DNA of 64,000 nucleotides, taken from NCBI RefSeq assembly GCF_900129765.1, contig NZ_FQWU01000002.1:868001-932000 (forward strand). Reading direction: 5' to 3'. This document shows positions 1 through 64,000 of the stretch, one piece after another. Position 1 is the stretch's first letter. Each line of letters begins with the position of its first letter. The translations under genes were made by a program, and so were the position numbers. Below the pieces are notes generated by a model. It searched no databases. It was not told where the DNA came from and saw only the letters and a program-made list of their open reading frames with translations. Source of the stretch: Massilia sp. CF038. Its GTDB lineage: Bacteria > Pseudomonadota > Gammaproteobacteria > Burkholderiales > Burkholderiaceae_D.

Positions 1-55
1 CTTGCTGCATGTCCGATGTAGCGGCATCGGCCGAGGTCTGCACCGTGCCTTAACC

Positions 56-98
56 GTCAAGTACAATCAGCCGCAACCGGCCAGCATCGGCCGTTCGC
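56..98 (+). repeat. Leader module, copy A
   Basis: GTCAAGTACAATC is followed by a CCGGCCAGCATCGGCCG stretch with short inverted repeats. The same arrangement recurs before several unrelated genes of the island (2666, 6637, 7158 and, on the minus strand, 10240). TACAAT (62-67) would serve as a -10 hexamer; no clear -35 is seen. The start codon of the next gene is 58 nt downstream of it. The promoter function is inferred. Confidence 0.6.
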
Positions 99-125
99 CA
101 TTCAAACGCAACTAAGGAACTCGCT

Positions 126-977
126 TTGGCTGACATCTTACTCACACCGGATGAGGGAGGCTACTACTGTCTGACGCGGGAACTGCCACCCGAGACAATG
201 CGTCAGCTGGCACAACTAAGTGCGTTGGAGCCGCTCAAGCTCAGCATCACCAAGATTGCGCAATTTGGTGTCGGGCACGCACGGTGTCTCGCTGGTCTGC
301 GGGTTCAGCAACTGTGGATATGGTGCGATGTAACGCGGGCGGCCATGAATCACATCCTGCAGCTTGAAGGACTACGGGAGCTCGACATCCTCTGTATGTC
401 CGGTCCAGGCAAATTGAAGAATTTTCACAAGGCCGTGCAGCTCGAAGTTTTTCGCGCCAATCATTACATGACTGAGCCCGACCTGCTCCAAGTGGCGCAA
501 TGCAAGTCCATTCGCGTGCTCGGTGCGCAAAATGCCGATCTAACGCAGTCCGCGTTTGCCGCGCTGCTGTCTATGCCCAACCTCACTGCGCTAGATCTTG
601 AAGCCACCCGCTTTGACGACAAGATGGCGAGGAAGATCAGTCGCTCCACCACCGTAACCTCGCTCGACGTCGGCGGAACTCGTCTGACGCGGGCTGGCCT
701 CGCACACCTAATGAAAATGACCCAGTTGCAGTCCCTCGACCTGTGGGCACTCGACTTGAACGCTACAGACCTCACGATACTGCTGACGCTCCCCAACCTG
801 GAATACGTGTCGTTCGGCGGAAATGATAATGCGCCGCCGCTCGACGCCGGTGCCATCACGACGTTAATTTTGGGAAGTCATAGTCTAAAGCGCGTTTGGC
901 TTGAAGGCATTCCGCTAGAGGTCCGTCAACGCGAAGCTCTGGAAGTCAAACTTGAATACTTGCACCTTTCTAACTGA
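126..977 (+). CDS. Leucine-rich-repeat protein
   Basis: The 283-residue product has irregular leucine-rich repeats (MPNLTALDLE, MTQLQSLDLW, LPNLEYVSFG) over roughly residues 45-250, so it should form a solenoid used for protein binding. No signal peptide or membrane segment is visible, so it is probably cytoplasmic. The chosen start is a TTG at 126 because AAGGAA sits seven bases upstream and no ATG is better placed. A copy of the island leader module lies upstream. The partner is unknown. LRR proteins in such arrays can be immunity proteins, but nothing here shows a toxin. A second LRR gene lies at the other end of the array on the opposite strand. Confidence 0.75.
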   Translation: MADILLTPDEGGYYCLTRELPPETMRQLAQLSALEPLKLSITKIAQFGVGHARCLAGLRVQQLWIWCDVTRAAMNHILQLEGLRELDILCMSGPGKLKNFHKAVQLEVFRANHYMTEPDLLQVAQCKSIRVLGAQNADLTQSAFAALLSMPNLTALDLEATRFDDKMARKISRSTTVTSLDVGGTRLTRAGLAHLMKMTQLQSLDLWALDLNATDLTILLTLPNLEYVSFGGNDNAPPLDAGAITTLILGSHSLKRVWLEGIPLEVRQREALEVKLEYLHLSN

Positions 978-1004
978 ACTATGGGCGGCGAGGGAGCATT
1001 GGTC

Positions 1005-1085
1005 CGATAGCAGCTTTGGGGTGCGGATTCAACCGCTCGCATTTACCAGCAACTAAAGGCCAGAAGTGGTCGAGCGCATTTTGCG
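1005..1085 (+). repeat. Second intergenic module (GGATTCAACCG type), copy 1
   Basis: The stretch GCAGCTTTGGGGTGCGGATT then CAACCGCTCG is closely matched at 7950-7980, where it precedes another gene. It follows the LRR gene and ends with AGGCCAGAAGTGGTC, which resembles the inner part of the leader module. It may be a related mosaic element. Function unknown. Confidence 0.5.
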
Positions 1086-1240
1086 CCAGTTAACGCGTTC
1101 GCCCCCGCCGCCGGCTGGTCGCGGGTAGTCCGCAAGTCGCTTTGGTCGCGCGGCCCGAGGCACGTCAACGGGTCTCGGGGCGAAGCCCTGAGAAGGGTGC
1201 TAGGCAAACGCAGGGAGTGTAACGACTGGAGCTTCGCCGA

Positions 1241-1272
1241 TTGCTATGCCGCCGCGCGCGGCGGTATAGCAA
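1241..1272. repeat. Near-perfect 32-nt hairpin
   Basis: TTGCTATGCCGCCGC pairs with GCGGCGGTATAGCAA with one G-T pair, giving a 15-bp stem around a two-base centre. No T-run follows, so it is not a standard terminator. It sits in a gene-free stretch upstream of the minisatellite. Confidence 0.7.
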
Positions 1273-1343
1273 AGCCTACCCTGTCCCGCTATTTTCATCG
1301 CCCTTTTTTCAGGCATGAGGCACTCGCACAGCGCCGCTAGTGA

Positions 1344-1451
1344 TACGTTCTCGAATACGTTTTTGCATACGATTTCGTCCACGTCTTTGTATACGTTTTC
1401 GTGTACGTTCTCGTGAACGTTTTTGTGAACGTTTTTGTGAACGTTTTTGTG
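1344..1451. repeat. 12-bp tandem minisatellite, nine units
   Basis: Nine consecutive 12-base units follow the pattern [T/A]ACGTTTTTGTG. The first units are diverged (TACGTTCTCGAA, TACGATTTCGTC) while the last three are identical (AACGTTTTTGTG). Because 12 is a multiple of three, open frames run through it on both strands, but none has a credible ribosome site or a folded-domain sequence outside the repeat, so the stretch is called non-coding. Confidence 0.85.
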
Positions 1452-1903
1452 ACGATTGTTGCGAAGACTCGTGCGACGGCTTTGGTGAACAAACACCGAC
1501 ACGATGCCTTGAACGAACACCTGAAAGACCGTATGAAGGCGTCCGTGCACGACCCCGCCTCCGCACTCCATGTGCGGCATCGGATGGGCCTCGCTTGGTG
1601 CGCTCGTCTATCGCCGCATGCTCTTGTGGTTCCGCCTTACCGCGCTTCGTCTTATGCACGGTATGCCGTTCGCGTTGGCGGCTTGACCCGCGGCATTGGC
1701 TGGTCCGTTCGGCGCCATTGGGACTCGCGTCTCCTGGCAACGGACGGCCCAACAAGTGTGGGCTCGGGCAGCGGTCCTCGTTGCGCGAAAGCGCGCCGTG
1801 TAACGCTTTTAAAGCTACGACGCTTAGCTACACTTGGTGATATGATTCCCAAAAGAAACAACCAGTAGATCTATCCCATACTCAACCTAGAACGATCACA
1901 CGC
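1452..1903. other. Gene-free stretch
   Basis: Open frames on both strands continue out of the minisatellite, but they show no recognisable domain, no convincing start signal and no coherent protein character. Apart from the repeat and hairpin listed separately, I see no gene between the LRR gene and the DUF2726 gene. Confidence 0.5.
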
Positions 1904-2404
1904 ATGAAAATAGTAATTGTCATCGCTTTGTTTGCCTTCATTGCCGCCATCTTGGTGGCCGTTACGCTAACGCAGCAAGGCAAAGAAAGGGCTGGCGCCT
2001 ACCGGAGGCGGAAGGTGATGTCGGAGAATGAACTAGAATTCTTCGGCCGTCTCGTAGCCGCGCTCCCCGACCATTATATTTTTCCTCAGGTCGCCATGAG
2101 TGCGCTACTGGAAGCCGCGAGCAGCGACAAGAAAACAGCCCACAGTGACCGGCTTCGCATCGCGCAGCAGCGCGCAGACTACATTGTTTGCACGAAGAAC
2201 TGTGACCTGGTTGCTGTCATCGAGTTGGACGACAGGACCCATTCAACGGCAAAGGATCAATTGCGGGATTCCCGCCTGGAGCAGGCCGGCATCCGCACCG
2301 TCCGGTTCCAGTCCCGCGCCAAGCCTACTGTCGATGTGCTCCGCGCCGCCATCGTTGGACAGACTTCAATGGCTGCTGCAGTGCAGGCCGCACCAATGCC
2401 TTGA
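1904..2404 (+). CDS. Membrane-anchored DUF2726 protein
   Basis: The 166-residue protein starts with one membrane segment (residues 3-23, IVIVIALFAFIAAILVAVT), followed by a basic stretch (YRRRK), which would place the rest in the cytoplasm. The remainder matches DUF2726: SENELEFFGRLVAAL, VFPQV-like FPQVAMSALL, ADYIVC and the motif VAVIELDD near residue 108. In this family the E-x-DD block resembles the core of restriction-like (PD-D/ExK) folds, so a nuclease-like role is possible but unproved. The gene stands alone and no leader module is visible before it. Confidence 0.75.
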   Translation: MKIVIVIALFAFIAAILVAVTLTQQGKERAGAYRRRKVMSENELEFFGRLVAALPDHYIFPQVAMSALLEAASSDKKTAHSDRLRIAQQRADYIVCTKNCDLVAVIELDDRTHSTAKDQLRDSRLEQAGIRTVRFQSRAKPTVDVLRAAIVGQTSMAAAVQAAPMP

Positions 2405-2759
2405 AGATCGCCGCTGCTCCTGGGACCGATGAAGCTTTGCGGCCCAGCGTGGTCGGCGACATAGGCGCGCGCGACCAGGAGCAGACTTATAAAATTTGAA
2501 TGATGCACGAGCTCACCCTCTTCCTGACTCAGATTTGTGGTACGACGATGGCTCCGTGCGGGCATGTGCAGTGATCGATGAGAACACTCAGATTGCGCTG
2601 CAGTGGCTATCCATCTATTGGAATCGCTGGTGGGGGCAACCGAGCCGACTAGCGCTGTTTTTGCCGTCAAGTACAATCGACAGTTGTCGGTCAGAAGCCG
2701 GTATTCGAACTCCGCACCATGGTCACCGCGTTTAACTTTAAGACTGGATCAAACGCCAC
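2405..2759. other. Spacer with inverted repeat and leader module
   Basis: CTGCTCCTGG (2414-2423) and CCAGGAGCAG (2475-2484) form a perfect 10-bp inverted repeat about 50 bases apart. A short open frame from about 2496 (beginning MNDARAHPLPDSDLWYDDG) runs into the repeat module and is probably a remnant or chance frame; I cannot assign it. The module itself is listed separately. Confidence 0.4.
2666..2707 (+). repeat. Leader module, copy B
   Basis: GTCAAGTACAATCGACAGTT continues into GTCGGTCAGAAGCCGG. TACAAT is at 2672-2677, about 82 nt before the ATG of the next gene. The first 12 bases are identical to copies A and F. Confidence 0.6.
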
Positions 2760-3113
2760 ATGAACTTCCTTCCCCTTGGGTTTCTTCTTGGTGGCTTTCT
2801 CTTAGGAGCGTGCATCTCGGAACGATCATTGCGCAGGGTGTCCGAGACTCAGCAAGGTCGGCTGCTGCGCGAAACGGCGATGCTACGAAAAATTCATCTG
2901 GTTGGTATTCCTCTTCTTCTGCTACTAGGATACTTTTTTCCTATCGCATTTTGGCCAGGCCTGACTGTATATTTTTTGCTTGCTACGTATTTGGTCGCTG
3001 CGCGACTGCGTTCGGTGGATTTGCCGATCGAGCTCAAACAGTGGCAAATCGGGTCGGTAGCATCGATAGCCGCAGGCGCAGGTATCGCATGGATTGCTAC
3101 CCTATTTTTTTAG
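2760..3113 (+). CDS. Small multi-pass membrane protein, unknown
   Basis: The 117-residue product has an N-terminal hydrophobic stretch (about residues 4-19), a polar segment, then three further hydrophobic stretches (about 47-66, 69-82 and 100-116), so it should be an inner-membrane protein with three or four passes. I do not recognise the family. The ATG at 2760 is the first in frame after the leader module; the ribosome site is weak. The Gly-rich start (LGFLLGGFLLGAC) resembles a helix-packing segment but not a clean lipobox with signal cleavage. Confidence 0.65.
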   Translation: MNFLPLGFLLGGFLLGACISERSLRRVSETQQGRLLRETAMLRKIHLVGIPLLLLLGYFFPIAFWPGLTVYFLLATYLVAARLRSVDLPIELKQWQIGSVASIAAGAGIAWIATLFF

Positions 3114-3177
3114 TGGCGCCTCCGCCAATTTATGAAGGTTCAAGGCTGCAGTGGCCGAGGTCGGCACGCACCGGCAC

Positions 3178-3212
3178 CGTCGGTTACCACCGGCCAAGAA
3201 CAGACCCTCGAG
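3178..3212 (+). repeat. Degenerate leader module
   Basis: CGTCGGTTACCACCGGCCAA followed by GAACAGACC aligns with the inner part of copy D (CGGCAGTAACCGGCTAGAAG). It lacks the TACAAT hexamer. The preceding GGCCGAGGTCGGCAC also resembles the sequence just before copy A. It lies about 60 nt before the DUF4240 gene. Confidence 0.4.
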
Positions 3213-3273
3213 GCGAAGAAGGCCTGTTGGCCCGGCAGAAGCACAAACAAATTTAACCTTGGCGAAAACTTCA

Positions 3274-3723
3274 ATGACTGATCCTGAATTCTGGAACCTG
3301 ATAGCGCTGATCGATGTGACTGCATTAGATGAAGGGCGCGAAGATGAGGCTGTCGAACCGTTGCAGACCGCACTGAATATGAAGTCAGAGGCTGAGCTAT
3401 TCGGCTTCGAAGAGGCCCTGTCTCAAAATCTCTATGCGATAGATGGCGATGTCTTCGCCGACAACGCAGGTGATTCCGGTGGTTCGGATGATGGGTTTCT
3501 TTACGCACGCTGCTTTGTAGTCGCAAAGGGGCAGGAGTTCTACGAAGCCGTGAAATCTGACTCCACACGGATGCCGAAGTCAATTGAGCAATGGTGTGAA
3601 TCCTTGCTTTATCCACATCGCGCCGCATGGGCGAAGCAGACGGGAAAAGATCAATCCGAATGGCCGTTCGAAGCAACCGTCAGTTATGAAAGCGGCAGCA
3701 ACGCGGAGCTCTGGCACGAGTAG
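3274..3723 (+). CDS. DUF4240 domain protein
   Basis: The 149-residue product matches DUF4240: it begins TDPEFWNLIAL, carries the FGFEEALSQNLYAID block near residue 50, then GSDDGFLYARCFVVAKGQEF, the usual SDDxFxxFRxWL-type core of the family. No signal peptide or membrane segment is present. The ATG at 3274 is chosen because the family starts with this FW motif; the upstream extension of the frame reads like translated repeat DNA. The biochemical role of DUF4240 is not known. It frequently occurs as a single small gene, as here. Confidence 0.8.
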   Translation: MTDPEFWNLIALIDVTALDEGREDEAVEPLQTALNMKSEAELFGFEEALSQNLYAIDGDVFADNAGDSGGSDDGFLYARCFVVAKGQEFYEAVKSDSTRMPKSIEQWCESLLYPHRAAWAKQTGKDQSEWPFEATVSYESGSNAELWHE

Positions 3724-3818
3724 AGTGCAGCTCTCGGCCAGGAGCTGCCCCTCGCAATGGGGCTCGGGCTCAGCGGCATGCAGAGCTGGTTTAGTTTAAT
3801 AGGTATTGGGCGCTATTT

Positions 3819-4319
3819 ATGAATGGATTCAATTGCCGAACATGCGGCGAGTATCACTCCGAGATGCCTATGTGCCTCGGAGCAGATGCGCCTGCCTTGT
3901 GGTACACGTTACCGGAGGCAGAGAGAGCCTCTCGTGCATTGCTTTCTTCTGACCAATGCGTAATCGACAACGAACATTTTTTCGTCCGTGGTCGCATCCT
4001 GCTCCCCATCGTAGAAAGCGATGACTCATTCATCTGGCTAGCTTGGGTTTCGCTAAGTGCTAAGAACTTCAAAAGAATGAGTGAGCTCTGGGATACTGAT
4101 GGGCGAGAGGCAGAACACCCATACTTCGGCTGGCTCCAGTCTGCACTTCCATATGCGGAGTCTACTCTGAGCTTGAAAACCGCAGTACATACTATGCCGC
4201 TTGGCGAGCGTCCGGAAATCGAGATTAAGTCGGAAGAACACCAACTCGCGACCGAGCAAATTCGCGGCATCTCGATGGCAAGGGTTCAAGAAATTGTGGA
4301 GCGCGCTTTACATGGGTAG
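3819..4319 (+). CDS. DUF2199 domain protein
   Basis: The 166-residue protein fits DUF2199 over its whole length: NGFNCRTCGEYHSEMPM with a CxxCGxxH metal-binding-like start, SSDQCVIDNEHFFVRGRI, FIWLAWVSLSAKNF, PYFGWLQSALP and a C-terminal HQLATEQIRGISMARVQEI. The two N-terminal cysteines and the histidine could bind zinc. It is soluble, has no known enzyme activity and stands alone on the plus strand. The start ATG follows a weak ribosome site. The spacer before it has no leader module, only an AT-rich TTTAGTTTAAT stretch that could carry a promoter. Confidence 0.85.
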   Translation: MNGFNCRTCGEYHSEMPMCLGADAPALWYTLPEAERASRALLSSDQCVIDNEHFFVRGRILLPIVESDDSFIWLAWVSLSAKNFKRMSELWDTDGREAEHPYFGWLQSALPYAESTLSLKTAVHTMPLGERPEIEIKSEEHQLATEQIRGISMARVQEIVERALHG

Positions 4320-4433
4320 TCCGCCTCGCCGGACTAGTTAAAAACAGTGCTGGACCGCCGGTTCACCGCCCCTGGTAGGTGCACTGAACGGGTAAAATGG
4401 ACCATGAGCCGACGCACAAGGGCAAGGAAAACA

Positions 4434-4775
4434 ATGATTTATCTTGACTGTTCGGGCGTCCGTTTTGGTTCACAGCTTGACGAGAAGCATCTGTTTGAGT
4501 GGGCGATGGAGATTCCCGGTATCCTTCGATGGGAACAGGACACACTGGTCGTGAGAACGATCCTATCGCAGGCCTCCCTGAGGGATCTCGTAGCTTTGTT
4601 CAGTCGGTATCAGATACCGATGGCACAACTTGCTCAATTCCGAACGACAAAGAACGAAGACTGGTTTGCTTCACCAGAGATGTATTGGCAAGGTCGCGTG
4701 TTCGGCACTTCGTTACAAATCGCCTCGCATGTTCAGGAGGCAGCTGGCGCACCAGGCTGTGAAAAATGGCGCTAA
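4434..4775 (+). CDS. Hypothetical protein
   Basis: The 113-residue acidic/amphipathic protein begins MIYLDCSGVRFGSQLDEKHL and has no domain I recognise. It lacks a signal peptide and membrane helices. The ATG at 4434 is preceded by AAGGAAA at good spacing, which argues for this start over an in-frame upstream one at 4347. Its size, isolation and position match the other orphan genes of the island, so an immunity-like role is conceivable but not shown. Confidence 0.6.
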   Translation: MIYLDCSGVRFGSQLDEKHLFEWAMEIPGILRWEQDTLVVRTILSQASLRDLVALFSRYQIPMAQLAQFRTTKNEDWFASPEMYWQGRVFGTSLQIASHVQEAAGAPGCEKWR

Positions 4776-4779
4776 CTAA

Positions 4780-5046
4780 GCGATAGGGTGTGTCCGATTA
4801 AACTGGGGCAAGATCAAAGACAAGTACGATGCATGGGGCACCTCATAGTGGCATTTTGAAGTCGGTACTGATGGCTGGGTGACTCGGCAGATTGAACAGT
4901 ACGATTGCGGGATGCGGCTTCGCTATGGGCCTGCACATGAGGCTGACGAATCTGGGGGGCTTGCTCAGGCCGCACTTGCGCTATCGGATCCGGAGTACGT
5001 ATCGATTTCTCAGCAGGAATTCGATACGCTTTGGCAGCACTTGTAG
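4780..5046 (+). pseudogene. Broken DUF6881-like gene
   Basis: One reading frame (phase of position 4795) gives RLNWGKIKDKYDAWGTS, a TAG at 4846-4848, then WHFEVGTDGWVTRQIEQYDC and, after a charged stretch, SDPEYVSISQQEFDTLWQHL before the true stop at 5044-5046. The EVGxDGWVTRQIE and SxQEFxxLW patterns resemble DUF6881 proteins. There is no start codon between the preceding stop (4777-4779) and this sequence, and the internal stop breaks it, so both the N-terminus and continuity are lost. The family call is from memory of the pattern. Confidence 0.6.
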
Positions 5047-5225
5047 CGATCCATTTCGGCCGATAGCGGACTTTGGCGACCTAATGGAATGCTACTTCAC
5101 CCTGCACGGCAGCGCCCATCTGATACGTAGCAACGGGGCCTCTCCCCTGTCCTGTTCCGCATTCACGCAATGCCGAGCAGAGTTGGAAAGCTGCAGATGC
5201 TTTGTCTCGGCTTAGACGAGATCGG

Positions 5226-5268
5226 GTACGATTGCCGCACCTGACACCACGCCGGATTCACGCCGGCT
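5226..5268 (+). repeat. Leader module variant (TACGAT)
   Basis: GGTACGATTGCCGCAC is followed by CACGCCGGATTCACGCCGGC, which contains an inverted GCCGG...CCGGC. TACGAT (5227-5232) replaces TACAAT. It lies 44 nt before the SMI1/KNR4 start codon. It shares GGATTCA with the second module type. Confidence 0.4.
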
Positions 5269-5276
5269 TCAAGCGA

Positions 5277-5648
5277 ATGCAAAAGCTTACCAATCCTGAA
5301 ATTGATGCAATTGAATCCGATCTTGGATTTCAGCTTCCTGGACTCTACAGAAAGCTTCTGATCGAAATTGGGCACGGAGAGTGCGATGGCTTCGAAATCT
5401 ATCACCCCCGCGAGATCTCCGGCCTCTATGAACATCACTTCGATAACCCGGCAGATCTCTTCAGGTCCTACTTCCCTTTCGGCTGTAACAACCGAATGCA
5501 GGAGATTTGTTTGATCGATCCTTCGAGAGAGGTCGCGGCGAGTATCTGGCATGAAACCCACCCTGATGACTACCCTGACGAAAGATGGCTGCCATACGAG
5601 CAGTGGATGCTCGAGCATGACAGCAAGCTTCCGCGCGCGGAAATCTAA
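5277..5648 (+). CDS. SMI1/KNR4 (SUKH) family protein
   Basis: The 123-residue protein follows the SMI1/KNR4 pattern: LTNPEIDAIESDLGFQLPG, LYRKLLIEIGHGECDGFEIY, then YFPFGCNNRMQEICLIDPSRE and a C-terminal DDYPDERWLPYEQW. SUKH proteins are best known as immunity proteins against polymorphic toxins and contact-dependent effectors; no toxin gene is visible next to it. The ATG at 5277 fits the domain start. An upstream extension of the frame into the repeat module is not credible. Alternative: a SUKH protein with a housekeeping protein-binding role. Confidence 0.85.
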   Translation: MQKLTNPEIDAIESDLGFQLPGLYRKLLIEIGHGECDGFEIYHPREISGLYEHHFDNPADLFRSYFPFGCNNRMQEICLIDPSREVAASIWHETHPDDYPDERWLPYEQWMLEHDSKLPRAEI

Positions 5649-5851
5649 CGTTAGCGGAGCCCATTTTGAGGTTCATCGCGTGACAATGTCGTCCTAGGAA
5701 CGCGAAGTAGCCAGACATCGTAATCGCACAGACAAAGGGCAGGTACGGCACGACGAACAGCGAGTGACTTCTTGACGCAACAAGGCCAGTAGAACGCGAG
5801 GCGCCTTTGCTGCCCACCTTGATTAATGGTAGTTCCAAATTAGATAGGCCA

Positions 5852-6535
5852 ATGGAAAATTTCAGACGTCAACTCGCACGTTCCGCTACAAGGTTTGAAA
5901 TTGGTGGTTTTCGGCCTCCACAGGACGAATTTGAGAGCTGGTTTGGCCGCGTGAATGTTTGTGCCCCTGGCGAATCTTGGCCGGAGTCCGGAGGAAAGCC
6001 GATGCATGCACTTTGTCAGATCAACATGCGAACGCTCGCAACCAGACCCGAACGTCTCGCAGACATCGATCTCATTGCCATATTTGTCGGCCCAGATGAC
6101 CTCCCCATTGATACACCGAATGGTGAAAACTCGTGCCTTCGTGCTTACAAAAATATTGACACCTTAGTCGGCCTTCCCCCGAGAGATACAAAGTCGCAGA
6201 TCCGAGCTCTTCCTATGCGGCCAATCGCGATTCAAGAGGATTTCCCCTGCTGGGAAGATGTGCCAACTGAAATCGCCGCCGAGGTCGATGAGCACTATTT
6301 CGATCTGTTTGAAAACATCGGTGGTCTGAAACTGGGTGGTTGGCCAATGCTGGTGCAATCTGAAATTTATTGGGCGCCATGGAACCGACATCCAGCGTTG
6401 CCAGAATACGTGTTTCAAATCGACTCTACTGAGAAAGGCAATTGGATGTGGGGAGACGCAGGCGTAGGCTATTTTGGGCGAGGGACGGCGCCGGGAATGG
6501 AAGACGAATGGGCGCTAGCATGGCAATGTCTCTAG
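5852..6535 (+). CDS. DUF1963/YwqG-like protein
   Basis: The 227-residue protein shows the DUF1963 (YwqG) layout: an early GFRPPQDEFESWFGRV, a middle CQINMRTLA segment where the family usually reads Q-I-N/D, and the C-terminal block KLGGWPMLVQSEIYW followed by YVFQIDSTEKGNWMWGDAG. The conserved KLGGxP...Q...WGD elements are all present. Function of the family is unknown; members are common in orphan immunity arrays. The ATG at 5852 gives the usual length. No leader module is seen upstream, so this gene may use its own promoter. Confidence 0.8.
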   Translation: MENFRRQLARSATRFEIGGFRPPQDEFESWFGRVNVCAPGESWPESGGKPMHALCQINMRTLATRPERLADIDLIAIFVGPDDLPIDTPNGENSCLRAYKNIDTLVGLPPRDTKSQIRALPMRPIAIQEDFPCWEDVPTEIAAEVDEHYFDLFENIGGLKLGGWPMLVQSEIYWAPWNRHPALPEYVFQIDSTEKGNWMWGDAGVGYFGRGTAPGMEDEWALAWQCL

Positions 6536-6636
6536 GCATTTAATTTCGTTCACCAAATAACCAAAGAGGACCGATAAACGCAGATCTGCAACGTCGGCAA
6601 TGGGGCAGTCGCCGACGACCATGTGTGCGTGGCCGG

Positions 6637-6664
6637 GTACAATCGGCCAGAAGCCGTCACTCGC
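6637..6664 (+). repeat. Leader module, copy C (shortened)
   Basis: GTACAATCGGCCAGAAGCCG keeps the TACAATCGGC and CAGAAGC parts but lacks the roughly nine bases between them in copy D. Upstream GCCGACGACCAT matches GCCGACAGCAT of copy D, so homology extends 5' of the hexamer. The next start codon is 62-77 nt downstream. Confidence 0.55.
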
Positions 6665-6705
6665 TGGACTGCTTCCATCTTTCGTCAACTCCGATCCACG
6701 ATTGC

Positions 6706-7098
6706 ATGCCCATCAACGCCATGAAAAACCTCACCGTGATTTTGGTCGACCCACCTGACGATGAAGCACCGTCAGTTACGCTCCGAAGCGAACAAGGTGA
6801 GCTGGTTGCATTTTGCTATCCGTGCAGCCTCAAGGTGGGCGATGTCATCGCAAACCGTCTAACGGTTCTGGATGCCGATGTTCGGGCGGCTTATTTGTCT
6901 GACTGGCCGGCCGACCAAAAGGAGGCGCTGTCCTCAGATTACCTTGAACGGATCAGCCATTACGCCTATCGTGGACGGGGACGCGTTATCGACGCTGAGA
7001 GAGGGCTAGTTGAAGTGCAAGGTTTTGTGATTGAGATGGGCGCCGCGAACGAAGGCCATGTCGATTTCGAGATCAATCGCCTCGATATAAGCCTTTAG
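6706..7098 (+). CDS. Hypothetical protein
   Basis: The 130-residue soluble protein (125 if the second ATG at 6721 is used) contains ELVAFCYPCSLKVGDVI with a C-x-x-C pair, then DVRAAYLSDWPADQKEA and YAYRGRGRVIDAERGLVEV. The beta-rich C-terminal part with GRVID...LVEVQGFVIEM suggests an OB-like or small barrel fold. I do not recognise the family by name. It follows a leader module and is followed by another, so it behaves like one self-contained unit of the array. Confidence 0.65.
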   Translation: MPINAMKNLTVILVDPPDDEAPSVTLRSEQGELVAFCYPCSLKVGDVIANRLTVLDADVRAAYLSDWPADQKEALSSDYLERISHYAYRGRGRVIDAERGLVEVQGFVIEMGAANEGHVDFEINRLDISL

Positions 7099-7157
7099 GT
7101 CACGACGAAACAGTCCACCTCGGGCGGCCGCGGGCAATTCGCCGACAGCATTTTGAT

Positions 7158-7200
7158 GTCGAGTACAATCGGCAGTAACCGGCTAGAAGCGGCCAGTCAC
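7158..7200 (+). repeat. Leader module, copy D
   Basis: GTCGAGTACAATCGGCAGTA continues as ACCGGCTAGAAGCGGCCAGT. This is the fullest copy and comes closest to the consensus drawn from all of them. TACAAT is at 7164-7169; the next start codon is 54 nt downstream. The GCCGACAGCA before it also matches copy C. Confidence 0.65.
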
Positions 7201-7223
7201 GTCAAAACTATTCTTTGCTTGTC

Positions 7224-7577
7224 ATGTCTCTACTGTCACCAACATTGAACTGGATTGTCAAGGCGTGGAACGAAATGGGCAAAGAGTTTTGCTCGGTCGA
7301 AATTCCGGTCCTACAGTTTCATCACTTTGATACTGACGATCTGGGGTTTCCCTTCCGGAATTCAGCCATTAATTCTTGGCGCTTAGTATCTGGACAGGTG
7401 ATTGCTGATCCAGAAGTGAAATTGTCTCGAGTGCCTTACGTGGCATTTTGCTTGAGCGAGCAAAAGTCTACCGTGCATGTGCAGGTGCAATGGGCTACAC
7501 GGTGCGGCTATGGATGGGATATCAAATTTGGCACCCATGGGGAAGTCAGCAGTCAGAAACTGCGATGGATCTCCTAG
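7224..7577 (+). CDS. Hypothetical protein
   Basis: The 117-residue product begins MSLLSPTLNWIVKAWNEMGK and is rich in aromatic residues; no known domain is apparent. The middle part (VIADPEVKLSRVPYVAFCLS) and C-terminal HVQVQWATRCGYGWDIKFG look like beta strands. No signal peptide is seen. The ATG at 7224 is preferred over a TTG three codons upstream. It is separated by about 55 bases from the next small gene, which may be co-transcribed. Confidence 0.55.
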   Translation: MSLLSPTLNWIVKAWNEMGKEFCSVEIPVLQFHHFDTDDLGFPFRNSAINSWRLVSGQVIADPEVKLSRVPYVAFCLSEQKSTVHVQVQWATRCGYGWDIKFGTHGEVSSQKLRWIS

Positions 7578-7632
7578 ACTTGTTGTAGCCCCCGGGGCAG
7601 CGCTGGAACGAATGCGGGGCATCTCCACGTCA

Positions 7633-7890
7633 ATGACAGAGTTGGACGAGTTAAAGGAATTTGCCCGTGTTGCGACTCGATCCGCACTTGAAGGATATGA
7701 GCGCATACCTGAGGAGTGGGAGCTGAATCTGACTCTCAGGACTTCTTTCGACGGTGACCATCGAATTTTCGAGCTGTACGTTGCTGCCGAACGGCCTGTC
7801 GATACGGTAGTGATCAGTTCCGCAACTGTGAATCGAAAGACGAAAGCAGTTGTCGTCGCAATCCCAAATCTAATGCAGAAGGCGAAATAA
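7633..7890 (+). CDS. Small hypothetical protein
   Basis: The 85-residue product (MTELDELKEFARVATRSALE onward) has an N-terminal helix, then a strand-rich part (RIFELYVAAERPVDTVVIS) ending in AVVVAIPNLMQKAK. I do not recognise it. An in-frame ATG at 7612 would add seven residues. It may be translated with the preceding gene, since only 55 bases separate them and no leader module lies between. Confidence is limited by its size. Confidence 0.45.
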   Translation: MTELDELKEFARVATRSALEGYERIPEEWELNLTLRTSFDGDHRIFELYVAAERPVDTVVISSATVNRKTKAVVVAIPNLMQKAK

Positions 7891-7924
7891 TAACCCTTCC
7901 TTCCTCCCAAAAATAACATGCCGC

Positions 7925-7981
7925 GAATACGATTGTGCAGTCGCGTAGGCTGCTTTGAGGTCCGGATTCAACCGGTCGACG
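7925..7981 (+). repeat. Mixed module: TACGAT plus GGATTCAACCG element
   Basis: GAATACGATTGTGCAGTCGC is followed by GCTGCTTTGAGGTCCGGATT and CAACCGGTCGAC. The second half matches 1010-1040 with only a few differences. It lies just before the DUF6678-like gene. GGATTCAACCGGTCGAC could also be an old transposon end; there is no transposase nearby. Confidence 0.45.
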
Positions 7982-8006
7982 CAGCACACTAATACCCAAG
8001 AACGCC

Positions 8007-8438
8007 ATGAATGACTTGCCAAACGCCGGAACCGGAAGCAACGAGGTAGTACGAAAAAAAATTGACGCGGCCGTCGCTGCCAGGAACTTAGGTGCCGTGT
8101 CAAACAACACTCGCTGGAATGAGCTGATCAATCACTTCCGCAGTCTGACGGAATGGCGTCCGTCTTACCGGTCCAAATCGGTGACCGGGCATATTTCCGA
8201 TTGGGACGTTGAGTGGTTCTACCATTTGCCTTTTCCGTTCGCGTCCGTCGAATGGTTTGATATCGGTCTATGGGAGCCGGTCCCCGCAAAAGGGATGCTG
8301 CTCGCACCTTCCAATATTGACCATACGGTTGAAATTTCTGAGATCGTCAAACAGATCGGTTTCGAATTCGAGGTACGCGGCGACATCCTCAGGATCTGGG
8401 GCTACGTGCCGAAATCTTACGAGGACTTCCCGCGCTGA
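8007..8438 (+). CDS. DUF6678-like protein
   Basis: The 143-residue protein has the pattern I associate with DUF6678: an N-terminal helix, SNNTRWNELINHFRSL, WRPSYRSKSV, then FASVEWFDIGLWEPV and a C-terminal IVKQIGFEFEVRGDILRIWG ending in YVP. The N-terminal NNTxWxEL and the IEWL-like VEWF blocks are the strongest matches. It is soluble with no catalytic motif I can identify. It is the last plus-strand gene of the array and converges with a minus-strand operon 50 bases downstream. Confidence 0.6.
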   Translation: MNDLPNAGTGSNEVVRKKIDAAVAARNLGAVSNNTRWNELINHFRSLTEWRPSYRSKSVTGHISDWDVEWFYHLPFPFASVEWFDIGLWEPVPAKGMLLAPSNIDHTVEISEIVKQIGFEFEVRGDILRIWGYVPKSYEDFPR

Positions 8439-8487
8439 TCCTTACGGTTCGACGTGCTCCAGCAGCCTGATGAAGTCTGGTGCAACC

Positions 8488-9093
8488 TTAGGGCTGGGAC
8501 TCTCTGGAACCTTCGGGGACGGGGAATGGTCTCTGATCGGACACTACTCCCTGCCCGGCATCGCGAAGGATTACGATCAAACTTTGCGCGAACTGCAGAA
8601 ACCCAGCCGCCACGCTCATGACCTCCTCAAACCTCACGGTCTCTAATGCTTCGACTTGCTTCTTAACGTCTTGATCGTAGTGGCCTGCGGCGTGATTGCG
8701 AACGGGGTGCCAGCCTTTCAGTTGCTTGAGTTCCGCTTTCCACCGTCGCTTCAGATCGTTAATAGCGCTTGCTTCGACCGCGATGTCACGCGCCTCTGCT
8801 AGAGCCAGCAACCTAGGTAGCAGCGTTGTCCTCAAGCGCGCGTCAAACTCAAACAGCCGCAGTACCAATCCCTTAAGAGCGACGGATAGCGCGAAGCCAA
8901 TGGGCTGATTGCGCAGCACCGTCGTCATCTCCACGCACACATCGTATTGGAATATGCAAGTCTGCAGCTTTATCTCTACGAATTCATGCGAGAGCGCATT
9001 AGTCGGCAACGAATAGTGCTTGTAGGCCTCGTTTAGGTTGGTCTGCGCCTTGAGGACCATCTTCTCAAAATCGATCTCGTATATGGGCGTCAC
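8488..9093 (-). CDS. Helical protein with HEPN-like R-x5-H motif
   Basis: The 201-residue protein is almost entirely alpha-helical, with no signal peptide or membrane segment. Near residue 131 it reads HPVRNHAAGHYDQD; the R-x5-H in it fits the Rx4-6H signature of HEPN ribonuclease/toxin and abortive-infection families. The start is a GTG at 9093, four bases after the stop of the LprI-like gene, so it is the third gene of an operon. A methionine at codon 12 is an alternative start. HEPN membership is inferred from the motif and helical content only; overall similarity was not tested. Confidence 0.5.
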   Translation of the reverse strand: MTPIYEIDFEKMVLKAQTNLNEAYKHYSLPTNALSHEFVEIKLQTCIFQYDVCVEMTTVLRNQPIGFALSVALKGLVLRLFEFDARLRTTLLPRLLALAEARDIAVEASAINDLKRRWKAELKQLKGWHPVRNHAAGHYDQDVKKQVEALETVRFEEVMSVAAGFLQFAQSLIVILRDAGQGVVSDQRPFPVPEGSRESQP

Positions 9094-9097
9094 AGCG

Positions 9098-9481
9098 TTA
9101 GGACCGTTTCGAGAGGGCGTTCAAGTCGATGAGACGAGTGTCGTTCAGCCGTATCAGACACGAGCGCTCGTACGACGGAGCTGCTGTGCCATTTTCTGAA
9201 TTCCGTGAGTGCTGGATGCGAGTGAGGTCTAACTCAACACCGCACTGCTTCATACGATAGTCTCTCCACGCCTCATGCGCTGCAATCAGCATTGGCCTGC
9301 GCGTGTTGTCCGCACCTTTCACTAACGCCGAGTTGGCCTTCTCTACTTGCATGGACGTGTCTTCCAGAGTCGTTTTACTACAAGCTTCGTCAGAAAACCA
9401 AAACGGTTTCTCACGGCAGTTCTCAGCCAATGCAGCTGATGGTAGAGATAGTAGAATCAGGAGGTAAAGGGCCGGCCGCAT
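9098..9481 (-). CDS. LprI-like (DUF1311) secreted protein
   Basis: The 127-residue product begins with a clean signal peptide (MRPALYLLILLSLPSAALA) and has cysteines that could form disulfides in the mature part. The C-terminal half carries the DUF1311 pattern (AHEAWRDYRMKQCGVELDL, then a Cys-containing RSCLIRLNDTRLIDL). Proteins of this type include lysozyme inhibitors (LprI), but the activity here is not demonstrated. The ATG at 9481 lies one base after the stop of the upstream LRR gene, a tight operon junction; this and the signal peptide fix the start. Confidence 0.75.
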   Translation of the reverse strand: MRPALYLLILLSLPSAALAENCREKPFWFSDEACSKTTLEDTSMQVEKANSALVKGADNTRRPMLIAAHEAWRDYRMKQCGVELDLTRIQHSRNSENGTAAPSYERSCLIRLNDTRLIDLNALSKRS

Positions 9482-9482
9482 A

Positions 9483-10187
9483 TCAGTCTTCGTGGCAAAG
9501 ATGCCCCGTTGCGCCGAACGCCTTGTATCGGTACGTTCTAAATTCCCCTTTGGACACGTACTCCTTCGCACTTTCATTGCGCACCTTAAGATGCTCTTCA
9601 ACCTCCGCGCTCTTGAGATTGTAGTGACGCTTGTCCAGAAAGCCCGCATTTACAAGCTTGGGATGATTCATCAGTGGCGTCAGATCGCCATCAAGAACGC
9701 TTGTGTCAACAAATCGGAAGTCCAGCAGGTTCGGCATTTTCTCCAGAAAGCGAAGATTGTCTAGTGGCGCGCACCCGTTCAAGCATAGAACCTTCAGATT
9801 GCGAAGGTCAAACAGGTCACTCTTCGGACTGAACTTTCGCGACGTGTTCACATGGAGCCATTCGAGATGATCTCCTATACCGGAGAGTCCTGCGTCGCTC
9901 TCAAGCTTCAGGCACCAACTAAGTTCAAGGCGCTTGATTTTGCCTAGTTTTGCGATTTCCGAGAAGGACGTGATGTTTGAAAAATTCATTTCAACGTATT
10001 CAGCTGAGGTGACGCCACTCAGCCCATGAAAGCCGGGCTCCTTGGTTTTGAACCTCTGAATACGATAGTACGTTGCACCTGCCACTGCTTCAGACAAGGC
10101 CTTACCGCGTTCAAACTCGATGGTCGCCAATTGGCCTCGTGGCAAGCGATCCATCCATATCGTGTTGTAAGTCCAATCCATCTGCAT
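9483..10187 (-). CDS. Leucine-rich-repeat-like protein
   Basis: The 234-residue product carries degenerate leucine-rich repeats between about residues 60 and 180 (KIKRLELSWCLKLE, LEWLHVNTS, LRNLKVLCLNGC, MPNLLDFRFVDTS). No signal peptide is visible, so it should be cytoplasmic, unlike its operon partner. It is the first gene of a three-gene minus-strand operon with the LprI-like and HEPN-like genes and follows leader-module copy F. The protein-binding solenoid suggests it neutralises or recruits something. It resembles the LRR gene at 126-977 in type, not in obvious sequence. Confidence 0.65.
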   Translation of the reverse strand: MQMDWTYNTIWMDRLPRGQLATIEFERGKALSEAVAGATYYRIQRFKTKEPGFHGLSGVTSAEYVEMNFSNITSFSEIAKLGKIKRLELSWCLKLESDAGLSGIGDHLEWLHVNTSRKFSPKSDLFDLRNLKVLCLNGCAPLDNLRFLEKMPNLLDFRFVDTSVLDGDLTPLMNHPKLVNAGFLDKRHYNLKSAEVEEHLKVRNESAKEYVSKGEFRTYRYKAFGATGHLCHED

Positions 10188-10199
10188 TTTCTCGCTGTG

Positions 10200-10240
10200 G
10201 GCAACGGCAGCTTGTGGCCGGCAACGCTATTGTACTTGAC
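10200..10240 (-). repeat. Leader module, copy F (minus strand)
   Basis: Read on the minus strand, GTCAAGTACAATAGCGTTGC continues as CGGCCACAAGCTGCCG. TACAAT is at 10229-10234. The start codon at 10187 is 41 nt downstream. The first 12 bases equal copies A and B, and here the module faces the other way with its gene, which ties it to the gene rather than to the DNA strand. Confidence 0.6.
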
Positions 10241-10263
10241 GTGCCATTGTGATTAACCGGCGC

Positions 10264-11460
10264 TCAGGGCCACGCCGCGCAATAGCTCGCCCACGCCTGC
10301 ATCAACGTCACCCGCTTCTCGAACAGATCTCCACGCCGATACGCCGCCTCCACCTTGTCCGGCAAGCTGTGAGCCAGCGCATGCTCGCACACCTCGCGCG
10401 AGAACGCGTTGCTCGCCTCCTCCGAGCACCAGTCGCGGAAGGTGGACCTGAAGCCATGCACCGTGATGTCCCCGTGCCCCATGCGCCTTAAAACGGCCGT
10501 CAGGCTCATATCGGACAAAGGCAGGTCTTTGCCCCGGCCAGGGAAAACAACGTCGCCAACGCGCTCCAATGACTTCAGAAGGACCATCGCCGCAATCGAC
10601 AAGGGAACCCTGTGCTCCTTCCCCGCCTTCATGCGTCCGGCCGGAATCGTCCACACCTTCGCAACGAGATCGATCTCGCTCCACCTGGCGCCACGCACTT
10701 CGCCCGACCTGCACGCAGTGAGGATCGTGAACTCGATGGCCCGCGCAGCCACGCCCTCGCACGCGCGCAGTTCGTCCATGAAGCCACCCACGTCGCGCCA
10801 CGGAAGCGCGGGATGGTTCTTCACCGGTGCGATCTTGTTCGGATTGGCCAGCAGATTATCGAGATGCCCGCGCCAGCGCGCCGGGTTGTCCCCCTGCCGG
10901 AATTTGCTGACGGTCGCCCAACCGAGTATGGCCTCGATGCGTCCACGCAGACGCACCGCCGTCTCGGTCTTGTTTCGCCAGATGGGCCGCAACACCTTGA
11001 CCACCAGGTCCGTATCGACAGCCGCCACGGGCAGCCCGCCAATCAACGGACTCGCATACGTGGCGATGGTGTTCTCCCACTGGGCCACATGCTTCGTATT
11101 CTTCCAGCTCCCCCGATGCGCATCGATATACGCCGCAGCACATTCATCGAACGTGATGCGCTTCGCTTCATCAAGAGCATGCGCACGCCGCGCATCGCGC
11201 CGCTGCCCCAGCGGATCGACACCATCGAGCAGCATCTGCCGGCACGCCCTCGCCTTCGCGCGCGCGCCGGCCAGGTCCACGGTGATGCAAGACCCCAGCC
11301 CCATCTCGTGCGACCGGCCATCGCGCATGTAACGAAAGATCCAGCTCTTTGATCCAGACCGCGACACCTGCAGCCAAAGTCCGCCACCATCCCCATGGTA
11401 GCCAGGCTTGTCGAGCCTGCCAACGAGTATGGCGGAGAGTTTGTTGATCCGAGAGGCCAT
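10264..11460 (-). CDS. Tyrosine site-specific integrase, P4 type
   Basis: The 398-residue protein has the DUF4102-like arm-binding start (GYHGDGGGLWLQVSRSGSKS, W-I-F-R-Y), a central core-binding part (residues about 105-190) and a C-terminal catalytic domain. Catalytic residues are visible: Arg in TACRSGEVRGARW, His and Arg in HGFRSTFRDW, His in CEHALAH and the Tyr in VEAAYRRGD. It should integrate the island at the neighbouring tRNA-Ser gene. The start ATG at 11460 follows a GGAA-type ribosome site. No excisionase gene is recognised nearby. Confidence 0.93.
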   Translation of the reverse strand: MASRINKLSAILVGRLDKPGYHGDGGGLWLQVSRSGSKSWIFRYMRDGRSHEMGLGSCITVDLAGARAKARACRQMLLDGVDPLGQRRDARRAHALDEAKRITFDECAAAYIDAHRGSWKNTKHVAQWENTIATYASPLIGGLPVAAVDTDLVVKVLRPIWRNKTETAVRLRGRIEAILGWATVSKFRQGDNPARWRGHLDNLLANPNKIAPVKNHPALPWRDVGGFMDELRACEGVAARAIEFTILTACRSGEVRGARWSEIDLVAKVWTIPAGRMKAGKEHRVPLSIAAMVLLKSLERVGDVVFPGRGKDLPLSDMSLTAVLRRMGHGDITVHGFRSTFRDWCSEEASNAFSREVCEHALAHSLPDKVEAAYRRGDLFEKRVTLMQAWASYCAAWP

Positions 11461-11466
11461 AAATTC

Positions 11467-11490
11467 CTACCCACAAATCTACCCACAAAT
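11467..11490 (-). promoter_or_regulatory. Tandem 12-bp repeat before integrase
   Basis: CTACCCACAAAT occurs twice with no spacing, ending six bases before the integrase start codon. On the coding strand it reads ATTTGTGGGTAG twice. Such direct repeats beside integrase genes are often arm-type integrase sites or operators; this is inferred from position. Confidence 0.5.
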
Positions 11491-11562
11491 GAAAGCTGGA
11501 TTGAGCGGGATCTTATCGCACAACCTGGGACAAACTTTTGAGATTTCTCCTATGAGGAGACG

Positions 11563-11587
11563 AAAAAAAGCCCCATCGTGTGGGGCT
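11563..11587 (-). terminator. Rho-independent terminator of tRNA-Ser
   Basis: On the minus strand AGCCCC-ACACGA-TGGGGCT is followed by a run of T (seven A on the plus strand at 11563-11569). It lies 15 bases beyond the tRNA 3' end and between tRNA and integrase. Confidence 0.8.
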
Positions 11588-11601
11588 TGATGTTCAAGAT
11601 C

Positions 11602-11691
11602 TGGCGGAAGCGGTGAGATTCGAACTCACGAAGGGCGCAAACCCTCGCCAGTTTTCAAGACTGGTGCCTTCAACCACTCGGCCACGCTTCC
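11602..11691 (-). tRNA. tRNA-Ser (UGA)
   Basis: The 90-nt gene has the 7-bp acceptor pair GGAAGCG/CGCTTCC, an encoded CCA end, a long variable arm typical of tRNA-Ser, the T-loop GTTCGAATC and an anticodon loop CTTGAAA giving UGA. It is the likely attachment site of the island, since the integrase lies directly beyond its 3' end. No second copy of its 3' end is found to the left, so the far end of the island is outside the window. Confidence 0.93.
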
Positions 11692-11750
11692 TGCAGCCCC
11701 GCATTATACAGAATTCACCGCCGCCTGGACACCCGCCCCGCCCAACCCCT

Positions 11751-13799
11751 TCAAGCGGTCCAATTATCCTTCAGCGCCTGCTCAAATACATCGGCCGCCA
11801 GCGGCCGCGAAAACAGATACCCCTGCACCTCGTCGCACCCCGCTCCCCGCAGGAATTCAAGCTGCTCCACTGTCTCCACGCCCTCGGCAATCACCCTGTG
11901 TCCCAACTGCTGCCCAATGCTGATAATGGTGCTGGCAATCGCGCAGTCATTGCTGTCGCCCGGCAGTCCGGTGGTGAACGAGCGGTCAATCTTGAGCGTA
12001 TCAATCGGAAAGCGCTTCAGGTAAGACAAACTCGAATACCCGGTCCCAAAGTCATCCAGCGACAAGGTCACGCCCAGCGCGTTGATCTGGTCCATGATGT
12101 TGATCACCCGCTCGATGTCGTGCATCAGCGTGCTCTCGGTGATCTCCAGCTCCAGCCAGCACGGCTCCAGGCCATGCCGCGCCAGCGTGTTCGACACCCG
12201 CATCGGCAGGCCCGCGCTGAACTCGCGCGCAGACACGTTCACGGCCAAACGAAACGGCGCCACGCCGGCCTGCTTCCACAGCGCGGCCTGGGCGCAGGCT
12301 TCTTCCAGCACCCACTCGCCCAATTGCACGATCAAGCCGGTCGATTCTGCCAGCGGAATAAATTCGGACGGTGGCACCAGCCCGCGCACAGGGTGCTGCC
12401 AGCGCACCAGCGCTTCCGCGCCAACGATATGGTCGCTGCCAATTTCAAACTTGGGCTGGTAATGCAGCAGCAGGCCGCCGTTGTGCAGGGCGTAGCGCAG
12501 GTCAGTCTCCAGGCGCATACGCTCCTGCATTCCCTGGTTCATCTCCTGGCTGTAGAAGGCCACGCCGTCATCGGCCCCGCCCACGGTCTGTTTGGCGCGC
12601 GCCATCGCAATGTCGGCCGTGCGCAGCAGCGATTCGGCGTCGGTGCCGTCCTGCGGATACACGCTGATGCCAATGCTGGCGCCCACGCGCAGGTCATGCC
12701 CTTCAATCAAAAACGGTTCCACCAGCGCCGCCTGCAGCTTGCGTGCGACCGTGGTCGATTCAAAGTGCTGGCGCAGGTCGAACAGGCCAACGGCAAATTC
12801 GTCGCCCGACACGCGCGCCACCACGTCCTGGTCGCGCAAGGCGGCTTTGAAGCGCTGCGCGACTTGGCGCAGCAGCTCGTCGCCAATGCGCCGCCCCAGG
12901 GCGTTGTTCACTTGCTTGAAGCGATTGAGATCGATGAACAGCACGCAGCCGCTGGCGTCGTTACGCTGCGCGACTGCCATCGATTGGTCCAGCAGCTTGG
13001 TCAACAGCGTGCGGTTGGGCAGGCTGGTCAGGCTGTCGTGGTAGGCCAGCTGGTGCAGCCTTTCTTCGGTGCGCTTGCGGTCGGTAATGTCGCTCAGGTA
13101 GGCGATCAATCCCGCGGGCCGGCCCTGCAAATCCTTCAGCGGCGCCAAGGACAGGCTGGCCCAGAAGACTTCGCCCGATTTTTTCCGGCGCCGCACTTCC
13201 ATCACTTGCCCGCCCTGCTCCATGAACGCGTCGTGGAAGGCGGGATCTTCGTTCACGTACAAGAACAGCACGTTGCGGCCAATCGCTTCTTGCGCGGTGT
13301 AGCCGAACAGGCGCTCGGCACCCTTGTTCCAGCTGGTGATGTAGCCTGTCTGGTCCATCGTCAGCACCGACTCGTGAATCTGGTCCAGTATCTGCGCCTG
13401 GTGCGACAGTTGACGTTCAATCTCGATGTACGCGTGCGAGGAACGCAGCGCCATGGCGTGCATCTGCAGTAGGTTGCCAGTCAGGTTGGCCAGGCTGGAC
13501 ATGTGCTGGCGGTCGCCGCTGTCGTACAGCGGCCGGCCCCACACGGCGTAATAGCCAAACCGGCGCCCACTGCACACAATGTCCTGCACCAGCCCCACCA
13601 TGGTCGCGGGGAAGGGTTCGGGGGCGGGTTGCGCTTCGCCGTCTGGCGCGGCGGGTACGAAGACGCCGAACGGGCTGCCCAGCAGACTGCGGGCGATGCG
13701 TCCCAGTTCGTCGGCCAGAAAATCGCCGCGCATGTGCATCACCGCTTCGCACAAGGCGGCGCTGCTGCTCATGATGTCGGTGGCCGGGCGCAGGAACAT
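11751..13799 (-). CDS. PAS-GGDEF-EAL protein with degenerate GGDEF
   Basis: The 682-residue cytoplasmic protein has an N-terminal sensory region (about 1-125, possibly GAF-like), a PAS domain (about 137-257, [15 protein letters not shown]), a diguanylate cyclase domain and an EAL domain. The GGDEF site reads VSGDEF near residue 330, so cyclase activity may be lost; the EAL domain keeps EALVRW, the [10 protein letters not shown] loop and the E-G-V-E motif, so it is probably a c-di-GMP phosphodiesterase, perhaps GTP-regulated. GGAAC precedes the ATG at 13799. It follows the HDOD gene by one base, so the two are one operon. Confidence 0.9.
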
Positions 13800-13800
13800 G

Positions 13801-14982
13801 CTACAGGTTCCGGCTAACTTGAATCGCCCAGTGATAGGCCGCCAGCTGCGTCGTCCACCATGCCTGCGGCGCTATCCGCGCCTGCTCCAGCATGGCCGGC
13901 GTCGCGCTGCGCGCTTCGGTCAGGGAAAGCATGTCGCCAAAGCGCCCGCTGCGCGTAAGCAGCGCGTCGCCCGCAAGCGATGGCAAATTCAAGGTGCCGA
14001 CGATTTCTTCCATCGGCATGGCAAACAGCAAATCCAACAGCGAGAACACGCCGGTCATGAAGGCCAGGTCCTGGTCGTCACGCTCGCCGCCGTCCAGTTT
14101 GCACAGGGCTTCCATCTGCGCAGCGCGCAAGGCAGCCACCGGCAGCAGCGGGTTGGCCAAACCGTCAGGTTGCTGGCGTGCGTACAGCAGCAGTTGCAGC
14201 CAGCGCTGCAGTTGGCGCCGGCCAAGTACACTGATGGCTTGCCCAAAGCTGGTGATGGGAACGCTGTGTGCAAACGCGGCGGAGTTGGCCAGCTTGAGCA
14301 GGTGGTACGACAGCGCAGGGTCCTGCTTGAGCAGTGTTTCGATGTCGCGCGTTTCGGCGTCGCGCGCCAGCAGGCCCAGTAGGGTCATCAGGCGCTTGCG
14401 CGAGCTGCCGTCATTCGGTTCGCTCGACGGCTCGGGGTGCAGCGGAAAATCGCCAGAGAACCATTCGTACCCTACCCGCGCGCACTGGGCACGCCGCGCG
14501 GCGCTGTTCACGCCGTGCGCAAGGTGGGGGCCAAACATCAGCGGCAGCACTTCGCGCAAGGGCGCTTCGTTGCTGAAGTCACGCGCAACGGCGCGCATTT
14601 CGGGGTGTTGTTTGACGCCTTCGGGCAGCGGGCCGTCGATCAGGATGCGGTAGCCGCTCGCCTGCAAGGCCAGCAGGCGGTTGCGCTGTGCATCGTTGGC
14701 CATGGCGCTGGCCTGGATCGCGAACATGACGCGCGCGGCAGGCATGGATTCAAGCAGCGATTCTGTCAGCACGTCGGGTGAGTCCAGCATCAATACCGCA
14801 GGCAGCGGTGCAATGGCGGTCAGTACATCTGGCAGGCGGAATACGCTGTGCAGGGCGGCCGTCAAATCGCCGTCGGCGGGCTGCACGCGCAGGCATAGTG
14901 CTGCCCACGCGTTTTGCATGTTTGATACCGCTTCAATTCCTACAATGGGGAAGGTCTGGGTATCGGTCGGGGCCATCTGCAT
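13801..14982 (-). CDS. HDOD protein with degenerate EAL-like N-terminus
   Basis: The N-terminal half (about 1-185) resembles a decayed EAL domain of YuxH-type proteins without recognisable catalytic EAL residues; the C-terminal half is an HDOD domain ([40 protein letters not shown]). Such proteins are c-di-GMP signalling adaptors rather than enzymes. The start is uncertain: the ATG at 14982 (393 residues) is used here; a TTG at 15003 and an ATG at 14976 are alternatives, and none has a good ribosome site. It is co-transcribed with the PAS-GGDEF-EAL gene. Confidence 0.82.
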
Positions 14983-15150
14983 CTCACTAGGGGTCTTACT
15001 CAATGATAAGGGGGATGATACTGAAACACAATCAAATTAGTTGCTTCTGGGATACGCTTTTAACGATTGTTTCTTGCAGATGTAACTAAATTAAAGGGCG
15101 TGTTTGATACGGGTGCTTTGGGCTATCGATTTCGGAGACGCCCCGTACTT

Positions 15151-15243
15151 ACATCGCCCTCGCGTAGGCGGGGGCCTATGGCACGCATCCGTAAGAGGTA
15201 AAGCCAGCGTGGTATGGGCCCCCGCCTGCGCGAGGGCGATGTG
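15151..15243. repeat. REP-like inverted repeat, copy 1
   Basis: ACATCGCCCTCGCGTAGGCG and, 40 bases on, the inverse CGCCTGCGCGAGGGCGATGT form a long hairpin with GGGGGCC/GGCCCCC inside. Three more copies are at 23674, 41331 and 50519. It lies between two minus-strand transcription units. Confidence 0.85.
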
Positions 15244-15262
15244 GTGGTTGCATGCTATTGCT

Positions 15263-15889
15263 CTACGGATCAAACCTGGCGTGCTGCACCGCGTATTTGA
15301 TCAGCTCCGCCTGCCCTTCTATCCCCAGCTTGCGCTTGATATTGAGCCGGTGCGTTTCCACCGTCCGCACCGACAAATCCAGCACCTTGGCGATCTGCTT
15401 GTTCGACTCGCCCTTGGCCAGCTGCTGCAGCACTTCCTGCTCACGCACGGTCAGCTGGTTGTCCTGCACCAGCGGGCGCGCCAGCTGTCTGGCCAGGGCC
15501 GCACTGTAATAGATCCCGCCTGCCATCACCGTATCAATGGCCAGCACAATGTCCTTGCCCGGCGCGTCTTTCAGCACATACCCGCGCGCGCCAGCCTGCA
15601 TCGCCTGGCTCACATATTCCAGCTTGTCGTGCATCGACAGAATCAGCACCGCGATCGCCGGAAAGCGCGCCCGAAACTGCGCCGTCGCTTCAATCCCGCT
15701 GGTGCCGCGCATGTTAATGTCCATCAGGACCAGATCGACCTTGCAGTGCGCCGCCTGCTCCAGCGCTTCCTCCGCGCCACCCGCCTCGGCCACCACATTC
15801 AGATACGGCACTGCCTCCAGCCGCGCGCGCAACCCGTCGCGCACTAGCGGATGATCGTCCACCAGCAAAATGTGTATGGTCTCGTTCAT
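15263..15889 (-). CDS. NarL/FixJ-family response regulator
   Basis: The 208-residue protein has a receiver domain with the acidic pair D11-D12, phosphoacceptor D57 (VLMDINM) and K107 (VLKDAP), then a LuxR-type helix-turn-helix (LTVREQEVLQQLAKGESNKQ through SVRTVETHRLNIKRKL). It overlaps the histidine kinase gene by 4 nt and will be its partner. Because the pair is divergent from cstA, control of cstA in response to a carboxylate or carbon signal is plausible, as described for related CrbR/ErdR-type systems; candidate sites are at 17290-17323. Confidence 0.92.
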   Translation of the reverse strand: MNETIHILLVDDHPLVRDGLRARLEAVPYLNVVAEAGGAEEALEQAAHCKVDLVLMDINMRGTSGIEATAQFRARFPAIAVLILSMHDKLEYVSQAMQAGARGYVLKDAPGKDIVLAIDTVMAGGIYYSAALARQLARPLVQDNQLTVREQEVLQQLAKGESNKQIAKVLDLSVRTVETHRLNIKRKLGIEGQAELIKYAVQHARFDP

Positions 15890-17253
15890 GCGCCCGCCTC
15901 CACCGATGCTTGTACTATCGTGCCGTCCGGCATTGAATCAATTTGCAGCTCACCGCCGATCGCTTCCATCCGCTCCATCATGTTGCGCAGGCCGATGCCG
16001 CGTTTCGGGTGGCTGGCCACCATGGCGGGGTCGAAGCCGCTGCCATTGTCAGCAATGCGCAAGATTACTTTGCGGCCGTCGCGGATCAGTGTGATGTCAA
16101 CGCAGCTGGCTTGGGCATGCCGTTCGATGTTGGTTAACGCTTCCTGAGCGATGCGGAACAACACCGTGTTCACCACATGCGGCAAGGCCTCCGTGCTGCC
16201 TTCGGCCCGAAAGCGCACCGGCACGGCGGCGTTGTGCGTGCATTCCTGCGCCAGGTGATCGAGCGCCGCGGCCAGCCCCAGGTCATCCAGAAGGGCGGGC
16301 CGCAAATTGTGCGAGATGCGCCGCACTTCGCCCAGCACGTCATTGAGCTGATGGGCCGTGTGCTCAAAGCTGGCGCGCGCGGCCTGCTGCTGCTCGGCGC
16401 TGCCGCCAAGCCGAATCACGCCGGCCTCAATCTGCAGCTTGATCGACACCAGCCACTGGCTAATGCCGTCGTGCAGATCGCGCGACAGGCGCGCCCTCTC
16501 TTCTTCCTGTGATTCCACCACGCGCTGCGCCAATACCTTGAGCTTTGCGTCAGCCACACGCAGTTCGCTCACGTTGAGCGCGTAGCCCGATCCCGCCACC
16601 ACCAGCGCGCTCACAATCGCCATGGCGGCGATCCACAGCATGGTGCCGCGGATATTGCGCGACTGCTGGGCGTCGATCTTGGCCAGCGCCGCGTCCACGT
16701 CGTCCAGGTAGATCCCGGTGCCCATCATCCAGCCCCAGTTCGCCACCGGCACCACGTAGCCAAGCTTGGGCGCGGTCTTGCTGGACGAGGGCTTGGCCCA
16801 CATGTAGCGCTGCAGCCCGCCGCCGGCCTTGGCGCGCGCCACCAGGCGCTGGATGGTGGGTTCGCCACTGGCGTCACGCAGCTCCCACAGGTTGCGGCCC
16901 ACCAGTTCGGGCTGGCGCGGATGCATCAGGTTGTTGCCTTGGTAGTCGTAGACAAAAAAGTAGCCGTCGTTGCCGAAACTCAGCGAGGACAAGATGCGCT
17001 TGGCTTCGTCCATGGTGGCCGCGTCAGTACGGCCCGACCCGGTCAGGTGGGCAATCGATTGCGCGGCAATGGCCACGTAATGTTTGAGCTCGATTTCCTT
17101 GCTGGCCAGGTAGGCTTGCTGGATGGTTTCGCGCTGCTGCTCGGCCAGGGTAATGGCCTGGTGCCGCACAAACAGGGCGATCACGCACAGTGCAAGAATC
17201 AGCGGGGTGACCGCCAGCAGGATGACCTTTTGCCTGAGCTTCATTGATTCCAT
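15886..17253 (-). CDS. Cache-domain sensor histidine kinase (HisKA_3)
   Basis: The 455-residue kinase has a first membrane helix (about 9-29), a periplasmic single-Cache domain (about 35-195, with SFGNDGYFFVYDYQGNNLMH and NWGWMMGTGIYLDDVD), a second helix (about 203-227), the dimerisation/phosphoacceptor segment LSRDLHDGISQWLVSIK (His about 261) and a HATPase domain (EALTNIERHAQ, IADNGSGFD). sCache_2 domains bind small organic acids. The ATG at 17253 has no clear ribosome site; the ATG three codons later is an alternative. It is translationally coupled to the response regulator. Confidence 0.92.
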   Translation of the reverse strand: MESMKLRQKVILLAVTPLILALCVIALFVRHQAITLAEQQRETIQQAYLASKEIELKHYVAIAAQSIAHLTGSGRTDAATMDEAKRILSSLSFGNDGYFFVYDYQGNNLMHPRQPELVGRNLWELRDASGEPTIQRLVARAKAGGGLQRYMWAKPSSSKTAPKLGYVVPVANWGWMMGTGIYLDDVDAALAKIDAQQSRNIRGTMLWIAAMAIVSALVVAGSGYALNVSELRVADAKLKVLAQRVVESQEEERARLSRDLHDGISQWLVSIKLQIEAGVIRLGGSAEQQQAARASFEHTAHQLNDVLGEVRRISHNLRPALLDDLGLAAALDHLAQECTHNAAVPVRFRAEGSTEALPHVVNTVLFRIAQEALTNIERHAQASCVDITLIRDGRKVILRIADNGSGFDPAMVASHPKRGIGLRNMMERMEAIGGELQIDSMPDGTIVQASVEAGA

Positions 17254-17289
17254 GCATGGATTTTACGTTGCTTATGCCCTGCGCGCCTA

Positions 17290-17323
17290 CGTAGTACTAC
17301 GCAGGCGCTTGCGTAGTGCTGCG
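17290..17323. promoter_or_regulatory. Paired palindromic operator candidates
   Basis: CGTAGTACTACG (17290-17301) is a perfect 12-bp palindrome and CGTAGTGCTGCG (17312-17323) an imperfect second copy. Their centres are 22 bases apart, about two helical turns. They lie between the divergent kinase and cstA genes, so they are likely sites for the LuxR-type regulator of this locus. Confidence 0.55.
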
Positions 17324-17432
17324 CTTGTCGCGCTCCCGGCCCTGGCGAATACTCGCTCCAAGCTGCATGGAATCCCGACCGGTTTAAATGGTCTAACTTC
17401 GTGCGGCACATAAAAACTACAGGAGGAGTCAC

Positions 17433-19496
17433 ATGAATCGTCTCACAAGCCAGGCCGGCTGGGCCGCGCTATCGGTCGGCGGCGCCATTGCCCTGGCCTA
17501 CATCGCCCTCATGCGCGGCGAAACCATCAATGCCATCTGGGTCGTTGCCGCAGCAGTGTGCGTGTACCTGATCGCCTACCGCTTCTACAGCAAGTTCATC
17601 GCCGAGCGTGTGGTCAAGCTCGATGCAACGCGTCAAACACCGGCCAACAAGTTCAATGACGGGCTCGACTTCGTTCCCACCAATCGCTACGTGCTGTTTG
17701 GCCACCACTTCGCCGCCATCGCTGGCGCCGGCCCCTTGGTCGGGCCTGTGCTGGCCGCGCAAATGGGCTATCTGCCGGGCATGATGTGGATTCTCGCTGG
17801 CGTGGTCTTTGCCGGTGCGGTGCAAGACTTCATGGTCCTTTTCATTTCCACCCGGCGTGACGGGCGTTCGCTTGGCGACCTCATCAAGTCGGAACTGGGT
17901 GAAATACCGGGCGTGATCGCGCTCTTCGGCACCTTCATGATCATGGTCATTATCCTGGCGGTATTGGCGCTCATCGTCGTCAAGGCGCTGACCGGCTCGC
18001 CGTGGGGCAGTTTTACCGTCATGGCCACCATTCCCATTGCGCTATTCATGGGCGTGTATTCGCGCTATGTGCGTGTGGGCCGCATTGGCGAGGTATCGCT
18101 GATCGGCTTTGTGCTGCTGATGGCAGCCATCTTTGGCGGGCAGTATGTTGCCGGCCATCCCGTTCTGGGCCCCATGTTCACCTTTACCGGGGTGGAACTT
18201 ACCTGGATGCTGATCGGCTACGGCTTTGTGGCTTCCGTCATTCCCGTCTGGCTGCTGCTGGCGCCGCGCGATTACTTGTCCACCTTCCTTAAAATTGGCA
18301 CCATCGTTGCGCTGGCCATTGGCATTTTGTTTGTCGCGCCTGAACTGAAAATGCCAGCGGTCACCAAGTTTATCGATGGGACCGGCCCGGTCTGGTCGGG
18401 CAGCCTGTTCCCCTTCCTCTTTATTACCATTGCCTGCGGTGCGGTGTCCGGCTTCCACGCACTCATCGCTTCCGGCACCACCCCAAAAATGATCGAGAAC
18501 GAGCAGCACGCGCGCTTTATCGGCTACGGCGCCATGCTGATGGAATCGTTTGTCGCCATCATGGCACTGGTGGCTGCGTCCACCATTGAGCCTGGCATCT
18601 ATTTCGCCATGAACAGCCCGGCAGCCTTGCTTGGCACCACGGCAGAATCGGCGGCAGCGGCCGTCAGCCAGCTGGGCTTCGTCATCACGCCAGAGATGCT
18701 GGTGCAAACGGCCAAGGATGTGGGCGAAACCACCATCATCTCGCGCGCCGGCGGCGCACCGACGTTGGCTGTGGGGATGGCGCATATTCTGTCCGGCGCA
18801 GTGGGCGGCAAAGCCATGATGGCCTTCTGGTACCACTTCGCCATTCTGTTCGAGGCGCTGTTCATCCTTACCGCAGTCGATGCGGGCACCCGCGCTGGTC
18901 GCTTCATGCTGCAGGATCTGCTGGGGGCGTTTGCACCTTCGCTCAAGCGCACGGAATCCTTGCCGGCCAACCTGATCGCCACGTCGCTGTGCGTGGCAGC
19001 CTGGGGCTACTTCCTGTACCAGGGCGTGGTCGATCCATTGGGCGGCATTAATACACTGTGGCCACTGTTCGGCATTGCCAATCAAATGCTGGCTGCCATC
19101 GCGCTGATTCTTGCCACCTGCGTGCTGTTCAAGATGAAGCGGGCACGTTATGCCTGGGTCACCATGGCGCCAACCGCGTGGCTGCTGGTGTGCACACTCA
19201 CAGCCGGCTGGCAGAAAATGTTCCACGAAAACGTGAAGATCGGTTTCCTCGCCCACGCACACAAGTTCCAGGCGGCGATTGATCAAGGCGTGCTGCTGGC
19301 CCCGGCCAAAAACATGGAGCAGATGCAGCGCATTGTCTTTAACGACTACGTCGATGCGTCGCTGGCGGGCTTCTTCATGGTGGTGGTGCTGGCGGTGCTG
19401 GTGTTTGGCATCAAAACGGTCCTTGCGGCGCGCGCCAATGGTTCCCCAAGCGCAAAGGAATCCCCGTTCGTGCTGCAACCCATGGCGCAGGCCTGA
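17433..19496 (+). CDS. cstA: Carbon starvation protein CstA, pyruvate/peptide transporter family
   Basis: The 687-residue polytopic inner-membrane protein matches CstA along its length, including FHALIASGTTPKMIENEQHA and GHHFAAIAGAGPLVGPVLAA, both hallmark blocks of the family. Around 16 hydrophobic segments are visible. CstA proteins import pyruvate or, in some species, peptides and are induced by carbon limitation. AGGAGG lies just before the ATG. The small YbdD gene follows two bases later. The two-component system upstream and divergent probably controls it. Confidence 0.96.
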   Translation: MNRLTSQAGWAALSVGGAIALAYIALMRGETINAIWVVAAAVCVYLIAYRFYSKFIAERVVKLDATRQTPANKFNDGLDFVPTNRYVLFGHHFAAIAGAGPLVGPVLAAQMGYLPGMMWILAGVVFAGAVQDFMVLFISTRRDGRSLGDLIKSELGEIPGVIALFGTFMIMVIILAVLALIVVKALTGSPWGSFTVMATIPIALFMGVYSRYVRVGRIGEVSLIGFVLLMAAIFGGQYVAGHPVLGPMFTFTGVELTWMLIGYGFVASVIPVWLLLAPRDYLSTFLKIGTIVALAIGILFVAPELKMPAVTKFIDGTGPVWSGSLFPFLFITIACGAVSGFHALIASGTTPKMIENEQHARFIGYGAMLMESFVAIMALVAASTIEPGIYFAMNSPAALLGTTAESAAAAVSQLGFVITPEMLVQTAKDVGETTIISRAGGAPTLAVGMAHILSGAVGGKAMMAFWYHFAILFEALFILTAVDAGTRAGRFMLQDLLGAFAPSLKRTESLPANLIATSLCVAAWGYFLYQGVVDPLGGINTLWPLFGIANQMLAAIALILATCVLFKMKRARYAWVTMAPTAWLLVCTLTAGWQKMFHENVKIGFLAHAHKFQAAIDQGVLLAPAKNMEQMQRIVFNDYVDASLAGFFMVVVLAVLVFGIKTVLAARANGSPSAKESPFVLQPMAQA

Positions 19497-19498
19497 TC

Positions 19499-19699
19499 AT
19501 GTTCAGCGAACTCGTTCAGGCCGGCCGCTATCTGGGACAGAGCATGCGCCTGATGGTCGGCTTGCCCGAGTACAGCACCTACGTCGCGCACATGGAAAAA
19601 ACCCATCCGGGCGATCCGATGATGACGTACGAGGAATTTTTCCGCGAACGACAGGAGGCCCGCTACGGCGGCGCCGGCAAACGGGGCGGCTGCTGCTAG
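19499..19699 (+). CDS. ybdD: YbdD/YjiX family small protein
   Basis: The 66-residue protein matches YbdD (DUF466-type): GRYLGQSMRLMVGLPEYSTY, then HMEKTHPGDPMMTYEEFFRE. It ends in a GGCC-containing tail. YbdD-like proteins are encoded directly after cstA-type transporters and are needed for or modulate their activity. Only two bases separate it from cstA, so the genes are co-translated. A terminator follows. Confidence 0.93.
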   Translation: MFSELVQAGRYLGQSMRLMVGLPEYSTYVAHMEKTHPGDPMMTYEEFFRERQEARYGGAGKRGGCC

Positions 19700-19710
19700 C
19701 CTGCTCAACA

Positions 19711-19738
19711 AAGGACGCTGCCCGGCGTCCTTTTTTTT
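19711..19738 (+). terminator. Rho-independent terminator after cstA-ybdD
   Basis: GGACGC-TGCCCG-GCGTCC is followed by eight T. It separates cstA-ybdD from the GntR/ABC operon. Confidence 0.9.
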
Positions 19739-19754
19739 CGTCCGCAAAAATCGC

Positions 19755-19810
19755 TTGCACGACCGTGCATAGTGTATATACTGTGTATATGGACATACAC
19801 AGTACATTCG
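19755..19810 (+). promoter_or_regulatory. Promoter/operator of GntR-ABC operon
   Basis: TTGCAC (19755-19760) and TATACT (19777-19782) are 16 bases apart. Transcription would begin at about 19789, the A of the start codon, so the message is probably leaderless. TGTGTATATGGACATACACA (19783-19802) is an inverted repeat covering the start, as expected for autorepression by the YtrA-type regulator. Confidence 0.55.
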
Positions 19811-20181
19811 TCATTTCGCAAACTGATGGACGCCCCATGTACCTGCAGATCATCGAGCAGGTACGGCACAAGGTCGCCGCGGGCGACTGGCCTGCCGGCG
19901 CGGAAATTCCTTCCATTCGTCAACTCGCTGCGAATTTGAGCGTCAGCGTCATTACCGTTAAGCGGGCCTATCAGGAGCTGGAACAGCAGGGTGTCATTCT
20001 CACCCAGCCCGGCCGTGGCTCCATCGTGGCCCATGCGCCCAAGCTCGATCCGGCGCAGTGGGAGGCACAGTTGACAGACGTGCTGGCCCAGGCCGTGCGT
20101 CTCGGCCAATTGCTGGGGCTGAAACCGAAAGAAATCAGCGCCCGCCTCGACCAGGCACTTCACCAAGCAAAGGAACAATAA
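19789..20181 (+). CDS. GntR-family regulator, YtrA type
   Basis: The 130-residue protein has the winged-helix GntR domain (PMYLQIIEQVRHKVAAGDWP, IPSIRQLAANLSVSVITVKR, then an E-L-E-Q-Q-G wing) and only a short C-terminal tail, as in the YtrA subfamily that represses linked ABC transporter genes. The start ATG at 19789 fits the family's usual DGRPxYLQI distance. Its stop overlaps the ABC ATPase start by one base. It probably represses its own operon through the palindrome over its start. The ligand is unknown. Confidence 0.9.
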   Translation: MDIHSTFVISQTDGRPMYLQIIEQVRHKVAAGDWPAGAEIPSIRQLAANLSVSVITVKRAYQELEQQGVILTQPGRGSIVAHAPKLDPAQWEAQLTDVLAQAVRLGQLLGLKPKEISARLDQALHQAKEQ

Positions 20182-21077
20182 TGGACTCACTGGCAGTGCA
20201 ACTACGCGCCGTCTGCAAGCGCTATCCACACTTTGCCTTGGACCAGGTGGACCTGTCGGTGGCCAAGGGCAGCGTCATGGGATTTCTCGGTGCAAATGGT
20301 GCGGGGAAATCGACCACCATCCGCATCCTGATGGGCCTGAATCATCAATCCAGCGGCAGCGTGCAGGTACTGGGCCATGCAATGCCGTCACAGCAAGCCC
20401 TGGCCAAGCAGGAAATCGGCTTCGTGTCCGAAGATTTGCGCCTGTACGGCAGTGCCAGCTTGCAGTGGCACATGGATCTGGTGGCCTCGGTCTACCCGCG
20501 TTGGGATGCCACGTACTCGAAGGCTTTACTGGGCCGCTTCGATCTGAAGGCGGAACAGAAAATCAAGGGCTTGTCGCACGGTCAGCGCGTCAAGGCGGCT
20601 TTGCTGCTGGCACTGGCGCGCCGCCCCCGCCTGCTGGTCCTCGATGAACCGACCACCGGGCTCGATCCGGTTGCCCGGCACGAAGTCCTGGCAGAACTGA
20701 TGCATGCCATGGTGGATGAAGAACGCACGGTCCTGTTCTCTTCCCACAACACGCGCGATGTGGAGCAGATTGCCGACGCCATCACCTTCATCGACCGGGG
20801 CCGCATTATCGATGCAGACGACAAGGAAAACTATCTCGAGCGCTGGCGCCGCATTCAGCTGGACCTGCCGCCCGGCCGTATTTTGCCCGCCATGCCGGGA
20901 ACGGTGTCGCTGGTGGGCGAAGGTCGTAGCCGCATCCTTACCACAAGCAATTTTACGGATGAAATCACTGGCACCTGCCAGGCTGCCGGTGCCAGCATCC
21001 ACGCGGTGCAATCAATGAGTCTGGAAGAAATTTTCGTCAATACGGTCATGGGCCGTCGCGGGGAGGCTGCAGCATGA
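20181..21077 (+). CDS. ABC transporter ATP-binding protein
   Basis: The 298-residue protein carries Walker A (GANGAGKSTT, about residues 37-46), a signature-like GLSHGQRVK, Walker B with D-loop (LLVLDEPTTGLDP) and the switch histidine (SSHNTRDVEQ). The C-terminal 80 residues are a family-specific extension. It will energise the permease that follows, whose gene overlaps by 4 nt. In YtrA-controlled loci such exporters are linked to envelope stress or antibiotic response; the substrate cannot be read from the sequence. Confidence 0.92.
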   Translation: MDSLAVQLRAVCKRYPHFALDQVDLSVAKGSVMGFLGANGAGKSTTIRILMGLNHQSSGSVQVLGHAMPSQQALAKQEIGFVSEDLRLYGSASLQWHMDLVASVYPRWDATYSKALLGRFDLKAEQKIKGLSHGQRVKAALLLALARRPRLLVLDEPTTGLDPVARHEVLAELMHAMVDEERTVLFSSHNTRDVEQIADAITFIDRGRIIDADDKENYLERWRRIQLDLPPGRILPAMPGTVSLVGEGRSRILTTSNFTDEITGTCQAAGASIHAVQSMSLEEIFVNTVMGRRGEAAA

Positions 21078-21748
21078 ATATCCATATGATCCGGATCTTG
21101 ATCTTGAAAGACTTGCGCCTCTTGCTGGTGCCGGCGCTGCTGTACTCGGCTTTGGGAATCGCCGCTGTGTGCATGCTGGGTGTTGCGCAGCAAGCCTTCT
21201 TTTATGGCGGAACCGTGCTGCTGATCACCGCCATGATGGCCTTGGGTTTTCATCCGCCTATGGCAACCGTGGTGGGCGAACGCAAGGAACACACGCTGGC
21301 GTTTATCATGAGCATGCCCATCACCCCGGCTGACTACACGTGTTCCAAGCTGCTGGTCAACATGGTGTTGTTCTTCCTGCCGTGGAGCGCGCTGGTCGCG
21401 ACCACCTTCGCCACGATCGTGGCGCGATCTTCCCTTCCGGATGGCTTGATCCCCTACGCCAGCATACTGTTCGGCACCGTTGCCCTGAGTGCCGTACTGA
21501 TCCTGTGCGTGGGCATTGTGACCGAATCGATGCAGTGGACCATCGCCACGCAAATTATCAGCAACCTCGCGTTTCAAGCCGTGATGTATGCTGCATCGAA
21601 CGCGTCTGACATCAAGGCCAGCATGACGGGCGACACGATTGTCTGGAGCGCAACCGCGCTCACGTTCCTGGCCGTGCAACTGGGCACCGCCGTCCTCGCC
21701 ATCTGCGCCACCCTGTGGCTGCAAGCGCGCAAGACCGACTTTATCTGA
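21074..21748 (+). CDS. ABC transporter permease
   Basis: The 224-residue protein has about six hydrophobic segments (for example residues 13-32, 42-57, 95-115, 134-157, 160-176, 196-216) and no signal peptide, the form of ABC-2-type permeases. It overlaps the ATPase gene by 4 nt (ATGA). It should form the membrane channel of the exporter. No substrate motif is visible. Confidence 0.85.
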   Translation: MNIHMIRILILKDLRLLLVPALLYSALGIAAVCMLGVAQQAFFYGGTVLLITAMMALGFHPPMATVVGERKEHTLAFIMSMPITPADYTCSKLLVNMVLFFLPWSALVATTFATIVARSSLPDGLIPYASILFGTVALSAVLILCVGIVTESMQWTIATQIISNLAFQAVMYAASNASDIKASMTGDTIVWSATALTFLAVQLGTAVLAICATLWLQARKTDFI

Positions 21749-21762
21749 CATCCGGAGTAAGC

Positions 21763-22878
21763 ATGAAAACCGACAAGCACGACTTGGCGGCGGGGGAGAC
21801 GCGCGTCCACAGTATCGACGCTGTGCGCGGCATCGCCCTGCTGCTGGGGGTGGTACTGCACGCGAGCATGTCTTTCCTGCCCGGCCCGCAAATCTGGCTG
21901 GTAGACGATGCGCAAAGCAGCGTTCTGCTCTCCGTGATGTTTTTTGTGATTCACATGCTGCGCATGCTGACCTTCTTTCTAATTGCCGGCTTCGTCGCAC
22001 ATGCAGGTTTGAACAAGCTGGGTCCTGCCGCGTTTTTCAAGGACCGGCTGCGTCGAATCGGTCTGCCGCTGGTCCTCGGCTGGTTGCTGTTGTTTCCTGC
22101 GTTGATGTGGGCGGGCAAGGTGCCAAGCGCGTATTGGCATATCTCGCTACCCGCTTTTCCGCTGATGCATTTGTGGTTCCTGTATCTGCTGGGCTGGTTC
22201 TATGTTGCGCTGTCGCTGCTCCGGCGTTTCTCCGCCACCCGCCTCACGCATCTCCTGCTGCAACCTTGGGGCCTGATACTGCTGGCAGCGCCGATGTGTT
22301 TGAGCCTGTATTTCCAGGCTTACTGGATGATGTGGTTCGGTATTCCCACGCCGGACCAGTCCTTGATGCCCAACTCGGCCGCCCTGGTCAGTTTCGGCAG
22401 CGCATTCCTGTTCGGCTGGCTGGTGCAATCGCATCCTGACACCCTGACCATCTGGCGCAAGGGCTGGCCGCGCAATCTTGCCATTGCCTGCGCTTGCACC
22501 GGCTATTGCCTGGCGCACGCAGGACTCACGCCATTGCTGATGCCTGTCCCTCAAGGCGGCGCCAAACTCCTCTATGCGGCGAGCTATAGCTTTGGCGCAT
22601 GGAGCTGGGCTCTCGCCCTGATTGGCATGGCGCATCGTTTCCTGGCCGCGCCGAACGCCACGTTGCGCTACCTGGCCGATGCCTCGTACTGGATGTACCT
22701 CGTGCACTTGCCGCTGGTGGTTGGCCTGCAGAGGATCGTGGCGCCGTTCGCCTGGCCGTGGTTGTTGAAATTCCTTCTGATTCTTGCAGTGGCGTTTGGC
22801 GTAATGCTGGCCAGTTACGCCTTGCTGGTTCGCAGCACCATTGTCGGTGTTGTGTTGAATGGCCGTAGAAAAGCCTGA
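21763..22878 (+). CDS. Acyltransferase family 3 membrane protein
   Basis: The 371-residue protein has about ten membrane segments and starts its core with SIDAVRGIALLLGVVLHASM, the acyltransferase-3 signature with the conserved His in VVLHAS. FKDRLRRIGLPLVLGWLLL is the second typical block. Such proteins transfer acyl groups onto periplasmic glycans or lipids (OpgC-like). GGAG precedes the ATG at 21763. It lies 14 bases after the ABC permease, so it is probably in the same operon. The acceptor is unknown. Confidence 0.88.
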   Translation: MKTDKHDLAAGETRVHSIDAVRGIALLLGVVLHASMSFLPGPQIWLVDDAQSSVLLSVMFFVIHMLRMLTFFLIAGFVAHAGLNKLGPAAFFKDRLRRIGLPLVLGWLLLFPALMWAGKVPSAYWHISLPAFPLMHLWFLYLLGWFYVALSLLRRFSATRLTHLLLQPWGLILLAAPMCLSLYFQAYWMMWFGIPTPDQSLMPNSAALVSFGSAFLFGWLVQSHPDTLTIWRKGWPRNLAIACACTGYCLAHAGLTPLLMPVPQGGAKLLYAASYSFGAWSWALALIGMAHRFLAAPNATLRYLADASYWMYLVHLPLVVGLQRIVAPFAWPWLLKFLLILAVAFGVMLASYALLVRSTIVGVVLNGRRKA

Positions 22879-22907
22879 CCCTTGTCCACCTTTTTTGAAA
22901 GAATATC

Positions 22908-23633
22908 ATGCGCCCTCTTCCGCTTCTGTTTGCTGCTCTGCTTTCCCTTTCCACCTCGGTGAATGCCGCACCCAACGCACAAACCGTGCTGGATCAATAC
23001 GCCAAAGCAATCGGCCCGGTCGACCAGATCCAGAGTCGGCGTGTCGCCATGCGTTTGATCGGCGCCGCACCGTTTGAGTTGCCTGTTACCGTCGAGGCGC
23101 GCCGCCCCAATCTGATCCACAAAGAAGTCACGATCCAGGACACTGTGCAAGTCATGGCTTTCGACGGCAAGGTCGCATGGAAGATCGACCCTTTCGTGCC
23201 GGGTGGATCAGTGCCGTTTGCCATGACCGGCGACGAGGCTAACGCGCTCATCGAGGAAGCCGAATTTGACGATGCTTTGATTGGTCCCGCTGGCCGCGGC
23301 ATCAAGGTCGCCTATCTCGGTGACGCACTTGTGGACGGCAAAGCGGCGCAATCGCTGCGCGTGACACGTCCCAACGGCAAGACATCCACGGTGTGGCTTG
23401 ATGCGGCGACCCACCTCGAGCTTAAACGGACGCAGTTGGGGCCAGTGATGGGGCAGATGAAACAGATCGATATTTTAAGCAGCGATTACCGTGTTGTTGA
23501 CGGCATCAAGTTGCCGCATAAAATTGAAATCGGCCTGTCCGGGGCAAAGGAACGCATGACGATTGTGGTTGAGAAAGTCGAGCTGAACGTCAAGCTCGAC
23601 CCATCCCGATTTGCCAAACCCGCCGCGAGGTAA
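22908..23633 (+). CDS. Periplasmic LolA-like lipoprotein-sorting fold protein
   Basis: The 241-residue product has a signal peptide (MRPLPLLFAALLSLSTSVNA) and a beta-rich mature part with FELPVTVEARRPNLIHKE, AWKIDPF and STVWLDAATHLELKRTQL, then SSDYRVVDGIKLPHKIEIGL. This is the outer-membrane lipoprotein sorting/LolA-like fold rather than LolA itself. It may bind lipid or a lipidated product handled by the ABC exporter and acyltransferase upstream. It is the last gene of the run and a REP element follows. Confidence 0.75.
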   Translation: MRPLPLLFAALLSLSTSVNAAPNAQTVLDQYAKAIGPVDQIQSRRVAMRLIGAAPFELPVTVEARRPNLIHKEVTIQDTVQVMAFDGKVAWKIDPFVPGGSVPFAMTGDEANALIEEAEFDDALIGPAGRGIKVAYLGDALVDGKAAQSLRVTRPNGKTSTVWLDAATHLELKRTQLGPVMGQMKQIDILSSDYRVVDGIKLPHKIEIGLSGAKERMTIVVEKVELNVKLDPSRFAKPAAR

Positions 23634-23673
23634 AAACCGCTTCCCGCGTGATTAAGCAACTGTAAGCCCACCA

Positions 23674-23759
23674 CCATCGCCCTCGCGAAGGCGGGGGCCT
23701 ATTCCACCTAACCGAATTCGGCACAGTGGCATGGGCCCCCGCCTTCGCGAGGGCGATGT
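23674..23759. repeat. REP-like inverted repeat, copy 2
   Basis: CATCGCCCTCGCGAAGGCGG and the inverse CCGCCTTCGCGAGGGCGATG flank a short loop that includes ACCGAATTCGG, shared with copy 3. It lies between the LolA-like gene and the hybrid kinase gene. Confidence 0.88.
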
Positions 23760-23895
23760 AGTTGGGCAATCTCCCTCTGTTGCGCCCCCGCCTCTCCTCC
23801 CCCGCATCCTTGTCCCTCATCAAAGCTGTCAGGATTCTTTACACGTATATTTTTCCTGCCGGAATCCGATTCCCACCTCACCTTGCGACGCCACC

Positions 23896-26742
23896 ATGTT
23901 GAACTTCGAGCGCTCCAGTTTGAACAAGAAGTTGACCATCATCTCGTTCCTGTCCACCGGTACCGCACTCTCGTTTGTATTCGTCGCTTTCACCGTCACC
24001 TCCGTATTGAACCACCGCAAAGATGAGGGAATGCAACTGTCCTCCTTTGCCGGCGTGATTGGCGCCAACAGTGTTGACGCGCTCACCTTCAACGATCGCA
24101 GCCGCGCCCACAAAACCCTGTCCGCGCTCAAGGCCAAGGAAGAAATTTCCACCGCCGCCCTGTTTGACCGCAATGGCGTCTTGTTCGCGCAGTACGCCCG
24201 CCCCGGCCTGGCTGAAGCCGACCCTGCAACTTTGGCAGTCGATCCCGACGACGACAGCTTGATCCACTCCAATCGCCAGGGCAGCTCGTTCTGGTCTACC
24301 AAGATGCGGCGTTTTCGTCCGGTTACCGGACTGGACAATATGCAAATCGGCGTCGTCATGATCGAAGCGGACCTGACCGCCATGTGGCTGGACGTGTTGA
24401 AAAGCCTGGGCATGATTGCCGCGGCGATGGGCGGCTCGCTCGTGGTGGCGATGGTGCTGGCCAGCCGCTTCAAAGGCAGTATTGCCGACCCGGTGACCAA
24501 GCTGATCAATGCGGCACAAAAGGTATCTGCCAGCCAGAACTACAACTTGCGCATTGCCCACGAACGCACCGACGAACTGGGCACATTAATCGACAGCTTC
24601 AACGACATGCTGGCCCAGATCGAGGGCCGCGGCGCTGCCCTGACCCATCATCGTGACGAACTCGAACGGCAGGTCAGCGTGCGTACCGAGCAGCTGGAAA
24701 AGGCCAAGAACGCCGCCGAGGCTGCCAGCCGGGCGAAGAGTGCTTTCCTCGCCACCATGAGTCACGAGATTCGCACGCCCATGAATGGTGTGCTTGGCAT
24801 GACTGAAATGCTGCTCAGCACCTCACTGACAGAAACCCAGCGCAACTTCACTAAGCTCGTCAAGCGCTCGGGCGAACATCTGCTCGTGATCATCAACGAC
24901 ATCCTGGATTTTTCCAAGATCGAAGCAGGCAAACTGTCCATTGAATACATTAACTTTAATCTGTGGGATCTGCTGGACGACATCAACAATATCTACAGCC
25001 CGCAAGCCCAGGCCAAGGGTATCGCCCTCGATTTCGACATCGCCAACGACATTCCAATCGCCATCTGCGGCGATCCGAACCGCCTGCGCCAGATCATGGC
25101 CAATTTGCTGGGCAACGCAATCAAGTTCACGGACCGCGGCCAAATTCTGGCCAAGGTCCAGGTCATTTGCGAAGACGCGGCCAAGGTGAGTCTGCGCTTC
25201 GAAGTGCACGACACCGGCATTGGCGTGTCGCGCGATGCGCGCGGCCGGATCTTTGAAGCGTTTTCGCAGGCGGACAACTCCACCACGCGCAAGTACGGCG
25301 GCACCGGTCTGGGCCTGGCCATCTCGCGTCAGCTGGTGGAACTGATGGGCGGGACCATCGGCGTGGAAAACGCGCTGACCCAGGGCTCGATCTTCTGGTT
25401 CACGGCCAGCTTCGACAAGCGCCGCGTGGAAGTGGACAATCCCGGCACCGCGCTCAAGGCCGTGGAAGGCTTGCGCGTGCTGGTAGTCGACGAGCGCAGC
25501 GAGACGCGCGTGGTACTGGAAAGGCAGCTGGCCACCTGGCAGGTTGCAACCCAGTCGGCGCTGTCGGCGGTGGACGCGGTCGAACGCCTGACGGCGGCTG
25601 CGCGCAGCGGCATGCCATTTGACGTCGCGATCATCGACATGGACCTGCAGCGCACCAGTGGCCTGTCGCTCGCTGCCGCCATCAAGGGCGACCCGGCCAC
25701 CGCCGCCACCCGCCTGCTGCTGGTGAGCGACAACCGCCTTGCGGCCGATCCGGTGCAGCGGCGCGAAGCGGGCGTGGCTTACCAGCTGATCAAACCGGCG
25801 CGTGCCGGCGATCTGTTCGAATGCATCATGACGCGTCCGCGCACCAAATTACCGGTCCTGACGGCGCCGCTGGAACAGCGTGCCGTGCTGCCAACGCGGG
25901 CCGCTGCGCCAGTGCCATTGGCAGTCAAGCCGCCACGGGTGCGCAAGGTGCTGCTGGCAGAGGACAATCCCGTTAACGTGGAGGTGGCCAGAGCGATGTT
26001 GTTTAGTCTGGGGCTGAAGGTACAAATCGCCCGCAACGGCGACGAAGCGCTGCAGGCAGTGCGCGCCGAACCGTTCGATATCGTGCTGATGGACTGCCAG
26101 ATGCCGGTCATGGACGGCTTTGCCGCTACCGCCGAAATCCGCCGCTACGAGCAAGCCGGCGGCCGTGGACGCACCCTGCCCATCATCGCCATCACCGCCA
26201 ACGCACTGCAGGGCGACCGCGAGGCCTGCCTGGCCGCCGGCATGGACGACTACCTCAGCAAGCCGTTCACGCAGCAGCAGCTGGCCGCCGTGATTGGGCG
26301 CTGGATCGGGATCGCGATTGCCGCGAACGTGCACCATGACGAGGAAGCGCCGGTGCTGCCCGCGGAGGTGCGCGAAGTGATCCAGCGCCCCGCCATCAAC
26401 CAGCAGGCGCTGGCCAATATCCGCGCGTTGAACAAGGACGGCGGCGATGCCCTGGTGCAGAAAGTGATCGCAGCCTACGTCGGCGACACGCCCAGCCATT
26501 TGCAAACACTGCGCACGGCCATTGCAGCCCTGGACTGCGCCAGCTTGCGCAAGACCGCCCACAGCCTCAAGTCGAGCAGCGCCAACATCGGCGCCGAGAA
26601 GCTGGCCCAGATGTGCAGAGAGATGGAAACGCTTGGCCGCAGCGACACCACCGATGGCGCCGCCCGCATCCTCATCGACATGGAGCACGAATTCCAGGCG
26701 GTTCGGCATTCGCTCAATGCCATCCTAGAGAAGGAAAATTGA
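23896..26742 (+). CDS. Tripartite hybrid sensor histidine kinase
   Basis: The 948-residue protein has two membrane helices (about 13-36 and 172-192) around a CHASE8-like periplasmic part, then HAMP (190-245), HisKA with SHEIRTPMNG (His about 289), HATPase (400-505, GTGLGLAISRQLVELMGG), a first receiver (about 527-650, IIDMDLQ and LIKP), a second receiver (684-800, VLLAEDNPVN, VLMDCQMPVMDG) and an HPt domain (832-935, KTAHSLKSSSANIG, His about 888). This is the BarA-type phosphorelay layout. The next gene, one base away, is its probable output. Confidence 0.93.
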   Translation: MLNFERSSLNKKLTIISFLSTGTALSFVFVAFTVTSVLNHRKDEGMQLSSFAGVIGANSVDALTFNDRSRAHKTLSALKAKEEISTAALFDRNGVLFAQYARPGLAEADPATLAVDPDDDSLIHSNRQGSSFWSTKMRRFRPVTGLDNMQIGVVMIEADLTAMWLDVLKSLGMIAAAMGGSLVVAMVLASRFKGSIADPVTKLINAAQKVSASQNYNLRIAHERTDELGTLIDSFNDMLAQIEGRGAALTHHRDELERQVSVRTEQLEKAKNAAEAASRAKSAFLATMSHEIRTPMNGVLGMTEMLLSTSLTETQRNFTKLVKRSGEHLLVIINDILDFSKIEAGKLSIEYINFNLWDLLDDINNIYSPQAQAKGIALDFDIANDIPIAICGDPNRLRQIMANLLGNAIKFTDRGQILAKVQVICEDAAKVSLRFEVHDTGIGVSRDARGRIFEAFSQADNSTTRKYGGTGLGLAISRQLVELMGGTIGVENALTQGSIFWFTASFDKRRVEVDNPGTALKAVEGLRVLVVDERSETRVVLERQLATWQVATQSALSAVDAVERLTAAARSGMPFDVAIIDMDLQRTSGLSLAAAIKGDPATAATRLLLVSDNRLAADPVQRREAGVAYQLIKPARAGDLFECIMTRPRTKLPVLTAPLEQRAVLPTRAAAPVPLAVKPPRVRKVLLAEDNPVNVEVARAMLFSLGLKVQIARNGDEALQAVRAEPFDIVLMDCQMPVMDGFAATAEIRRYEQAGGRGRTLPIIAITANALQGDREACLAAGMDDYLSKPFTQQQLAAVIGRWIGIAIAANVHHDEEAPVLPAEVREVIQRPAINQQALANIRALNKDGGDALVQKVIAAYVGDTPSHLQTLRTAIAALDCASLRKTAHSLKSSSANIGAEKLAQMCREMETLGRSDTTDGAARILIDMEHEFQAVRHSLNAILEKEN

Positions 26743-26743
26743 C

Positions 26744-28849
26744 ATGCCAGTTAACTCCAACAAACGCGGTGTCGTGCTGGTGGCCGACGATGACCCGGTG
26801 ATGCGTCTTCTGATGATTGAAATGCTCGGCCAGGTGGGCCTGGACGGCATCGAGGCCGCTGACGGTCGCCAGGCAGTGGCACGCTTTCAAAGCATGGCGC
26901 CAGACTTGATCATGATGGATGTGGACATGCCCAACATGGACGGCTTTTCGGCTTGCCGCGAAATTCGCCGCATCGAAACCGGTGCCGCGGTACCCATCAT
27001 CATGGTCACCGGCGGCGACGACATTGAAGCGGTGACCAACGCCTACGAGGCTGGTGCGACCGACTTCATCTCCAAGCCGATCAACTGGCCGATCCTTGGG
27101 CACCGGGTCTTGTACGTGCTGCGCGCGAGCGACGCCATTGTGCGCCTGCGTATCGCCGATGCACATAATCGCGCCGTGCTGGCGGCCATTCCCGATACGT
27201 TTTTCCGGCTCAGCAAGGACGGCATCTACCTCGACTACGAACAAGGCCACGATGCCGCCGCGCCGACCTCGGTGCACGAATGCGTGGGCAAGCATATCAG
27301 CCAGATGCTGCCACCCGACATTGCCGAGCGCATCATCGAACAGATGCACGCCGTGCTCGACACCCAGCAAGTGCGCTCGGTCGACTATGAAATGCCGCGC
27401 AGCGGCACGGTACACCACTTCGAAGCGCGCCTGGTGGCCACCGGCGAAGACCAGGTTCTGGGCCTGGTGCGCGACATCAGCGAACGCAAACGCACGGAAG
27501 AACAGATTCGCCGCCTGGCCTATTGCGACAGCCTGACGGGCATACCGAACCGCCAGGCTTTTTTGGAAACACTGGAACGTGAACTGCACCGCTCCAAGGA
27601 TGGCAACAAGAAGTTTGCAGTGCTGTTCATGGACCTCGATGCCTTCAAGCGCATCAACGATACGCTGGGCCACAACGTGGGCGACCATCTGCTGCAGATC
27701 GTCTCGGAGCGTCTGCGCGAAACCATTCGCCCTTGCGATCTGGTGTCGCGCAACGGCCAGCCCCACAATCTGGCGCGCCTGGGGGGCGATGAATTCACCA
27801 TCCTGATTCCCGACCTGGAACGGGTCGAAAATGCGCTCAATGTTGCACAGCGCGTCAAGGATGCGATGCGCCGCCCCTTCCTGATTGAGGGCCACGAGAT
27901 CTTCGTTACCGCCAGTATCGGCATCTCGCTGTTTCCCGAAGATGGAGACGACTGCGACTCGCTGCTCAAGTTTGCCGACACCGCCATGTACCACGCCAAA
28001 AACTGCGGCAAGAACAACGCGAAACTGTACAGCTCCTCGCTGACCATGCAGATTATGAGCCACGTGAAGCTCGAAGTCGGCTTGCGCAAGGCACTGCAGA
28101 ACAATGAAATGTACCTGCTGTACCAGCCGCAGATCGATGTCAGTTCGGGTGACATTGTCGGGGTGGAGGCGCTGGTGCGCTGGCGTCACCCGGAGCGCGG
28201 GCTGGTCTCGCCCACGGAATTCATCCCCCTGGCCGAGGAAACCGGCTTGATTGTGCCAATTGGCGAATGGGTGCTGCGCACGGCCTGCATTCAGGCCAGG
28301 CAGTGGCAGAAGGCGACCCAGCGCTCACTGCGCATGGCAGTCAATCTGTCGGCCAAGCAGTTCAAGGACGAGAACCTGACCCAGATCGTGATGGCGGTGC
28401 TAAGCGAAACCGGGCTCGATCCGCGTCTGCTCGAACTGGAACTGACCGAGGGCACGCTGATGGACGATGCGCGCGCCACCATGGCCACGCTGGAGCAGCT
28501 GCGCGCGCTGGGAGTGTGCTTGTCGATCGACGATTTCGGGACCGGCTATTCGTCGATGAACTACCTCAAGCGCTTCGACGTGCGCACCCTGAAAATCGAC
28601 AAAAGCTTCATCTGCGGGCTGCCGGAGGATTCCGAAAACGCCGCCATCACGCGCGCCATCATCGCCATGGCGCATGGGCTGAAAATGGTGGTGGTGGCCG
28701 AGGGTGTGGAAACTGACGAGCAGCTGGTCCTGCTCGAGGAATACGGCTGCGACATGGTCCAGGGCTTTTACCTGGGCCACCCTTCGCCCCAGGAGCTGAT
28801 CACCGCCATGCTGCACAAGGCGAAGTCGCTCCCGGAGGTGATGAAGTAG
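26744..28849 (+). CDS. REC-PAS-GGDEF-EAL response regulator
   Basis: The 701-residue protein has a receiver domain (1-125, VADDDPVMRLL, IMMDVDMPNMDG), a PAS-like segment (about 150-250), a GGDEF domain with the intact motif RLGGDEF near residue 346 and an EAL domain with EALVRW near 475, [13 protein letters not shown] and an E-G-V-E loop. It may therefore make or degrade c-di-GMP. AAGGA lies inside the end of the kinase gene, so the two are translationally coupled and should form one phosphorelay. The gene ends three bases from the convergent acylase gene. Confidence 0.93.
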   Translation: MPVNSNKRGVVLVADDDPVMRLLMIEMLGQVGLDGIEAADGRQAVARFQSMAPDLIMMDVDMPNMDGFSACREIRRIETGAAVPIIMVTGGDDIEAVTNAYEAGATDFISKPINWPILGHRVLYVLRASDAIVRLRIADAHNRAVLAAIPDTFFRLSKDGIYLDYEQGHDAAAPTSVHECVGKHISQMLPPDIAERIIEQMHAVLDTQQVRSVDYEMPRSGTVHHFEARLVATGEDQVLGLVRDISERKRTEEQIRRLAYCDSLTGIPNRQAFLETLERELHRSKDGNKKFAVLFMDLDAFKRINDTLGHNVGDHLLQIVSERLRETIRPCDLVSRNGQPHNLARLGGDEFTILIPDLERVENALNVAQRVKDAMRRPFLIEGHEIFVTASIGISLFPEDGDDCDSLLKFADTAMYHAKNCGKNNAKLYSSSLTMQIMSHVKLEVGLRKALQNNEMYLLYQPQIDVSSGDIVGVEALVRWRHPERGLVSPTEFIPLAEETGLIVPIGEWVLRTACIQARQWQKATQRSLRMAVNLSAKQFKDENLTQIVMAVLSETGLDPRLLELELTEGTLMDDARATMATLEQLRALGVCLSIDDFGTGYSSMNYLKRFDVRTLKIDKSFICGLPEDSENAAITRAIIAMAHGLKMVVVAEGVETDEQLVLLEEYGCDMVQGFYLGHPSPQELITAMLHKAKSLPEVMK

Positions 28850-28852
28850 GCG

Positions 28853-31255
28853 CTACTTGACGAAGGTCAGGGTGTGCTCGGCCTTGCCCGGCAACAGCGG
28901 CGTGGGCGTGCCCTTGACCCAATCCTCGTGCCCCGTCAGGAAGTAAGGCGACAGCGGGTGCCCGCTTTGCCCGCCCGGCATGTTGAAAATGCCCTGCTCT
29001 TCCCTGCCTGGCGACACCGTCATCCGTTCCGACTGCCCAAATTTGCTGCCCGACACACGCGGCATGTTGGCGTCACCCGGCAGCGGCTCGGCCGGTACCG
29101 CCAGCCAGCGCTTCAGGAATGGCGCCGCCATGGTGATGGGATGGGCGATGGCGGCCGTATTGCGTTCACCCCAGGTGGCAGCGCTCAGCGGCTTGCCGTC
29201 CTTGGTCAGGTCCGCAATGGCGCGGTCGATCGCGGCCAGCTGCACGGCCTTCCAGTCGGCGTGACCGGGCGGCAGCCAGGCGGCCGGCTGTTCGTCCAGC
29301 AGACGCGCCAGCACCACCGGCCAGCGCGAAGTGATCAAAGCCATGCTGGCCTTGTCGCCCAGGGCTTCCAGCTGGCCGTTGGCGCCGTCGTACACCACAT
29401 CGTACATCGACCACATGAACTGGCGCGCCAGGCGGTAGCCGACCGAATCCACACTGGCATGGCCGGTCCAGCCGCTCTTGAGCAGCTGCTGGAACTGGGC
29501 ACGCTGCGGCTTGCCCTGCACTGCCGCTTGATCCAGCACAGCCAAAGCACGCTCACGCCAGGGGGCGATAAAGATGGCGCGGTCGTCCAGGCCCACGCTG
29601 TAGACGCCCGCCACATCGGTCTTCGGTCCCAGCGCCAGCAAGGCATCGCGCACTTGCTTGTTGCGCGCGCCTATATCAAAGCCGCCGTCGCCGATTTGCG
29701 GGGCGCCCGGGCCGATCAGCTGACGGCTGTTGGCGGTGGAAAGCTGGCCGTCGGCGGGATTGAGCACACGCGGGTAATCGGCTGGCGCCAGGCTGCCCGC
29801 GAACGATGCGGCCGTGCCGTCGAGCCCAATCGGATAGGTGTCCGCAGCGCCGGGCCGTACGCGCTGCGGCATCAGGCCGGCAATGGTCCAGCCGATATTG
29901 CCCTTGTCATCGCCGGCGACGAAGTTTTGCGCGGGGATGCCAAGTGTGTTCGCCACAGCCAGCGCCTGTTCGACGTTATCAATTTCCTCCAGCTTGCGCG
30001 GATTGGCATTGAGGGCATCGTCGCGATGGGCCAGCCAGTGGACGGCGTAAATCTGCCCTGCCACTTCGCGCACAGGCCCGAACGAAGTGTCGCGCACGAC
30101 CATGGTGTGGGCAGGTGCGCCCTTGATCAAGATCGTTTCGCTGTGTTCGACCGGCGTCTCCCACCCGCCTGGCGTACGCAGCTGGCCAGGGCGGTCGGGG
30201 CTTGCCTCCAAGGCCACCAGATCGAGGTAGTCGCCGTAGCTATTGGTATAGCCCCAGGCCAGATGGCCATTGCTGCCGACAACCACGGCTGGCAGCGCAC
30301 CAGGCAGGGTAACGCCCACCACGCGCCGCGGCTTGCCCTGCGCATCGGGGAACTGCAGGGCCACCCGGTACCAGATATTCGGGAGCTGCAGGCCAAGGTG
30401 CATGTCGTCGGCAACGATGGCGGCGCCATGACTGCTGCGCGAGCCGGCCACGGCCCAGTTGTTGCTGCCGACTGAGTCGACGAAATCGGCCGAGGCCAGC
30501 TCGGTGCGGGCCGAGCCGCGTGGTGCGCCCCACCACGATGGCGGTGCCGGCGGAATTGGCGCCAGCGGCGCGCTGACGCTGTTGGCATCAAGCGGGGCAT
30601 CCCACTGTGAATACTCGGGCAGCAGGAAGGCACGCTGCTCGGCGCTGGTGTGCGTCTGCAGCCAGCCGCGCGCAATCTCGCGCGGCATCAGCTTGCCCTG
30701 CAAGTCAAAGTACATCGCGTACACCACCAGCATCGAGTCGGCCGCTGTCCATGGGCGCGGCTTGGCGCCAATCAGCGCGTATTCGAAAGGATTGGCCTTC
30801 AGCGCCGACAGGCCATCATTCACGCCGCTGACGTAGTGCTCGAGGAAGGCGCGTTCGGCCGGGTCCAGCGTTTTGAGTATGCGCTCGGCGCGGGCGCGGA
30901 AGCGGTGCAGCCGGTGTTCTTCATCGGTCTTGAGCGCCTTGGGTCCGAACAGCTCCGACAGTTCTCCTGCTCCCACGCGGCGCAGCAAGTCCATCTGGAA
31001 GAAGCGTTCCTGCGCATGGACGTAGCCGGTGGCGTAAGCCAGGTCGGCCCGGCTGGCGCCACTGATCAGGGGCACGCCACGCGCATCGCGCGCCACCGTC
31101 ACGGGCGCGCTCAGGCCGGGCGCCTGTACTGTGCCTTCCAGCCTGGGCAGGCTGTTGCGTAGGTAAAACCAGGCCGCCAGCAGCGCCGCACAGATGAGTA
31201 ACAGGAGAATGATCAACAGACGTAAAGACAGGACCTTCAACGTACGTTTTTGCAT
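28853..31255 (-). CDS. Penicillin acylase family protein
   Basis: The 800-residue protein has an N-terminal anchor (about 13-33) and the Ntn-hydrolase pattern of penicillin/AHL acylases: an alpha part with YATGYVHAQERFFQMDLLRR and GELSELFG, a spacer, then VGSNNWAV where Ser (about 264) becomes the N-terminal nucleophile after self-cleavage. GFTNSYGDY-like WGYTNSYGDYLDL is also present. Substrate could be acyl-homoserine lactones or another amide. AGAGGA precedes the ATG at 31255; an upstream in-frame start at 31324 lacks such a site. Confidence 0.92.
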   Translation of the reverse strand: MQKRTLKVLSLRLLIILLLLICAALLAAWFYLRNSLPRLEGTVQAPGLSAPVTVARDARGVPLISGASRADLAYATGYVHAQERFFQMDLLRRVGAGELSELFGPKALKTDEEHRLHRFRARAERILKTLDPAERAFLEHYVSGVNDGLSALKANPFEYALIGAKPRPWTAADSMLVVYAMYFDLQGKLMPREIARGWLQTHTSAEQRAFLLPEYSQWDAPLDANSVSAPLAPIPPAPPSWWGAPRGSARTELASADFVDSVGSNNWAVAGSRSSHGAAIVADDMHLGLQLPNIWYRVALQFPDAQGKPRRVVGVTLPGALPAVVVGSNGHLAWGYTNSYGDYLDLVALEASPDRPGQLRTPGGWETPVEHSETILIKGAPAHTMVVRDTSFGPVREVAGQIYAVHWLAHRDDALNANPRKLEEIDNVEQALAVANTLGIPAQNFVAGDDKGNIGWTIAGLMPQRVRPGAADTYPIGLDGTAASFAGSLAPADYPRVLNPADGQLSTANSRQLIGPGAPQIGDGGFDIGARNKQVRDALLALGPKTDVAGVYSVGLDDRAIFIAPWRERALAVLDQAAVQGKPQRAQFQQLLKSGWTGHASVDSVGYRLARQFMWSMYDVVYDGANGQLEALGDKASMALITSRWPVVLARLLDEQPAAWLPPGHADWKAVQLAAIDRAIADLTKDGKPLSAATWGERNTAAIAHPITMAAPFLKRWLAVPAEPLPGDANMPRVSGSKFGQSERMTVSPGREEQGIFNMPGGQSGHPLSPYFLTGHEDWVKGTPTPLLPGKAEHTLTFVK

Positions 31256-31421
31256 CGTGTTCCTCTTGATGGGTATCGCGAGCAGTGTGCCAGAAAAGTG
31301 CATGCAGGAGGAAGAATTACCCATGCGCCACAGTCACGGTTCCTGAAACCATATTGAGATGGATCAATCGTTGATCACCTCGGGCTTTTAAGCTGGATCC
31401 ATATCAAGCAAGGAGAGCGCG

Positions 31422-31712
31422 ATGTCCAATCTCATCAAAGCCGTCATGGCGGCATTGTTGCTGGCCGGCTGCACCACGCCCGAGCAAAAGGCGGCGAGCA
31501 TGCAGGCAGAAATGGAGCAGATGATGCAAGTCTACGGGCCCGCCTGCGCCAAGCTCGGCTACGCCGCCAATTCCGACCCGTGGCGCACCTGCGTGTTGCA
31601 ACTTAGCACCAAGGAAAATATGGAACGGTATGGCTACGGCTATCCAGGCTATTACGCGGCATATGGGCACCGGTACTGGGGACTGGGCGGACGCTGGGGC
31701 TCGGGCTGGTAA
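31422..31712 (+). CDS. Small lipoprotein, Tyr/Gly-rich tail
   Basis: The 96-residue protein has a lipoprotein signal (MSNLIKAVMAALLLAGC) whose lipobox LLAGC places the acylated Cys at 17. The C-terminus is rich in Tyr, Gly and Trp (ERYGYGYPGYYAAYGHRYWG). AAGGAGAG is well placed before the ATG. Function unknown. Its 3' end overlaps on the opposite strand with the last 110 bases of the deacetylase frame. Confidence 0.8.
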   Translation: MSNLIKAVMAALLLAGCTTPEQKAASMQAEMEQMMQVYGPACAKLGYAANSDPWRTCVLQLSTKENMERYGYGYPGYYAAYGHRYWGLGGRWGSGW

Positions 31713-32469
31713 CACTGCTGGCAGCCACCAGCCGCGCCGCGTAATCCTGCTTGGTCATGGGGGTGCGCGTACGCAGCAGGCGCGCGATCAGGTGCTGGGC
31801 ATGGCGCACCAAAGCGCGGTGGTGGGCGTCGCGCGGGTGCAATGCCAGCCGCAGCAGGGGTGTGCGCGCAGCCAGCGCGGCAACGGCAGAGGCCAGCGGA
31901 GGCGAGGCGATCCGGCCCGCCGCATTGCGGGCTGCATACACCAGGGCCGGGGCCAGCACGGACTGTCGAGGTTGCAGCAAATGGAAACGCGTAAAGGTTG
32001 TGGTGTAGCGGAACGGCTGCTCTTCCAGTGCCGCCCAGGCTGGCGCGCCCAGCAGCCAGGCAGGGGCAACAAAGCCAGTCACGGGCCAGCCGCGTTCCTG
32101 AAACCAGCGCAGGCCAAGTTCGATCCGGCGCCGCGCTTCGGCAACATCGATGGCGGCAAACTCGCCTTCACTTTGGGTGTACACGGTGCGCAGCAGGCGC
32201 CCACTGCCAAGGCCGCGCACGGGCGCAGGATCGCGATGCGTATAGCCGTGCAGCGCCAGCTCGTGCCCTTGCCCCATCAGGTTTTCGAGCATGGACTCGC
32301 AGGCCAGCGAGCGCTGCGCGGCGTGGTGATAGCGCGGCACCACCAGCCAGGTGAGAGGAATGTCGGCAACAGCGCGAACGGCGTCCAGCAGAATCAGACA
32401 TTCGCGCCAGGTGGCGGGCGCCACATCGTGAATGGCCACGCACAGGGCCGGACGTTCACTCGGGTACAC
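31603..32469 (-). CDS. DUF2334 polysaccharide deacetylase-like protein
   Basis: The 288-residue protein belongs to the DUF2334 branch of polysaccharide deacetylases: PALCVAIHDVAPATW at the start (family H-D motif), LTWLVVPRYHH, GHELALHGYTHRD (H-x-x-x-H metal site) and RFQERGWPVTGFVAPAWLL-like WFQERGWPVTGFVAPAW. The GTG at 32469 is preferred because GGAG lies seven bases upstream; it overlaps the glycosyltransferase gene by 14 nt. The C-terminal 35 residues, antisense to the lipoprotein gene, look unstructured and may be a read-through tail. It may deacetylate the product of the linked glycosyltransferase. Confidence 0.82.
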   Translation of the reverse strand: MYPSERPALCVAIHDVAPATWRECLILLDAVRAVADIPLTWLVVPRYHHAAQRSLACESMLENLMGQGHELALHGYTHRDPAPVRGLGSGRLLRTVYTQSEGEFAAIDVAEARRRIELGLRWFQERGWPVTGFVAPAWLLGAPAWAALEEQPFRYTTTFTRFHLLQPRQSVLAPALVYAARNAAGRIASPPLASAVAALAARTPLLRLALHPRDAHHRALVRHAQHLIARLLRTRTPMTKQDYAARLVAASSVTSPSPSVRPVPSTGAHMPRNSLDSRSHTVPYFPWC

Positions 32470-33592
32470 AGCCAGGCTCCGCTTTAAGTTCGGCCCGCTG
32501 ATGCGTGGCCAGCAGACCGGCGTAGCGTGCCATGAGCTGGGGCAGGATGCGGTCCCAGTCGTAATGCTCACGCACGGCGCTTGCGGCGGCAGCAGACAGC
32601 GCGCGTATATCGCGCGCGAACAGCGCATCAATGCCGGCGGCCAGACTGGCTGCGCAATTGGGCGGCACCAGAACGCCACTGCGCTCGTCGACCAGTTCGG
32701 CCACGCTGCCGCCACTGGTGCCCACCACCGGCAGGCCGCAGGCCATGGCTTCGAGCACGATCAAGCCAAAGGTTTCGCAGTCGCCCGGATGCACCAGCGC
32801 GTCGCAGCTGGCCAGCAGGCGGGCCAGCGCCAGCTGATTGCGCTGGAAAGGAATGACGCGGGTTTGCGCCGACGGCGGCAAGGGCATGCCGCCGCCAATG
32901 AGCACCAGATAATAGGGTTGGCCGAGCAGGCGCACCGCCTCGATCAGCAGCGCCAGCTTTTTTTCGGGCGTGAAGCGACCCGCATACACGAGCAGCCGGC
33001 TGGCACTGGGCACAGCCAGTTGCTCGCGCAGCGAGGCGATACGGTGTTGGGGCGAGAAAACGCCACTGTCGATGCCCAGCGGCTGATGCACGGCGCCAGG
33101 CACACCCATGCTGGCCAGGCGCTGCGCCATTAGCCGGCTGGGCGCCAGCACCAGGTCGCACTGCCCATACAACTGCGCCAGATAGCGGCAGGCGCCCAGC
33201 ATGGCCATGCGCCCGAAACGGGCCTGGATCAGGCGCGCCAGGTCGGAATGGTAGAAGGCCACCACGGGAATGCCCAGCTGGCGCTTGACCCGCAGCGCCG
33301 CCCATGCCGCCGGACCGGCATCGCCCACCTCGATCAGGTCAGGCTGCAGCTGCGCCATCAGGCGCGCCGGCCGCGCCACCGACAAGGGAAATCGATAGCC
33401 ATGCAGGCCAGGCACGGCCAGGCCGGGAAAACGGACCAGGGAAGGTAGATCGCTGTCGCCGCGCACGCTGGAACTGAAGATCGTGTGGCGCACACGGGCG
33501 CGCTGCGCCAGCCAGCGCGCCTTGGCGTTGATATAGGTACTGACGCCGCCTCCTTCGGCAGCATAAAACATGGTGATGTCGACGAGATGCAT
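32456..33592 (-). CDS. Glycosyltransferase, GT4-like family
   Basis: The 378-residue protein has the GT-B fold pattern: a Gly-rich N-terminal AAEGGGVSTYINAKARW, then VYAGRFTPEKKLALLIEAV and the C-terminal DALVHPGDCETFGLIVLEAM where the E-x7-E motif (ETFGLIVLEA) binds the nucleotide sugar. No membrane segment is seen, so it works at the cytoplasmic face. The ATG at 33592 is preferred over a TTG two codons upstream. Paired with the deacetylase, it may act on an N-acetyl-hexosamine-containing glycan or glycolipid; this is inferred. Confidence 0.88.
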   Translation of the reverse strand: MHLVDITMFYAAEGGGVSTYINAKARWLAQRARVRHTIFSSSVRGDSDLPSLVRFPGLAVPGLHGYRFPLSVARPARLMAQLQPDLIEVGDAGPAAWAALRVKRQLGIPVVAFYHSDLARLIQARFGRMAMLGACRYLAQLYGQCDLVLAPSRLMAQRLASMGVPGAVHQPLGIDSGVFSPQHRIASLREQLAVPSASRLLVYAGRFTPEKKLALLIEAVRLLGQPYYLVLIGGGMPLPPSAQTRVIPFQRNQLALARLLASCDALVHPGDCETFGLIVLEAMACGLPVVGTSGGSVAELVDERSGVLVPPNCAASLAAGIDALFARDIRALSAAAASAVREHYDWDRILPQLMARYAGLLATHQRAELKAEPGCVPE

Positions 33593-33674
33593 GCGCAAGA
33601 GTCCACGGGAGTGAACTCACGATACCAGCGCACGCTGTGCCCTGTTTGAGCACACGCAAAGCGCGCCGGCACGC

Positions 33675-34880
33675 TTAGAGTACGCCGTCCTCGCGCAGTG
33701 CGGCGATGGCTTGCTCGCTGTAACCAAGTGCATGCAGGATGGCGTCCGTGTGCTCACCCAGCGCCGGGCCGAGCCAGCGGGTGGTGCCCGGTGTGGCCGA
33801 CAGCTTGGGGGTGATCGCAGGCATCTTGACCGGCGTGCCATCGGCAAACTGATGCTGCTCGAACATGCCGCGCGCCAGGAATTGCGGGTCGCTCATCATG
33901 TCGCGCACCGAATAGATTCTACCGGCCGGCACATCGGCCGCCTGCAGCGTGGTCAGCGCGCTGTCGATAGTCTGGGTATCGCACCAGGCTTGAATGGCCG
34001 CGTCAATCTCGGCGCTGCGCGGCACGCGGCCATCGTTGCGCGCCAGCTGCGCATCGCCCGCCATGTCGATCCGGCCCATGGCCAGCATCAGGCGCTTGAA
34101 AATCGCGTCGCCATTGCCCGCGATGACGATGTTTTCGCCGTCGCTGGTGGTGTAGGTGTTGGACGGGACAATGCCGGGCAGCGCGCCGCCGGTACGCTCG
34201 CGCACCACGCCCGCGTGATCGTACTCGGGCACCAGCGACTCCATCATGTTGAATACCGCTTCGTACAGCGCCACGTCGACCATCTGGCCTTCACCGGCAC
34301 CGCGGCCGCCAGTGGCATCGCGATGGCGCAGCGCGACCATGGCGCCAATCACACCATGCAGCGCCGCCACCGAATCGCCAATCGACACGCCCACCCGCAC
34401 GGGCGGGCGGTCCGGATGGCCGGACACATAGCGCAGCCCGCCCATCGATTCACCAATGGCGCCAAAGCCCGGCTGGTCCTTCATCGGGCCGGTCTGGCCA
34501 AAGCCGGACAAGCGCACCATGATCACGGCCGGGTTCTCGGCTTTCAGCTGCTCGTAGCCGATGCCCCACTTTTCCAGCACGCCGGGACGGTAGTTTTCAA
34601 CGATGATGTCCGCTTCCAGCGCCAGCTGTTTTGCAATGGCGCGGCCGCGTTCATCCTTCATGTTGAGGGTCAGGCTTTGCTTGTTGCGTGACTGGACAGA
34701 CCACCACAGCGAGGTGCCGTCCTTGAGAATGCGCCAGTGGCGAATCGGATCGCCGCCATCGGGCGCTTCGATCTTGATCACGTCGGCGCCAAATTCGCCC
34801 AGCATGCGCGCGCAGAACGGGCCGGCAATCAGCGTGCCCAGTTCCAGCACCTTGATACCGGCCAGTGCGCCCGCTTGCAT
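33675..34880 (-). CDS. CaiB/BaiF family CoA-transferase
   Basis: The 401-residue class III CoA-transferase begins GIKVLELGTLIAGPFCARML and carries DVIKIEAPDGGD, the R-P-G-V-L-x-K block (YRPGVLEKWG) and MVDVALYEAVFN with the likely catalytic Asp. These enzymes move CoA between carboxylic acids; the substrate is not readable. The ATG at 34880 overlaps the recR stop by one base (TGATG). A GTG one codon earlier is possible. The metabolic link to recR is likely only positional. Confidence 0.92.
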   Translation of the reverse strand: MQAGALAGIKVLELGTLIAGPFCARMLGEFGADVIKIEAPDGGDPIRHWRILKDGTSLWWSVQSRNKQSLTLNMKDERGRAIAKQLALEADIIVENYRPGVLEKWGIGYEQLKAENPAVIMVRLSGFGQTGPMKDQPGFGAIGESMGGLRYVSGHPDRPPVRVGVSIGDSVAALHGVIGAMVALRHRDATGGRGAGEGQMVDVALYEAVFNMMESLVPEYDHAGVVRERTGGALPGIVPSNTYTTSDGENIVIAGNGDAIFKRLMLAMGRIDMAGDAQLARNDGRVPRSAEIDAAIQAWCDTQTIDSALTTLQAADVPAGRIYSVRDMMSDPQFLARGMFEQHQFADGTPVKMPAITPKLSATPGTTRWLGPALGEHTDAILHALGYSEQAIAALREDGVL

Positions 34881-35470
34881 CACGTGGCGCGGCGATCGAG
34901 CATGGCGCGTGCGATGGTGCCCGCGTCCACGTATTCCAGTTCGCCGCCAACCGGCACACCCCGCGCCAGGCGGCTAACCTTCAAGCCGCGCGCCTTGAGC
35001 ATCTCGCTGATGTAGTGGGCGGTGGCTTCGCCTTCGTTGGTGAAATTGGTCGCCAGGACCACTTCGCCTACCACGCCGTCGGCAGCGCGGTTGATTAATT
35101 TGTCGAGATGGATATCCTTGGGGCCGATACCGTCCAGCGGCGACAGGCGCCCCATCAGCACGAAGTACAGGCCCTTGTAGGTGAGGGTCTGCTCGATCAT
35201 CAGCTGATCGGCTGGCGTTTCGACCACGCACAGCAGCGCTTTATCGCGCGCCTCGTCGAGGCAGGTGTCGCAGACCTCGGTCTCGGCAAAGGTATTGCAC
35301 ATGGCGCAGTGGTGGACCGCGTCCACCGCCTGGTACAGCGCACGCGAGAGCATGGCAGCGCCCTCGCGGTCATGCTGCAGCAAATGAAACGCCATGCGCT
35401 GCGCCGACTTCGGGCCGACGCCGGGCAGCCGGCGCAATGCTTCGGTCAGGAAGTCGAGCGATTTGGACAT
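34880..35470 (-). CDS. recR: Recombination mediator RecR
   Basis: The 196-residue protein has the helix-hairpin-helix start ([20 protein letters not shown]), the four-cysteine zinc module ([18 protein letters not shown]) and a TOPRIM domain ([17 protein letters not shown]). It works with RecF and RecO to load RecA at gaps. It lies seven bases after ybaB and downstream of dnaX, the conserved order dnaX-ybaB-recR. Confidence 0.98.
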
Positions 35471-35477
35471 GCGAACC

Positions 35478-35804
35478 TTAGAACGGCATCTTGAAGCCAG
35501 GCGGCAGCTGCATGCCCTGGGTCAGACCGCCCATTTTTTCGGCGGACGTGGCTTCCGCCTTGCGCACGGCGTCGTTGAAGGCGGCGGCAACCAGGTCTTC
35601 CAGCATGTCCTTGTCGTCAGCGAGCAGCGATGGATCGATCGAAACGCGCTTGACGTCGTTTTTGCAGGTCATCACAACCTTGACCAGACCGGCACCGGAC
35701 TGGCCTTCCACTTCCACCAGCGCCAGCGCTTCCTGCGCCTTCTTCATGTTGTCCTGCATGGCTTGCGCCTGTTTCATCAAGCCTGCGAGCTGGTTCTTCA
35801 TCAT
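35478..35804 (-). CDS. ybaB: YbaB/EbfC nucleoid-associated protein
   Basis: The 108-residue protein has the YbaB coiled N-terminus ([20 protein letters not shown]), a central strand region ([20 protein letters not shown]) and ends [10 protein letters not shown]. It binds DNA as a dimer. GGAG is seven bases upstream of the first of two successive ATGs. It sits between dnaX and recR on one transcript. Confidence 0.97.
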
Positions 35805-35853
35805 GATCGTTCTCCGGATTCAAAAAATGGATAAATGGGAATGCTAAAAAGGG

Positions 35854-38025
35854 TCAGAGTGGGGCAGCCGACGGCGCCGGACGCACCGAGCCGGGCACGA
35901 TGAAGGCGCCCAGATCGCGCATCACATCGCGCACGAAAGGATCGTTGACGACGATCTCTTCGGCCTGACGCTGGCACAGTTCACGGTAAGCGATGGCTTC
36001 TGCGCTGGCGGTGTACCAGACCTGGCCGATATCGATTTCAACGTGCACCTTGGTCGCCGGGAAGCGGTCCTGCAGCGCAGCAGCGAGCTTTTCGGTGTTG
36101 CCGCTGGCGCGCAGCGTATCAATCGGCACGCGCAGGCGGAAGGTGGTGACATTGCCGTCCGGCGTGCACGAAACCAGCTCGGTCTGAAACGCGAGCTGCT
36201 GCGACACGCCGCGCAGCGGCAGCACCGCTGCCAATGCCGGCCAGTTCCCGTCCCATGCAATTTCGGGGACCGGCGTGATGACATAAGCAGGTTTCGGCAT
36301 GGCCGGCGCGCGCACCGGTGCTGCCACCACTGCTGGCGCTTCCTGGGCCACGGCGGTATCGTCCGAAAATTCGGTGACCCAGTCAGGCGGGCCGTCATCG
36401 GGCTCGCTTTGCTGATACTGGGCTTGCGCTTGTGCGTGCACCTGTGGCTGCGCCATCTGCACGGGTGCCTGCGCGGCGGCGGCTTGCGGCTGATCCCATG
36501 GCGGCGGCGCTTTCGGCGCAGCAGGTGCAGGCGGGGGCTCTTCCGGCGCGGGGGCCGGCGCTGCCGCTTGCGCGGGCGCCGGCGCGGGGGCTGCCGCCGC
36601 ATCGGCTTGATTGGTCATGGCCGTGGAACGGCGCGGTGCGGCATGGCGTCCGCCACTGCCCGCACGCGCCGCTTCCAGCGCCGCATTGAGGGCTGCGCGG
36701 GCGGCACTTGCCGGACCGGCCGCTGGCGCCGCAGCGGCAACAGGCGCGGGTGCGGCCTGCTGCACCGGGGCTGCCGGGGGTGGCGGCGGCGGAGGCGACA
36801 TGGTGGCGTGACTGGCGACGGCGGCCGAGGCGGCGCGCGCTGGCGGCGCGGCCGCAGGCCGTGGCGATGGCGCTGCCGGCCGCACACTGGCCGGACCAGC
36901 TGGGGCCACGCCTTCGGCGCCCCCGTTACCAGGGCGGAAAGCGAGCATGCGCAGCAGCGTCATGGTAAAGCCGGCGTATTCGTCCGGCGCCAGGCCGATC
37001 TCGTTGCGGCCATGGACGGCGATCTGGTAATACAGCTGCACTTCCTGCGCATCGAAGGCGCCAGCAAGGCGATGGATATCGGCCAGCTCGGGCAAATCTT
37101 CCGGCACCGCGCTCGGCACCGATTGCGCCAGCGCGATCCGGTGCAGCAGCGTGCCCAGATCCTGCAGCGCACCGTTGTAAGACAGGCTGCGGCTGGCCAT
37201 TTCATCGGCCACCACCATCAGATCGGCGCCATCTTGGTTGAGCAGCGCATCGAGCAGGCGAATCAGGTAGGACTGGTCGAGCGCCCCCAGCATGCCCTGC
37301 ACCGCTTCGAGCGTAACCTGGCCTGCCGCGTAGGCGATGGCCTGGTCGGTCAGCGAGAGCGCGTCGCGCATCGAGCCGTGCGCGCCTTGTGCCAGCAGGC
37401 GCAGGGCCGGCTGCTCGAAGGTGATGCCTTCCTGGCCGAGGATGTTATCGAGATGGCTGATGATGTGCCCGGGCGGCATCTGCTTCAGATTGAACTGCAG
37501 GCAGCGCGACAGCACGGTCACGGGAATTTTTTGCGGGTCGGTCGTCGCCAGAATGAACTTGACGTGCGGCGGCGGTTCTTCCAGCGTCTTGAGCATCGAG
37601 TTGAACGCATGGTTGGTCAGCATGTGCACCTCATCGATCATGTAGACCTTGAAGCGCGCATTCGACGGTGCGTACACGGCTTGTTCGAGCAGCTGCGCCA
37701 TTTCGTCCACGCCGCGGTTCGACGCCGCATCCATCTCGATGTAGTCGACAAAGCGGCCAGCATCAATGGCGGTACACGCTTCGCATATGCCGCACGGGGT
37801 GGCGGTGATGCCGCCGTTGCCGTCCGCGCCGATGCAATTGAGCGACTTGGCCAGAATGCGCGACAGCGTCGTCTTGCCCACACCGCGGGTGCCGGTAAAC
37901 AGATAGGCATGGTGCAGGCGGCCGGTTTGCAGCGCGTGCGTCAAGGCGCGCACCACATGCTCCTGGCCGACGAGCGTTTCGAAGTTCTTGGGGCGGTATT
38001 TGCGGGCGAGGACTTGATAGGACAT
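35854..38025 (-). CDS. dnaX: DNA polymerase III tau/gamma subunit
   Basis: The 723-residue protein has the clamp-loader AAA+ module (GTRGVGKTTLSR Walker A, a CGICEACTAI zinc site, IDEVHML Walker B, SRC motif in LSRCLQF), domain III, then a long Pro/Ala-rich linker (about residues 370-540) and a tau C-terminal part that contacts the polymerase. No A-rich slippery site for a short gamma product was noticed in the linker. It loads the sliding clamp. First gene of the dnaX-ybaB-recR run. Confidence 0.98.
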   Translation of the reverse strand: MSYQVLARKYRPKNFETLVGQEHVVRALTHALQTGRLHHAYLFTGTRGVGKTTLSRILAKSLNCIGADGNGGITATPCGICEACTAIDAGRFVDYIEMDAASNRGVDEMAQLLEQAVYAPSNARFKVYMIDEVHMLTNHAFNSMLKTLEEPPPHVKFILATTDPQKIPVTVLSRCLQFNLKQMPPGHIISHLDNILGQEGITFEQPALRLLAQGAHGSMRDALSLTDQAIAYAAGQVTLEAVQGMLGALDQSYLIRLLDALLNQDGADLMVVADEMASRSLSYNGALQDLGTLLHRIALAQSVPSAVPEDLPELADIHRLAGAFDAQEVQLYYQIAVHGRNEIGLAPDEYAGFTMTLLRMLAFRPGNGGAEGVAPAGPASVRPAAPSPRPAAAPPARAASAAVASHATMSPPPPPPPAAPVQQAAPAPVAAAAPAAGPASAARAALNAALEAARAGSGGRHAAPRRSTAMTNQADAAAAPAPAPAQAAAPAPAPEEPPPAPAAPKAPPPWDQPQAAAAQAPVQMAQPQVHAQAQAQYQQSEPDDGPPDWVTEFSDDTAVAQEAPAVVAAPVRAPAMPKPAYVITPVPEIAWDGNWPALAAVLPLRGVSQQLAFQTELVSCTPDGNVTTFRLRVPIDTLRASGNTEKLAAALQDRFPATKVHVEIDIGQVWYTASAEAIAYRELCQRQAEEIVVNDPFVRDVMRDLGAFIVPGSVRPAPSAAPL

Positions 38026-38150
38026 GCGTGGATTTTACCGTATGTAGCACACCCCAAGGGATGCGAAAGAGCCATTGTAGCAAGCTATGCCGGTACGGCA
38101 AACAGAGGGCGAAACGGGAGGGGTAATACGGGCGGGGATAGATCGAAGGA

Positions 38151-38246
38151 GGCGAGCCTGATCTGCGGCACTTATGGTTAACGGCCGTGGCTGCTTCGTT
38201 CCCGACCTGACCAGGTTAGCCATGCCACAATGCGCAGGGGCCCGCC
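38151..38246 (-). ncRNA. ffs: 4.5S RNA (small bacterial SRP RNA)
   Basis: On the minus strand the conserved apical loop CAGGTCGGGAACGAAGCAGC and the flanking GGCTAACCTGGT are those of bacterial SRP RNA. GGCGGGCC at the 5' end can pair with GGCTCGCC at the 3' end. A TATAAT (38254-38259 on this strand) is about seven bases before the 5' end. Exact ends are inferred from pairing. The RNA binds Ffh to target nascent membrane proteins. Confidence 0.93.
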
Positions 38247-38278
38247 AGCGCTCATTATAACCGACCTCAGAAATTTGT

Positions 38279-38303
38279 GGGGAGCATCACGATCGTGCTC
38301 CCC
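38279..38303 (-). terminator. Hairpin terminator after ubiD
   Basis: GGGGAGCA and TGCTCCCC form an 8-bp stem about 10 bases beyond the ubiD stop; on this strand ACAAATTT follows. Moderately T-rich only. Confidence 0.6.
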
Positions 38304-38313
38304 TTTCGGCCGC

Positions 38314-39798
38314 TTACAGGCCCAGTTCTTGCCAGATGCTGTCGATCCGGGTCTTGACCTCGGGCGTCATGGCAATCGTCGTGCCCCACTCGCGGCTGGT
38401 TTCGCCAGGCCACTTGTTCGTGGCGTCGATGCCCATTTTGCTGCCCAGTCCGCTGACTGGAGAAGCGAAGTCCAGATAGTCGATCGGCGTGTTGTCCACC
38501 AGCAGGGTGTCGCGGCTGGGGTCGACCCGGGTGGTGATGGCCCAGATCACTTCTTTCCAGTCGCGAATGTTGACGTCTTCATCCACCACGACAATGAACT
38601 TGGTATACATGAACTGGCGCAGGTAACTCCATACGCCAAACATCACGCGCTTGGCATGGCCGGCGTACTGCTTTTTCATCTGCACCACCGCCATCCGGTA
38701 GCTGCAGCCTTCCGGCGGCAGGTAGAAGTCCGTGATTTCGCTAAATTGCTTCTGCAGCAGCGGAATGAACACTTCGTTCAGCGCCACGCCCAGCACGGCG
38801 GGCTCGTCTGGCGGTTTACCTGTATACGTAGAGTGGTAAATCGGGTCGCGCCGCATGGTGATGCGGTCGATGGTGAACACGGGGAAGCTGTCCTGCTCAT
38901 TATAGTAACCAGTGTGGTCGCCATATGGGCCTTCCAGCGCGTGTTCGTAGCCGGTGGGGTGGTTCGGATCGGCGTAGATGTGGCCTTCCAGCACGATTTC
39001 AGCCGAGGCGGGCACGCGCAGCTCGCTGCCGATGGCCTTGGTCAGCACCGTGCGGCTGCCGCGCAGCAAGCCGGCAAACTGGTATTCGGACAAGCTGTCC
39101 GGCACCGGGGTGACGGCGCCCAGAATGGTGGCCGGGTCGGCGCCCAGCGCCACGGCCACCGGATAGGGGGCGCCCTTGGTGGCAATGCCGTGTTCGCGGA
39201 AGTCGAGCGCCCCGCCCCGGTGCGCCAGCCAGCGCATGATCACCTTGTTGGGGCCCAGTACCTGCTGCCGGTAGATGCCCAGGTTCTGGCGCTTTTTGTT
39301 CGGGCCCTTGGTAATGACCAGGCCCCAGGTAATCAGGGGCGCCACGTCCCCCGGCCAGCAGTGCTGGATCGGCAGGCGGGCCAGGTCGACATCGGCCCCT
39401 TCCCACACGATCTCCTGGCACGGTGCGCCTTTTACTTCCTTGGGCGACATGTCCCACACGGCTTTGACGAGCGAACCCAGGTCCATGAAATCCTTGAAGC
39501 CCTTGGGCGGCTCGGGCTCTTTCAGGCGCGCCAGCACGTGGCCAATCTTGCGCAGTTCGCCCACATTATCGGCACCCATCCCCAACGCCACGCGGCGCGG
39601 CGTGCCGAACAGATTGCCCAGCACGGGCATGCGGTGGCCGGTCGGATTCTCGAACAGGATGGCCGGCCCTTCGGCACGCAAGACCCGGTCGCAGATCTCG
39701 GTCATCTCCAAATAGGGCGAAACGGGCATGGAAATGCGCTTCAACTCGCCCATTTCTTGCATTTGAGAAACAAAATCACGCAGATCTGAATATTTCAT
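38314..39798 (-). CDS. ubiD: 4-hydroxy-3-polyprenylbenzoate decarboxylase UbiD
   Basis: The 494-residue protein matches UbiD from [20 protein letters not shown] through [40 protein letters not shown] and [20 protein letters not shown]. It uses prenylated FMN to decarboxylate the ubiquinone precursor at the membrane. The ATG at 39798 matches the usual N-terminus; an upstream in-frame start at 39852 is not supported. It is transcribed alone, with the 4.5S RNA gene beyond its 3' end. Confidence 0.97.
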
Positions 39799-39932
39799 CG
39801 GTTTTTTCTGGTTTTTTTCAAGGTTGCATGGTTGTTCAATTGTCCATGCCAAGTAGTTGATTTGACAGGGTTTTGCTGCAATGCATTAACAAAAGCTAGA
39901 TCTAAAAGTAATAAGGATCAATAGTGTTAGTA

Positions 39933-39961
39933 TTGACTTGATATAAACCAGCTTCTACAAT
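39933..39961 (+). promoter_or_regulatory. Sigma-70 promoter with long leader
   Basis: TTGACT and TACAAT are separated by 17 bases. Transcription would start near 39968, about 300 bases before the lytic transglycosylase start. The leader holds hairpins TAGGC-GTCT-GCCTA (40067-40080) inside TTTTC/GAAAA, and GCATCAG...CTGATGC (about 40166-40195). No known riboswitch class is recognised in it; no gene is seen in 39799-40266. Confidence 0.6.
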
Positions 39962-40266
39962 TTGCACCATGTTGATGAGACAGCAGCGTCCAAGGACCCA
40001 ATTTTAGCTGTTCTCAACCATTCACGGGGTCGGGGCCCCAACGACATTTTAAGGAGTGTTTTCAATTAGGCGTCTGCCTAGCCCCCGAAAACAGTTGTTT
40101 TGCGAACGGTCTAATACCACAGGGAACGACCCGCTGAAGCAAGCAATGACGGCGTTAATCGTGCGCATCAGCCACGATAGACGATATTTCTGATGCACGG
40201 CATTGGTAATCCACTGCGACTTATCGCGGTTCTGGGATTACTGTTGCCGCGACAAAGGGGAATTCG

Positions 40267-41184
40267 ATGATAAATCGTTTCAACGAGGCGGCGAAGTTCG
40301 CCCAAGCAATGGCTGCCCAGCCAGTGACGTGGTCTTCCGTCGCAAAAACCGGCCGTGGTTTGATGACCACGATGCAACACACCCTGACCGTCTTTGGTCT
40401 GAGCGCTCTGGCCCTGGTGGCCATGCTGTACACCCGCCCTGACATGGCGAAAGAAGTATCGGAGTTTCTGTCGCCGGCGCCCGTGGTGGTCGCCAAGCCC
40501 GTGCAGGCCCCTGCCCTGTCGGATCTGATGGCCGCGCGTGAAGCGAGCGCCAAGGAAGATGCGGAGACAGAAGCCGATGAAAAAGCTGCGCTGGGCAATG
40601 CCAAGCAACAGCAATTCGTCACCACCTGGCTGTCCAAGCGTTACCGCGTAGCAGGCGATGCCACCAATATGCTGGTCTCGACCGCGTATGACACGGCCCA
40701 TGAAGTCAAGATCGACCCACTGCTGATTCTGGCTGTGATGGCGATTGAATCCGGTCTCAATCCGTTCGCGGAAAGCCCGGTTGGCGCCCAGGGCCTGATG
40801 CAAGTCATGTCCAAGATCCACCACGCCAAGTTCCAGGACATGGGCGGCACCCAGGCTGCTCTCAATCCGGTTGCCAACATCCGTGTCGGCGCCCAGATCC
40901 TGAAGGAATACGTGAGCCGTGGCGGTTCGGTGGAAGCCGGCTTGAAAACCTATGTGGGCGCTGCCGCCTTCGAAACCGACCAGGGTTACGGTTCGCGCGT
41001 GCTGGCCGAGTACAACCGTCTGAAACTGGTGGCCAAGGGCAAGCAGGTGCCGACCTTCACGCCACCAGCGCCAGCATCGGTGGTTGCGGACAAGGCAGCA
41101 GATAAAGCAGCGGACAAGGCGCCTGCCAAGCCGGCACCAACGCCAACGCCAACCCTGCATAACGACCAGTTGGCCGGGCTGTAA
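40267..41184 (+). CDS. Membrane-anchored lytic transglycosylase
   Basis: The 305-residue protein has one membrane helix (about 39-56), a charged linker and a Slt-type domain with ILAVMAIESGLNPFAESPVG followed by AQGLMQVM, containing the catalytic Glu of the ES motif. The tail is Pro/Ala/Lys-rich (KAADKAADKAPAKPA). It should cleave peptidoglycan in the periplasm. AGGGGAA lies before the ATG. The 300-nt leader suggests post-transcriptional control. Confidence 0.9.
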   Translation: MINRFNEAAKFAQAMAAQPVTWSSVAKTGRGLMTTMQHTLTVFGLSALALVAMLYTRPDMAKEVSEFLSPAPVVVAKPVQAPALSDLMAAREASAKEDAETEADEKAALGNAKQQQFVTTWLSKRYRVAGDATNMLVSTAYDTAHEVKIDPLLILAVMAIESGLNPFAESPVGAQGLMQVMSKIHHAKFQDMGGTQAALNPVANIRVGAQILKEYVSRGGSVEAGLKTYVGAAAFETDQGYGSRVLAEYNRLKLVAKGKQVPTFTPPAPASVVADKAADKAADKAPAKPAPTPTPTLHNDQLAGL

Positions 41185-41210
41185 GCAACACGCACTATAT
41201 ATATAGTGAA

Positions 41211-41243
41211 AAGCCGGACTCCTTGCGGAGTCCGGCTTTTTTT
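41211..41243 (+). terminator. Rho-independent terminator
   Basis: AAGCCGGACTCC-TTGC-GGAGTCCGGCTT followed by T residues ends the lytic transglycosylase transcript. Just before it CACTATATATATAGTG (41193-41208) is a perfect 16-bp palindrome. Confidence 0.93.
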
Positions 41244-41330
41244 ATGGCGTGCGGGTACTTCGCAATCAGCGCTTGCACGTCACAGCGACTACCTCGCACC
41301 TGCCAACACCACATTGCACGTGACAACACT

Positions 41331-41430
41331 ACATCGCACTCGCGAAGGCGCTGGCGCATGCGCCAGCCCTATACCATTTCACCGAATTCGGAGGCATGGG
41401 ATGGGCCCCCGCCTTCGCGAGGGCGACGTG
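41331..41430. repeat. REP-like inverted repeat, copy 3
   Basis: ACATCGCACTCGCGAAGGCG and the inverse CGCCTTCGCGAGGGCG enclose a variant inner part with CTGGCGCATGCGCCAG, its own perfect palindrome, and ACCGAATTCGG as in copy 2. One arm is changed more than in the other copies. Confidence 0.82.
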
Positions 41431-41548
41431 CTGGTAATTCGATGGGCGTTGCCTAGGGTGCGTATAAATGTGCTGGTAAGTCGGTGGGCGTTGCCTAAGG
41501 TGTATATAAATGTGCTGATACGTCGATGGGCTTTGCCGCGGGCATAAA
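41428..41548. repeat. 42-bp tandem repeat, about 2.9 units
   Basis: Units begin GTGCTGGTAATTCGATGGGC (41428), GTGCTGGTAAGTCGGTGGGC (41470) and GTGCTGATACGTCGATGGGC (41512). The first two share most of their 42 bases; the third is diverged and cut short by the nusB terminator. It abuts the REP element. Confidence 0.85.
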
Positions 41549-41572
41549 AAAAGCCGCCCAGCAGGCGGCTTT
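41545..41572 (-). terminator. Rho-independent terminator after nusB
   Basis: AAAGCCGCC and GGCGGCTTT form the stem; on the minus strand it is followed by a run of T. It ends the ribB-ribH-nusB transcript. Confidence 0.9.
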
Positions 41573-41592
41573 GTCTGTACTGCGATGCCGAA

Positions 41593-42063
41593 TTAACGAC
41601 GGGTGTCGGCTGCCACTTCGTCCGCGCGCAGCTTCGGCGCCAGCTTGTCGAGCACGCCATTGACGTACTTGTGCCCGTCAATCCCGCCAAACGACTTGGT
41701 CAGCTCGACCGCCTCGTTGATGACGACGCGGTAGGGAATCTCGAGATTGTTCTTGAGCTCGTACGCGCCGATCAGCAGCACTGCGTGCTCGATTGGCGAC
41801 AACTCGGCCACGCCGCGGTCGATCAGGGGCGCAAACGCTTCGCGCAGGGCCACCGAATCCTTGATGGCGCCATACAGCAAGGCGGCAAAATGCTCGGCGT
41901 CGGCTTTTTCGAAGCCGTGGGCGGCGCGGATGTTGGTGACGACAGTCTTGGCGTCTTCGTTATTGAGCAGCCATTGGTACAGCCCCTGCAAGGCGAACTC
42001 GCGTGCGCGGTGGCGCGGGGTGCGGTTCTTGCTCGGGTTGGCGTGCGTGGTTTTTTCAGTCAT
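41593..42063 (-). CDS. nusB: Transcription antitermination factor NusB
   Basis: The 156-residue protein begins with an Arg-rich segment and has [20 protein letters not shown], the first NusB helix, then [20 protein letters not shown] and [19 protein letters not shown], the hallmark C-terminal block. NusB with S10 binds boxA RNA in rRNA transcription. It is the last gene after ribB and ribH, the usual order. Confidence 0.97.
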
Positions 42064-42096
42064 GGTACTTACCTGTTCTTCTGTGATGCGGGAGGC

Positions 42097-42576
42097 TTAA
42101 TCTTCGTCGGCTTGCAGTTCTTCGAGGGCGATCAGCAGGTTGGCCATTTCAACGGCCACGCGGGCCGAATCGGCGCCCTTTTCTGCCATGCGCACTTCGG
42201 CTTGCTCGTCATTTTCGGTGGTCAGCACGGCGTTGGCGATGGCGATGCCGTAGTCCAGACCCACGCGGGTGATGCCGGCGCCCGATTCGTTCGACACCAG
42301 TTCAAAGTGATAGGTCTCGCCACGAATGACGGCGCCGAGCGCGATCAGGGCGTCGAATTGTTGGGTTTCTGCCATTTTTTGCAGGGCCAGCGGAATTTCC
42401 AGCGCGCCAGGCACGGTCACGTGCAGCACGTCTTCATCGGCCACGCCCAGGTGCTTGAGCTCAGCCAGGCAGGACGACAGCAAGCCATGGCCAACGTCGG
42501 CGTTGAAACGGGCTTGGACGATACCGATACGCAAGCCAGCGCCGGTCAAATTGCTTTCATAGGTTCCTACGGTCAT
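42097..42576 (-). CDS. ribH: 6,7-dimethyl-8-ribityllumazine synthase
   Basis: The 159-residue protein has the lumazine synthase signatures [37 protein letters not shown] and [20 protein letters not shown], with the catalytic His in TYHFE. It condenses DHBP and a ribityl-aminouracil and forms 60-mers or smaller shells. A ribosome site AGAGG precedes it. It lies between ribB and nusB. Confidence 0.97.
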
Positions 42577-42620
42577 CTCAATGCCTCTTTATCTGTTCTG
42601 GAATGTCTGTCTAGTGTACT

Positions 42621-43733
42621 TCAGGCGGCCGGCTTTGCCATGTATCCGGTGACTTCGAGATCGAAGCCGGTCATCGATGGCATCTTGCGCGGGCTGGCCA
42701 GCAATTGCATCTTGCCCACGCCCAAATCCTTGAGGATTTGCGCGCCAATGCCGTAGGTGCGCAGGTCCATGCTGGCAGCGCGCGCCTGCGGGCGGGTTTC
42801 GGGGGCGTCCAGGGCGGCAAACTGGGCAAACAGCTGGTCGGCCGTTTCACCGCAGTTGAGCAGCACCATCACGCCGCAAGGGGCAGCCTTGATGGCTTGC
42901 ATGGCCGAATCAATGGTCCACGAGTGGGTGGTGGCGCGGCTTTCCAGCACGTCCAGGATGGAAACAGGCTGGTGCACGCGCACCAGCGCTTCGCAGTCGG
43001 CCTTGATGTCGCCATGCACCATGGCCAGGTGGGCCGAGCCGCTCGGCTTGTCGCGGAAGGCGATCAGGCGGAAGTCGCCGTGCACGGTGCTCATCTTGCG
43101 CTCGGCCAGGCGTTCAACCAGGCATTCGTTGGCGCTGCGATAGTGAATCAGGTCGGCGATAGTGCCGATTTTCAGGTTATGTTCTTTGGCGAACTCGATC
43201 AGGTCCGGCAGACGCGCCATGGTGCCGTCTTCCTTGAGAATCTCGCAGATCACCGAGGCCGGGGTCAGGCCGGCCATTTCGGTCAGGTCGCAGCCGGCTT
43301 CGGTGTGACCGGCGCGCATCAGCACGCCGCCAGGCACAGCCCGCACCGGGAAGATGTGGCCCGGCTGGACAATATCGGCCGCGCCCATGTTCTTGTTCAC
43401 GGCCACTTGCACGGTGCGCGCGCGGTCGGCAGCGGAAATGCCGGTGGTCACGCCTTCGGCTGCTTCGATCGAGACGGTGAAGTTGGTGCCGAACACGGTG
43501 CCGTTGTTGGTGGCCATCATGGGCAGCTGCAACTGGCGGCAACGCTCTTCAGTCAGGGTCAGGCAGACCAGGCCGCGCGCATGCTTGACCATGAAGTTGA
43601 TTGCTTCGGGCGTGACAAAGTCGGCGGCCAGGACCAGATCACCCTCGTTTTCGCGGTCTTCCTCGTCGACCAGAATGACCATGCGCCCGGCGCGCAGTTC
43701 GGCAACAATTTCCTGGGTGCTTGCGATAGACAT
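42621..43733 (-). CDS. ribB: DHBP synthase with degenerate RibA-like domain (RibBX type)
   Basis: The 370-residue protein has an N-terminal DHBP synthase (residues about 1-205: VDEEDRENEGDLVLAADFVT, AGHTEAGCDLTEMAGL) with the acidic and His active-site residues. The C-terminal half has the GTP cyclohydrolase II fold (FRDKPSGSAHLAMVHGDIK) but lacks the cysteines that bind zinc and reads VHQPVSILDVLESRATTHSW there, so cyclohydrolase II activity is unlikely. This is the RibBX arrangement. It makes the four-carbon precursor of riboflavin; no FMN riboswitch is seen upstream. AAGGAAA precedes the ATG. Confidence 0.93.
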   Translation of the reverse strand: MSIASTQEIVAELRAGRMVILVDEEDRENEGDLVLAADFVTPEAINFMVKHARGLVCLTLTEERCRQLQLPMMATNNGTVFGTNFTVSIEAAEGVTTGISAADRARTVQVAVNKNMGAADIVQPGHIFPVRAVPGGVLMRAGHTEAGCDLTEMAGLTPASVICEILKEDGTMARLPDLIEFAKEHNLKIGTIADLIHYRSANECLVERLAERKMSTVHGDFRLIAFRDKPSGSAHLAMVHGDIKADCEALVRVHQPVSILDVLESRATTHSWTIDSAMQAIKAAPCGVMVLLNCGETADQLFAQFAALDAPETRPQARAASMDLRTYGIGAQILKDLGVGKMQLLASPRKMPSMTGFDLEVTGYMAKPAA

Positions 43734-43976
43734 GCGATTTCCTTGTAGACGGGGCTGCTTTTTTGCGAATCCGCTATTTTAAAGGATTTACCCGACTTCA
43801 ACTTATCTAGATGCCGAGGCTGCCCTCGGGGCGGCTTCTTGAACACAAAATTTTGTTGCAGCGCGCCAACGAAAATTGCGAACACCGCTATAATTGTGAA
43901 CTCTGATGAATTAACATGCAACACACTCACGGACTTCGTTCCGCGCGCCACCCTGTTTTGGAGTCATGATGTCGAG

Positions 43977-45854
43977 ATGCATGCCGCTAGCAATGCCCCG
44001 TGGCCGCCTTTGCAGGATGCCTGCCTGATGGCTGCCGCCCTGTCGGCGCAAGCGCTGCAGGCCCTGTTGGCCCGGCATGGCGTCGCCAATCCGGCCCTGG
44101 CGCAAGAGCTTGGCAGCCTGGTGGGCGAGCGCGTGGCGCACCTGGAAGCGAAGGCCAGGGACAATGCCCAGCGCTTGCGCATGACTGAACAGGTGTTCCA
44201 GAGCACGCAGGAAAGCATCATGATGACCGACACGGCCGGTGCCATCATTGCCGTCAACGCCGCGTTCGAGCAGGTGACCGGCTACAGCGAACAGGAAGTG
44301 CTGGGCCAAAATCCCCGCATCCTCAAGTCGGGGCGCCATGACGCCGCCTTCTACCAGGATATTTTTGACAGCCTGCGCCAGGCCGGCCAGTGGCGCGGCG
44401 AGATCTGGAACCGCCGCAAGAACGGCCAGGTGTACCCGGAGCGCATCGTGATTGACGCCGTGCGCGGTGACGATGGCAAACCCGAAGCGTATGTATCCGT
44501 GTCCAGCGATGTGAGCGCCCTGCGCGCGGCCCACCACCAGGTCGACTTCCTCAGCCATCACGATTCCCTGACCCTGCTGCCGAACCGCCAGGTGCTGGCC
44601 CAGCGCGTACGCGACGCCGTTACCGCCGCCCGCACGGGCGAGCGCCAGATCGCGCTGCTGCTGTTTAACCTGGACCGCCTGCAGCGTATCAACGACAGCC
44701 TGGGGCACGAAACTGGCGACGCCATGCTGCAGGAAATGGCGCGCCGCGCCGGCGTGGTGGCAGGCCCGAACGATACCCTGGCCCACATGGGCGGCGATGA
44801 ATTTGTCCTGCTGCTCACCGACTGTCTCGATTCAGACGCCATTGCCAATACCGCCGGGCGCCTGATTGAGGCCATTTCACGCCCGGTGCAAGTGGGCGGG
44901 CATGACTTGATCCTCACGGCCAGCATCGGCATCAGCGTGTACCCGCGCGACGGCGGCACGCCCAGCGAATTGCTCAAGGCGGCCGACGTGGCCCTGTCGC
45001 ACATGAAGGACACGGGGCGCAATGGCTTCCGTTTCTTTAAAGGCGAGATGAATGCGCATGCGCTGCGCTGGATGTCACTTGAAACCCATCTGCGGCGCGC
45101 CATCGAACGCGGCGAACTGTCGCTCCATTATCAGCCCCAGGTGGCTATTGCTGATGGCCGCATCTGCAGCATGGAAGCGCTGCTGCGCTGGCGCAGTCCG
45201 GAACTGGGCCAGGTGGCCCCGGGCGACTTCATCGCCCTGGCCGAAGATACCGGCCTGATTCTGCCGATCGGGAACTGGGTGATCCGCCAGGCCTGCCTGC
45301 AGAACAAGGCCTGGCAGGATGCAGGCATGGCGCCACTACGGGTGGCCGTGAACGTATCGGCGCACCAGTTCATGGTTGGCAATCTGCCCGAGGTGGTGGC
45401 GGATGCGCTGGCCGAAAGCGGCCTGGAGGCGCGCTACCTGGAGGTGGAGCTGACCGAGAGCGTGATGATGCACGACAGCGAAGCCACCGCCGCCCAGCTG
45501 GCGCGTCTGACCGACATGGGCGTGTCCATCTCCCTGGACGACTTTGGCACCGGCTACTCTTCGCTCGGTTACCTGTCGCGTTTCATGCTCGACAAGCTCA
45601 AGATCGACCAGACCTTCGTGCGCAATATCACCACCGAACCGCGCAGCGCCGCCATTGCACAGGCGACGATCGCACTGGCCCATGGCCTATCGCTGGTGGT
45701 CATTGCCGAAGGCGTGGAGACCGAAGCGCAGTACCAGTTCCTGAAAGCGATTGGCTGCGACGAAGTGCAGGGCTACCTGTTCAGCCGCCCGGTCCCCCCG
45801 GACCAAATGGAAAACTTGATTTGCGGCAAATCGTCGCTCGCGCACCTTGCCTGA
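43977..45854 (+). CDS. PAS-GGDEF-EAL protein
   Basis: The 625-residue cytoplasmic protein has a short helical N-terminus, a PAS domain (about 70-195, TDTAGAIIAVNAAFEQVTGY), a GGDEF domain with HMGGDEFVLL near residue 272 and an EAL domain with EALLRW near 400, [13 protein letters not shown] and EGVETEAQY. Both active sites look intact. The ATG at 43977 is used; no in-frame start has an ideal ribosome site. It stands alone, opposite the ribB operon. Confidence 0.9.
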   Translation: MHAASNAPWPPLQDACLMAAALSAQALQALLARHGVANPALAQELGSLVGERVAHLEAKARDNAQRLRMTEQVFQSTQESIMMTDTAGAIIAVNAAFEQVTGYSEQEVLGQNPRILKSGRHDAAFYQDIFDSLRQAGQWRGEIWNRRKNGQVYPERIVIDAVRGDDGKPEAYVSVSSDVSALRAAHHQVDFLSHHDSLTLLPNRQVLAQRVRDAVTAARTGERQIALLLFNLDRLQRINDSLGHETGDAMLQEMARRAGVVAGPNDTLAHMGGDEFVLLLTDCLDSDAIANTAGRLIEAISRPVQVGGHDLILTASIGISVYPRDGGTPSELLKAADVALSHMKDTGRNGFRFFKGEMNAHALRWMSLETHLRRAIERGELSLHYQPQVAIADGRICSMEALLRWRSPELGQVAPGDFIALAEDTGLILPIGNWVIRQACLQNKAWQDAGMAPLRVAVNVSAHQFMVGNLPEVVADALAESGLEARYLEVELTESVMMHDSEATAAQLARLTDMGVSISLDDFGTGYSSLGYLSRFMLDKLKIDQTFVRNITTEPRSAAIAQATIALAHGLSLVVIAEGVETEAQYQFLKAIGCDEVQGYLFSRPVPPDQMENLICGKSSLAHLA

Positions 45855-45898
45855 GCACGGAGTATGATGCGGACTCGATTCCAATCCGTGTGCAGCCA

Positions 45899-48715
45899 AT
45901 GTCCAAGAAACTGGCAAGATCCGTCGTAACCGCCCTCTTCTGCTTTACCGCCACCATCAGCGCACGCGCTGCGCTCGACCTGTCGCAGCCGCTCCCTGTA
46001 TCACCCCAGGTCAAGGTGGGCCACCTGCCCAATGGCCTGACCTATTACATCCACAAGAACGGCAAGCCGGAAAACAAGCTGGAACTGCGGCTGGTAGTCA
46101 AAGCCGGCTCCATTCTGGAAGACGAAGACCAGCGCGGCATGGCGCACTTTGTCGAGCACATGGCCTTCAATGGCAGCACCCACTTCCGCAAGCACGAACT
46201 GGTGTCGTACCTGGAGTCGATCGGCGTGCAGTTTGGCGCCGACTTGAATGCCTACACCAGCTTTGACGAAACGGTGTACATCCTGCCGATTCCAACGGCA
46301 AAGCCAGCCCATGTCGACAAGGGCTTCCAGGTGCTGGCCGACTGGGCGCAGGGTTTGCGCTTCGAAAGCGCCGACATCGATCAGGAACGTCCGGTGGTGC
46401 TGGAAGAACTTCGGCTCGGCAAAGGCGCCAATGACCGTATGCAAAAAGTGCTGCTGCCGAAGGTCTTCAACGGCTCGCGCTATGCGCAGCGCCTGCCGAT
46501 TGGCCAGGAAGCAGTGATCAGCAAGGGCTCGCACGCGGCGCTGAAGCGCTTTTACAAGGATTGGTACCGGCCGGACCTGATGGCAGTCGTGGTAGTGGGC
46601 GACATCGATCCGCAGGAGGCCGAACGCCTGATCACACGCCACTTTGCTTCGCTCAAAAATCCCGTCAAGCCGCGCAAGCGCTTCGAAGCGACCATCTCGC
46701 CGCGCAATGCCACCGAGGCGATCGTGGTCACCGACAAGGAAGCGAGCGGCAATGCCCTGCTGGTGCGCTATCCGGTGCAACCGGCGCGTGAAGAAACCAC
46801 GCTGGGCGGCTACCGCGCCATGCTGGTGCGCGGCCTGTTTTCCGCCATGCTCAATCAGCGCCTGCAGGAACTGGCGCAGCAGGCCAATCCCCCGTTCATG
46901 GCCGCCAGCAGCGACATTGGCCGGCTGGCCACCCGTTACGAAAGCTACACCGTGGCGGCCAGCCTGGGCAAGGCTGGCGCCGTGCCCGCGATTCAAGCGC
47001 TGAGCGAGGAACATGCGCGCGTGAGCCAGTTCGGCTTCAGCGAGGCGGAACTGGAGCGCGCGCGCAAAAACCAGATGCGCCGCGCCGAACGCATGTACAG
47101 CGAGCGTGAAAAAACCGATTCGGGCACCCTGGCCAGCGAATACATCCGCAACTTCCTCAACGGCGAAACCATTCCCGGTGCCGAAAACGAGTACCAATAC
47201 ATGCGCGAGATGCTGCCGTCGATCTCATTGGACGAAATGAATGCCTATGCGCGCGCCACCATCCCCACCAACGCGCCCAAATTGATCGCCTACACCGGGG
47301 CCACGAATAGCCAGACGCCCACGCCGGGCAGCGCCGATCTGCTGGCCGCCTTCACGGCGGCAGAGCAGACGGTGGTGGCTGCGCGCGACGACCAGGCAGT
47401 GGCGGCCGAATTGATGGAGACGCCGCCCGCAGCCGGCACCATCGTCAGTGAAACCGAAGACAAACGCCTTGGCCTGACCACGCTGCTGCTATCGAACGGC
47501 GTGAAGGTGATTCTTAAACCGACCGACTTCCGCAATGACCAGGTGCTCATGAGCGCAGTGCGCCTGGGCGGCCAGTCGCTGTATCCGGATGCGGACCGCT
47601 TCAATGCGCGCTACGCCAGCAATGTGGTGGCGGCGATGGGCGTGGGTGCGCATTCGCCAGTCGAGCTGCGCAAGATCCTGGCCGGGAAGACCGCCAGCGT
47701 GAGCGCCGGCTTGAACGCGTACACCGAGTCGCTGGGCGGCGCCAGTGGCAGCAGCGAAATTGAAGCGATGCTGCAGCTGCTGTACCTGCGCTTTACCACC
47801 ATCCGGCGCGACCCGGTGCTGTTCCAGTCGTTTGTCGACAAGCAGATCGAGTCGGCGCGCAACGCACTGTCGCAGCCGGAAGCGGTGTTTCAGGATACCC
47901 AGGTAGCCACCTTGTTCATGGACCATCCACGGGTGGCGCGCGTGGCGCGGCCGGAAGACTTTGCCGGCCTCGATCTGGATCGTTCCATCGCCATTTACAA
48001 AGAGCGCTATGGCAGCGCCAAGGGCTTCACGTTCATGTTCGTGGGCAGCTTCGACCTGGCCGCCATCAAGCCCATGATTGCGACCTATGTGGCTTCGCTG
48101 CCCACCTCCGAGCTGCCCCTGAACTTCCGCGACATGCAGATCGAGACGGCCAAGGGCATCGTCAAGAAGGATGTGCGACGCGGGACGGAAGCGAAAGCGA
48201 ATGTGGCAATCAGCTTCGCCGGCGACACAAGCTATTCGGAAGAAGAGCAGATGCGCGTAAACGCGCTGCTGGAAGTATTGAACATCAAGATCACGGAAAC
48301 GCTGCGGGAAAAGCTGGCACTGATTTATGGCGGCGGCATGAGCGGCGGGATCAACCGCATTCCCAAGGGCCAGTACCTGATCAACCTGGCGCTGCCCACC
48401 GGTCCGGCCAACGTGGACAAGGTGATTGCCGCCGCCTTTGCCGAGATTGAAAAGGTCAAGGCCAACGGTCCGGACAAGGCGGACCTGAACAAGGTCAAGC
48501 AGAACTGGATTCTGGAGCACCGCAAGTCGATGCGCGAAAACGGCTACTGGCTGGGCAGAATGCAAGCGTCGCTGCTGCAGGGGACCGACCCGGCCAACAT
48601 CCTTGACTACGAAAAACGCATCGAGGCCATCACCACCCAGGACTTGAAAAAGGCCGCGCGGCGCTATCTCGACACGCGCAATTACGTGCAGGTGGTGCTG
48701 TACCCCGAAAAATAA
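45899..48715 (+). CDS. M16 family zinc metallopeptidase
   Basis: The 938-residue protein has a signal peptide (MSKKLARSVVTALFCFTA, cut after SARA) and the inverted zinc motif HFVEH (about 83-87) in GMAHFVEHMAFNGSTHF, with a further Glu in ERPVVLEELR. Two M16 halves are present: the N-terminal catalytic half and a C-terminal half without zinc residues. It resembles PqqL-like periplasmic peptidases. The ATG at 45899 gives the signal peptide; it begins 44 bases after the preceding gene. Confidence 0.92.
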   Translation: MSKKLARSVVTALFCFTATISARAALDLSQPLPVSPQVKVGHLPNGLTYYIHKNGKPENKLELRLVVKAGSILEDEDQRGMAHFVEHMAFNGSTHFRKHELVSYLESIGVQFGADLNAYTSFDETVYILPIPTAKPAHVDKGFQVLADWAQGLRFESADIDQERPVVLEELRLGKGANDRMQKVLLPKVFNGSRYAQRLPIGQEAVISKGSHAALKRFYKDWYRPDLMAVVVVGDIDPQEAERLITRHFASLKNPVKPRKRFEATISPRNATEAIVVTDKEASGNALLVRYPVQPAREETTLGGYRAMLVRGLFSAMLNQRLQELAQQANPPFMAASSDIGRLATRYESYTVAASLGKAGAVPAIQALSEEHARVSQFGFSEAELERARKNQMRRAERMYSEREKTDSGTLASEYIRNFLNGETIPGAENEYQYMREMLPSISLDEMNAYARATIPTNAPKLIAYTGATNSQTPTPGSADLLAAFTAAEQTVVAARDDQAVAAELMETPPAAGTIVSETEDKRLGLTTLLLSNGVKVILKPTDFRNDQVLMSAVRLGGQSLYPDADRFNARYASNVVAAMGVGAHSPVELRKILAGKTASVSAGLNAYTESLGGASGSSEIEAMLQLLYLRFTTIRRDPVLFQSFVDKQIESARNALSQPEAVFQDTQVATLFMDHPRVARVARPEDFAGLDLDRSIAIYKERYGSAKGFTFMFVGSFDLAAIKPMIATYVASLPTSELPLNFRDMQIETAKGIVKKDVRRGTEAKANVAISFAGDTSYSEEEQMRVNALLEVLNIKITETLREKLALIYGGGMSGGINRIPKGQYLINLALPTGPANVDKVIAAAFAEIEKVKANGPDKADLNKVKQNWILEHRKSMRENGYWLGRMQASLLQGTDPANILDYEKRIEAITTQDLKKAARRYLDTRNYVQVVLYPEK

Positions 48716-48728
48716 GCCTGGCCGCTGC

Positions 48729-49349
48729 CTAGACTTTGCCGGCGGAGAGCATGCGCTCGACGTAGCGCGCGATCAGGTCGATTTCCAGATTGACCTGGCT
48801 GCCGGCACGCAGATGCTTGAGCGTGGTGACCGAGATGGTGTGCGGGATCAGATTGATCGAGAAGCGGCATACGCCGTCGGCCTGGTCTTCCACCCGGTTG
48901 ACGGTCAGCGATACACCATTGACCACCACCGAGCCTTTGAAGGCGAGGAACTTGGCCAGGTCCTTTGGCGCGTCGATCACCAGTTCCCAGGATTCCCCCA
49001 CCGCCTCGAAGCGATGCACGCGGCCCAGTCCATCGACGTGGCCCGACACCAGGTGGCCGCCCAGGCGCTCGGCCAGGGTCAGCGCTTTTTCCAGGTTCAC
49101 TTCACCCGGTGCATCCAGGCCCACGGTGCAATTGAGGCTCTCGCGCGAGACATCGACGCTGAAGGCGGTATCGGTCTTGACGACGACCGTCATGCAGGCG
49201 CCGTTGATGGCGATCGAGTCACCCAGGCCCACGTCGGCCAGGGGCAAGCCGCCCGCGTGGATTTCCAGGCGCACGCCTGCATCGAGACCGCCTTCGAGGG
49301 GCTGGACGGTGGTGATGTTGCCGACAGCGGCGACGATTCCGGTAAACAT
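48729..49349 (-). CDS. ribE: Riboflavin synthase, alpha subunit
   Basis: The 206-residue protein has the duplicated lumazine-binding barrels: MFTGIVAAVGNITTVQPLEG, then DSIAINGACMTVVV with S-L-N-C-T in the first half, and VVVNGVSLTVNRVEDQ with FSINLIPHTISVTTL in the second. It dismutates two lumazine molecules into riboflavin. It lies six bases after ribD. Together with ribB and ribH near 42-44 kb it completes most of the pathway. Confidence 0.97.
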   Translation of the reverse strand: MFTGIVAAVGNITTVQPLEGGLDAGVRLEIHAGGLPLADVGLGDSIAINGACMTVVVKTDTAFSVDVSRESLNCTVGLDAPGEVNLEKALTLAERLGGHLVSGHVDGLGRVHRFEAVGESWELVIDAPKDLAKFLAFKGSVVVNGVSLTVNRVEDQADGVCRFSINLIPHTISVTTLKHLRAGSQVNLEIDLIARYVERMLSAGKV

Positions 49350-49355
49350 GCTGGA

Positions 49356-50459
49356 TTATTCCTCAGGTTGATTGAAGCGGGCGAGGATACGGATATCCGC
49401 GCCGATTTGTGTGACGTCGTGAAAACGCATGCGGTATTGCTGGTCCAGCGCCTGCAGCGGCGGCAGCGCGAGCATGCCCTGGGCATCGCCGATCAGGCTG
49501 GGCGCCAGATACACGAGCAGCTCGTCGACGCAGCCTTCGCGCACCAGCGAGCCATTCAGTTTGGCGCCCGCTTCCACATGCAATTCGTTGATCTCGCGCC
49601 GGCCCAGTTCCAGCATCAACGCGGGCAGATCGACCTTGCCGCTGGCATTGGGCAGCAAGATGACCTCGTGGCCAGCGGCGCGCAGGCGCGCTTCTTTTTC
49701 GGCGTTGCCGGTGGCGGCCACGATCCAGCTGGCGGCGCCTTGCAGCACGCGCGCGTCGGGGTCGATGTCGAGCTTGCTGTCGACGACGATGCGGCGCGGC
49801 TGGCGTGGCGTTTCAACCGCGCGCACATTGAGCTGGGGATTGTCGGCCTTGACGGTGCCAATCCCGGTCAGGATGGCACAGGCGCGCGCGCGCCAGGCGT
49901 GGCCGTCGGCACGCGCTTCCGGTCCGGTGATCCACTGGCTTTCACCGCTGTGCAGCGCAGTCATGCCATCCAGACTGGCGGCAGCCTTGAGACGGACCCA
50001 TGGGCGGGCACGGCGCATGCGCGAGAAAAAGCCGATATTGAGTTCGTAGGCTTCGCTGGCCATCAAACCTGAACTGACGGCGATGCCGGCCGCTTCCAGC
50101 TTGGCCAGGCCCTGCCCTGCCACCAGCGGATTCGGGTCGACCATGGCGGCCACCACCCGCCCCAGGCCGGCGCGCACCAGGGCGTCGGAACACGGTGGCG
50201 TGCGGCCGTGGTGGTTGCACGGCTCCAGCGTGACGTAGGCGGTGGCGCCGCGCACATCGTGGCCGCGGGCAGCAGCGTCGCGCAGGGCCTGGATTTCGGC
50301 GTGGGCCTGGCCGGCAGGCTGGGTGTGGCCGGCGCCGATGACGACGCCGTCGCGCACGATGACGCAGCCAATGCGGGGATTGGGCGCGGTCGTGTACATG
50401 CCTTTGGCTGCCCATTCGAGGGCAAGTTGCATGTAGTGGGTGTCAAGGTCTGGTGGCAC
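49356..50459 (-). CDS. ribD: Bifunctional deaminase/reductase RibD
   Basis: The 367-residue protein has an N-terminal cytidine-deaminase-like domain with zinc ligands in GQAHAEIQAL and LEPCNHHGRTPPC, and a C-terminal reductase domain (LKAAASLDGMTALHSGESQW, ITGPEARADGHAWRARACAI). The GTG at 50459 is chosen because the family usually starts about eight residues before the YMxxAL motif; an ATG at 50432 is possible and neither has a good ribosome site. The frame extends upstream into the REP element, which is not coding. Confidence 0.94.
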   Translation of the reverse strand: MPPDLDTHYMQLALEWAAKGMYTTAPNPRIGCVIVRDGVVIGAGHTQPAGQAHAEIQALRDAAARGHDVRGATAYVTLEPCNHHGRTPPCSDALVRAGLGRVVAAMVDPNPLVAGQGLAKLEAAGIAVSSGLMASEAYELNIGFFSRMRRARPWVRLKAAASLDGMTALHSGESQWITGPEARADGHAWRARACAILTGIGTVKADNPQLNVRAVETPRQPRRIVVDSKLDIDPDARVLQGAASWIVAATGNAEKEARLRAAGHEVILLPNASGKVDLPALMLELGRREINELHVEAGAKLNGSLVREGCVDELLVYLAPSLIGDAQGMLALPPLQALDQQYRMRFHDVTQIGADIRILARFNQPEE

Positions 50460-50518
50460 GGCGGTCAGGGAGCGGTTGTCTGACCACGATTTTACATCGT
50501 TGGGGGAAAGTGGTGCAG

Positions 50519-50610
50519 CCGTCGTCCTCGCGAAGGCGGGGACCCATAGCATGCACGCGTTACGACTGTGCCAGCGTGGTATGGGTCCCCGCCTCCGCGA
50601 GGACGATGTG
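50519..50610. repeat. REP-like inverted repeat, copy 4
   Basis: CCGTCGTCCTCGCGAAGGCG and the inverse CGCCTCCGCGAGGACGATG pair like the other copies, but with T for C in one arm and A for G in the other, both at GTCC/GGAC and at GGACC/GGTCC. These double changes keep the pairing. Confidence 0.88.
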
Positions 50611-50615
50611 GCAAA

Positions 50616-51161
50616 TCAGTTCGGGTCTGGGCCTTCGCAGCCTTCTTTGTCGCGCTCCGGGTCGCATACGCGGACCCGGCCCAGCATGTTGATGCGGATG
50701 CGGCGGATGTGCGGCCCCTGGTACAAGGACAAGGTGCCCCAGCGTGCGGCCTGGCTGCTGGTCGCGCTGCAGCCACGCCCGGCGCTGTTGAAGGCAATGT
50801 AGTACGGGGCTTTGTTGCTGGTGAAGTTGGTGCTGAACAGCAGGCTGTCCGCCAGTGGCGCGTGGGCGGCGATCACTTCTTCGTCTGGTCCGGGGCGGCG
50901 GTCGCCATCTGCATCCACAAATACAACCCAGCCACCACCCCAGTTTTTGCCCGCGGCGTCGAGCGGCACCATCAGGACGCGGTCGGCCCGCGCAATGGCT
51001 TGCGAACGGGTCAGGTCAATGGCGCTGACCAGGTCACCCACGGCAGCCTTGAGCTGATAGCGCAACAGCAGATCGCGGATGGCAGGCAGGGCCAGCGCAA
51101 TGAGCACGGCCCCGATCGCCAGCGCAATGAGCAGTTCCAGCAGCGAGAAGCCGCGCCTCAC
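50616..51161 (-). CDS. fimT: FimT/GspH-type minor pseudopilin
   Basis: The 181-residue protein has a type III (prepilin) signal: RRGFSLLELLIALAIGAVLI, with cleavage before Phe and the Glu at +5, followed by a GspH-like body (SQAIARADRVLMVPL, GWVVFVDADGDRRPGPDEEV). The GTG at 51161 overlaps the pilE stop by 4 nt (GTGA), which fixes the start. It is the last gene of the minor-pilin operon and helps initiate pilus assembly. Confidence 0.88.
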   Translation of the reverse strand: MRRGFSLLELLIALAIGAVLIALALPAIRDLLLRYQLKAAVGDLVSAIDLTRSQAIARADRVLMVPLDAAGKNWGGGWVVFVDADGDRRPGPDEEVIAAHAPLADSLLFSTNFTSNKAPYYIAFNSAGRGCSATSSQAARWGTLSLYQGPHIRRIRINMLGRVRVCDPERDKEGCEGPDPN

Positions 51162-51601
51162 GGCCAGCACCGCGGACCCGGGCCGCTGGCGCGATGGTCG
51201 CCATTGCTGGTCAGGGTCAGCGTTTCGCACTGGCGGTCGCGAAAACGCCCGTCGACCCGCCCGGTGCCGGGCATGGCTTGCACTTCGATGCAGCGGTTGA
51301 GCGCCATCCCGGGGCAGGCTTGCGCGCGCAACTCGTAAGCGCTTTCGCGCGCGCTGCGCCCCGACCACCACTTGAACTGGTCGGTGCCGCCGTTGTCACT
51401 GTCCGCCGAAAATGGCAGGTAGCGGTTGTTGTCGGCGTAGTAGCGCTCCTGGCGCTGCATGGTGTCAAGCAGGGCCACCTGCGCCTCGCTGCGCCGCACT
51501 TTGACGATGTAGCCGGCGTAGGAGGGATACGCCAGCGCCGCCAGGATGGCCACCAGGGCCGTCACGATCAATATCTCGATGAGGGTAAATCCGGTTTTCA
51601 T
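51158..51601 (-). CDS. pilE: PilE-type minor pilin
   Basis: The 147-residue protein begins MKTGFTLIEILIVTALVAIL, a canonical prepilin peptidase site (G-FTLIE), with a hydrophobic helix and a YPSYAGYIVKVRRSEAQVAL segment typical of PilE minor pilins. Two cysteine pairs in the C-terminal part (ACPGMALNRC) may form the D-loop disulfide. Its ATG overlaps the pilY1 stop by 4 nt. Confidence 0.93.
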   Translation of the reverse strand: MKTGFTLIEILIVTALVAILAALAYPSYAGYIVKVRRSEAQVALLDTMQRQERYYADNNRYLPFSADSDNGGTDQFKWWSGRSARESAYELRAQACPGMALNRCIEVQAMPGTGRVDGRFRDRQCETLTLTSNGDHRASGPGPRCWP

Positions 51602-53583
51602 TTTCTCTCCCTGGTTCGGGCATGCAGTTCTTTCCAGTTGCCCACTTCGCGCCAGCCCACCCGTCCGGCCGGGAACGCGATCTTGATGCGACTGGTGCTG
51701 GCGCCGCGCAGCACCGTGATGCTGCGCGTGACGACGGTGCCGCCGGTAGGGTCGCGCGCGCTGCCAGCCGCAGGGCCGGCAAACAGCAGCGGCGGCAGCA
51801 AGGGCGCGGCCACGGCGGCGCCCGTGGTGGCCCCTGGCCCAGCCAGGCCGGCGCTGTCAAGCGCCCAGCCGCTAAGTGCGTCGAGCAGATAGCTGCGCAG
51901 GATGGGTGGTCCGTCGGTGCCGGGTGATACCGTGTCAAAGACAATCGCGCCACCGAGCGCGAGCGCGCTGCCGGCAGCACGCTCGCCTTGTGTACGTGCA
52001 TTGGGCAGATCGAAATACCAGCCGCGCTTCGCCTGCGGGCCGCCGTAATCGACGGCCGCCCCTTTGATGGTGTAGCTGTCGCTGCCCTCGAGCGTGCGGC
52101 GCAGCAGCTGGGCGCGCGTGGGCGGCGGCTGCGGCTCGGCCTCGGGCCGGTCCAGAATCGCATACAGCGACTGCACCTTGAACGAGGGTTTGAGCAGGTC
52201 GCCCGCTTCAAGCAGCTTGCCAGTGCCAAACAGGACAAGATAGCCACCGCCTGGCGCAAACACCACCACCGGGGCATGGCTGATCGGCTGGGCCAGCCCG
52301 TCGCGGTCGCTTGCAGTGAACAGCAGCTGGACTGTGCGGCTGCTCAGATCGAAGCGCCACAGGCGGCCTTGCAGATCGCCCGCGTACGCATACAGGGCGC
52401 TGCCATCAGGATGCAGCGCCAGCGCTGGCGGGCCCAGGGCGTTCGGCAAGGCAGGATCGGCGCCCATGGTGGCCAGGCGCACATAGTTGCTACCTTCTTT
52501 CCAGGCTTGCGCGGCTGGTTTGCCTGCACTGAGCAGGAACAGTGCGCCATTGCCGTCGTCCTGCAAGGGATTGATGCCGCTGGGTGCGATGACAAAGTGG
52601 CCAAACAGGGGCTGGCGCCGGCGCGTGCCGGTGCGCAGTTTGGCGACGATAGGCGGCGCATGCAGGTGGCCGATGGCAGGATCGTCGCTGGCACCGAACT
52701 CCCACACCGGTGGCGCGCCTTGCTCGGGGTCGGTGATGTCAAGCGCAAACAGGCCGCGCGCGCCCATGCCCATGCCGGAAGCGAGCACGGTATGCCAGGC
52801 GCCGTCCAGCAGAGCGTCACCCTGCCCCGCACTGGCGTCGACAAAGGCCTGGGCCTGAAAGTCAGGCGCCGCAAGCAAAGACAGACGCGGCCCCAGCGCG
52901 CGCGGCAGGTAGGCGAACAGCTCGCTGCCATCGTCGGCTGCAAACGCGTGCAGCATGCCGTCATTGGCGCCTACATAGGCAGCCAGGCGGCGCGCCTTGT
53001 AGCGGTTGCGAAACGCCGGGTAGCGCGCGCTTTGTTCGACCGCAGCAGGCGCGCCAACGATCAGGGGCGTGCTGTGCAAGATGTCGCCGAGCAGGGATTG
53101 GCGTGGGCGCAGTCCTTTGCCTTCACCATCGCGCATGCCGTGCAGCCAGGCTGCACGGGCCTGGCCCTGGCCGTCGCCGGGCGCGCCGGGCGATGGCGCA
53201 TCAAGCCAGGCTTGCCAGGCCCCGTCCAGGGCTTTCCAGGTGAAGTCCTGCGCCACGCCAGCGGCGTCGCTGGTGCCGAGGTGACGGGTGGCGCTGCGGT
53301 TTGCAAGCAGTGGCGCGGCATCCCAGGTGGCGTCTGGCGCAATGGTGGCCAAGCCGTTCAGTCCCAGGACCAGGGTATGGCGGCGCACAGTGCCGCTGGC
53401 GTTCGTCAGGTCGTACTCTGTCAGCAGCACAAATGGCGGTCCGGATAGCGGCCGCCACACCGCTGCGGGGCCGGCTCCCTGCGCCGGTGCCCCCAGCCGC
53501 ACGTGCGGTATCTGCAGCGCCGGCGCGCCGCTTGCGCAGGCACAGAACAGCCAGACTGCCAGCACGACGAGCGCGCGGCTCAT
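51598..53583 (-). CDS. pilY1: PilY1-like pilus tip protein, short form
   Basis: The 661-residue protein has a signal peptide (MSRALVVLAVWLFCACASG) and corresponds to the C-terminal beta-propeller half of PilY1: GDILHSTPLIVGAP, YVGANDGMLHAFAADDGSEL, MGARGLFALDITDPEQGAPP and RLWRFDL. The N-terminal von Willebrand A-like part found in full PilY1 (usually over 1000 residues) is missing. It should sit at the pilus tip and support assembly or adhesion. It overlaps pilX and pilE by 4 nt each. Confidence 0.88.
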   Translation of the reverse strand: MSRALVVLAVWLFCACASGAPALQIPHVRLGAPAQGAGPAAVWRPLSGPPFVLLTEYDLTNASGTVRRHTLVLGLNGLATIAPDATWDAAPLLANRSATRHLGTSDAAGVAQDFTWKALDGAWQAWLDAPSPGAPGDGQGQARAAWLHGMRDGEGKGLRPRQSLLGDILHSTPLIVGAPAAVEQSARYPAFRNRYKARRLAAYVGANDGMLHAFAADDGSELFAYLPRALGPRLSLLAAPDFQAQAFVDASAGQGDALLDGAWHTVLASGMGMGARGLFALDITDPEQGAPPVWEFGASDDPAIGHLHAPPIVAKLRTGTRRRQPLFGHFVIAPSGINPLQDDGNGALFLLSAGKPAAQAWKEGSNYVRLATMGADPALPNALGPPALALHPDGSALYAYAGDLQGRLWRFDLSSRTVQLLFTASDRDGLAQPISHAPVVVFAPGGGYLVLFGTGKLLEAGDLLKPSFKVQSLYAILDRPEAEPQPPPTRAQLLRRTLEGSDSYTIKGAAVDYGGPQAKRGWYFDLPNARTQGERAAGSALALGGAIVFDTVSPGTDGPPILRSYLLDALSGWALDSAGLAGPGATTGAAVAAPLLPPLLFAGPAAGSARDPTGGTVVTRSITVLRGASTSRIKIAFPAGRVGWREVGNWKELHARTRERK

Positions 53584-54227
53584 GCGCGTTCCCCGGCACC
53601 AACTGGCTTGAGATAGTAGGACTGCAGCACCACACAGTGATTGGGATTGGCGCCGAAGCCAATCGCCGTGATGCGGTAGAACAGCGCGGCCTGGCTACTG
53701 GCGTCGACACCGGCACGCACATAGGGAATCTGCTCGATGATGTAGCGCGGCAGGCGGGCCGGCAGCATGCCGGCGCCCACCGGCATGGCGGCAGCCGTGA
53801 AGCGGCCGTATTCAACAAAGCGCGCCTCACCTGCGCCGTCCTGGTCCAGCTGGACCCGCTGCCAGGCCGGCGCCGCGGGCGGCAAGGCGGGCGCGCACAG
53901 GCCCAGCCCCGGATTGCCCACGCCGCTGCCGCAGCCTTCGGCAAACAGCGCTCCGCCACCCGGCGCAAACAGCGCGGCCCGGGGCGAGGTGGCGCCGGCG
54001 GCGCCATCGATGTCACGCTCGGCATCGAGCAGCGCCGCCTCGGCTGCCTGCAGGGCCAGCAGGTGATCGCGTTCGCCCCGGGCCGATTTTTCTGCGTTGA
54101 TGGCGGTGCGCATGGCGGCCACCCCAACCAGCATCAGGACCAGCATGGTGGCCATGGTCAGTACCAGGGCGCTGCCACGCTGGCGCAGCCATGGGAGGTA
54201 GCGGACACGCTGCAGGGGCGCGGTCAT
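53580..54227 (-). CDS. pilX: PilX-type minor pilin
   Basis: The 215-residue protein starts near WLRQRGSALVLTMATMLVLM, a PilX-like class III signal lacking the Glu at +5, with the hydrophobic helix following. ALQAAEAALLDAERDI is the conserved block after the helix. The start ATG at 54227 overlaps the pilW stop by 4 nt. It works with pilV, pilW and pilE in priming pilus assembly. Confidence 0.88.
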   Translation of the reverse strand: MTAPLQRVRYLPWLRQRGSALVLTMATMLVLMLVGVAAMRTAINAEKSARGERDHLLALQAAEAALLDAERDIDGAAGATSPRAALFAPGGGALFAEGCGSGVGNPGLGLCAPALPPAAPAWQRVQLDQDGAGEARFVEYGRFTAAAMPVGAGMLPARLPRYIIEQIPYVRAGVDASSQAALFYRITAIGFGANPNHCVVLQSYYLKPVGAGERA

Positions 54228-55159
54228 GGCGATGGCAGCCGGTTGCGCAGCAAAATGGTGGCGGCGAAGACGCGGTGGGCACGCTGGCGCAGCGCCGGGT
54301 CCATGGCATTGCGGTCCAGGCGGGTGCCGGTGTCGGCATCGGCCCGCACCTGGCTGTACCAGTTGCCGAAGGCATGCAACAGGCGCGGGCCTTGCGTATG
54401 GTCGATGGCGCCTTCGGCGTGCAGAATGAGTGACACCTTCAGGCTGGCCACGCGGCGCCACCAGCTTTTGCGCAGGCGGTCACGTTCGCGCACGGCGTCG
54501 CTCTCGCCTTCGCCGGCAATGGCGGCGTCCATCTCGTTGACGGCAGTGGCGCTCAAAAAACTGTTGGCCACGCCGTCGGCGACGGCATCGGTGTCAACCC
54601 CGTACAGCACCTGGAAGGAATCGACGCCGCCAATGATGGCGTCGGCGCTCCAGTTGTTGGCGCCGCGGTACTTGCAGCGCAGCTCCGGGCGCCCGCCGGC
54701 GCTCAAGCCGACGTAGAAGATGCTCCAGCCCTGCTGCCCTGCGCCCACGGAAAAACCGGCACAGGTGGTGATGCTGCCATCGCCCTCGCCGGGACCGGCG
54801 CCGCTAAAGCGCAGGGCCAGGATGTCGCTGCCATTGATGGCGGCCGGGCGTGGATCGTTGAGCGCGTGCGCGGCCGGCGCCAGCGAGGCCGCGTCGAGGC
54901 CGTGCACCGGTGGCTCGGCGGCGTCGAGATCGCTGGCGGCGTCGGCGCGGTCCCAGTCGACCCAGGCAGCCTGGCGCGCGGCCCGCTCGATGGCGGCCAG
55001 GGCAAAGCGGGCCGCGTCGTCCACATTGGCGGCCTGGGTTTGCGCGGTGTACGCAGCGTGCGAGGACAGCAGCAAGGTAGCCGCCCCCAGCACGACCAGC
55101 ATGCCAAGCGCCAGGGCGATCATGGTTTCGATGATGGTGATGCCGCGCTGGCGCCTCAT
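54224..55159 (-). CDS. pilW: PilW-type minor pilin
   Basis: The 311-residue protein begins RRQRGITIIETMIALALGML, a prepilin signal with Glu at +5, and then TAQTQAANVDDAARFALAAI. The long body and the later GVDSFQVLYGVDTDAVADGV are typical of PilW. The ATG at 55159 overlaps the pilV stop by 4 nt. It links the other minor pilins at the pilus tip. Confidence 0.9.
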   Translation of the reverse strand: MRRQRGITIIETMIALALGMLVVLGAATLLLSSHAAYTAQTQAANVDDAARFALAAIERAARQAAWVDWDRADAASDLDAAEPPVHGLDAASLAPAAHALNDPRPAAINGSDILALRFSGAGPGEGDGSITTCAGFSVGAGQQGWSIFYVGLSAGGRPELRCKYRGANNWSADAIIGGVDSFQVLYGVDTDAVADGVANSFLSATAVNEMDAAIAGEGESDAVRERDRLRKSWWRRVASLKVSLILHAEGAIDHTQGPRLLHAFGNWYSQVRADADTGTRLDRNAMDPALRQRAHRVFAATILLRNRLPSP

Positions 55160-55689
55160 GGGGACGCGCCCTCCACTACCATGACCAGCGCTGGCGTGGC
55201 CGCCCAGCTGCCATCGGGCTGGCGCCGCAGCCAGCCCAGCTTGACCACGATGGGCGCCGTTGGCGCACCACTGCAGTCCCAGCTCAGGGTGGCGCTGTCG
55301 TCGCGGCAGACGCGGATGCGCCCGCCCGGGAAGTCGCGCTGCAGCAGCTGCACGGTTTCGGCCAGGTCGAAAGCGGCCAGCTGGACACTGGGGCAGGCGC
55401 CGGCGGCAAAACACGGTGCCGGTTCAGGCGGCGCGCCGTCGTCTGCGCTGTAATGCAACTGGAGATAGGGATTGGCAGCGTCGGGCGCGTGCAATTGGGC
55501 GGGATTGGCGCGCATGCGCTCGGCCAGGCTGGCAGCGAGCTGCACGCCATTCGACAGCAGCGCGCTGGCGTGCCGGGTGCGCAGCGAGGCCAGTTGGGCA
55601 GCGGCGCCACCGAGCACGCCGACAGCAAGCACCAGGACCGCGACCAGGACTTCGAACAAGGCGAAACCACGGGCGCAGCGTGTGTGCAA
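55156..55689 (-). CDS. pilV: PilV-type minor pilin
   Basis: The 177-residue protein begins CARGFALFEVLVAVLVLAVG, a prepilin site followed by the hydrophobic helix; QLASLRTRHASALLSNGVQL is a PilV-like segment. The start is a TTG at 55689 with GGAGG six bases upstream. First gene of the six-gene operon pilV-pilW-pilX-pilY1-pilE-fimT, inserted between nrdR and ribD, which are often adjacent in related genomes. Confidence 0.9.
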   Translation of the reverse strand: MHTRCARGFALFEVLVAVLVLAVGVLGGAAAQLASLRTRHASALLSNGVQLAASLAERMRANPAQLHAPDAANPYLQLHYSADDGAPPEPAPCFAAGACPSVQLAAFDLAETVQLLQRDFPGGRIRVCRDDSATLSWDCSGAPTAPIVVKLGWLRRQPDGSWAATPALVMVVEGASP

Positions 55690-55817
55690 GGGAGCCTCCG
55701 CAAAGGAAGAATCGCGGCTGCCATGCGCGCCATGCGCATTGATCGGGATCGCGAGAGGCTCAAGTTATCAGCGCGCGCAAGGACTGCGGCTGACTTGTCT
55801 CAACAGTGCAGAGGGAC

Positions 55818-56285
55818 TTATTTCCGAGTTTTGCGATCCTGCCCGACTTCGGCAATCGCATCCTGGAACTCGGCCAGGTCTTCGAAATTCTTGTACACGG
55901 AGGCGAAGCGGATGTAAGCCACCTTGTCGAGCCGCTTGAGCTCCAGCATCACCAGCTCGCCCACGTAGCCTGATTCGACTTCGCGCTGGCCGCTGGTGAG
56001 CAGCTTTTCTTCAATCGAGGCCACAGCCGTATCGATCGCTTCGGCCGACACCGGCCGCTTGCGCAGCGCCAGCATCAGCGAACCGCGCAGCTTGGCCGAG
56101 GCGTACTCGGTGCGGCTGCCGTTCTTCTTGACGATGATCGGCATCGACAGCTCGATCCGTTCCTTGGTGGTGAAGCGTTTGTCGCAACGGGCGCAACGGC
56201 GCCGGCGCCGGATCGAATCGCCTTCCTCGGACACGCGGGTATCAAGGACCTGCGTATCTTCATGCTGACAGAAAGGACATTTCAT
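55818..56285 (-). CDS. nrdR: Transcriptional repressor NrdR
   Basis: The 155-residue protein has the N-terminal zinc ribbon ([17 protein letters not shown] and [13 protein letters not shown]) and an ATP-cone ([20 protein letters not shown]). It represses ribonucleotide reductase genes according to nucleotide levels. It follows glyA by 22 bases and is on the same strand, so the two are likely one transcript. Confidence 0.98.
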
Positions 56286-56307
56286 GAGGCGGCGGCGGCT
56301 CCGTTGT

Positions 56308-57555
56308 TCAGGCTGCGTAGACCGGGTACTTGTCGGTCAGCTTCTTGACTTCGGCCTTGACGCGCCCGACGACGGCAGCGTCGCCCGGGTTGTCAAGGAT
56401 GTCGGCAATCAGGTTGCCCACGGTGGTGGCATCTGCTTCCTTGAAACCGCGGGTGGTGAAGGCCGGGCTGCCCAGGCGGATGCCGGACGTGACGAAGGGC
56501 TTTTGCGGATCGTTCGGGATGCCGTTTTTATTGCAGGTCATGTGGGCAGCGCCCAGCAAGGCTTCGGCTTCCTTGCCGGTCAGGTTCTTGGAACGCAGAT
56601 CGACCAGCATCACGTGCGACTCGGTACGGCCGGACACGATGCGCAGACCGCGCGCGATCAGGGCCTTGGCCAGAGCGTCGGCGTTTTTCACGACCTGCTT
56701 CTGGTATTCGGCAAACTCGGGGCTGAGCGCTTCCTTGAAGGCGACGGCCTTGCCGGCGATCACGTGCATCAGCGGGCCGCCCTGGATGCCAGGGAAGATG
56801 GCCGAGTTGATGGCTTTTTCGTGTTCGGCCTTCATCAGGATGATGCCGCCGCGCGGGCCGCGCAGCGATTTGTGCGTGGTCGAGGTGACGAAGTCAGCGT
56901 GCGGGACCGGGTTCGGGTAGACACCAGCGGCGATCAGACCGGCGTAGTGCGCCATGTCAACCATGAAGTAGGCACCGACTGCCTTGGCCACTTTGGCAAA
57001 GCGTTCGAAATCGATTTTCAGCGAGAAGGCCGAAGCGCCGGCGATGATCAGCTTGGGCTTTTTCTCGTGCGCCAGGCGCTCCATGGCTTCGTAGTCGATG
57101 TCTTCGGCTTCGGTCAGGCCGTAGGAGACGACGTTGAACCATTTGCCCGACATGTTCAGGGCCATGCCGTGGGTCAGGTGGCCGCCTTCGGCGAGCGACA
57201 TGCCCATGATGGTGTCGCCCGGTTTGAGCATGGCGAAGAACACGCCCTGGTTCGCTTGCGAGCCGGAATTGGGCTGCACATTGGCCGCTTCGGCGCCGAA
57301 CAGTTGTTTGACACGGTCAATCGCCAGTTGTTCAGCGATGTCGACGAATTCGCAGCCGCCGTAGTAGCGCTTGCCTGGATAGCCTTCGGCATACTTGTTG
57401 GTCAGCTGCGAGCCCTGGGCTTGCATGACTGCTGGCGAGGTATAGTTTTCCGAGGCAATCAGCTCGATGTGATCTTGCTGGCGGGTGTTTTCCTTCTGGA
57501 TCGCGCCCCACAATTCCGGGTCAACGTTGGCGAGCGTGTGATCTTTTGCAAACAT
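56308..57555 (-). CDS. glyA: Serine hydroxymethyltransferase
   Basis: The 415-residue PLP enzyme has [38 protein letters not shown] and the Schiff-base Lys in [12 protein letters not shown]. It makes glycine and 5,10-methylene-THF from serine. The ATG at 57555 follows GGAG at seven bases; an earlier in-frame start at 57588 is not needed. A ZTP riboswitch in the leader links it to one-carbon starvation. Confidence 0.98.
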
Positions 57556-57657
57556 GAAAAAACTCCAATCGATAAGAGTGCGAGGCACCTGGCTGTAAGG
57601 ATCGAATGAGGGGAGCCGTCGGACATGGGACAGGCAGCCTCATCGTGCGCTTCCATC

Positions 57658-57768
57658 GGTGGCTGCCCAGGCGAACGGCTGTTGAAATCTCACGTTCCCC
57701 GGTGGAAGCCCACCTTTCGCCGACAGCCGATCTGCACCGCGACTTTTCGCCAGTTACGTGAGACGTAA
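57658..57768 (-). promoter_or_regulatory. ZTP (pfl-motif) riboswitch of glyA
   Basis: On the minus strand the leader has P1 arms CTCACGT and ACGTGAG enclosing AACTGGCG, a GGTGGG...CCACCGGGGA part, and downstream GTTCGCCTGGGC, which are the conserved pieces of the ZTP-binding pfl motif. After it, GGCAGCC can pair with a downstream GGCTGCC, a possible switching helix. Identified by recall of the consensus, not by a covariance search. Confidence 0.85.
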
Positions 57769-57778
57769 TGGAGCCCAA

Positions 57779-57807
57779 ATTGTAAGTTAAACCCTGAATT
57801 AGGGCAA
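57779..57807 (-). promoter_or_regulatory. glyA promoter
   Basis: On the minus strand TTGCCC (57802-57807) and TACAAT (57779-57784) are 17 bases apart. The start would be near 57772, just before the riboswitch. Confidence 0.6.
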
Positions 57808-57895
57808 GGAAGCGCAGGGGCCTTCCCGCCGCGCCGGGCTGCTTATGCCCCTTTCGGCTACAATCTGCGGCGTAAACTTCACTCAAGGTATCTAC

Positions 57896-58645
57896 ATGAT
57901 CGTCTTTATTACGGGGGCCTCGGCCGGCTTTGGCGCCGAAATGGCACGTACGTTCGTCAAACACGGCCATCAGGTTGTCATCAGCGGCCGCCGCAAGGAA
58001 CGACTGGACGCGCTGGCCGCCGAACTGGGCGACCTGGCGCTGCCGCTCGTGATGGACGTGACGAACAAGGATTCGATCAATGAAGCCTTGTCGATGCTGC
58101 CGCAATCCTGGCGCCAGGTCGACGTGCTGATCAACAATGCCGGCCTGGCCCTGGGCACCGCGCCCGCCCACGAAGCGCCGCTGGCGGACTGGGAAACCAT
58201 GATCGCCACCAATTGCACCGGCCTGGTGACGATGACGCGCGCCCTGCTGCCGTCGATGGTCGAGCGCGGCAGCGGCCTGGTGGTGAATCTGGGTTCGGTG
58301 GCCGGCCACTACCCTTACCCGGGCGGCAATGTGTACGGCGCCACCAAGGCCTTCGTGGACCAGTTCACCCTCAACCTGCGCGCCGATCTGGTGGGCACGG
58401 GCGTGCGCGCCACCAATCTGGCGCCCGGCCTGTGCGGCGGCACCGAGTTTTCGAATGTGCGCTTCAAGGGCGACGATGCGGCAGCGGCCAAGGTGTACGA
58501 AGGCACGGTGCCCCTGAGCGCGGCCGACATTGCCGAGACCGTGTACTGGATTGCCACCCTGCCGCCCCACATCAACATCAATACCATCGAGATGATGCCG
58601 GTGTGCCAGGGCTTTTCGCCCTTCGCCATCAAGCGCCATCTGTAA
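57896..58645 (+). CDS. ydfG: SDR-family oxidoreductase, YdfG type
   Basis: The 249-residue protein has the Rossmann start MIVFITGASAGFGAEMARTF, the NNAG motif in LINNAGLALG, the catalytic Ser in NLGSVAGHYPYPGGN and Y-x-x-x-K in VYGATKAFVDQ. It matches YdfG-type NADP-dependent 3-hydroxy acid/serine dehydrogenases, ending in QGFSPFAIKRHL. The ATG at 57896 gives the correct N-terminus. TACAAT (57859-57864) is a plausible -10. It is divergent from glyA. Confidence 0.92.
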   Translation: MIVFITGASAGFGAEMARTFVKHGHQVVISGRRKERLDALAAELGDLALPLVMDVTNKDSINEALSMLPQSWRQVDVLINNAGLALGTAPAHEAPLADWETMIATNCTGLVTMTRALLPSMVERGSGLVVNLGSVAGHYPYPGGNVYGATKAFVDQFTLNLRADLVGTGVRATNLAPGLCGGTEFSNVRFKGDDAAAAKVYEGTVPLSAADIAETVYWIATLPPHININTIEMMPVCQGFSPFAIKRHL

Positions 58646-58721
58646 GGCGGCCGATGCAGTGCCATAGGGAAACTTCTCGATCCCAGGCAAAATCGTTTAG
58701 AATGTTTCCCACATTCATTTT

Positions 58722-59141
58722 ATGACAACATTGAGCATGGCCTCAGACTTTACCTGGCCGGTACGCATTTACTATGAAGACACCGATGCCGGCGGCATCG
58801 TGTTTTACGCCAATTACCTGAAGTTCTTCGAGCGCGCGCGCACCGAGTGGCTGCGCGCCGCTGGCGTGAACCAGCAGCAGCTGGCAGAACAGGAAGGGGC
58901 GATTTTCGTCGTCAAGAGTGCGCATATCGACTATCATGCGCCGGCCAAGCTCGATGATGTATTAAACTTAACATTAAGCATTGAAAAATTGGGCCGTGCA
59001 TCAGTCCAGTTCGTACAGCAAGCCTGGTGCGGCGATGTGCTGCTGGCCAGCGCCCGCGTCAAAGTCGGCTGCGTGGATGCAGTCACCCTGCGTCCATGCG
59101 CCCTTCCGCCCGCAAGCGCTGATAAAATGCGTGCCGCCTGA
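58722..59141 (+). CDS. ybgC: Tol-Pal-associated acyl-CoA thioesterase YbgC
   Basis: The 139-residue hotdog-fold protein has VRIYYEDTDAGGIVFYANYL with the catalytic Asp in EDTDAGG and KFFERARTEWLRAAG. It starts at 58722 or five codons later. It hydrolyses short-chain acyl-CoA or acts on acyl carriers in the phospholipid context and is the usual first gene of the tol-pal cluster. Confidence 0.95.
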   Translation: MTTLSMASDFTWPVRIYYEDTDAGGIVFYANYLKFFERARTEWLRAAGVNQQQLAEQEGAIFVVKSAHIDYHAPAKLDDVLNLTLSIEKLGRASVQFVQQAWCGDVLLASARVKVGCVDAVTLRPCALPPASADKMRAA

Positions 59142-59165
59142 TTTACTACCGAAAACAGATAAACG

Positions 59166-59855
59166 ATGAACGCACCTCAAGACCTTTCCTTTCTCGCCCT
59201 GATCACCAATGCGCACTTGATCGTGCAATTGATCATGGGACTGTTGCTGGTGGTATCGCTGATGAGCTGGACGTATATCTTCCGCAAAGCGTTTGCCATT
59301 CGCGCCGCGCGCACCCAGACCGAAAAATTTGAACGCACCTTCTGGGCGGGCGGCAACCTGCACACCCTGCACCAGAGCGCCAGCAGCAGCCGCGACCAGA
59401 GTGGCGCGCTGGCCCGTATTTTTGACGCCGGCATGGGCGAATTTATCAAGGGCAAACAGGCAGCGGACAAGCGCGAATCACAAGACAGCGGCGCCCTGCT
59501 CGATGGCGCGCGCCGTGCCATGCGCGCTGCCTTCCAGCGCGAGCTCGATGCCCTCGACTCCCATTTGAACTTCCTGGCCTCGGTTGGTTCCGTCTCGCCT
59601 TACGTGGGTTTGCTGGGCACCGTGTGGGGCATCATGAATGCCTTCCGCGGCCTGGCCAATGTGCAGCAAGCCACGCTTGCAGCGGTCGCGCCCGGCATTG
59701 CCGAAGCGCTGATTGCCACCGCCATCGGCTTGTTCGCCGCCATTCCTGCCGTGGTGGCCTACAACCGCTACACGCACGACATCGACCGTCTGGCGATCCG
59801 CTTTGAGAGTTTTGTGGAAGAATTCTCGAACATCCTGCAGCGCCAGTCGCGCTAA
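59166..59855 (+). CDS. tolQ: Tol-Pal system protein TolQ
   Basis: The 229-residue protein has three membrane segments (about 15-35, 137-157 and 171-191) and the ExbB/TolQ block SYVGLLGTVWGIMNAFRGLA-like PYVGLLGTVWGIMNAFRG. With TolR it uses the proton gradient to energise TolA. It follows ybgC by 24 bases. Confidence 0.97.
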   Translation: MNAPQDLSFLALITNAHLIVQLIMGLLLVVSLMSWTYIFRKAFAIRAARTQTEKFERTFWAGGNLHTLHQSASSSRDQSGALARIFDAGMGEFIKGKQAADKRESQDSGALLDGARRAMRAAFQRELDALDSHLNFLASVGSVSPYVGLLGTVWGIMNAFRGLANVQQATLAAVAPGIAEALIATAIGLFAAIPAVVAYNRYTHDIDRLAIRFESFVEEFSNILQRQSR

Positions 59856-59867
59856 GCGGAGCGGAAC

Positions 59868-60302
59868 ATGGCTTTTTCTTCCAGCAGTTTGCGCGGTGGA
59901 CGCGGGCGCAAGCTCAAATCGGACATCAACGTGGTGCCTTACATCGACGTGATGCTGGTGCTGCTGATCATCTTCATGGTGGTGCCGCCGCAAAACAGCC
60001 CGAGCGTGATCAATCTGCCCAACGCGCAAAAGTCAGCGCTGCCGCCGGACAATTACATCCAGATCCAGCTGCTGCAAAATGGCGAGCTCTCGCTCAGCGT
60101 CAATGGCAAGCGCGCCCTGGCTGGCGAAAGCTTCAAGAACCGCCCTGCCCTGCTGCGCCGCCTGCGCGCGCTGCACAGCGACTTCCCCGAGTATCCGGTG
60201 ATGATCGCGGGCGACCGCGACGCCAAGTACGATGACGTGATCCAGTTGATTTCGGAAGCGAAAAAGATGGGCATTACCCGGGTTGGCCTGGCCACCAAGT
60301 GA
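59868..60302 (+). CDS. tolR: Tol-Pal system protein TolR
   Basis: The 144-residue protein has one membrane helix with the conserved Asp in VVPYIDVMLVLLIIFMV and the ExbD/TolR periplasmic part. It pairs with TolQ as the proton channel. It begins 12 bases after tolQ. Confidence 0.97.
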   Translation: MAFSSSSLRGGRGRKLKSDINVVPYIDVMLVLLIIFMVVPPQNSPSVINLPNAQKSALPPDNYIQIQLLQNGELSLSVNGKRALAGESFKNRPALLRRLRALHSDFPEYPVMIAGDRDAKYDDVIQLISEAKKMGITRVGLATK

Positions 60303-60309
60303 CGAACGC

Positions 60310-61155
60310 ATGGCACCCATGAATCCAGCCGCCGCCGGCGGCGCCCCGTACACTGTTCCGCCGGAACCGAGCCGCACGCCTTCGATCATGCTGGCGCTGG
60401 CCATGCACGCGCTGCTGCTGGTGTTCCTGTACATCGGCGTACGCTGGCAAAACACCGAGCCGAACGCGGTCGAGGCCGAAGTGTGGGACATGAAGACCCA
60501 GGAGGCCGCGCCGCCCCCGCCGCCGCAGCCGGAACCGGTGGTCAAGCCAGAGCCGATTCCGGAGCCGCCGCCACCGAAGCCGGTGGTGGAAGAGCCGGTG
60601 GCGCCAAAAGCGCCCGATATCGCGCTGGAAAAGATCAAGGAACAGAAGAAGAAACTGCTGGAGAAGAAGCTGGCCGACGAGAAGCTGGCGCAGGAAAAGC
60701 TGCGCGAAGAATTGAAGGAAGAAAAGCTCAAGGAATTGGCTGACAAGAAGGCCAAGGCGGCGCAAGCGCTTGCGGACCAGAAAAAGCTCGACAAGCTGCG
60801 CGAGGCGGAAACCAAGCGCATGATGGCCAACCTGGGCGGCACCGGCACGGCGGCGCAATCGAGCGCGCCCCGTATTGACACGGGCTACGCCGCAGCCGTC
60901 AGCGGCAAGATCAAGCGCTCCACGTCTTACGTGGGCGACACGGACGTGCCGGGCAATCCCGCCGTGCAATTCAAGATTGACCAGTTGCCTACCGGGGAAA
61001 TCATCTCGGTGCGCAAGGTAAAAAGCAGCGGCATCCCCGCTTTTGACGCGGCGGTGGAGCGCGGCATTAACAATTCGTCACCACTTCCGAAGAAGAAAGA
61101 TGGTACGGTAGACCGCACCGTCGATGTCACCATCAAAATGAAGGATGTCGAGTGA
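60310..61155 (+). CDS. tolA: Tol-Pal system protein TolA
   Basis: The 281-residue protein has one N-terminal membrane helix (about 25-44), a Pro-rich then Lys/Glu/Ala-rich helical part (KLADEKLAQEKLREELKEEK) and a C-terminal TonB/TolA-like domain (FKIDQLPTGEIISVRKVKSS). It is shorter than the E. coli protein because the helical part is short. The ATG at 60310 is used; one three codons later is possible. Confidence 0.95.
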   Translation: MAPMNPAAAGGAPYTVPPEPSRTPSIMLALAMHALLLVFLYIGVRWQNTEPNAVEAEVWDMKTQEAAPPPPPQPEPVVKPEPIPEPPPPKPVVEEPVAPKAPDIALEKIKEQKKKLLEKKLADEKLAQEKLREELKEEKLKELADKKAKAAQALADQKKLDKLREAETKRMMANLGGTGTAAQSSAPRIDTGYAAAVSGKIKRSTSYVGDTDVPGNPAVQFKIDQLPTGEIISVRKVKSSGIPAFDAAVERGINNSSPLPKKKDGTVDRTVDVTIKMKDVE

Positions 61156-61192
61156 CACAGCATCGTTGCCACGAATTGAGGAAAACCGACCT

Positions 61193-62458
61193 ATGAAAAA
61201 ACTGCAGCAACTCGTTTTCAGCGCCGGCCTGCTGGCTGCCGCTGGCGCACACGCGCAACTGAAGATTGAAATTTCCGGTGTTTCGGCCAACCAGATTCCG
61301 GTCGCCATTGCCGCCTTCGGCGACGAAGGCGTGGCCCCGGCCAAGATTTCCGAGATCATCAAGGCCGACCTGGAACTGTCGGGCGTGTTCAAGGTGATCG
61401 ACGCCGGCGGCCCGATTTCCGAGACCGATCCAGTGAGCTACAGCCAATGGAAGCAGCGCGGCGCCGACGCCCTGGTGGTGGGCAGCGTGCAAAAGCTGGC
61501 CGATGGCCGCCTGGAAGTACGCTACAAGCTGTACGACACGGTCAAGGGCGGCCAGCTTTCGACCCTGTCAAACGCGACCACCCCGCGCTACACGCGCACG
61601 GCCGCGCACCGCATTGCCGACGATGTGTATGAAAAGCTGACCGGCACCCGCGGCGCCTTTGCCACCCGCATCGCCTACGTCAAGGAAAACCGCGCCGCGC
61701 GCGACTACCGCCTGCTGGTGGCTGACGCCGACGGCGAAAGCATCCAGGAAGCGGTCATCTCGAAGGACCCGATCATTTCGCCTTCCTGGTCGCCGGACGG
61801 CAGCAAAGTGGCGTATGTCTCGTTCGAACTGCGCAAGCCTGTCATCTACGTGCAGGACCTGGTAACGGGTGGACGGCGCGTGATCGTCAATGAAAAAGGC
61901 AGCAATTCAGCCCCCAGCTGGTCGCCTGACGGCAGCAGCCTGACGGTGGCACTGTCGAAAGACGGCCACACCCAGGTCTACAGCGTGGGCGCTGATGGCA
62001 GCGGCTTGCGCCGCCTGTCCAACAGCAATGGCATCGACACCGAACCGCAGTACTCGGCCGACGGCCAGACAATTTATTTCACGAGCGACCGCAGCGGCGG
62101 GCCGCAAATCTATAAAATGAGCGCCAGCGGCGGCAATGCGCAGCGCGTGACCTTCAATGGCAGCTACAATATCAGCCCGCGTGTGTCGTCCGATGGCAAA
62201 ACCCTGGCATGGGTGTCGCAGCGCGATGGGGGCTACAGTCTGTACGCAATGAACCTGGCCAGTGGCCAGGAGATTCGCCTGGCCGATTCGGCCACTGAAC
62301 CGAGTTTCTCGCCTAACGGCAAATACATCATGTACGCAACCAAGGCTGGCGGACGCACCTCGCTGGCCGTGGTCTCGGTTGATGGTCGAGTCAAGCAGCG
62401 TTTGTCTACACCAGCAGGAAACATTCGGGAGCCCAACTGGGGTCCCTTTATGAAGTAA
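61193..62458 (+). CDS. tolB: Tol-Pal system protein TolB
   Basis: The 421-residue periplasmic protein has a signal peptide (MKKLQQLVFSAGLLAAAGAH, ending AQ), the N-terminal TolB domain and a six-bladed propeller with repeats such as IISPSWSPDGSKVAYVS, SAPSWSPDGSSLTVALS and PSFSPNGKYIMYATK. It binds Pal and TolA. The ATG at 61193 is preferred because it starts the signal peptide. Confidence 0.98.
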   Translation: MKKLQQLVFSAGLLAAAGAHAQLKIEISGVSANQIPVAIAAFGDEGVAPAKISEIIKADLELSGVFKVIDAGGPISETDPVSYSQWKQRGADALVVGSVQKLADGRLEVRYKLYDTVKGGQLSTLSNATTPRYTRTAAHRIADDVYEKLTGTRGAFATRIAYVKENRAARDYRLLVADADGESIQEAVISKDPIISPSWSPDGSKVAYVSFELRKPVIYVQDLVTGGRRVIVNEKGSNSAPSWSPDGSSLTVALSKDGHTQVYSVGADGSGLRRLSNSNGIDTEPQYSADGQTIYFTSDRSGGPQIYKMSASGGNAQRVTFNGSYNISPRVSSDGKTLAWVSQRDGGYSLYAMNLASGQEIRLADSATEPSFSPNGKYIMYATKAGGRTSLAVVSVDGRVKQRLSTPAGNIREPNWGPFMK

Positions 62459-62494
62459 AAAAGAGTACTTTTAACCACGTCCAGGAGAAAAACC

Positions 62495-63016
62495 ATGCGC
62501 AATTTCAACAGTCTCGCCTTTATCATCGCAAGCGCCGCCCTGCTCGCAGCTTGCAGCTCGCCAGTCAAACTGGAAGAGCCAAAAGTCGTCGAAAAGTCGG
62601 AAGCCCCGAAGACCGACGTCGCCGATCCACGCGATGTGCGTCCAGTCGAAACCGGCTCGATCGACCCGCTGAACGATCCAAAAGGCGTGCTGGCCAAGCG
62701 TAGCGTCTACTTCGACTACGACAGCTATGTTGTGCGTGACGATGGCAAAGAAGTGGTCAGCAACCACTCGGGCTACCTGAGCAAGAACAAGGGCCGCAAG
62801 GTTCTGATCCAGGGTAACACCGACGAACGCGGCGGCACCGAGTACAACCTGGCCCTGGGCCAGAAACGTGCTGAAGCCGTGCGCAAGGCAATGAGCTCGC
62901 TGGGCGTGGCCGAGAGCCAGATGGAAGCCGTTTCGCTGGGCGAAGAAAAGCCAAAAGCAATGGGCACCGGCGAAGCAGTCTGGGCTGAAAACCGCCGCGC
63001 CGACATCGTCTATTGA
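62495..63016 (+). CDS. pal: Peptidoglycan-associated lipoprotein Pal
   Basis: The 173-residue lipoprotein has the lipobox LLAAC (Cys 20) and an OmpA-like domain with YFDYDSYVV, IQGNTDERGGTEYNLALGQK and RAEAVRKAM, which binds peptidoglycan. It anchors the outer membrane and pairs with TolB. AGGAG precedes the ATG. A hairpin follows the gene. Confidence 0.98.
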   Translation: MRNFNSLAFIIASAALLAACSSPVKLEEPKVVEKSEAPKTDVADPRDVRPVETGSIDPLNDPKGVLAKRSVYFDYDSYVVRDDGKEVVSNHSGYLSKNKGRKVLIQGNTDERGGTEYNLALGQKRAEAVRKAMSSLGVAESQMEAVSLGEEKPKAMGTGEAVWAENRRADIVY

Positions 63017-63059
63017 TTGACGATGAATCTGACGCTGTAGTCGTCAGGGCGACATGACA

Positions 63060-63100
63060 ACGGGGAGCCATGCGGCATTGGCTGCACGCTCCCCGTTTCC
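63060..63100 (+). terminator. Hairpin after pal
   Basis: ACGGGGAGC and GCTCCCCGT form a 9-bp stem followed by TTCC; it lies between pal and cpoB and may reduce read-through rather than stop it fully. Confidence 0.6.
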
Positions 63101-63133
63101 ATATTTTCGCAACAGGTTTGAAAGAGTCACGCT

Positions 63134-63895
63134 ATGACATACACATCCAGGACCCGCATCGCGGCCACGCTCCTCGCGCTGATGGCATGCCTGCCGCTGC
63201 AGGCCAACGCCGGTCTGCTCGACGACGATGAGGCACGCAAGGCCATCCTCGACCTGCGCGCCAAGGTCGACAACATCACGCGCGACCTGAACAGCCGCCT
63301 TGACGCGAAAGCCGACAAGACCAGCGCGCTTGAGATGGTGAACCAGAACGAACAGACCATCGCCGAGATCAACAAGCTGCGTGGTCAGCTCGAAGTGCTG
63401 AGCAACGACATTGTGACGATGCAGAAGCGTCAAAAGGATTTTTACACCGATCTCGATAATCGCCTGCGCAAGCTGGAACCGCGCCAGGTGAATATCGACG
63501 GGCAGGAAGCAGCCGTGGCGGCCGATGAGCAGGCCAGCTATGACAACGCCATGAGCACTTTCAAGGGCGGCGACTACAAGGCGGCGGCCAGCCAGCTGAG
63601 CGAGTTTGTACGGCGCTATCCATCGTCGGGTTATGCCTCGAACGCGCAGTACTGGCTGGGCAACGCCTACTACGCGCAGCGCGACTGCAAGAAGGCCATT
63701 GCGGCCCAGCAGGTAGTAGCAGCCAACTATCCGGACAGTGCCAAGGCGCCGGATGCGATGCTCAATATCGGCACCTGCCACGCCGAGCTCAAGGACAAGA
63801 AAGCGGCCACCAAGGCGCTCAAGGACTTGATCGCCAAGTACCCTGATTCCGCCGCGGCACAGGCTGCACGCGACCGTTTGCCGAGTCTGAAATAA
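63134..63895 (+). CDS. cpoB: Cell division coordinator CpoB
   Basis: The 253-residue protein has a signal peptide (RIAATLLALMACLPLQANA), a coiled N-terminal part (residues about 30-120) and TPR repeats in the C-terminal half (AMSTFKGGDYKAAASQLSEF, YWLGNAYYAQRDCKKAIAAQ). This is YbgF/CpoB, which links Tol with peptidoglycan synthesis. It is the last gene of the cluster. Confidence 0.95.
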   Translation: MTYTSRTRIAATLLALMACLPLQANAGLLDDDEARKAILDLRAKVDNITRDLNSRLDAKADKTSALEMVNQNEQTIAEINKLRGQLEVLSNDIVTMQKRQKDFYTDLDNRLRKLEPRQVNIDGQEAAVAADEQASYDNAMSTFKGGDYKAAASQLSEFVRRYPSSGYASNAQYWLGNAYYAQRDCKKAIAAQQVVAANYPDSAKAPDAMLNIGTCHAELKDKKAATKALKDLIAKYPDSAAAQAARDRLPSLK

Positions 63896-63927
63896 GTCGT
63901 TTTTCGAAAAAATATGGGTTTGGGCAT

Positions 63928-63956
63928 TTGACAGAAGCGCGGATGCCCCCTATAAT
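63928..63956 (+). promoter_or_regulatory. Consensus sigma-70 promoter of tRNA gene
   Basis: TTGACA and TATAAT are exact consensus hexamers 17 bases apart, about 12 bases before the tRNA gene. Confidence 0.88.
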
Positions 63957-63968
63957 CTTGCTTCTTTC

Positions 63969-64000
63969 GGGTCGTTAGCTCAGCTGGTAGAGCAGCGGAC
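63969..64000 (+). tRNA. tRNA-Lys (partial, probable)
   Basis: GGGTCGTTAGCTCAGCTGGT followed by AGAGCAGCGGAC is the 5' part of a tRNA with a standard D arm. The anticodon is beyond the window; the start is typical of betaproteobacterial tRNA-Lys(UUU), so the identity is inferred. Confidence 0.7.

Follow-up and report, generated by a model that had tools for sequence, protein, structure and literature searches.

Small genes in the window (the whole 64-kb stretch of DNA that was analysed) lie behind related junctions of ~90 bp, each composed in its full form of a left arm, RE (GTCCGCTTTGGGGCG), a middle carrying a -10-like hexamer, and a right arm, LE (CGGCCAGAAGCGGAC). The features are listed in Table 1. 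The gene downstream of junction copy 2 (2760-3113) had no Pfam match, that downstream of the minus-strand copy (9483-10187) had a weak Pfam match to LRR_4, below the cut-off, and the weak copy overlaps the 3' end of the DUF4240 gene and is followed by a DUF2199 gene (3819-4319). In the short-form copy TACAAT directly abuts LE. Joints of another junction type share a 30-nt repeat (1010-1039 and 7949-7978, 87% identity over 30 bp). An RNA-family search at gathering thresholds returned only tRNA in the first 12 kb of the window and nothing in seven array loci. Ten window proteins compared with PADLOC for defence genes gave no match, no relative of the protein encoded at 6721-7098 was found in viral contigs, one 90-bp element had no match in either the plasmid or the phage collections, and no 17-mer from the 3' part of tRNA-Ser recurred as an attachment repeat in L005, L006, or L041.

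Table 1. Junctions, joints, gene units, and associated genes in the window.
Feature	Position	Strand	Details
16-mer matches	56, 2666, 6632, 7158	+	
16-mer match	10240-10225	-	
Junction copy 1	14..96	+	degenerate left arm; TACAAT 62-67; LE 78-92 (LE scan); R1 43.5 bits, genome E 1.4e-10
LRR gene	126-977		downstream of junction copy 1 (Pfam)
Other junction type, after LRR gene	1006..1071	+	RE-like 1006-1024 (by eye); LE-like 1057-1071 (LE scan)
Junction copy 2	2630..2706	+	TACAAT 2672-2677; LE 2688-2702 (by eye); R1 39 bits, genome E 3.5e-9
Marginal junction copy	3139..3209	+	LE-like 3191-3205 (by eye); upstream of DUF4240 gene 3274-3723; R1 12.7-13 bits
Weak junction copy	3689..3753	+	LE 3735-3749 (LE scan); R1 15.8 bits, genome E 0.06
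Junction copy, short form	6591..6662	+	TACAAT 6638-6643; LE 6644-6658; upstream of gene 6721-7098; R1 22.2 bits, genome E 6.2e-4
Gene unit beginning at LE	6644..7117	+	contains gene 6721-7098
Junction copy, best in window	7118..7199	+	TACAAT 7164-7169; LE 7180-7194; upstream of gene 7224-7577; R1 54.1 bits, genome E 6.7e-14
RE-like joint, other junction type	7949..7978	+	upstream of DUF6678 gene 8007-8438; 30-nt repeat
Gene unit beginning exactly at LE	9505..10220	-	common to L121 (81%, same start)
Minus-strand junction copy	10203..10242	-	TACAAT 10234-10229; LE 10220-10206; R1 18.5 bits, genome E 0.009
Phage-type tyrosine integrase	10264..11460	-	Pfam; beside tRNA-Ser 11602-11691; no link to junctions shown

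The 16-mer GTCAAGTACAATCGGC was matched five times in the window with at most three mismatches, compared with 0.42 expected, and none of 100 shuffles reached five. Its second half alone (CCGGCCAGAAGCGGCC) was weaker, with seven matches versus 2.26 expected and seven reached in one of 100 shuffles. The sequence-only reading had described five strong copies of a module that point with their genes, and all five were confirmed, the one placed at 6637 lying at 6632, with a co-oriented downstream ORF in 5/5 cases including that on the minus strand. The distance of 40-80 bases to the start codon given there was only roughly right, as we measured 70, 94, 89, 66, and 53 bp from the 16-mer, values that depend on the start codons chosen in this analysis. 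Among three weaker relatives suggested earlier, that at 3178 was marginal, with a profile score of 13 bits in 244 kb (E 0.02) and of 12.7 bits genome-wide (E 0.56), and those at 5226 and 7925 had no profile match. Site 7925 lies just upstream of the RE-like joint of the other junction type, and site 5226 is a different promoter-like sequence that by eye is present also near L005:10157 and 11786. The profile further brought out the weak copy, and the LE scan found LE-like joints at 1057 and 5057. Of 46 copies, 27 went into the profile, selected for a recognisable left half; two look-alikes in an apparent coding sequence (L063 and L064) were left out. In profile searches of genomes up to 150 candidates were scored (up to 21 in one search), four overlapping hits were removed (139 to 135), as was the copy common to L005 and the window, and the gene caller used in one step was crude.

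The inverted repeat described earlier corresponds to the junction's right arm, LE, of which the left arm, RE, is roughly the inverse. Four of the first six arm positions are 82-98% complementary, at sites partly selected for those positions, and covariation between the arms is weak, the observed value being reached in 109 of 2000 permutations across junctions and 295 of 2000 within cassettes. A conserved RNA or DNA hairpin was rejected, since single copies fold but the alignment holds no compensatory pairs and arm covariation is weak. Several families of middle use the same joints, and middle lengths cluster at 53-55 (21 of 48) and 72-73 (13 of 48). In a strict scan, RE was present within 130 bp upstream of 48 LE and absent for 178 (control rate 2.9%), and some LE directly abut the stop codon of the preceding gene, so that many junctions are without RE and middle. 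For 120 of 225 LE copies, a hexamer resembling a -10 element begins 6-30 bp upstream, versus 461 of 4500 controls (10%); outside the TACAAT type this holds for 58 of 160. The earlier proposal that TACAAT is a -10 element thus gains from the enrichment right before LE, which extends to other middle families; promoter activity is putative, and the TACAAT segment resembles an expression module.

Rows of small, unrelated genes pointing the same way make up the arrays in which the junctions sit. The regions were fetched because of type-1 junctions; in the first 46 that we examined, 36 were multi-element, and mixed orientation occurred in the window only. LE lay on the array strand in 225 cases and on the opposite strand in 17, a comparison that is partly circular because regions without profile hits were oriented by LE majority; the cleaner count, which excludes LE overlapping profile hits and uses profile-oriented regions, was 39 versus 7. 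No LE was found on either strand in window positions 14001-64000. Within 160 bp downstream of LE, 165 of 225 cases had an ATG ORF of 60 aa or more; read in the reverse direction the figure was 62 of 225, and at random array positions it was 49%. Random orientation and placement away from start codons had been named as outcomes that would speak against the module, and for LE we observed the opposite in both respects. The median distance from LE to the start codon was 62 bp and the median ORF length 128 aa. For 150 of 194 downstream ORFs, some with corrected starts, no Pfam family had more than three members at E<=0.001 among the 25 of 64 families listed.

We also compared loci with each other. 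Among 143 shared stretches, LE lay near the start in both copies in ten; the other 133 are unsorted, many of them insertion sequences or chromosome. Sharing began at most 1 bp from LE in eight of these ten pairs (0 bp in six and 1 bp off in two), which correspond to seven gene units, and in LE-start pairs identity was 35-55% in the 60 bp before LE versus 67-90% after it. In the window, 6645-7199 is 81% identical to L110:4379-4930 with sharing that begins at most 1 bp from LE, and the L121 relative of the minus-strand unit is also common to L172 (82%). The homologue of the DUF6678 gene, L141:5597-6028 (72% over 380 bp), has LE upstream and a profile element 23 bp past the shared stretch. In the cleanest case, L104 and L120, the leader is identical from just before LE, and on the 3' side sharing breaks off precisely at RE. 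Of the two borders, the 5' one is the sharper: at the 3' end, one pair passed the strict RE-end test, some other pairs diverge at or near RE by eye, and in L121/window and L034/L111 sharing ends near the gene end with no common RE. For L034/L116 the start lay 22-23 bp inside LE under other BLAST settings.

Twenty pairs of middles from 17 junctions were 80-98% identical with unrelated flanks, the 100 bp on each side being 33-45% identical (random, 41%). On these alignments, middles and genes are exchanged separately, and LE (the GGCC..GGCC part of the module) travels with the gene. The sequence-only reading had left open whether small-gene units share one expression signal or the module is itself the recombining part. 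Each view proved partly right, the right border of the module being the start of sharing and the left border its end in the cleanest case, and the single-block anatomy did not hold, as the TACAAT segment and LE are separate. At a conserved, coaD-like locus in two species (G012 and G009), the promoter|LE and RE|flank joints match and the cassettes differ. A clean empty site was not found at this locus, where G004 retains part of a cassette, and G002, G007, G014, and G016 share the outer flanks, not the DNA adjoining the joints.

We propose, with a probability of roughly 0.6, that the junction is one type within a modular, integron-like cassette array in which gene and promoter modules would be shuffled independently by a putative enzyme. 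A gene unit would consist of LE, a 5' leader, one small gene, and RE where kept, and a promoter unit of the middle (mostly 21-76 bp) from the RE of one gene unit to the next LE, pointing into the next gene. The two kinds of unit would be swapped independently of each other, each exchange breaking at the joints and preserving orientation, so that a newly placed gene would land behind a putative promoter. The middles would then be active promoters, a trans-acting recombinase would recognise LE and RE, and exchange may proceed via an excised intermediate. RNA-mediated movement, with a transcript start near LE, is not favoured because the distance from hexamer to LE varies by middle type and the breakpoint stays at LE.

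The same arrangement might arise with no dedicated enzyme if imported DNA recombined, by ordinary or illegitimate routes, at its short repeated joints and selection retained those genes that lie behind promoters. That no recombinase was found, that many junctions are imperfect, and that the joints are only ~15 bp long all fit this account. Less precision would, however, be expected of short-homology recombination, and sharing that starts at the LE base in six of ten cases, or 1 bp off in two, together with the clustered middle lengths, counts against it; we regard it as rather unlikely.

A second possibility, which we judge unlikely, is that RE, middle, and LE form a promoter-bearing MITE of ~90 bp with terminal repeats, inserted upstream of many genes in the manner of Correia elements. 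MITEs carrying sigma70-like promoters are known (PMC10969869), and our junctions resemble Correia-type MITEs in size, in their approximately inverted ends, in the promoter-like sequence upstream of genes with its -10-like hexamers, and in the near-identical middles at unrelated sites. They differ in that LE accompanies the gene rather than the middle, in that their orientation within the array is fixed, LE outside profile hits included, and in that several unrelated families of middle lie between the same joints. Further, a loose scan found target-site duplications of at least 3 bp in 0 of 79 elements, where chance (1.4%) predicts about one and old copies could have lost them.

In 6 of 86 regions an IS5-family transposase (NF033580, 145.7 bits versus a cut-off of 110) follows the last recognised element, about 40 bp to 2.5 kb downstream, and by eye, without a control, an RE-like joint was present upstream in 8/8 copies with a readable 5' end. 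We nevertheless strongly doubt that this enzyme mobilises LE/RE-bounded gene units as non-autonomous cassettes: it was found in 6 of the 17 genomes, that of the window not being one of them, truncation or frameshifts affect several copies, its right end (GGCGCTCTTA) does not resemble LE, the junctions show no target duplications, and the transposase may merely prefer RE as a target.

Integron arrays, in which the junctions would be attC sites moved by the IntI integrase, are a very improbable identity for these loci. As in integron cassette arrays, small unrelated orphan genes form co-oriented rows with a joint between them, a common promoter-like stretch heads at least one array, and different cassettes occupy one locus; the junctions also fold (z +0.3 to -3.6). 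The attC boxes R'' and R' have the form RYYYAAC ... GTTRRRY. Both were present in 0 of 225 LE junctions (control 0.6%), and none of the 17 genomes of the genus had a match to the integron integrase profile TIGR02249 above cut-off; the highest score, for a partial match, came from a 197-aa open frame in G010 (225 versus 265 bits). On these results we rejected attC identity. R boxes have a role in attC sites (PMC2727003). As a junction site LE does travel with the cassette, and RE too in the cleanest case, whereas the promoter-like middle present at many junctions here is swapped separately from the gene, unlike an attC. A plain regulon, in which small-gene islands without mobility would share a conserved promoter and leader, would suit the hexamers before LE and the median of 62 bp from LE to the start codon, but is barely credible and already disfavoured by the exchange data, as it leaves RE at gene 3' ends, LE breakpoints, and differing cassettes at one locus unexplained.

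Returning to independently shuffled modules, other mobile systems offer partial parallels. Mobile promoters (Matus-Garcia 2012 and van Passel 2014, as cited in PMC8049555) likewise place similar promoter-like sequences before non-homologous genes, here in the 20 middle pairs, but as far as that source outlines them they differ from our case, where fixed joints form the borders and genes, too, are delimited modules. The pdif (XerCD) modules and mobile insertion cassettes consist of small genes between short sites without an enzyme of their own, and our gene units are bounded by short sites in the same way. LE and RE are presumably unlike dif. In mostly open-access literature on Massilia repeats, orphan-immunity arrays, attC, integrase-independent or mobile insertion cassettes, and mobile promoters, we found no description of these junctions. 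We tentatively suggest, at less than even odds, an undescribed site-specific recombination system of the Massilia group, in which promoter pieces and single-gene cassettes would be shuffled at LE and RE and genes re-paired with promoters by a putative recombinase other than the integron integrase. If true, this would be a bacterial cassette platform besides integrons that moves promoters as well as genes, in which captured genes could arrive expressed and then be re-tuned by promoter exchange. It would account for the islands in which this family carries small orphan and immunity-like genes, would make LE and RE a sequence handle for locating captured genes in other genomes, and would pose the question of which enzyme cuts at them.

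With a genus-wide profile, 16 of the 17 genomes gave a junction match at E<=0.01, weak in two cases (E 0.002-0.004). A wide reach of LE was unsupported, as the exact LE-like pattern occurred in 3 of 398 sampled genomes and its reversed control in three as well. The RE-like pattern GTCCGCTTTGGGKCGNNNGC was present in 14 of these 398 genomes, which were sampled from the phylum; two of the 14 belong to this family, and the reversed control occurred in one genome.

Alignment of 27 copies chosen from 46 resolved the junction into about 93 positions, comprising a left arm (RE) GTCCGCTTTGGGGCG, a variable part, CCGTCGAGTACAATCGGCAGnnn and a right arm (LE) CGGCCAGAAGCGGAC. The sequence-only reading had listed five strong sites and three weak relatives of a promoter-like module in the window. 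All five strong sites proved to be real and above chance, while among the weak relatives one was a marginal copy and two were other things. The window island contained five clear type-1 (TACAAT-type) junctions, along with two that are weak and one or more of a different type, with LRR, DUF4240, DUF2199, DUF6678 and orphan genes behind them, and it looks like a degraded array. No LE was detected on either strand from 14001 to 64000, and no connection was found between the junctions and the integrase on the right side of the island (table).

For the whole 5.66-Mb genome (14 contigs, of which contig C6 carries the window as bases 868001-932000), a model of the junction sequence gave 35 matches at E<=1, with 22 of these in three clusters: 8 in the window island (C6:867-878 kb), 11 at C2:1495-1505 kb and 3 at C2:175-179 kb. 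The same model matched 16 of the 17 genus genomes searched at E<=0.01 (G003 and G005 weakly, at 0.002-0.004), with no match in G001. A family-wide search under stricter filters found matches in 23 of 195 genomes and 8 of 44 genera, and exact motif relatives were found in Rugamonas, Pseudoduganella and Massilia frigida. A pattern form of the junction matched 12 of 100 relatives, all within the genus, and its reversed control none; three of its matches (GAACAATCGG...) resemble one conserved coding sequence. Outside the family, an RE-like pattern occurred in 14 of 398 genomes (the window's genome counted in) versus 1 for the control, and an LE-like pattern was not above control in these 398 genomes (3 versus 3). 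Regions L158-L160, from distant genomes of the phylum with RE-like pattern matches, carry a compact motif close to AATGTCCGCTTTGGGTCGGAAGCAGTCATTC, which looks like RE joined straight to an LE-like half with no middle.

In the first 46 regions there were 135 non-overlapping profile matches with a median spacing of 0.7 kb, and orientation was uniform in 35 of 36 multi-element regions, the exception being the window, which mixes orientations because of its minus-strand copy at 10240. Adding 40 regions (86 in total, 888,492 bases), a scan for LE alone gave 225 on the array strand versus 17 on the other. Within the 160 bp after LE, 194 of the 225 had the start of an ORF of 60 aa or more; the ORFs after LE had a median distance of 62 bp and a median length of 128 aa. 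Among 150 such ORFs, 64 Pfam families were represented, none with more than three members (in the 25 families listed: Imm35 3; SMI1_KNR4, SUKH_6, barstar, TonB_C and DDE_Tnp_1 2 each; the rest single). In the C2 array, L034, about 20 small ORFs follow one another on the plus strand, flanked on both sides by minus-strand ORFs, and one of ten of its proteins examined passed the Pfam cut-off (DUF695).

All-against-all comparison of the 86 regions revealed 143 shared stretches 150 bp or longer, and in 10 of them both copies had LE close to where the sharing starts. Sharing began within 1 bp of LE in eight of these ten (table), although under other BLAST settings the L034/L116 stretch started 22-23 bp inside LE. 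In these eight, identity was 35-55% in the 60 bp before LE and 67-90% after it. For L104/L120 the start was 36 bp earlier, since type-1 middles are present in both, but the alignment was unbroken only from just before LE; the tenth pair, L164/L176, was uninformative on the breakpoint. On the 3' side, L104/L120 sharing ended exactly at RE in both copies; by eye, one L133/L134 stretch and L104/L133 diverged just after GGGGCG; L034/L116 and L005/L142 diverged around a degenerate RE; and L121/window and L034/L111 diverged near the gene end with no common RE. By these breakpoints, the gene travels together with its LE and, in the clearest cases, with its RE. The window unit from 6644 onwards has an LE-anchored relative in genome G007 (L110), the unit at 10220-9505 has one in G015 (L121) that recurs in G006 (L172), and for the gene immediately to the left of the window (from L005:12505) such a relative is in G011 (L142).

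Breakpoints of shared stretches, middle types and the neighbouring integrase
Feature	Location or sequence	Remark
Sharing starts 0 bp from LE	L034/L111, L034/L116, L116/L189, L121/L172, L121/window, L133/L134	
Sharing starts 1 bp from LE	L005/L142, L110/window	
Middle type 1	GAGTACAATCGGCAG	
Middle type 2	CTGCAGTAGAATGGTCGG	
Middle type 3	GGCAACCTGCTATGCT	
Further middle type	TTGCTC-17 bp-TACACT	spacing by eye
Integrase and tRNA-Ser	10264-11691	right side of window island

For the middles, the pieces between RE and LE, 20 pairs from 17 of the 46 RE-middle-LE junctions were at least 80% and up to 98% identical, with the 100 bp on each side at chance identity (33-45%; random 41%), a pattern that marks the middle as a separate module. 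Lengths clustered at 53-55 bp (21 of 48), 72-73 bp (13 of 48) and 32 bp (three) within a full range of 21-130 bp, and the families appear unrelated apart from a -10-like hexamer. Such hexamers (TANNNT agreeing with TATAAT at four or more of the six positions) started 6-30 bp upstream of LE in 120 of 225 cases (53%) versus 461 of 4500 controls (10%), and in 58 of 160 with the TACAAT type excluded; further upstream (-60 to -32) there was no enrichment (19 of 225, 8%, versus 12% in controls).

A locus beside an ORF that is coaD-like by eye has, in two species, G012 (L105) and G009 (L118), a common left flank that runs through the promoter-like stretch GGTACAATCGTCTCCAGGCAACTkCCGCyTT into the beginning of LE. 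Past this point the two hold different genes, by eye two cassettes versus three, with one of the two interrupted by insertion sequences, and similarity resumes at RE and on into the right flank. A cassette platform whose first promoter is fixed would be expected to have this appearance; no clean empty site was found in the comparison.

These arrays work like an integron array; the integron reading failed on attC boxes, on an integrase above cut-off and on carriage of the junction with the cassette. 'Mobile promoters' (cited in PMC8049555) resemble the separate exchange of promoter pieces, and promoter-bearing MITEs (PMC10969869) resemble the junction, but the junctions show no target duplications and their LE remains with the gene. 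The literature surveyed held no description of LE/RE junctions, which does not prove its absence. The simplest account, we infer, is that a putative trans-acting enzyme carries out site-specific exchange at LE and RE and would move gene units as well as promoter units, always in the same orientation. The fit is imperfect: RE lay within 130 bp upstream of 48 LE and was absent there in 178, some LE abut the stop codon of the preceding gene, and arm covariation is weak. In six regions the last recognised element has an IS5-family transposase downstream of it, which may be the mover of the units or a passenger targeting RE. By eye, an RE-like joint precedes all eight copies with a readable 5' end (one with an intervening deletion), followed there by a similar leader of about 45 bp; the transposase is present in 6 of 17 genomes and was not found in the window's genome. 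Copies lie downstream of the arrays in L104, L111, L117, L120, L141 and L142, and several are broken.

In another genus of the family, L201 (on a 155,828-bp contig, C2, of the two-contig genome G188) and L202 are long LE runs, many with type-3 middles, and one of the two sits on the smaller contig. In the draft genome G010, contigs C40, C23, C240, C231 and C290 all end 11-136 bp past a junction element, as though the assembly had been broken by junctions that are nearly identical. By eye, another promoter-like sequence (GTACGATTGCCG..ACCTGACACC), which differs from the LE/RE junctions, is repeated before ORFs at window 5226 and at 10157 and 11786 of L005, the region adjoining the window on the left. 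A G+C-rich, strongly folding, non-coding-looking element occurs at window 1166-1296 (a copy without an Rfam match) and L005:9447-9577, 80% identical over 133 bp. Each copy is followed by a T-rich stretch, which in the window is a 12-bp repeat (1345-1450) and in L005 reads on the opposite strand as a basic repetitive ORF. Further left, translations inspected by eye at L005:970-8648 gave a row of ORFs on the minus strand: one of 483 aa, one of 750 aa that is ATPase/histidine-kinase-like, two that are DNA-methyltransferase-like and one of 364 aa, possibly a defence island adjoining the array.
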